Virus record (IMG/VR): IMGVR_UViG_3300038465_000205 | Span: 1 to 21,516 of that record | Strand: one strand, 5' to 3' | From: a virus | DNA length: 21,516 bases | Part shown: piece by piece, positions 1 through 21,516 of the stretch | Layout: each line of letters begins with the position of its first letter | Position numbering within the stretch: the first letter of the stretch is position 1 | The notes under the pieces: model-generated | The model's input: the letters and a program-made list of their open reading frames with translations, nothing else | The model's database searches: none | Told to the model about the DNA's origin: nothing | Made by a program: the position numbers and the translations under genes

Positions 1-42
1 CTAAAGAGCCAGACCGGTCTTGATCTCGTGAGTAACTCGTAA
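1..42 (+). CDS. C-terminal end of an upstream gene (partial)
   Basis: The frame that ends in the TAA at 40-42 is open back to base 1 and reads LKSQTGLDLVSNS. Its stop overlaps the next ATG as TAATG, the same junction seen repeatedly in this operon, so this is probably the tail end of another tail gene. From the position just before the tube-initiator gene, a tape-measure or chaperone-type gene would be expected upstream, but 13 residues cannot identify it. Confidence 0.5.
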   Translation, partial: LKSQTGLDLVSNS

Positions 43-917
43 TGGCGACCTCGATCGTAGTGCAGTCTTCGACTCCCGAAGCTCCTACCAATGCCGCTTT
101 CGGAACGAACGCCTTTGGGCGTCTGGCTTCTGCTGGTGATTTGAGCATTGCGAATGGGATGACGGCCGGGTACGGCGACAACGACGGCAATGTCAGTAAT
201 CCTCCAGCATGGCCTGGTACTTATGGTAGATGGCCAGGACAGCCACAACGTATTGGAGTGCTGCGCAACCTTGCCGGTTCAGCTGGCGGCGGGAATGCAG
301 TTTACTCGCTTTATTTTATTTTCAACCCGAACCAGATCGTGGTGAACTTCGCTACTAACCCGGGACAGATTCCTCCTTCTTATCTTTACAGCGGCAGTAC
401 GCCGAGTTCTCTCTCTGACATTGCTACAGCAAATGGTGGCACCGGCACAGCTTCTTCGGCAACAGTCCCAAACTTTACGAACAGTCAGACTGTGTCATGG
501 TCGCTCATTTTCGATCGGACTTACGACATGATCTTCGACACAAATCCTGACGAGAATCGTGGAGTGCTCAAGGACGTAGCGGCTCTCTACAACCTCATGG
601 GCTCTTTCGACGGGCAGGCCGGTGTCCCAGTTTCGACACCCTGTCAGGTGGTGTTTGCCGAGACGGCTTCGAGCCAGTTGTGGGGATTTACCGGTTTCAT
701 CTCGGTGGCTACCATTACCTATGGGATCTTCCGCCATAACATGATCCCGTCCCGCTGTGAGATTGACTTGCAGATGACGACTGTATACACAGCGGCAACG
801 CAGCCGACACTGTCCAGTGCGCAGCCTCTACCTGTTACTGGCAGTAATGGCAATACGGTCATTCTTCCCAGCGGTAATGCCGTTCCTCCTCAGAACCTTG
901 TTCAGGGGCCCGGATGA
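42..917 (+). CDS. Tail tube initiator / CIS-tube-like baseplate protein
   Basis: A 291-residue structural protein that probably sits between the tail tube and the baseplate hub, like the N-terminal domain of Afp7-type proteins of contractile injection systems. Residues about 85-250 show the family pattern: a strand ending in an NP pair (N95-P96), a 'WSLIFDRTYD' strand near 153-162, a helix 'DVAALYNLM', then a strand with 'CQVVFAE', 'WGFTGFISVATITYGIF' and 'MIPSRCEIDLQM'. The N-terminal 80 residues are Gly/Asn/Ser-rich and the C-terminal 40 are low-complexity. The ATG at 42 overlaps the previous stop (TAATG), and the gene's own stop overlaps the next ATG (ATGA). In Afp7-type proteins a LysM domain follows in the same chain; here it seems to be the separate next gene. 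The assignment rests on motif recognition only. Confidence 0.65.
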   Translation: MATSIVVQSSTPEAPTNAAFGTNAFGRLASAGDLSIANGMTAGYGDNDGNVSNPPAWPGTYGRWPGQPQRIGVLRNLAGSAGGGNAVYSLYFIFNPNQIVVNFATNPGQIPPSYLYSGSTPSSLSDIATANGGTGTASSATVPNFTNSQTVSWSLIFDRTYDMIFDTNPDENRGVLKDVAALYNLMGSFDGQAGVPVSTPCQVVFAETASSQLWGFTGFISVATITYGIFRHNMIPSRCEIDLQMTTVYTAATQPTLSSAQPLPVTGSNGNTVILPSGNAVPPQNLVQGPG

Positions 918-1222
918 TTACGCCACAGTCTCGTTACAACGCTCAAGGGGCGTCGATCGTTCGCATGCCCAACTCAAGCGGTATGTACAATCTTACGGTC
1001 CTGCGCACTGTGCCTTCATCGGTTTCGGGGTACACACTTTACACGTGGCAGGCCGGTAATCGGCCTGATCTTGTGGCGGCGCAACTCTTGGGTAACTCCT
1101 CGCTCTGGTGGGCGATCTTTGATATCAACCCTGAGATCATTTACCCGCTCAACATTCCGCCCGGTACTGTGGTGCGTATCCCCAATAATCCGGTCATGGG
1201 TCAAGGGACGTTGGTCCAGTGA
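914..1222 (+). CDS. LysM / gp53-like baseplate protein
   Basis: A 102-residue protein. Residues 40-90 match the pattern of phage LysM-like and T4 gp53-like baseplate proteins: 'YTLYTWQAGNRPDLVAAQLLG' flows into a 'LWWAIFDINPEI' helix with the W65-W66 pair, and ends in 'IPPGTVVRIP', the usual G-x-x-L/V-R-I-P closing strand. Proteins of this type clamp the tube initiator to the wedge or hub. The start ATG overlaps the upstream stop (ATGA) and the stop overlaps the downstream GTG (GTGA), so translation is probably coupled on both sides. It is most likely the second half of a tube-initiator/LysM unit that is one polypeptide in many injection systems. Confidence 0.7.
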   Translation: MITPQSRYNAQGASIVRMPNSSGMYNLTVLRTVPSSVSGYTLYTWQAGNRPDLVAAQLLGNSSLWWAIFDINPEIIYPLNIPPGTVVRIPNNPVMGQGTLVQ

Positions 1223-2346
1223 CGCCTCTTCCCTTCTTTACGACCGTCCAGTTCTCGGGACCGGGTATTTCATCGTCAGCCCTGGGACCAAATACACTCA
1301 AGATTATGGAGCGTGAGTACGCTCACGATACTGCAGTAATGGAGTTCTGGGGTGGTGACGTTAACTCTGATTCATTGATATCGGGAACACCGGTGCTTTT
1401 GACTTACGGGACTTCGTCGGTGCAGCGTGTTTTTTACGGTTACGTGAATCACCCAGGGCGCACAAATAACTCGATGGCTTCGGCCAGCACACTCACACAG
1501 AGGAACTCCGTCACCATTACCTGTGTGGGTGCTTCTTGGCCCATGAAGCAGACCGGGACGCAGGTCTTCACTTCAATGGCCACGTGGCAGATTATTCAGA
1601 ACATCGCTGATCAGTTCGGGTTCGATACTGACATCGTGCCTGACACCATTGTGTGGCCGAGTAAGCAGATGGCCGGTGCAACGTATTGGCAGTTTTGTGT
1701 AGGACTGGCCCAGCAGATCGGGTATACCTTTTACTGCAACGGAATCCAACTCGTCTTCAAACCTCGTCAGACCAATCCTTTGGCCCTCTCCGCTCTGGCC
1801 GCTGTTTACGATTATGCCAATAATCCGGCGGGACTCCCGATTTTCAGTCCGACCCTGGGTGCAACTAATCCGTCGGGGGGACAGCTGGCAAATCGTCAAC
1901 AGGCAGGGATAAATCCTCGAACTATGCAGCCCATATTTTCTCAAGTTTCTGGTAGTCCGGCATCGAGCCTGTTGGGCTCGACTCCTGTTTCTCCAGCATT
2001 CAATGCGACGCAGCACTATGCAGTGTCTTCACAAGAAGAGGCCGACACGAAAACATCGGGGGCCGGTGCGCTCAATCAGATGTTCATTACCGCGACAGCC
2101 TCCGGTGCTGGTAATCCGCTTGTTTCTAAAGGGTCTCTGGTTTATGTGCAGAATGCTAACGGATCGCAGAACGGTCTGTGGTTTGTTACGGGGGCCATGC
2201 ACTGTTTTGATTCACAGACCTACTTGATGAACCTTGAGCTTGGTCGCGACAGTATGGGGGTGACGCAGAGCATCTTTATTCTGCCGCAGTTGTCGACTCC
2301 ACCATCAGCGGTCTTGGTCAGCAATGCTTGGTCGGCGGCGGCATGA
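1219..2346 (+). CDS. Baseplate hub protein, gpD/gp27-like
   Basis: A 375-residue hub protein of the late-control gpD / gp27 / VgrG N-terminal family. It forms the ring through which the central spike is fixed to the tail tube. The early beta-rich part has 'SGTPVLLTYG' and 'RVFYGYVNHPGR'. The second barrel follows, with 'TWQIIQNIADQFGFDTDI' and the typical 'ATYWQFCVGLAQQIGYTFYC' helix-strand (about 154-173), then 'QLVFKPR'. The start is a GTG at 1219 inside a GTGA overlap with the previous stop. The end overlaps the spike gene as ATGA. Gene order (tube initiator, LysM, hub, spike, gp25) supports the call independently of the sequence motifs. Confidence 0.75.
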   Translation: MTPLPFFTTVQFSGPGISSSALGPNTLKIMEREYAHDTAVMEFWGGDVNSDSLISGTPVLLTYGTSSVQRVFYGYVNHPGRTNNSMASASTLTQRNSVTITCVGASWPMKQTGTQVFTSMATWQIIQNIADQFGFDTDIVPDTIVWPSKQMAGATYWQFCVGLAQQIGYTFYCNGIQLVFKPRQTNPLALSALAAVYDYANNPAGLPIFSPTLGATNPSGGQLANRQQAGINPRTMQPIFSQVSGSPASSLLGSTPVSPAFNATQHYAVSSQEEADTKTSGAGALNQMFITATASGAGNPLVSKGSLVYVQNANGSQNGLWFVTGAMHCFDSQTYLMNLELGRDSMGVTQSIFILPQLSTPPSAVLVSNAWSAAA

Positions 2347-3524
2347 GTACGTCGATTACTGAACCATTTTACGGGCTGTACAAAGGACTTGTTGTAAACA
2401 ACAAGGATCCTGAAGGGCTCGGGCGCGTCACTGCCACTATTCCTCAAGTGTTTGGGAATAATACGACGGCTTCGGCATGGGCATTCCCTTGTGTCCCTGT
2501 TGGCTATCCCGGGAGTTTTCTTCCAGTTCCCAACAGCGGTGTATGGATCATGTTCGAAGGGGGTGATGTTGATTACCCCATTTGGGGTGGTACTTGGCAG
2601 GAGTCGGCCACATCGACCACGACCATCAACTATGGGTCGACGACCGTTCCAGTCATTTCGTCAGGAGTTGTGACCACCGGCACGTATATTCTTGTCGATC
2701 CTAATGGGACTGGAGAAGCAGGCATTGGATTTAAGTTTTCAAAAAATGCGACGGACGGTGCTAATGCATATCCCGTTTATGACGACAACGGCGTTTTTAT
2801 TGGAGGTGTTGGATCGACTGGTGGATATAAGGTCCAGGGTGATCGTATTCAGGTCACTCCTAATATCTACTTTGGTCCCTTTCTCGGGTTAGATGGGCAG
2901 ACGAATCCTCCCTCTATCATTATGCCTGGTCCTGATTATGGAGGTAGTCGGATTTGGTTTTTCCAGGGGACTCCAGCAGTTGGTTGGGTTTCTGGCGTTA
3001 CTCAGGTTGGTGATCTTGGCTATAACATGGTCACATTTCAATGGATGACGTGCACTGTTTCAGGTGGAGGTCTTTCAGCAGGGACCTGGGTCAACGGATT
3101 TGGGATTAATCAAATCGGCAAGCAGGTTGCTTATGATCCAGTGACCTTCTTTTATGCATGTACATGCGCTGTTGCTAATACATGGTATCCGGCAGGGTTG
3201 AATACTGGAGGGGCACCTACTGTCACACTCCCTGACGATGGCCGATTTTATAAGGTTGAATGGACGGGCCCATGGTGGAACTGTTCGACGAATAATCTGC
3301 TGTGTGCAGCGGCTTTGGGGACTTCAACATCGAACATTATTGCCAATACATATATGGAGGTTAACAGTTTTAATCAAGGATTTGTTCCGGTTATTATTCC
3401 TCAGATTACCGGCTCTGGTCAAACGATTGGTTGTTATACCCTCTGTGGTAATGGCACACCCACCATTACGTTTGGCGCTGGTTCTACTGGTCCGTCCACT
3501 CTTGCTGCTTACTGCGTAGGCTGA
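2343..3524 (+). CDS. Baseplate central spike, gp5/VgrG-type OB-fold protein
   Basis: The start is taken at the ATG at 2343, which overlaps the hub stop as ATGA, rather than an in-frame codon 15 bases upstream. This gives 393 residues. Residues about 8-90 are a gp5-type OB fold: 'YGLYKGLVVNNKDPEGLGRV', then a 'CVPVGYPGSFLPVPNSGVWIMFEGGDVDYPIWGG' region, whose segments are hallmarks of spike and VgrG proteins. No T4-like lysozyme insertion and no obvious triple-stranded beta-helix repeats follow. The remaining ~240 residues are a Gly/Thr/aromatic-rich region with eight cysteines clustered in the last ~160, visibly richer in A+T than the flanking tail genes. This part may be a swapped-in tip or fibre-like domain. 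The N-terminal assignment is firm; the C-terminal function is unknown. Confidence 0.72.
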   Translation: MSTSITEPFYGLYKGLVVNNKDPEGLGRVTATIPQVFGNNTTASAWAFPCVPVGYPGSFLPVPNSGVWIMFEGGDVDYPIWGGTWQESATSTTTINYGSTTVPVISSGVVTTGTYILVDPNGTGEAGIGFKFSKNATDGANAYPVYDDNGVFIGGVGSTGGYKVQGDRIQVTPNIYFGPFLGLDGQTNPPSIIMPGPDYGGSRIWFFQGTPAVGWVSGVTQVGDLGYNMVTFQWMTCTVSGGGLSAGTWVNGFGINQIGKQVAYDPVTFFYACTCAVANTWYPAGLNTGGAPTVTLPDDGRFYKVEWTGPWWNCSTNNLLCAAALGTSTSNIIANTYMEVNSFNQGFVPVIIPQITGSGQTIGCYTLCGNGTPTITFGAGSTGPSTLAAYCVG

Positions 3525-3525
3525 T

Positions 3526-4239
3526 ATGGCTGCCTCCCTTGTCCAACTAGCGCCTCTGTCTGACACTGTTGTGTCTGGCCTGAGTGAGACCTACACCAAT
3601 CAGTTGAACGTCATGGGGAACGTCGGAGCTGTCATTTATTCAACAACGATGCCTTCGGCCGATCTTACTGTTACTCCAAATGGAAACATTTCGGCCACGG
3701 GCATTCTCAACGTCGGCGCTTACGCTGTTTCTGGCATCGTCACTGACAGTCAAGGTAATACAGGGTTTTGGTCTTTTGCCTTGACCGTTGTGGGCCCTGT
3801 CTCGCCAGGTACTTCAGTGACGCCTATCATGGCTGCCCTGCCTTCGGGGGTAGAGATCCAGGTGCCCTTTCAAATCGATCCGACCAGTGGAGGAGTGGCC
3901 ATACTCACTGATTATGCCGCCATCATGGCGCAGCATATTGAGACGATCATTTTGACGGGGATCACTGAGCGCGTCATGAACCCGGCGTACGGCTTTGGCG
4001 CAGAGCGGATGGTTTTTGCTCCAGTGAACGCTGGTCTTCCCTCACTGCTCAAATCAGACATCATTACGGCTATCAAGACCTGGGAACCGAGAGTGCAGGT
4101 TCAAGATGTCATAGTGGAGAGCAGCCCAACAGGGCAAAACATTCTTGTAATCACTGTGATCTTCTTGGTAATACCCCTCAATGACGTGAATACAGTGACC
4201 GTCACCACAGGTGGCACTATTGCACAGGTGAACTCGTGA
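3526..4239 (+). CDS. Baseplate wedge protein gp25/gpW-like with N-terminal Ig-like domain
   Basis: A 237-residue protein. Residues about 108-220 are a GPW/gp25 domain: 'VPFQIDPTSGGVAILTDY', then a helix and 'ILTGITERVMNPAYGFGAERMVF' with the conserved E-R-V-M (148-151), and 'TWEPRV' with the family's E187-P188-R189 motif. This subunit nucleates sheath polymerisation on the baseplate, so its presence is the best sign of a contractile tail. Residues 8-92 are not part of the usual family length of about 110-140 residues. They look like a cadherin/He_PIG-type Ig fold ('LSETYTNQLNV', 'VSGIVTDSQGNTGFWSFALTV'). It starts one base after the spike stop and ends in a GTGA overlap with gpJ. Confidence 0.8.
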   Translation: MAASLVQLAPLSDTVVSGLSETYTNQLNVMGNVGAVIYSTTMPSADLTVTPNGNISATGILNVGAYAVSGIVTDSQGNTGFWSFALTVVGPVSPGTSVTPIMAALPSGVEIQVPFQIDPTSGGVAILTDYAAIMAQHIETIILTGITERVMNPAYGFGAERMVFAPVNAGLPSLLKSDIITAIKTWEPRVQVQDVIVESSPTGQNILVITVIFLVIPLNDVNTVTVTTGGTIAQVNS

Positions 4240-5936
4240 CTTCTACCTCTTCCTCTTTGACCCCAGCGACACCGGTGATCGACTACAGCAGTCGAGACTA
4301 CGCGTCCATTTTCTCGGATCTCGTGGCGCGTATCCCTCTCTTTTTGCCGGAATGGACATCGCAGTCGATCAACGACTTTGGCATGGTGCTTCTGCAGATG
4401 TTCGCCTATGTCGGCGACATAATCGGTTACTACGAAGATCGATTGGCTGGTGAAGCCTTTATTCAGACGGCGACTCAAGCGGTGTCGATTATCAACCTGG
4501 CTGCCATGCTCGACTACCAGCCCACTCTCTCGATTGGCGCCTCGGTTACTCTGCAGATCACGATCTCTAGCGCTGTGAGCGGTCCTGTCACCATTCCAGT
4601 GGGCACTGAGTTCTCCACGCTTGGCAGCTCTACGGTAGCGCCCGTCACTTTCATTACGACCGAGTCTCTTATTCTTGCCGGTGCCAACGGGGCGACTCCG
4701 GTGACGGCCGGACAGGTTCCAGCTGTTCAAGGCACTCTCTACACCAATGAGGCATTTGCGACCTCCAATGGATCGGTTAATCAGGCCTATTCGCTGGCCA
4801 ATAATCCAGTCAGCTCGAATAGCTTTACTGTGTACGTTGACACTGGACAGGGACCGACGGAATGGTCTTATGCGCAGAGTTTGATTAACTATGGGCCTTA
4901 CGATCAGGTCTTCACCAACTTTGTAGATGCTAATGGTGTTTTTTACATTGTTTTTGGTGATGGAGTAAATGGCTACGTCCCGCCTCTCGGAAGTCCTTGC
5001 ACCTGTACCTACGAAACTAATGTTGGGGCGACAGGTAATGTTGGAGCTGCCACGATCGTTCAGCCGGTGAGTGCTCTCTTCGGTGTAACTGCAGTAACCA
5101 ATCCTGAAGCGGCTACAGGGGGAGCGGCAGCTGAGTCATTAGCTTCGATTCAGCAGAATGCTCCAGCATCGCTGCGGACCCTTAATCGGGCGGTGACGGC
5201 GACTGACATTCAGACGTTGGCTATTCAGGTGGCCGGGGTCGAATGGGCCTCTTCCATCCAGCAGACCTATCAGCTCGTAAATCTTTATATTGCTCCTTAC
5301 GGTGGCGGCGCACCAACAACCGTGCTCCAAAACGCCGTCCTGCAGTACGTGGATCAGCTCGTCATGGCCAATACGACCGTGACCGTCTTGAGCCCGACGT
5401 ACGTAGAGATCAATGTGATAGTAAACGTGGTGGCCTTCTCCAACTACGGCAACACGTCGACTGAGAATGCAGTAACAGCCGCAATCGTAAATCTGCTCTC
5501 ACTGCAGAACACTGGATTTGCTTTCAGGGTTGGCCTTGGAGTGCTCTACACGACCGTCCAATCAGTTACTGGTGTGAACTACGCCACTGTGACCGCCCTT
5601 AATCGCCAGGTGCTCTGCACACTTACCACGCAGTTGGTGCATCTTTCGAACTATACGACCATCAATGTGACCGCACTTCCGCAGCCAGTAAATGCCGGAG
5701 ACTCCTTGGTGCTGGTAAATCCGACCCTCGGCACCCAGACCATAGTTGCTGAGGCTACCGCCGCCGCTGGAGCAACTTCGATTTCGGTGAACAGCTTTAC
5801 CGCCTCTGCCACATTCCCGATTAACTCCACCGTGCAAGATGTCACCGCTCTTGAGGATGCAGTAATGCTCGACAATGAGATCCCGATTGTGGGGACCATA
5901 ACTGTAAATGTGAGCGGCGGGATCGTCGGATCGTGA
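4236..5936 (+). CDS. Baseplate wedge protein, gpJ/gp6-like
   Basis: A 566-residue baseplate assembly protein J-like wedge subunit. The N-terminus has the family signature from about residue 13: 'YSSRDYASIFSDLVARIP', a 'FGMVLLQMFAYVGDIIGYY' helix and 'TATQAVSIINLAAMLDYQP'. The mid-region has the strand 'FYIVFGDGVNGYVPP', 'CTYETNVGATGNVG' and 'LASIQQNAPASLRTLNRAVTATDIQTLA', which are the usual J-family blocks. The last ~100 residues form an extra Thr/Val-rich beta segment. The start is a GTG at 4236 within GTGA, overlapping gp25. With gp25 and the gpI-like protein it would form the wedge ring that triggers sheath contraction. Confidence 0.85.
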   Translation: MTSTSSSLTPATPVIDYSSRDYASIFSDLVARIPLFLPEWTSQSINDFGMVLLQMFAYVGDIIGYYEDRLAGEAFIQTATQAVSIINLAAMLDYQPTLSIGASVTLQITISSAVSGPVTIPVGTEFSTLGSSTVAPVTFITTESLILAGANGATPVTAGQVPAVQGTLYTNEAFATSNGSVNQAYSLANNPVSSNSFTVYVDTGQGPTEWSYAQSLINYGPYDQVFTNFVDANGVFYIVFGDGVNGYVPPLGSPCTCTYETNVGATGNVGAATIVQPVSALFGVTAVTNPEAATGGAAAESLASIQQNAPASLRTLNRAVTATDIQTLAIQVAGVEWASSIQQTYQLVNLYIAPYGGGAPTTVLQNAVLQYVDQLVMANTTVTVLSPTYVEINVIVNVVAFSNYGNTSTENAVTAAIVNLLSLQNTGFAFRVGLGVLYTTVQSVTGVNYATVTALNRQVLCTLTTQLVHLSNYTTINVTALPQPVNAGDSLVLVNPTLGTQTIVAEATAAAGATSISVNSFTASATFPINSTVQDVTALEDAVMLDNEIPIVGTITVNVSGGIVGS

Positions 5937-5944
5937 GGAGATAA

Positions 5945-6757
5945 ATGCCGTCTACATACCCAGGACAGCTCGACATCTTTCCCGGTGCCCCCTACGTTGA
6001 CGGCACCGAGTTCCTTTTTGCTGCGTACGCCAACTATTGGATCAGCGCCATCCTCGCTATCGAAACGACCATTGGCGTGGGGACTGGAGCCACTGCCCAG
6101 AATCCTCTTTACTCACAGACGTACGGGACGACGTACCCCACGTTAACGGCGCGCATTATTGCCAGTGAGACGCTCATCGACAATGCGCCCTCTTTGAATA
6201 CTGCTGCCGGGAACATCCACCCGGTCAGTACTGCCGCAGCGGCTGGAACCGTCGGGGCCGGAACAGACGCTGGTCACGTTCACGTTGGTGTGCAGAGCTT
6301 TGCTGCCGGAAGTACTTCAGGGCTTGCAGTTTCTAGTACCGACGGGCAAGGGCATGGAGCTATTAATGCATCGGTTAGTTTGCCCTTTGTCTTTAATCAG
6401 GGGTCATTTAGTACCCCGGCTACGGCATCTGTAGTTGATGCTCTTACAACTCCGACAGTGACTCCTGGTATGTGGGCCTTCTTTTTCTCCGGTAATGTTG
6501 CGCTTCAGGAGCAGCAGATAAGCTTTCAGCCGACGTCGCCTGGTTTGGTGTTATTTGCAACCCAAGATGATCTTTATCTCGATGGTCAGTACACGGGTAT
6601 TATTATAAATCTGCACTTTAGTTGTATGTGCATAGTATTTTTTAGCGCTCCCGGGGCCGTGACATTGGTTGCTATCAATCCAAACGGTATTGAGTTTTCT
6701 GGGTCTGTTTACGGGCTTGGTTTCCAACTTGGCGTTTCTAATACGCAGCCGACCTAA
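5945..6757 (+). CDS. Short tail fibre protein
   Basis: A 270-residue protein with a GAGGAG ribosome-binding site at 5935-5940, just ahead of the ATG. The N-terminal ~75 residues contain 'AILAIETTIGVGTGAT' and 'TLTARI', the short helix and A-I-E-T-x-(I/L)-G element found at the start of many actinophage tail fibres. Residues 110-114 carry an HxH pair (H111, H113) in a Gly-rich turn, as in metal-binding trimerised fibre collars. The C-terminal ~130 residues are a predicted beta-sandwich tip ('GMWAFFFSGNVALQEQQISF', 'VYGLGFQLGV'), coded by more A+T-rich DNA. It lies between the gpJ and gpI genes, where receptor-binding fibres sometimes sit. The receptor is unknown. The stop overlaps the next ATG (TAATG). 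Confidence 0.5.
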   Translation: MPSTYPGQLDIFPGAPYVDGTEFLFAAYANYWISAILAIETTIGVGTGATAQNPLYSQTYGTTYPTLTARIIASETLIDNAPSLNTAAGNIHPVSTAAAAGTVGAGTDAGHVHVGVQSFAAGSTSGLAVSSTDGQGHGAINASVSLPFVFNQGSFSTPATASVVDALTTPTVTPGMWAFFFSGNVALQEQQISFQPTSPGLVLFATQDDLYLDGQYTGIIINLHFSCMCIVFFSAPGAVTLVAINPNGIEFSGSVYGLGFQLGVSNTQPT

Positions 6758-8988
6758 TGACGTACGCCCCATTTGGACAGTTTGTTTATGGCGAGAATGT
6801 CTTTGGCGCCCCAACGACGATCTCGATTACTACCGTCATAACTGTAACCCCTTTGAACTACGACAGTCTGCAGATTAACTGGACGCCGCCCGGAGGGACG
6901 TGGAATCACCTTATTTTGATGCGCTCGTCGTTTGGGACACCTTTGAGTGTGTTCGATAACTATGGAACGGTCCTCCTTGATGAGGACGGTTCTCAGGGCT
7001 ATTCGGTGCAGTACCTTGACAGCGGTCTGCAGTCTGGCCACTTTTATTACTATGCCTTGTTTGTCGAGACGCTCGAACAGGCCACGCCAGTGGAGGAAGA
7101 GTTTCTCTTGGCCGGAGCTGGGCAAGGATTAGTTCTCACCGACTGGGGATTTGGAGACACCTTCGCTACATGGGTTCCTGATTTTTATTTGGAGTTGGAT
7201 GAAGGGCTCGCCACCAGTAGTCAGCCAGATGGTCCACTTGTGCGCTTTTTGGATCTAATCGGCTATGAGATGGACTGGATACGCTCTGAGATTGAATCGC
7301 TCTTCTTGCTTACAAACGTCGAACAGATCTCTGGCGCACTGCTCCCAGAACTTGGGGCGAACTACGGCGTGGCTTACGAGCCTGAGTTGGGGATGGCGCG
7401 TTCGCGCGTGCTCGTGCAAAACGCTGTCTACCTTTACAAGAACAAGGGCACCCTTAATGGTGTGGAGTCAGCAGCGTCGGCCTTCTCCGGTTACGGCTGC
7501 TCGGCCAATATCGGCAAGAATCTTGAAATACAGCTTGATGACAGTGCGTTTGATCAGTCAGTCGGACACTGGAAGCCGTTGAACGCTCAATCAACGATTA
7601 CGACTGCAAACGCCAGTACATATTTCGTTACCCCTCCGCATACCGAATATGATCCGATGCCAGTCGATTCTATTTCTGGGATTGAGGGGTATTTACCGGA
7701 GAGTAATGAACGAATCGCTGTCATTGGCGCTAATGGCGCTGTTTTAGGGTTGAGCACTTGCACTCCCGCGAGTGCAGTCAATCTCGGGATCCCTATTCCT
7801 CAAGAGAGTCCTCCCACCTATGTGGTATCGGCGTATTTTTATCCCACCTCAGCGACGCTGCGGTCCTTCTTCATGAAGATTGACTGGTACGCCTTGAACG
7901 GGTCTTTCATTTCTTCGACCACTGGGAGTTCTGTAGCTGAAGTTGGTGGAGAGTGGGTCCAGGCATCTGTGGTCGGCATCCCACCGGCCGGGGCCTACTG
8001 GTTTGGGCGCACGGTCCATTCGAGCGCCACACTCAGCACAGACCTCCACTTGATGGATGCCGAGCAGGTGGAGGTGAATGTTCTCGCTACACCGGGCCCT
8101 ACGACGTGGGAACCACCGCGTGATATTCAAATCAGCCTCTACCCGATACGCCGCCAGCTCATTACAAATCCGACAGGCAAAGGAGGCACAACTGGTTGGG
8201 ATACTCTCTTTAATGTCGGAACGATTGCCGTTTCAGAGGCTGACATTGCCTGGCCGGAGGGCACCACACAGGGATTTGTGGTCACGGCGGGTGCGGCCGA
8301 CGTCAATGCCCTTACGAGCTGCGTTGTACAGCCAGGACTCACCTACACTGTCTCGTGTTGGGTAATGCCTGGGTCTGCTCCTGTTGGGGGATTTATTGGG
8401 AATGCGGCGATCCCTGCTTACATTCCTTTTAGCCCTGGAACTGTTTTTGTTGATAAGGACGTGGGTGCTCCGCCGAATGTTTGGAACATCTCTATATTTT
8501 GGTGGACAGCTCACTTTGCCTCTCTCGTCAAAGTTTCGACCTCGAATACTTTTTACGAGGTCGAAGGCGCATTTGTGCAGGGCAGCCTTTCGAATGTCAT
8601 AGCGCCTGCGGAAGCAGTCATTGCCCAAGTCTGGATATCGGTAGATTACACTGAAATAGGTTCGCAGCACTATATTGGTGCGCCTTTGCTTGCCCCAGAG
8701 TCTTCAGTGTTGCCGTACTTTGATGCCACCTTCTCTCCAAGTATTGATTACCTATTCGAAGGTACCCCGAATAACTCGATTTCTGATTACTATCCGAATC
8801 TGCCTGCCAAGCTCTCTCGGTTGGCCAATGTGCTGCCTGAGTACATCCCGATCGGTAGCACGTTCAGTCTCTTGGTCGGTGAAGACATCGCCCAGCCTCC
8901 TTCACCTCCGGCTCCTCCGGTTGGTGCCTTCTATGACTGGGATGATGCCAATGACACATGGGACAATGCCACAGACACCTGGGGATAG
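6757..8988 (+). CDS. Multi-domain tail protein I-like (P2 gpI family) with FN3 and lectin-like domains
   Basis: A 743-residue protein, far longer than the ~150-250 residues usual for gpI proteins. Residues ~30-105 look like a fibronectin type III domain ('PLNYDSLQINWTPPGG', 'SGHFYYYALFV'). Residues ~125-258 match Tail_P2_I: 'LVRFLDLIGYEMDWIRSEIE', 'LLPELGANYGVAYEPELG' and 'VLVQNAVYLYKNKGTLNGV'. Two later beta-rich stretches (~260-450 and ~465-690) look like carbohydrate-binding jelly rolls; each has a 'W-x-P/T'-type entry and a 'YVVSAYFYPTS' or 'YTVSCWVMPGS' strand. The last ~20 residues are the D/W-rich repeat 'YDWDDANDTWDNATDTWG'. It probably links the wedge to the fibres and may bind the host surface itself. 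It starts inside TAATG. Confidence 0.72.
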   Translation: MTYAPFGQFVYGENVFGAPTTISITTVITVTPLNYDSLQINWTPPGGTWNHLILMRSSFGTPLSVFDNYGTVLLDEDGSQGYSVQYLDSGLQSGHFYYYALFVETLEQATPVEEEFLLAGAGQGLVLTDWGFGDTFATWVPDFYLELDEGLATSSQPDGPLVRFLDLIGYEMDWIRSEIESLFLLTNVEQISGALLPELGANYGVAYEPELGMARSRVLVQNAVYLYKNKGTLNGVESAASAFSGYGCSANIGKNLEIQLDDSAFDQSVGHWKPLNAQSTITTANASTYFVTPPHTEYDPMPVDSISGIEGYLPESNERIAVIGANGAVLGLSTCTPASAVNLGIPIPQESPPTYVVSAYFYPTSATLRSFFMKIDWYALNGSFISSTTGSSVAEVGGEWVQASVVGIPPAGAYWFGRTVHSSATLSTDLHLMDAEQVEVNVLATPGPTTWEPPRDIQISLYPIRRQLITNPTGKGGTTGWDTLFNVGTIAVSEADIAWPEGTTQGFVVTAGAADVNALTSCVVQPGLTYTVSCWVMPGSAPVGGFIGNAAIPAYIPFSPGTVFVDKDVGAPPNVWNISIFWWTAHFASLVKVSTSNTFYEVEGAFVQGSLSNVIAPAEAVIAQVWISVDYTEIGSQHYIGAPLLAPESSVLPYFDATFSPSIDYLFEGTPNNSISDYYPNLPAKLSRLANVLPEYIPIGSTFSLLVGEDIAQPPSPPAPPVGAFYDWDDANDTWDNATDTWG

Positions 8989-9003
8989 CGACGGAGGTTT
9001 TTA

Positions 9004-9525
9004 ATGGCCAGTTTTCCAGGCACTATTTTCGATCAGACGACGCTCCCAGTAGCGGGATCCCCTCGTGCAGCTCCGACCTCTCCGTCGGCCCTGTTCACTC
9101 AACTGAGCGAAGAGATGACGGCGCTCGAAACGGCGCTCGGTGTCAACTTCGCCACATTTGCCGCCTTGGCTTTAGAGTTTTCCAATAAGAGGGTCGATGC
9201 CCGGTCTTGGCAACAAAACACTCCCGGTGCTACGCCCATGAGTATAGTGAACTTGAACAGCTTTGATGTTTTTAGTTTTACGGGGATCAGTACTGGTATT
9301 ACGTCTATGACTCCGCTTTCAAATGCGTCTTCGAAGCTGGGTGACGTCTGGGTCTTCTTTTTCACTGACAACGGGACTCAGCAGACCATCCAGTGGGGGG
9401 CGGACTACACTTCAACTGAGAGTGCACTGCCGTCCTCGACCAAGGGGGGATCGACTCTGCGTTTGATGGTAATAGGTACATGGAACCCAGCGACCTCCCT
9501 TATCGAGTGTGTAGGTGTTTCGTAA
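9004..9525 (+). CDS. Small tail fibre-like protein
   Basis: A 173-residue protein with GGAGG at 8993-8997 ahead of the ATG at 9004. The N-terminal ~60 residues include 'LFTQLSEEMTALETALGVNF', a version of the A-x-E-T-x-L-G helix also found in the fibre gene at 5945. The C-terminal part is a predicted beta-sandwich ('GDVWVFFFTDNGTQQTIQWG', 'LRLMVIGTW'), a pattern typical of fibre tips and glycan-binding modules. It sits between the gpI-like protein and the large depolymerase-like fibre. It could be an adaptor that docks the large fibre or a small receptor-binding protein. The sequence does not decide between these. Confidence 0.45.
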   Translation: MASFPGTIFDQTTLPVAGSPRAAPTSPSALFTQLSEEMTALETALGVNFATFAALALEFSNKRVDARSWQQNTPGATPMSIVNLNSFDVFSFTGISTGITSMTPLSNASSKLGDVWVFFFTDNGTQQTIQWGADYTSTESALPSSTKGGSTLRLMVIGTWNPATSLIECVGVS

Positions 9526-12213
9526 ATGACGAGAGCCTTAGCGGCCATAGCCGCTGGATCGAGATCTCAGACAGCGCAAATCATTCGCGCCGGGACTGGG
9601 CAGTTCCCTACCGATAATGCTGTTTCAGGTACTGGGGTAACCAGCATCCCCACCGCTTCGGCAATCAAACTCGGCCCTCAAGGCTCTCTCGTGGTCGCAT
9701 GGTTTACTGTCATCGGCAGTGAGACCATCACTGGGGTAACAGCAACAGGTCTGACTTTCTCGAAGGTTGGTTCATATTACGATACGGCACTCGGGCTCGA
9801 TCAAGAGGAGTGGCAGGCTACTGTCCCGGCAGGCGCTGCTGGCACGAGTGTTGTTATCACCGGAACTGTTTCTAGTCCCGGGACGACGTATGCAGCCATT
9901 ACTGTTGACTCTTTGGTTTCGACGACCTACGGCGCTGCGACTGTATGGACTCCTGGGACCTTTACCGTGTCTCCGAACACCAGTAGTACGAACTTGACGT
10001 TGCCGGGCATCACGACCAGTGCAACGGGTGGACAGGTTGCTTACTTAGCGTTTGGTTTGGCGCAGGGAGTGATTCCAACGGGAGGTGACAATCCGATTGG
10101 AGGTTTGGAGTTTGGTTACTCGATTACTCCCCTCCATAATGTGGTTGCCTTCAATGGAGGGTTGAAGACCTCGACGGCCTATCAGCCTGTGGCGCTTACT
10201 CCAACGGCCGCCGCTTCGCTCGGTGTTGGAACGATTTGGACGGCTGGCTTGACCCCGCCCATTCAGGGCTCGATCGCTTATGGCGGGCGCACTACTTACG
10301 GTAACTCAGGTAACTCTGAGCAGACAACTGCCGCTCAGTGGGGGTTTAATCCTAACTACTCCTGGTGCCTTGAGTTTTTGAATACCGCCGCCACTTGGGG
10401 GACGTGGCCGTCTGGTGCTGTGTGGGACGCTATTGGCGGCTGGTCTTCTTTCCTCACCTGGCCTGGGCCAAAGATGGTCAAGGTCCCGATCCAGGTAACG
10501 AGCACTCCGCTCTTATGGACCGACATTACAGGCGGGAGTCAGGATTCGAACTTTACTTCCTGGTTCACGTACTGTCATACGAACAACATTGTTGGTCAGT
10601 GTTTTGGGTGGGAGCCCAATCAGGCCTCGACCACGTATCCGTGGGGCTGCTATGGGAATGACACTCTCGCTAATCAGGCCGGGTACAAGGGCGCTGTTAC
10701 TCATCTGATTGAACTGGCGAATACTCTCTTTCCTGGGTTCTTTACGTTCTTCCATTGCCTGTCAACCCTTCAGAACCCCGGCATGACGACAATGGGTCCT
10801 GGGGGACCCTATGACCCAGGCCCCACGCTGATCGACTATTACACGCTCGACGTGTACAACGTATGGTTCGGGTCGTCATGGCCCGGCGATGCTCAAATGC
10901 TCACCAATCTTGAGAGCGGGAACACGCCGAACTGGAATCAGTGGCTCAACTACTGCGTCGAGTACGGCAAGGGGATCGGCTTTCTTGAATACGGTCTTTA
11001 CCCTGTTTCGAGTGGAGCGGGTGGTGCTTGGTCAGTTGGCGACGATGTTGCGTACGCGAGTAACGTGCACAGTTTGGTTAGAACGGCGGCAGCATCGTAC
11101 AACTTGCCTACGATTTTTTTGCCATGGACCCAGGCAACGGGTAATAGTTCTTCCTTTGTCAACTTCCCGAACGCTACAGCTGAGGCCATTACTCTTGTCG
11201 CTTCTGATGTCGCTGCAGGACTTACGCACGCTCCGGCCACATCGTCTTTGCAGATTACTTCTGTCCCAGCGCAGAGCGGCACTGTGGGTACACCTTATGC
11301 TGGTTATACCCTCACGGCGACGGGAGGAACTCCTCCCTATACCTTCTCGATCCTGTCCACTAATCCTCTCCCTTCTGGGATCAGCTTGACGAATACCAGC
11401 AATACCGGAGTGCTCGCAGGAACGCCGACTACTGCCGAAGATCTTACTGTTGACGCTACGGTTACTGATTCCCTTGAAAACAGCTCAACGACATCGTTTG
11501 GTTTCAATGTTCAGGCTTCTGGTGCTCCCACACCGCAGTACCCACCGGCAGGTATTACTATCGGATCGCTTCTGCTCAACACCGTGTTTTCTGCCCAGGC
11601 CGCGAATGGGGCAATCAACTTCGCCAACTTCCCTGGTTGGGCTTACTGGTTTAACAACGAACCGCCAGGAATGAACGGCGTCGAGTTGTCGGCAAGCAAC
11701 GTGAACATAGAGCAGGGGCAGCTTGTCTTGACTCTGGCGTCGAACACCTCGGGAGGAGCCATAGCAACGACCACCCACTCGGGCGGCGGCCTCAATATCC
11801 CGCAGCCCGCCTACTTCGAGTTCGATTTAATCGTCCCTGGTGGGGGATGGTGGGCTGCCTGGATCGTCGTCCCTGGTACTACGCCTTACGGTGAGGCAGA
11901 CTTTGCCGAGAACGGTTCGACGGGTGCGGCCATCTACACGAACTATCATGGTCCTGGTGGCAATGAGTACAACGGTGGCGCCTGGTCGCCTATGCCAACC
12001 GTCGGTGAGCGCATCGTCGTTGGCGGGTTTTGGGAGGCGGGGCAAGTGCAGACATGGTGGAACGGAGCGCACGTCAAGACCCTCGTCAACGGCGATGGCG
12101 GCATCACTATTGGGTCTACCCCTGAGGGTATTGTCCTCAACATCGGAGAGAATGGTGGGCCCACTCCGCAATATCTCAAGGTTTACTCGGTCAGGGTGTG
12201 GGCGGTTACATAA
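9526..12213 (+). CDS. Large tail fibre / depolymerase with GH26-like and GH16-like domains
   Basis: An 895-residue protein that begins directly after the previous stop. Layout: residues 1-240, a beta-rich attachment region; ~270-565, a TIM-barrel glycosidase-like domain; ~575-663, a cadherin/He_PIG Ig-like domain ('GTPPYTFSI', 'SGISLTNTSNTGVLAGTP'); ~675-895, a concanavalin-type jelly roll. In the barrel, E363 ('CFGWEPNQ') and E488 ('IGFLEYGLY') sit where clan GH-A enzymes carry the acid/base and nucleophile, and 'DYYTLDVYN' (D442) matches the preceding strand, closest to GH26-like folds. In the jelly roll, 'GEADFAEN' gives E790-x-D792-x-x-E795, the GH16 catalytic pattern. It likely binds and cuts a surface polysaccharide. 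Substrates cannot be read from the sequence. The domain positions are clear; the family names are inferences. Confidence 0.7.
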   Translation: MTRALAAIAAGSRSQTAQIIRAGTGQFPTDNAVSGTGVTSIPTASAIKLGPQGSLVVAWFTVIGSETITGVTATGLTFSKVGSYYDTALGLDQEEWQATVPAGAAGTSVVITGTVSSPGTTYAAITVDSLVSTTYGAATVWTPGTFTVSPNTSSTNLTLPGITTSATGGQVAYLAFGLAQGVIPTGGDNPIGGLEFGYSITPLHNVVAFNGGLKTSTAYQPVALTPTAAASLGVGTIWTAGLTPPIQGSIAYGGRTTYGNSGNSEQTTAAQWGFNPNYSWCLEFLNTAATWGTWPSGAVWDAIGGWSSFLTWPGPKMVKVPIQVTSTPLLWTDITGGSQDSNFTSWFTYCHTNNIVGQCFGWEPNQASTTYPWGCYGNDTLANQAGYKGAVTHLIELANTLFPGFFTFFHCLSTLQNPGMTTMGPGGPYDPGPTLIDYYTLDVYNVWFGSSWPGDAQMLTNLESGNTPNWNQWLNYCVEYGKGIGFLEYGLYPVSSGAGGAWSVGDDVAYASNVHSLVRTAAASYNLPTIFLPWTQATGNSSSFVNFPNATAEAITLVASDVAAGLTHAPATSSLQITSVPAQSGTVGTPYAGYTLTATGGTPPYTFSILSTNPLPSGISLTNTSNTGVLAGTPTTAEDLTVDATVTDSLENSSTTSFGFNVQASGAPTPQYPPAGITIGSLLLNTVFSAQAANGAINFANFPGWAYWFNNEPPGMNGVELSASNVNIEQGQLVLTLASNTSGGAIATTTHSGGGLNIPQPAYFEFDLIVPGGGWWAAWIVVPGTTPYGEADFAENGSTGAAIYTNYHGPGGNEYNGGAWSPMPTVGERIVVGGFWEAGQVQTWWNGAHVKTLVNGDGGITIGSTPEGIVLNIGENGGPTPQYLKVYSVRVWAVT

Positions 12214-12791
12214 TGAGGATCATTGTCCCGTTCACTGAGATCCACCCCTTGACTGAACGATGCCTGGCCGAGTTCGCTCCACAGGCAGAGCGCGTCAATG
12301 TGGGTGCCGACGCCGAGGCATACTGGCGGCTATTGCGTGATCTGTGGAGCGACGGCGAGACGTTTCTGATCATTGAGCACGATATGGAGTTCACGCAGGC
12401 AGCGCTCGACGAGGCGCTGACCTGCGACTGCCTGTGGGGACTGTCGCCGTATCCGTACTTCTTGAGCTGGCGCTATGAATCCGACGGCCCGCATCTCAAC
12501 ATTACTCCGGTGGGGAACGCTCTCGGATTTACCCGGTTCCGCTCAGACCTGATGTCTGCCTGCCCGACTTTGCTCGATGACATGCCAGCCGACAGTTGGG
12601 TCAATGGCCGACAGTTCAGGAACGGGCGCCACTTTTACTCCCTGTTCGGCCACCTGCAGCACTATCTGCGACTGGCGCAGTACCTACCGCACTTTCACAC
12701 GCCGGTCGTGCATCATCACATTTGGGATTTCCCCGTCCTCGGGGCGACCGAGCGCATCTGCACCTGCTACGGCGGCGATCATTTGGTCTGA
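12213..12791 (+). CDS. Small GT-A-like glycosyltransferase
   Basis: The start is taken at the ATG at 12213, inside TAATG with the fibre stop, giving 193 residues. The protein opens with the strand 'MRIIVPFTEIHPLTE' and has 'GETFLIIEHDMEF', where E55-H-D57 stands in the place of the DxD nucleotide-sugar motif of GT-A enzymes. 'GNALGFTRFRSDLM' and a C-terminal 'VVHHHIWDF' follow; the histidine could be the usual late metal ligand. Phages encode small proteins of this type, commonly annotated as glycosyltransferases. Placement at the end of the fibre genes suggests modification of a virion protein, host wall glycan or DNA, but the acceptor is unknown. It is shorter than typical glycosyltransferases and may lack an acceptor domain. 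Confidence 0.5.
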   Translation: MRIIVPFTEIHPLTERCLAEFAPQAERVNVGADAEAYWRLLRDLWSDGETFLIIEHDMEFTQAALDEALTCDCLWGLSPYPYFLSWRYESDGPHLNITPVGNALGFTRFRSDLMSACPTLLDDMPADSWVNGRQFRNGRHFYSLFGHLQHYLRLAQYLPHFHTPVVHHHIWDFPVLGATERICTCYGGDHLV

Positions 12792-12807
12792 TTTGCCTTA
12801 GGCGCCC

Positions 12808-12826
12808 GATGGGGTAGATTCCCATC
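12808..12826 (+). other. Small inverted repeat before the membrane-protein gene
   Basis: GATGGG (12808-12813) and CCCATC (12821-12826) form a perfect 6-bp stem with a 7-base loop, ending one base before the GTG at 12828. It covers the only G-rich stretch that could serve as that gene's ribosome-binding site. No U-run follows, so a terminator is not indicated. Confidence 0.25.
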
Positions 12827-12827
12827 T

Positions 12828-13109
12828 GTGGTCCTTCTCCTGTGCGGATTTGCCTGTTTCTTCGTGGTTCAGGTCTTCAAGCTGATCCTTGCTCCCAGGA
12901 CCATAGGAACATTAGCTAAGATTTTTTTAGCAGCCGTGGGCTCATTTGGTACCGCAGCTATTATATTTCCGCATCGGCCCTCTGAACTGGTTGTTTATGG
13001 AGCTGCAGGGGTTGGATTAAACACGATTTTGGATTGTTTTGCTCGTTTTTTCTTTGTAGCAGCGGACTGGATTGTCCAAGATATCGTCCGAAAGACCCCT
13101 CGAAGGTGA
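12828..13109 (+). CDS. Small membrane protein, possibly holin-like
   Basis: A 93-residue protein with a GTG start at 12828. Hydrophobic stretches at about residues 1-21, 29-47 and 54-76 suggest two or three membrane segments. A charged C-terminal tail ('DIVRKTPRR') would stay in the cytoplasm. Size and topology fit a phage holin, but no endolysin gene is in the window and the sequence matches no holin family I recognise. It could equally be an unrelated phage membrane protein. The ribosome-binding site is weak, a GGGG about 13 bases upstream inside a possible hairpin, so translation may be low or controlled. It is the last gene before the first sizeable intergenic gap. Confidence 0.5.
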   Translation: MVLLLCGFACFFVVQVFKLILAPRTIGTLAKIFLAAVGSFGTAAIIFPHRPSELVVYGAAGVGLNTILDCFARFFFVAADWIVQDIVRKTPRR

Positions 13110-13117
13110 TTTTGAGG

Positions 13118-13147
13118 TTGACGGCCTAGTTTGGATCTGATTATCCT
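13118..13147 (+). promoter_or_regulatory. Probable sigma70-type promoter for the charge-block gene
   Basis: TTGACG at 13118-13123 and TATCCT at 13142-13147 are separated by 18 bases. Transcription would start near 13154 and give a leader of about 150 bases before the GTG at 13303. The spacing is the same as in the stronger promoter at 19599-19628. Confidence 0.5.
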
Positions 13148-13218
13148 TGGGTAGGTAAAAAGTTCTCATTCGTCCCGATGCTGGTCCTTCGCACGGTTCC
13201 CGCCGCAGGGAGCGGATG

Positions 13219-13284
13219 ATGGAGATGGAGGGGAGAGGCCTGAATGTCCAGCGTGCAGGCCTCTCCCGCTCCATTACTGATTAA
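13219..13284 (+). CDS. Possible leader peptide (21 codons) upstream of the charge-block gene
   Basis: An ATG at 13219 (another in frame at 13216) opens a 21-codon frame ending in TAA at 13282-13284. AGGGAG at 13207-13212 is a good ribosome-binding site, six bases before the ATG at 13219. The frame runs through the whole perfect hairpin at 13231-13267, and its stop codon touches the GGGAGAGGC that serves as the Shine-Dalgarno region of the next gene. A ribosome that translates this frame would open the hairpin and stop beside that site. Short open frames arise by chance, so the case rests on this arrangement and not on the peptide, which resembles nothing I know. Confidence 0.35.
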   Translation: MEMEGRGLNVQRAGLSRSITD

Positions 13285-13293
13285 GGGAGAGGC
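13231..13293 (+). promoter_or_regulatory. Alternative-stem leader (candidate RNA switch)
   Basis: GGGAGAGGCCTG (13231-13242) pairs perfectly with CAGGCCTCTCCC (13256-13267), a 12-bp stem with a 13-base loop. The right arm can instead pair over nine bases (GCCTCTCCC, 13259-13267) with a second GGGAGAGGC at 13285-13293, which is the Shine-Dalgarno region of the GTG at 13303. The two stems exclude each other. When the first forms, the ribosome site is free; when the second forms, it is masked. No run of T follows either stem, so control of translation is more likely than intrinsic termination. Confidence 0.5.
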
Positions 13294-13302
13294 AGGGAAT
13301 AG

Positions 13303-14682
13303 GTGGCTTCAGGCTTGGCTTTGATTTCAGGAACTCCGGGCTCATCTTTGGTTTTGGGCTTTTTCGGGAAAGAGTCGGTACACCGTAGAAACGCTGAAGC
13401 ACTATTAGAAGATTTCATCCGGGCTTACCATCGGAATAACAAGGGTGCCAAGGTTCGTTTTATCTTGGCGATCCCTGACGAGGGATTTACCGACACCCTA
13501 GAAGAACTCGCCGATTACGCCATTACGTCTGATTATCAAATCGGACTAGTCGGCCATCCTTCAGCTTTTGAAGACCCACGTGTTCAGCAGTATGTCGAGC
13601 AGGCTCGCGGATCTTTATGTGAGCTTTCCAAGCAAAACTCTCTAGCCCAAGGCATGGTCAACTTCCTTGGTGCTTATAAGTCTTTTTCTGATGTGAAGCT
13701 CATTCTCCTCGCTAATCCCGCAGAGGATGATTTGGCGTATATTGCGGTCGAAGTGGCGATGGGGAAAGATATTTCGGTACGCTCGCTCCTCAACGGCCTC
13801 GATATGGTTACAGTTACCCCACCCGAAAACGAAGAACAGGAGCAAATCCACATGGCCCCACGCCCCATTGAAGAAGAAGAGGAACTCGAAGAGGAGATCG
13901 AGGACGAAGAGGACGAGGAGATCGAGGACGAAGAGGAACCCGAGGACGAGGAGTTTGAGTCCGCAGAAGTAGATGAAGACGAGGACGAAGACGCCGAGGT
14001 CGAGGAAGAGGACGAAGAGGCAGACGAGGAAGAGGACGAAGAAGAGGTCGAAGAAGAGGACGCCGACGTCGAAGAGGCAGAAGAGGAAGAGTACGACGAG
14101 GAAGACGTCGAAGAGGCCGAAGAGGAAGAGGTCGAAGAGGAGGACCTCGACGAGGAAGTTCCCGAAGAGGAAGAAGAAGTCGACGACGACGAAGACGTCG
14201 AGGAAGAAGAGGAAGAAGAAGTGCCACCAGTGAAGAAGGCCCCGGCAGCAAAGAAGGCGGCGCCCACGATTAAGCGCCCTCCGGCCATGACGCAGCACGC
14301 TCTCACAGAGCTGGCCAACCGTGACAAGCAAGCGTTTTACACTCTCGCTCGCAAATACAAGTACCAGGGCAAGACGATCCGCCCCGGCCGCGGCATGAAG
14401 GTCTCCATGATGGTGAACCGGATCCTCGAAGCTGCGGGCAAGCCCGTTCCACCTCCGGCCCCGAGAGTGGCAAAGAAGACCCCGGCGAAGAAGGTGGCGG
14501 CAACGAAGAAGGCAGCGCCTGCACGGGCCGCAGCACCGGTCAAGAAGGCGGGGAAGGTGGCAGCGGCCAAGAAGCCCGCTCGGACGGCCCCAGCACCGGC
14601 TGCGGGGTCCTCGACGACGCAGCTGCGCAGGGCGGCAATCAAGGCCGCACGCGTGTTCCTTGAGTACGCTGAAGCGCTTTAA
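13303..14682 (+). CDS. Charge-block protein: alpha/beta domain, acidic region, H1-like basic tail
   Basis: A 459-residue protein with a GTG start preceded by GGGAGAGG and AGGGA. Residues 1-172 look like one alpha/beta (Rossmann-like) domain ('LALISGTPGSSLVLGFFG', 'VRFILAIPDEG', 'VKLILLANPAEDDLAYIAVE') of a family I cannot name. Residues 188-310 contain no Lys or Arg and are mostly Glu/Asp. A Lys-rich hinge (311-324) leads to a small helical domain (325-380, with 'IRPGRGMKVSMMVNRILEAAG'). Next comes a Lys/Ala/Pro tail (381-435) like histone H1 or actinobacterial HU tails, and then a final amphipathic helix. A role in DNA or nucleoid binding, DNA mimicry or condensate formation is possible. Function is unknown. 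It has its own promoter and leader, separate from the tail and replication operons. Confidence 0.85.
   Translation: MASGLALISGTPGSSLVLGFFGKESVHRRNAEALLEDFIRAYHRNNKGAKVRFILAIPDEGFTDTLEELADYAITSDYQIGLVGHPSAFEDPRVQQYVEQARGSLCELSKQNSLAQGMVNFLGAYKSFSDVKLILLANPAEDDLAYIAVEVAMGKDISVRSLLNGLDMVTVTPPENEEQEQIHMAPRPIEEEEELEEEIEDEEDEEIEDEEEPEDEEFESAEVDEDEDEDAEVEEEDEEADEEEDEEEVEEEDADVEEAEEEEYDEEDVEEAEEEEVEEEDLDEEVPEEEEEVDDDEDVEEEEEEEVPPVKKAPAAKKAAPTIKRPPAMTQHALTELANRDKQAFYTLARKYKYQGKTIRPGRGMKVSMMVNRILEAAGKPVPPPAPRVAKKTPAKKVAATKKAAPARAAAPVKKAGKVAAAKKPARTAPAPAAGSSTTQLRRAAIKAARVFLEYAEAL
13867..14221 (+). repeat. Purine-rich low-complexity tract coding for Glu/Asp runs
   Basis: About 355 bases of imperfect GAAGAGGAC-type units, almost free of T on the + strand. 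The tract encodes the acidic block of the gene at 13303. It is prone to slippage and length variation, although mixed GAA/GAG/GAC codon use suggests that selection acts on protein charge and not on the DNA repeat. Confidence 0.8.
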
Positions 14683-14756
14683 CTGACCGCTGTTCACCGC
14701 TGCTCATAGCAGAGCCGCTGGGGCCTGGCAAACCCGCGAGCGGCGCCACAAACGGC

Positions 14757-14785
14757 TTGCACTCATCCATCACCCACACTACGGT
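14757..14785 (+). promoter_or_regulatory. Possible promoter of the replication operon
   Basis: TTGCAC at 14757-14762 and TACGGT at 14780-14785 are spaced by 17 bases. Each keeps three of the key consensus bases (TTG; TA...T). It is the best candidate in the 206-base gap before the loader gene, but weaker than the promoters at 13118 and 19599. Confidence 0.35.
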
Positions 14786-14789
14786 TTGG

Positions 14790-14825
14790 CCCTCTCCGGT
14801 ATGGCCGGTGGGACTCCTCAGAGGG
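14790..14825 (+). promoter_or_regulatory. Inverted repeat that could mask a ribosome-binding site
   Basis: CCCTCT (14790-14795) is complementary to AGAGGG (14820-14825), and two CCGG palindromes (14796-14799 and 14805-14808) could form a small inner stem. The right arm is part of GAGGGAGAA, the Shine-Dalgarno sequence of the 18-codon ORF at 14833. If transcription starts near 14792, part of the left arm would be missing from the RNA. Confidence 0.3.
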
Positions 14826-14832
14826 AGAACAG

Positions 14833-14889
14833 ATGGAACCGTGCCCTGGTACATTCGTGGCTTTTTACGCCCAAAAGTCGGTTTTCTAA
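14833..14889 (+). CDS. 18-codon leader ORF coupled to the helicase-loader gene
   Basis: The ATG at 14833 lies seven bases after a strong GAGGGAG (14821-14827). It opens the peptide MEPCPGTFVAFYAQKSVF, ending in TAA at 14887-14889, whose last base starts the loader ATG (TAATG). The loader ATG has no ribosome-binding site of its own ('gtcggttttcta'), so its translation would depend on ribosomes finishing this small frame. The same TAATG coupling joins many other genes here. The peptide may have no function of its own. This reading also explains why the longer upstream extension of the loader frame, from a TTG at 14757, is unlikely. Confidence 0.5.
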   Translation: MEPCPGTFVAFYAQKSVF

Positions 14890-15539
14890 TGACCGACGTC
14901 CTCTTGTCCTCGACGAACATTCCAGCCTCATTCAGTGACACGCTCTTCAGGGATTACGACGTAAAGCGCCGCCCAGGGGCGAAGAGTATCCTCCGCAAGA
15001 TCGATGCATGGGATCCGACAGTGAGTAAACCCGGACTGTTACTCCAGGGCATTCCCGGCGTCGGAAAGACAATGCTCGCCTCGGCCCTTCTCAATGAGTA
15101 TCATGAAGGCTACGGGCTCGCTGGATGGACCGCCGACAACATACCGAGTGCCGCTCTCTTGGCCCTCCTTCAAGAGAAGTGCCCTGTCTATTTTATTCAG
15201 CTTGCCGAACTGATCAATCTCAACATCCGGCGCTTCCGACTGGCGGCCGATATCGATAAAGGGATTCGAGACCCTCAGGAGTATCTCGATCTCGATCATC
15301 TTCTCGAAGATCTCAAACACCGCGTGAAGGTCCTTGTAATCGACGACGTCGGCAAAGAGCACCACACCAACAGTGGCTTTGCACAAGACGAGTTCGATCT
15401 TCTCGTCCGCACACGTCACAACGCCGGGTTCACGACGATCTATACAACGAACATTCCATTACGAAGGTGGGGGGACGAATACTCCGAATCGATGCAGTCT
15501 CTTATTGAGCGGTCGTCCTTGGTTCTTGATTTCCCCTAG
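14889..15539 (+). CDS. DnaC/IstB-like AAA+ helicase loader
   Basis: A 216-residue ATPase. It has Walker A 'GIPGVGKT' (54-61), Walker B 'VLVIDDVG' (148-155), sensor-1 'IYTTN' (184-188) and an arginine 'IERSS' (R208) near the end, the layout of DnaC/DnaI-type proteins. These load the replicative helicase onto phage DNA by using ATP to open the DnaB ring. No N-terminal zinc finger is present, and the N-terminal ~30 residues are the likely helicase-contact region. The start at 14889 is chosen because the preceding 18-codon ORF ends in TAATG there. An in-frame TTG at 14757 would add an unconvincing 44 residues. It is first in the replication operon, three genes ahead of the primase. Confidence 0.75.
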   Translation: MTDVLLSSTNIPASFSDTLFRDYDVKRRPGAKSILRKIDAWDPTVSKPGLLLQGIPGVGKTMLASALLNEYHEGYGLAGWTADNIPSAALLALLQEKCPVYFIQLAELINLNIRRFRLAADIDKGIRDPQEYLDLDHLLEDLKHRVKVLVIDDVGKEHHTNSGFAQDEFDLLVRTRHNAGFTTIYTTNIPLRRWGDEYSESMQSLIERSSLVLDFP

Positions 15540-15542
15540 CCC

Positions 15543-15965
15543 ATGGAGAAAGGGGAACTAGGCATTGCGGAACGACCGGCGATAGCTTTTGTCTTTGAAG
15601 GCCTCATCGCCGAGCTTTCGCACCAGCGGCGGGAACAGGTTGCTTTGAAAGCGCACAAATGGGACATCGCTCTTGATCAGTGGGTGTTCGATTTCAAGGT
15701 GCGTTTATACATTCAAACGCTCATTGATCGCTTCGAGGTCCCTATCGAGGTGCTCACCTGGCGGCCGATCGGATTTGCTGAGGCCCTCTATGAGCGGCTC
15801 TGGTATTACGACGTCAACGTAAGGTCGGTAAAGAGCACCACCTATCAAATCGCTTCGCAGGACATCGCTACAGACCCGTACTTTCGAATGGTCTATGACG
15901 CTGATCCGGCACACCGTTTCGGGTACGGCTTCAAGTGTCGCGAGTTTAATCTGGGGCAGTATTAA
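15543..15965 (+). CDS. Protein of unknown function between helicase loader and helicase
   Basis: A 140-residue protein, ATG at 15543, ending in TAATG with the helicase gene. I do not recognise its family. The general plan recalls small phage HAD-like proteins: an N-terminal strand ('AIAFVFEGL'), a middle 'PIEVLTWRP' strand and a C-terminal 'FRMVYDADPAHRFGYGFKCREF'. The nucleophile Asp of a working HAD phosphatase is not present in the N-terminal strand, so if related it would be degenerate. Close packing between the loader and the helicase suggests a role in replication. Confidence 0.7.
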   Translation: MEKGELGIAERPAIAFVFEGLIAELSHQRREQVALKAHKWDIALDQWVFDFKVRLYIQTLIDRFEVPIEVLTWRPIGFAEALYERLWYYDVNVRSVKSTTYQIASQDIATDPYFRMVYDADPAHRFGYGFKCREFNLGQY

Positions 15966-17197
15966 TGGCTGATCTTGGCCGAGCACTCATTTCGAAGATC
16001 CTGCTCGAAGATGACCTTGCTTCGGCAGTCGAATCTGGAGTGCGTCATGACTGGTTCGAAGAGCCTGAGCACGCCAAGGCGTACAAGTGGCTTACTGAGT
16101 ATTTCAGTCGCTATAGCGTCGTGCCCACGCCGAGGGCTTTGCGCACACAGTTCCCCAACTACAAGATCATCAAGGTCCCCGAGCCCTATGCTTATTACAC
16201 CGACAAGTTCAGGGAACTGCATGAGCGGGCCATAATCTTTGACGCCATCAGCGGCGCTCATGACGCTCTCGAAGAGGACGATCCAAAGAAGGCCCAGAAG
16301 TTCCTCTCCGAAGGGCTGCTACGGATTGGTAAAGAGGTTGGGCATCTCAGCGACGAGAACCTCACCAGTAAGCTGCGCACGCGTTATGACGATTACGAAG
16401 AGTCGCGCAAACATGCCGGGGAGATTACGGGTATAGCAACTGGGTTCTACACCCTCGATCTCTCTTCGGGCGGTTATCATCCCCAGCAGTTCATTCTCTT
16501 TGGCGGCGCTCCCAAGCAGTGCAAGAGTTACATGCTGATGAAATCGGCGATCGCTGCCCACGATCAAGGTAAAAGGGTGCTCTTCATCTCTTTTGAAATG
16601 TCGGTAAAAGAGCAGAGAGTGCGCCATGACGGTATACGCTGTGGGCTCAACTCTGAGCACCTCATGCACGGCACTCTCGAAGACTGGGAGATGACCAAGC
16701 TCAAGAGAGGTTTTCGAGCATTACAGAACACCGAGCCCTTTATGATTTCGGCTGACATCTCGGCCACTACCACGGCCTCAGGCTTAGCGGCCAAGATCGA
16801 TCAGCACGATCCTGACATTGTCTTTGTGGACGGGGTCTATCTCATGGAAAGTGAGACGGGCGTCGAGACGGGCACGACGCAGGCCTACACCTCCGTTTCC
16901 CGGGCCCTCAAGAGGCTGGCTCAGCGCACTGAAATCCCGGTTGTCGGGACCGTTCAATCCCTCCTCGGTAAGATGAAGGACGGGAACGTCACCATGAGCA
17001 GTTTGGGCTGGACGAGCGCTTGGGCCCAAGACGCCGACGTAATCCTCGGCGTGGAGAAAGTAACTGGTACCCCCAATCTGCGGGTGCGTGTGGTCGGCGG
17101 CCGGAGTATTTCTGACTGTGAGATGTCGATCGCTTGTGACTGGGAAGAGTCCCGGTTCGAAGAGGTGGCATTTGATGAGGACGATGAAGACGACTAA
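15965..17197 (+). CDS. DnaB-like replicative helicase
   Basis: A 410-residue protein. Residues 1-125 are a helical DnaB-type N-terminal domain ('ALISKILLEDDLASAVESGV', 'AKAYKWLTEYFSRYSVVPT'). A linker leads to the RecA-like motor: 'GIATGFYTLDLSSGGYHPQQ', Walker A at 181-188, 'VLFISFEMS' with the catalytic E211, Walker B 'DIVFVDG' (D289), and 'VVGTVQS' with Q331. 'VRVVGGRSISDCEMSI' is in the arginine-finger region. The Walker A is G-A-P-K-Q-C-K-S, with Cys in place of the usual Gly before Lys. The C-terminus is acidic ('DEDDEDD'). It would unwind the fork, fed by the loader upstream and coupled to the primase downstream. It starts in TAATG and its end overlaps the primase gene by 23 bases. Confidence 0.85.
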   Translation: MADLGRALISKILLEDDLASAVESGVRHDWFEEPEHAKAYKWLTEYFSRYSVVPTPRALRTQFPNYKIIKVPEPYAYYTDKFRELHERAIIFDAISGAHDALEEDDPKKAQKFLSEGLLRIGKEVGHLSDENLTSKLRTRYDDYEESRKHAGEITGIATGFYTLDLSSGGYHPQQFILFGGAPKQCKSYMLMKSAIAAHDQGKRVLFISFEMSVKEQRVRHDGIRCGLNSEHLMHGTLEDWEMTKLKRGFRALQNTEPFMISADISATTTASGLAAKIDQHDPDIVFVDGVYLMESETGVETGTTQAYTSVSRALKRLAQRTEIPVVGTVQSLLGKMKDGNVTMSSLGWTSAWAQDADVILGVEKVTGTPNLRVRVVGGRSISDCEMSIACDWEESRFEEVAFDEDDEDD

Positions 17198-18041
17198 CCC
17201 CGAAACTGTCCTGGCACAGCTCGGGATTAAGACTGTTGGTCAGGGCCAGCGCGAGATTGCGGCCCACTGCCCATTTCACACTGACCGGCACCCGTCGTTC
17301 TCGATGAACGCTCAGACAGGCCTGTGGATCTGTTATCAGTGCTCGGCCAGCGGCACGCTCCCCATGCTGGTGGAAATGGTTGGGGGTAAAGGGGAGAGCC
17401 CTCAGATGATGCTGCGGGAGCTTCGACGCAGTGCTCAGCGTAAGAAGCTAAAGCCTGAACCTGAGCCTCAACCTGAACCTGAGGTTGACCCTTTTGTAAT
17501 CTTCGCCAAGTACGAGGCATTTGGTCGGCCGCCAGGCTGGGCCCTCGACGAGCGCAGGATCACCAAAGAGATCGCCAAGCGTTACGGGGTGCGCTGGGGC
17601 CAGGGCTGGGTAATACCGATTTGGTCGCCGGAGCCAATGCCAGCATTGTGGGGGTGGCAGTTCAAGCGACTTGATTACGTCTCGAACTATCCAAAGGCTG
17701 TAAAGAAATCGACCACCCTGTTCGGCTATCGTGAGCTAGAGAGCGACACGGTGGTGCTCGTTGAGTCTCCTCTCGATGTCTTACGACTGGCGGCGGTAGG
17801 TGTGGCGGCGGTGGCTGCTTACGGGGCCTACGTCTCTAATGCTCAGGTGACCCTTTTAGTTGAGTACGCCGACCATGTAATCTTGGCCCTGGACAACGAC
17901 AAGGCTGGAGTAGAGCAGACCCAAAAGCTCTTCCCGAAACTGTGTCGGCGCCTCCCGACCACTAGGGTGGTCTACCCTGAGGGCATTAAGGACCCAGGAG
18001 ACATGACGGACAAGCAGGCAAGGAAACTCATTGACTTTTAA
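17175..18041 (+). CDS. DnaG-like primase (CHC2 zinc finger + TOPRIM)
   Basis: The start is taken at the ATG at 17175, with GAGGTGG at 17162-17168 as ribosome-binding site, giving 289 residues. The ATG at 17184 is an alternative. An N-terminal zinc site is C32-x2-H35...C53-x2-C56 ('CPFHTDRHPSF', 'WICYQC'), as in CHC2 primases. A linker of Pro-Glu repeats follows. The TOPRIM part has 'VVLVESPLDVLRL' (E197), 'ILALDNDKAG' (D240, D242) and 'DPGD' near 273-276. The enzyme makes RNA primers at the fork. At under 300 residues it is much shorter than bacterial DnaG (about 600) and lacks the C-terminal helicase-binding domain. It overlaps the helicase gene upstream and the SNF2 gene downstream. Confidence 0.8.
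   Translation: MRTMKTTNPETVLAQLGIKTVGQGQREIAAHCPFHTDRHPSFSMNAQTGLWICYQCSASGTLPMLVEMVGGKGESPQMMLRELRRSAQRKKLKPEPEPQPEPEVDPFVIFAKYEAFGRPPGWALDERRITKEIAKRYGVRWGQGWVIPIWSPEPMPALWGWQFKRLDYVSNYPKAVKKSTTLFGYRELESDTVVLVESPLDVLRLAAVGVAAVAAYGAYVSNAQVTLLVEYADHVILALDNDKAGVEQTQKLFPKLCRRLPTTRVVYPEGIKDPGDMTDKQARKLIDF
17454..17483 (+). repeat. Five tandem 6-bp repeats coding for a Pro-Glu linker
   Basis: Five units of CCTGA(A/G), one changed to CCTCAA, encode PEPEPQPEPE between the zinc finger and the catalytic part of the primase. Repeats of this kind give stiff, extended linkers and vary in copy number between related phages. Confidence 0.75.
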
Positions 18042-19581
18042 GGGACAGTTGCGGCCTTTTCAAGAAGAGGCGGTCGAGATGATGCTCGACCGTAAACACC
18101 TTCTACTCGCCCACGACATGGGCCTCGGGAAGACCGTCTCTTCCATTGCAGCCTGCGAGCAGCTAATCGATACCGGGGAAGCGGAGAGTATCTTGGTCAT
18201 TGCCCCGGCATCTATCAAATGGCAATGGCTGCACCAAATAAAGAAGTTCACTGACGGTGGTCTGGTCAAGGTAATCGAGGGCAATAAGAACGAGCGCACT
18301 GCCCAGTACCGCGCTGTTAATCGCGGTGATTACGAATATGTCATCATGAACTACGAGCAGGTCGTGAACGACTGGGATATCGTGCGCCATCTCATTTTTG
18401 ATGTGGTGATTTGCGACGAGGTGGTGGCGATTAAGAGCCCTGGGGCAAAGCGCACCCGCCACGTCCGGCGCCTTCGGACCCCCTATCGCTTTGGCCTTAG
18501 CGGCCAGCCAATCGAGAATAAACCCGAAGAATTATTTTCGATTATGTGCTGGGTCGACAAGGACGTTCTTGGGAGTCCCGAGGTTTTCGACAAACTGTTT
18601 GTGGTCCGCGACCGGAGAACGGGGAGGGTAAAGCTCTATAAGAACCTCCCCATGCTGCGCGAGCGCATGGGCGATGCCATGCACCGTAAGACCCGCCATG
18701 AGGTGGCCGATCAGATGCCCTCCGTCGTCGAGCAGTCTTATCTCGTCGATTTCGATCCGGCGACAAAGAAGACTTACAAGTACGTGGCCCGGGAACTTAT
18801 TGATCTGATCAGGACGTCGCAGACCTACGGCAGCTTCAATCTGTTCGATCACTATGCCGGGGTAAACGGTGAAGGTGATGTACAGGGTAAGATCATGGCC
18901 CGCCTCATGGCGCTGCGTATGTTGTGCGACCATCCGGGGCTCCTCGATTATTCGGCCGACCACTTTGAAGATCCCGATGCCAAGGCCGGATCTGCTTACA
19001 TTGCCGAGCTGCGAACGGCGGGACTCTTTACCCGGCTCAAGTCTGCACCTAAGGCTGACGTTACGATTGAGTGGATTAACGAGATCCTCGACGCTGATCC
19101 GCGTAACAAGATCGTTCTCTTCAGTTTCTTCAAACCAATGCTGGCCATCCTTGCCGATCGCCTTAAGGTCGGCCATGAGATGTTTACCGGCGACTACTCG
19201 GTGCGCGAACGTGACGCCGCCGTCCAGCGCTTCACAAAGTTGAAGAGCTGTAGGGTGCTCCTTTCATCTGACGCTGGCGGTATTGGGCTCGACCTTCCGG
19301 CGGCGAACTATTTGATCTCCTATGATCAGCCCTGGAGTAGTGGAAAGTTCCAGCAGCGCAAGAGCCGCATTATCCGCATCAGTTCCAAATGGCCTGAGGT
19401 GACAGTGCTCACCATGATGATGCGCTACTCGATCGAAGAGCGCATGGCCGACATGCTTGAGGAGAAAGCGGCCGTCGCCTCGGCCTGGATTGACGGCAAG
19501 GGAGTGGACAAGCATGGGAGGTTCACTTTGACCCTCGACAGCCTTGCCGATTACCTCGAAGACTCTCTATTAGACCTCTGA
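18031..19581 (+). CDS. SNF2-family DNA helicase/translocase
   Basis: A 516-residue superfamily 2 ATPase. It starts at a TTG (18031) with AAGGA at 18019-18023, overlapping the primase stop by 11 bases. Motif I is 'HDMGLGKT' (28-35), Ia 'VIAPASIKWQW', II 'ICDEVV' (D129-E130, with V-V instead of A-H), III 'FGLSGQP' (usual form L-T-G-T-P), and V/VI 'SSDAGGIGLDLPAANYLI' and 'QQRKSRIIRIS'. It lacks a nuclease or extra chromatin domain, and its length suits phage SNF2 proteins. Likely roles are replication-fork remodelling, recombination or clearing host proteins from DNA. It is the last gene of the replication operon; a promoter follows at once. Confidence 0.85.
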   Translation: MTFKGQLRPFQEEAVEMMLDRKHLLLAHDMGLGKTVSSIAACEQLIDTGEAESILVIAPASIKWQWLHQIKKFTDGGLVKVIEGNKNERTAQYRAVNRGDYEYVIMNYEQVVNDWDIVRHLIFDVVICDEVVAIKSPGAKRTRHVRRLRTPYRFGLSGQPIENKPEELFSIMCWVDKDVLGSPEVFDKLFVVRDRRTGRVKLYKNLPMLRERMGDAMHRKTRHEVADQMPSVVEQSYLVDFDPATKKTYKYVARELIDLIRTSQTYGSFNLFDHYAGVNGEGDVQGKIMARLMALRMLCDHPGLLDYSADHFEDPDAKAGSAYIAELRTAGLFTRLKSAPKADVTIEWINEILDADPRNKIVLFSFFKPMLAILADRLKVGHEMFTGDYSVRERDAAVQRFTKLKSCRVLLSSDAGGIGLDLPAANYLISYDQPWSSGKFQQRKSRIIRISSKWPEVTVLTMMMRYSIEERMADMLEEKAAVASAWIDGKGVDKHGRFTLTLDSLADYLEDSLLDL

Positions 19582-19617
19582 CCTCGTATTTCGAATGCTT
19601 GACACACCCGAGGTCTA
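19571..19617 (+). promoter_or_regulatory. Operator-like inverted and direct repeats around a promoter
   Basis: TAGACCTC (19571-19578) and GAGGTCTA (19610-19617) are perfect inverted copies flanking the -35 box. GACCTC occurs twice in direct orientation (19573-19578, 19580-19585), and TCTAG twice (19614-19618, 19621-19625), the second touching the -10 box. The left arm lies across the SNF2 stop codon. The layout suggests binding sites for a regulator. Confidence 0.4.
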
Positions 19618-19628
19618 GCATCTAGATT
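19599..19628 (+). promoter_or_regulatory. Strong sigma70-type promoter
   Basis: A consensus TTGACA at 19599-19604 and TAGATT at 19623-19628 are separated by 18 bases. Transcription would start near 19635, about 40 bases before the ATG at 19675. It is the best promoter match in the window and would drive the block of small genes. Confidence 0.65.
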
Positions 19629-19674
19629 GCGAGCCGGATATACCGGATTCAGTAATCAACCGAAAGGGATCACA

Positions 19675-20202
19675 ATGCCCACCCGCCGTACCACGACAAC
19701 CCGCAAGCCTGCGCCGACTTTTGATCTGCTCGGCACGTTCAAGAGATGGGCAAATCTAAAGGGCATCAATGAGGCTGGAACGGTCCAGCAGAACAAATGG
19801 CGCGACCAGCTGAAGGACTGGATCAAGGACAACGGCGAAGAGGACGACAAGGGCAGCTTCTGGGTTACGCTCCCTGAGATCGTCACCTATGAGAACCCGG
19901 CGGGCAAGGTCTTCAAGTACGCACTGCTCAAGGCGCAGCGCAGCCTTTCTCCGGCCGTCCCGCAGCCCGATCCCGTGAAGGCCGAGGCACTTCTCCGCAA
20001 GAAGAAGCTGTGGATCACTGACGCTCAAGAGAAGGAGCTGCGGGCCCTCGCTGCTCGCTACCGGCAACTCTCGATCAACTGGGACATCGATCTCGATTAC
20101 GTCACCAGTCTCGTCTTCAAGAAGGTCATAACCGACAAGGAGTACGAGGCCACGCTCGTTGAGCAGACCGAGAACTTCTCGTTCGTTCCGGCCGAGTCGT
20201 AA
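19675..20202 (+). CDS. Protein of unknown function, first gene of the small-gene operon
   Basis: A 175-residue protein with GAAAGGGA at 19662-19669, ahead of the ATG. The N-terminus is basic and Thr/Arg-rich ('MPTRRTTTTRKPAPT'). A mixed helical region ('LLGTFKRWANLKGI', 'KWRDQLKDWIKDN') and a short beta part ('GSFWVTLPEIVTY') come next. The second half is helical ('DAQEKELRALAARYRQLSI', 'YVTSLVFKKVITDKEYEATL'). I do not recognise a family. The basic N-terminus and its place as the first gene after the strongest promoter in the window would suit an abundant nucleic-acid-associated protein. That is inference only. Confidence 0.75.
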   Translation: MPTRRTTTTRKPAPTFDLLGTFKRWANLKGINEAGTVQQNKWRDQLKDWIKDNGEEDDKGSFWVTLPEIVTYENPAGKVFKYALLKAQRSLSPAVPQPDPVKAEALLRKKKLWITDAQEKELRALAARYRQLSINWDIDLDYVTSLVFKKVITDKEYEATLVEQTENFSFVPAES

Positions 20203-20254
20203 ACCCAGGGAAAACGGAGCCGGTCACCATGCCGGAGAAAAGGAAAAAGGTGTA

Positions 20255-20542
20255 ATGCCGAGTACAATCACACAGGCGCAGATCTTGGCCGAGAGGGACC
20301 GCCTCTCAGTCGAAATCGAGAACCTCACGTCGGCGCTCAAGGAGAAGAAGAGGCTCTTTGACGAGTTCAATGTCCTCTCTGCTCTGCTGGGCGGCGGGCC
20401 GGTAAAGCGCCGGAACGGTAATGGGAACTTCCACAAGAAGTGCCCGGAGAAGGGGTGCCCGAAGCATAGTTATTTCTTTACTTCGAAGGCGTCCTTTAAT
20501 CGGCACTCCAATAAAGCTCACGACGGGACGTACTCGCTATGA
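20255..20542 (+). CDS. Coiled-coil protein with C2H2-like zinc finger
   Basis: A 95-residue protein. The ATG at 20255 follows AGGAAAAAGG, so the longer upstream frame is not used. Residues 5-42 are a strong coiled coil ('ILAERDRLSVEIENLTSALK', then 'EKKRLFDEF'). After a Gly/Arg linker, C63-x4-C68-x15-H84-x4-H89 with 'SFNRHSNKAH' resembles a eukaryote-type C2H2 finger with a slightly long loop. It may be a dimeric DNA-binding regulator. It joins the next gene by ATGA. C2H2 fingers are uncommon in bacteria but known from Ros/MucR proteins and some phages; this one does not have the Ros spacing. Confidence 0.75.
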   Translation: MPSTITQAQILAERDRLSVEIENLTSALKEKKRLFDEFNVLSALLGGGPVKRRNGNGNFHKKCPEKGCPKHSYFFTSKASFNRHSNKAHDGTYSL

Positions 20543-20862
20543 ACCTCTCCGATCGACTGGCGCAGTTCGAAGACGAGTTCATTCTCTGCCGTACTCGCCG
20601 CCATCGTTACGACGACATCGGTGACGACGGCAAGCGCCTTCGCAAGTGGCAAAACACTGCGTCTGTCCGGCGGGTCACGAGCCGCTGTGAGCGTTGTGGG
20701 ACCAAGCGCTATGAGGCCTGGAATCGCATTACTGGAGCGATCCTCGCCAGCGCCTACACCTACCCGCACGGCTATAGCGTTGAGAAGGGCCTGGCACCGA
20801 GAAACTTCAGGAAGGAGTATTTGACCCGGCGAGCGGGTAACGCTAAGTTCGGCAAGCTGTGA
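20539..20862 (+). CDS. Small zinc-binding protein (CH-CC type), unknown function
   Basis: A 107-residue protein translated from the ATG in an ATGA overlap. C17-x4-H22 and C50-x2-C53 ('CERCGTKRYE') make a likely four-ligand zinc site. The C-terminal part is 'AYTYPHGYSVEKGLAPRNFR'. Proteins of this general form (a Cys/His pair, then C-x2-C, then a 'Y-x-Y-P-x-G-Y' strand) are common unnamed genes in actinophages. Function unknown. DNA or RNA binding is plausible from the zinc site and the high Arg/Lys content. Confidence 0.7.
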   Translation: MNLSDRLAQFEDEFILCRTRRHRYDDIGDDGKRLRKWQNTASVRRVTSRCERCGTKRYEAWNRITGAILASAYTYPHGYSVEKGLAPRNFRKEYLTRRAGNAKFGKL

Positions 20863-21173
20863 GCGAGGGATGGGACGCCAAGCCGGTGTGGATGAGTGTC
20901 CATGGCCAGACCAAGGAAATGTTCCTGAAGTCGGCCCTGGCCAAGGCGCTCAACCGCCAGCTTGTCACCATTCGATCTTGGGAGCACATGGGTGTACTAT
21001 CCAAGCCCCGGCTCCGCAACTATCGGGGCCGGTGGCTGTACTCCAGGGACCAGATTGAAGACCTCATCAAACTTGCCGGAGAAGAGGGACTGATGGATCC
21101 AAATCTTCGGAAGCCGTTTACTGAGCGGTTTAAAAAAGAAGCGAACAAAATCTGCAAGCGCAAAATCCAATGA
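20859..21173 (+). CDS. MerR-like helix-turn-helix DNA-binding protein
   Basis: A 104-residue protein with a GTG start at 20859 in a GTGA overlap. Residues ~22-75 look like a winged helix-turn-helix of MerR/excisionase type: 'SALAKALNRQLVTIRSWEHM', a 'GVLSKPRLRNYRGRWLYSRD' wing, then 'QIEDLIKLAGEEG'. The C-terminal tail is basic ('RFKKEANKICKRKIQ'). No effector or metal-binding domain follows, so it may act as a simple repressor, activator or excisionase. With the neighbouring zinc proteins it suggests a regulatory cluster, and it is a candidate to bind the repeats at 19571-19625. Confidence 0.7.
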   Translation: MSEGWDAKPVWMSVHGQTKEMFLKSALAKALNRQLVTIRSWEHMGVLSKPRLRNYRGRWLYSRDQIEDLIKLAGEEGLMDPNLRKPFTERFKKEANKICKRKIQ

Positions 21174-21187
21174 GAGGACCCCACTAA

Positions 21188-21516
21188 ATGCCAGAAGTCC
21201 GCCGTCGCCGCGTCGCAGCCACCAAGCCCGTTTCCCGCCGCCGGGATCGAGCCGCCGAGGTCGAAGAGGACGAAGACGAACTCGAAGACGAAGACACAGA
21301 TGCCGCTGCTGCGCCGGTGAGAGCGAGGCGGACCACCAAGAAGGCCGCTACCCGCCGACGTCCGCCCGTTGAAGATGAGGACGAGGACGCGGAAGAGGAC
21401 GAAGAAGAGGAAGACGAGGAGGGGGAAGAAGAGGATGAAGACGAAGAGGAGGCTCCCGCCCCGCGTGCTCGCCGCCGTCGCCCTCGCCCAGACGACGATG
21501 AGGAAGAAGAGGAAGA
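21188..21516 (+). CDS. Second charge-block protein (N-terminal part, runs off the window)
   Basis: An ATG at 21188 follows GAGAGGA (21172-21178). The 109 codons visible stay open to the window end. The protein alternates short basic and acidic blocks: 'MPEVRRRRVAATKPVSRRR', an acidic run at ~24-37, a basic block 'RARRTTKKAATRRRP', a longer acidic run (~63-91), 'APRARRRRPRP', and then acidic again. No folded domain is visible. It shares the acidic/basic design with the protein at 13303 but uses Arg more and lacks an N-terminal globular domain in the part seen. Such a polyampholyte may bind DNA or RNA, or act with the first charge-block protein. Confidence 0.75.
   Translation, partial: MPEVRRRRVAATKPVSRRRDRAAEVEEDEDELEDEDTDAAAAPVRARRTTKKAATRRRPPVEDEDEDAEEDEEEEDEEGEEEDEDEEEAPAPRARRRRPRPDDDEEEEE
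21257..21516 (+). repeat. Purine-rich low-complexity tract
   Basis: GAAGAGGAC-type units like those at 13867-14221, broken by CGC-rich Arg codons. The tract encodes the alternating acidic and basic blocks of the gene at 21188 and continues past the window. Confidence 0.6.

Follow-up and report, generated by a model that had tools for sequence, protein, structure and literature searches.

What does the structured leader do that lies in front of the acidic 459-aa protein gene of a tailed phage? The DNA analysed is a genome fragment from a virus record of 21.5 kb (the window, 21,516 nt), in which tail/baseplate genes and a 93-aa membrane protein gene are followed by the leader, the acidic gene and then the replication genes, in the order DnaC-like helicase loader, DnaB, primase and SNF2-type helicase (Table 1). 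A preliminary description of this one genome read the leader as a translational attenuator controlling the acidic gene. That it is a regulatory 5' leader has been borne out: its layout and its hairpin are conserved in related phages, and the start of transcription very probably lies 5' of the hairpin, at a conserved promoter. Its likely target is another matter. How phages of what are probably actinobacteria time their replication genes after transcription has been little explored, and a candidate attenuator read off a single genome gains a different meaning once it is compared with its homologues.

Table 1 Features of the locus (positions in the window unless a relative is named)
Feature	Position	Strand	Basis or remark
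93-aa membrane protein gene, closing the structural block	12828..13109	+	ORF; counterpart in L006 and L089
Promoter P1, TTGACG-18-TATCCT	13118..13147	+	Matching promoter type at equivalent place in relatives
Predicted leader RNA, ~120 nt: domain 1 of lower stability, then strong hairpin	13154..13273	+	Promoter position, folds
Conserved leader motif CTTCGCACGGTTCC (family consensus YTTYGCAGGGRYTC); pairing core 13191-13200	13187..13200	+	Block search, complement
21-codon frame, formerly proposed leader ORF	13219..13284	+	Not conserved
Strong hairpin	13226..13273	+	-36.9 kcal/mol; z -7.0; 0/500 shuffles
Third copy of GGGAGAGGC, could pair with 13259-13267; this phage only	13285..13293	+	Copy count, shuffles
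459-aa protein: SLOG-like Rossmann N-domain, Asp/Glu block, Lys/Ala-rich tail	13303..14682	+	ORF, model
Promoter P2 of replication operon, TTGCAC-17-TACGGT	14757..14785	+	Conserved promoter in relatives
Mini-ORF MEPCPGTFVAFYAQKSVF; stop TAA overlaps loader ATG (TAATG)	14833..14889	+	SD GAGGGAG at 14821-14827
Partner site GGAACCGTGC, in mini-ORF codons 1-4	14835..14844	+	Exact complement of 13191-13200
DnaC-like helicase loader, without SD of its own	14889..15539	+	phrog_50, E 6.9e-21; start context
Partner site GAGTCCCTGCAAA	L006 4768		Exact complement
Partner site GAATCCCTGC	L089 5179		Exact complement
Partner site GAACCCCTGCGA	L172 4456		Exact complement
Partner site TGAATCCCTGC	L173 4460		Exact complement

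Related phages and a shared leader layout

When the acidic gene, DnaB and the leader were used directly as queries, DNA and protein searches gave no close match; a DnaB profile scan returned only the record already known and a search of genome contigs yielded no usable leader relative. Relatives were found by profile scans built from the SNF2-type helicase and the loader. These identified the same gene order in L006 (whose helicase is 63% identical to that of the window), L089, L172 and L173, with L087 and L007 being more distant. L089 was counted once, records L168-L170 being identical, and five distinct phages were compared: the window, L006, L089, L172 and L173.

All five share one layout, in which a membrane protein gene (small and at the equivalent position in L006 and L089) is followed directly by a TTGAC-17/18-TAnnnT promoter, a leader of ~133-154 nt with a strong hairpin, and the acidic SLOG-like gene, which starts 24-37 nt beyond the end of the hairpin. 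The P1-type promoter reads TTGAC-17-TAGGGT in L006 and L089 and ends in TAGTGT in L172 and TAGCTT in L173; the main start of L173 is the GTG at 3022, and only its values for hairpin and leader ORF are off by one base. Leader hairpins were not found in the wider family, where the SLOG-like gene mostly adjoins the membrane gene directly; the gap is ~40 nt in Streptomyces phage BRock and its relatives. L087 has the acidic gene and no leader. The nearest phages with a name, judged by the helicase, are Streptomyces phages and the relatives carry genes that by eye are WhiB-like, which makes an actinobacterial host likely for the window phage.

The N-terminal domain of the acidic protein (13303-13860) belongs to a conserved family with ~30 members at this genome position. 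Its structural model (pLDDT 91) is similar to SLOG-type domains found in other phage proteins (Foldseek E 8e-9 to 1e-3), with no convincing match in the PDB. The modelled fold is of Rossmann type and resembles the SLOG domains of YspA/cpYpsA, and a Streptomyces phage BRock protein is among its fold matches.

A conserved hairpin in the leader

The upstream hairpin of the preliminary description was confirmed by folding: the 60-nt stretch that holds it ranks first in stability of 2146 in the record (-40.5 vs a mean of -13.9, s.d. 4.4). A strong hairpin occupies the equivalent place in all four relatives, with z between -3.4 and -7.0 across the five phages, and the hairpin sequences differ between phages while each is self-complementary. 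Domain 1, which precedes it, is just slightly more stable than shuffled sequences, and its outer stems were out of register in a MAFFT alignment of the leaders. Rfam 15 covariance models gave no match above the gathering threshold in the window and chance-level matches only near the leader.

No intrinsic terminator was called on the + strand between 12700 and 14700 and no U-run follows the stem, the sequence there being TTACTGATTA. Because the leader hairpins lack U-tracts, termination at them is uncertain; the hairpin of the window is probably the 3' stem-loop of the leader RNA, serving as a U-less terminator or as a stabiliser.

A leader motif and its complement in the next operon

A block search identified the YTTYGCAGGGRYTC block between promoter and hairpin in all five leaders (0/100 shuffled sets score as high), the window variant CTTCGCACGGTTCC being the most divergent of the five. 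The preliminary description had been right to place a regulatory element in this leader but had put it too far 3' and tied it to the ribosome-binding site (RBS) of the acidic gene, whereas the conserved block points to the next operon. The exact complement of its core lies ~1.5 kb downstream of the motif, beyond the acidic gene and within the leader of the loader/DnaB/primase operon, and each relative has such a partner (Table 1). The longest exact complement between the two leaders measures 10 nt in the window, 13 in L006, 10 in L089, 12 in L172 and 11 in L173, and each of these lengths is reached by at most two of 300 shuffles.

Over the 10-nt core of the five phages all 50 cells are paired, four of the ten pairs having changed on both sides and none being broken. 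This co-variation is matched in 0/500 shuffles and collapses in every slid register. Searched against the whole locus of each phage, the motif has its longest complement at the partner (in L089 a second start site equals it) and, reciprocally, the longest exact complement that the 41-nt mini-ORF start region finds is the leader motif in 5/5. The orientation is complementary throughout the five, and the gene strand of the 101-kb L089-type record contains just two occurrences of the complement, each at a translation start. The more distant L007 has a GCAGGGATCC motif with a complement of just 8 nt (28/300 shuffles, not significant), and L087, which has the gene without the leader, shows no motif-partner pair. 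Once the cost of opening both sites is counted, the predicted net energy of pairing lies between -6 and -12 kcal/mol in each of the five phages; the window motif is predicted to be mostly paired inside its own leader (P unpaired 0.02). We regard the complementarity of motif and partner as solid, and infer from it a pairing of RNAs rather than a pair of DNA operators.

In four leaders UUYG overlaps the core at its 5' edge and fits the YUNR U-turn pattern that is common in antisense recognition loops (PMC4485353), which is only suggestive of a recognition feature.

L089 carries a second exact 10-nt complement at 14066-14079, between the SD (AAAGGAG) and the ATG of a gene for a 359-aa acidic protein with a part that by eye is SSB-like. 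The homologous gene at 21188 in the window does not carry the complement. This ORF (21188-21516) is truncated by the end of the window, has a strongly acidic/Arg-rich N-terminus (MPEVRRRR...) and is an apparent homologue of the L089 SSB-like protein.

The partner mostly lies on a mini-ORF that overlaps the loader start

The replication operon has a conserved promoter of its own, TTGnnn-17/18-TAC[CG][GT]T being found at the equivalent place in all five phages. In the window the partner runs from the last base of a mini-ORF start codon to the end of codon 4, and in the window, L089, L172 and L173 alike it coincides with the NTG and codons 2-4 of such an ORF preceded by a good SD. The four mini-peptides begin MEPC..., MNPC..., VNPC... 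and LNPC... and are not conserved across all four beyond the paired codons. In L006 the 13-nt complement is kept, but SD and start codon are both missing at that place. Since the peptides diverge past the paired codons and L006 is without the start codon, what counts seems to be the nucleotide sequence and not the peptide it encodes. In the four phages with a mini-ORF, its stop codon overlaps the start of the loader gene, reading TAATG in the window, GTGA in L089 and L173 and ATGGCTGA in L172, and the loader lacks an SD of its own in the window, L089 and L172.

A possible antisense RNA acting on the replication operon

Promoter-like sites, a strong hairpin, an exact co-varying complementarity and the mini-ORF/loader overlap are all present in the DNA. 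The exact co-evolving complement suggests a base-pairing RNA switch rather than a ribosome-stalling attenuator, and we consider it rather probable that translation of the replication operon is controlled by a leader-derived antisense RNA of which the hairpin is the 3' stem. Transcription from P1 would yield a leader RNA of ~120 nt ending in the hairpin, and its core would pair in trans with GGAACCGTGC at the head of the loader/DnaB/primase/helicase operon. Such pairing would be repressive, barring ribosome entry at the mini-ORF and lowering loader translation through coupling, because in the window the mini-ORF stop overlaps the start of a loader gene that has no SD. The hairpin would form the 3' end of the RNA, either by U-less termination or by processing that frees a small RNA, or would at least protect it, and read-through past the hairpin would give the mRNA of the acidic protein. 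Termination at the hairpin is possible, U-less terminators having been reported for phiC31 and mycobacteria (cited in PMC8355165 and PMC12288462).

More tentatively, the leader-derived RNA may act in trans on several translation starts, that of the loader mini-ORF and in L089 also that of the SSB-like gene, and may couple synthesis of the acidic SLOG-like protein with repression of the replication module. We know of no description of such an RNA timing switch for lytic-cycle genes of actinophages. Because compensatory changes are seen in five phages between leaders 1.5 kb apart, a base-pairing switch on the replicative helicase loader could be tested with a few point mutations.

Alternative explanations

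The preliminary description had proposed an erm/cat-type attenuator, in which 13259-13267 either pairs with 13231-13239 or masks 13285-13293, the SD region of the GTG at 13303, depending on the movement of a ribosome on a leader ORF. Its components are in the window as described: GGGAGAGGC occurs at 13231-13239 and 13285-13293, with the complement at 13259-13267 (the three being the only copies in 21.5 kb, against 0.23 expected and 0/100 shuffles reaching three), and the 21-codon frame is preceded by AGGGAG at 13207-13212, an in-frame ATG at 13216 extending it to 22 codons. The masking stem does form in constrained folding with the 5' arm held open, P unpaired of 13285-13293 falling to 0.00 when that arm is occupied, and the duplex of 3' arm and RBS (-21.6 kcal/mol) is modestly unusual, being reached by 11/500 shuffles. 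The upstream hairpin dominates otherwise, however: at -36.9 kcal/mol it is far more stable than the alternative stem at -17.5 kcal/mol, so that the latter would form only while the 5' arm is occupied. Although the downstream copy lies in the SD region, a second, independent SD-like AGGGA (13294-13298) sits just 3' of it, so masking need not silence the GTG, and since leader stop and start codon are 19 nt apart, a ribosome at the stop would cover the SD itself. In the relatives the gene and the hairpin are conserved but the masking copy and the leader ORF are not, and to that extent the refuting outcome set by the preliminary description has been found. RBS-masking pairing is no better there than in shuffles (equalled in 446/500 for L006, 475/500 for L089 and 235/500 for L007), and start codon, frame, length and stop vary among the leader ORFs, which encode no common peptide. 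We therefore consider the attenuator very improbable.

Less remote, if still unlikely, is that the motif and its inverted copy serve as a pair of DNA operators, one downstream of P1 and the other downstream of P2, read by one co-evolving phage regulator, with the hairpin an independent terminator or stabiliser. Both copies do lie a few dozen nt 3' of conserved promoters, co-variation within a genome would be expected of operators too and asymmetric start-associated repeats of unknown function occur in cluster K mycobacteriophages (PMC3203893). Against operators stands the complementary orientation in 5/5, with a single copy in the leader facing one or two complements in each genome, and the position of the partner on codons 1-4 and of the extra L089 copy between SD and ATG suits the blocking of ribosomes, not of RNA polymerase. 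It is distinctly improbable that the hairpin is the whole story, as a U-less terminator or attenuator, an insulator where the late genes meet the early ones or a stabiliser at the 5' end of the mRNA, with the long-range complementarity incidental. U-less terminators of the phiC31 early region (Ingham 1995, as cited in PMC8355165), the I-shaped terminators described for mycobacteria (PMC12288462), the strong hairpins, mostly without U-tracts, that relatives also have 3' of the acidic gene and the 24-37 nt between hairpin end and start codon in all five fit such a role. Full termination between promoter and gene would silence the gene, though, termination by U-less hairpins in mycobacteria is disputed (references in PMC8355165 and PMC12288462), and the co-varying motif would be left unexplained. 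As an account of the hairpin alone, a terminator or stabiliser is compatible with the antisense RNA.

Comparison with known systems

A close parallel to the proposed antisense RNA is plasmid R1, where CopA is complementary to the replication-gene leader, repA is translationally coupled to the mini-ORF tap and control consists in blocked tap translation (PMC5717011, PMC5883639). The phages likewise have a complement to a replication-gene leader, exact over 10-13 nt and with compensatory changes in five phages (a likeness of sequence), and, in the window, L089, L172 and L173 though not in L006, an SD-bearing mini-ORF whose stop overlaps the start of a replication gene. Unlike CopA, which is fully antisense and overlaps its target, the phage RNA would come from a separate leader ~1.5 kb upstream on the same strand and match over 10-13 nt; the target would be a phage helicase loader, with repression as the predicted effect. 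As the leader RNA is not transcribed antisense to its target, we see the locus as a variant of the CopA/tap/repA logic, not as a member.

The IsrK locus of the Gifsy-1 prophage has a single promoter with two products: a short regulatory RNA that stops at a terminator and pairs close to the start of an ORF lying upstream, and a longer mRNA made by read-through (PMC4825925). A similar short/long pair is proposed for the phage leader, but IsrK activates its own long isoform, whereas the partner here is a separate replication operon and the predicted effect repression. The SAS/ESAS elements of cluster K mycobacteriophages are also short, asymmetric conserved sequences at actinophage translation starts, some with inverted repeats upstream; their sequence differs, they number 11-19 (SAS) per genome and the accessible part of their description mentions no complementary leader (PMC3203893). 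The strong hairpin without poly-U recalls the U-less terminators of the phiC31 early region, reported under a title cited in PMC8355165, termination here being putative.

Further observations

GCAGGGA at 13205 was considered as a conserved string and replaced by the better-placed homologous block at 13187-13200 found in the block search; its reading as the SD of a conserved leader ORF was rejected, the leader ORFs being unrelated across relatives. In L172 (3064-3100) the RBS of the acidic gene forms the 3' arm of a separate strong hairpin (GGGATCCTTCTC/GGGGAGGAGGATCCC) adjoining the ATG.

Strong hairpins, mostly without U-tracts, lie directly 3' of the acidic gene in L006 (4668-4697), L089 (5037-5080), L007 (2006-2048) and L087 (3350-3396), and are possible terminators of a single-gene transcription unit. 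Elsewhere in the genome of the L006 phage (L164, 300-620), the same type of promoter, TTGACA-17-TAGGGT, precedes a long AG-rich, apparently non-coding stretch that ends in a hairpin. Directly past the SNF2-type helicase gene of the window is a promoter-like TTGACA-18-TAGATT (19599-19628), the L007 equivalent of which is TTGACA-17-TAGGGT.
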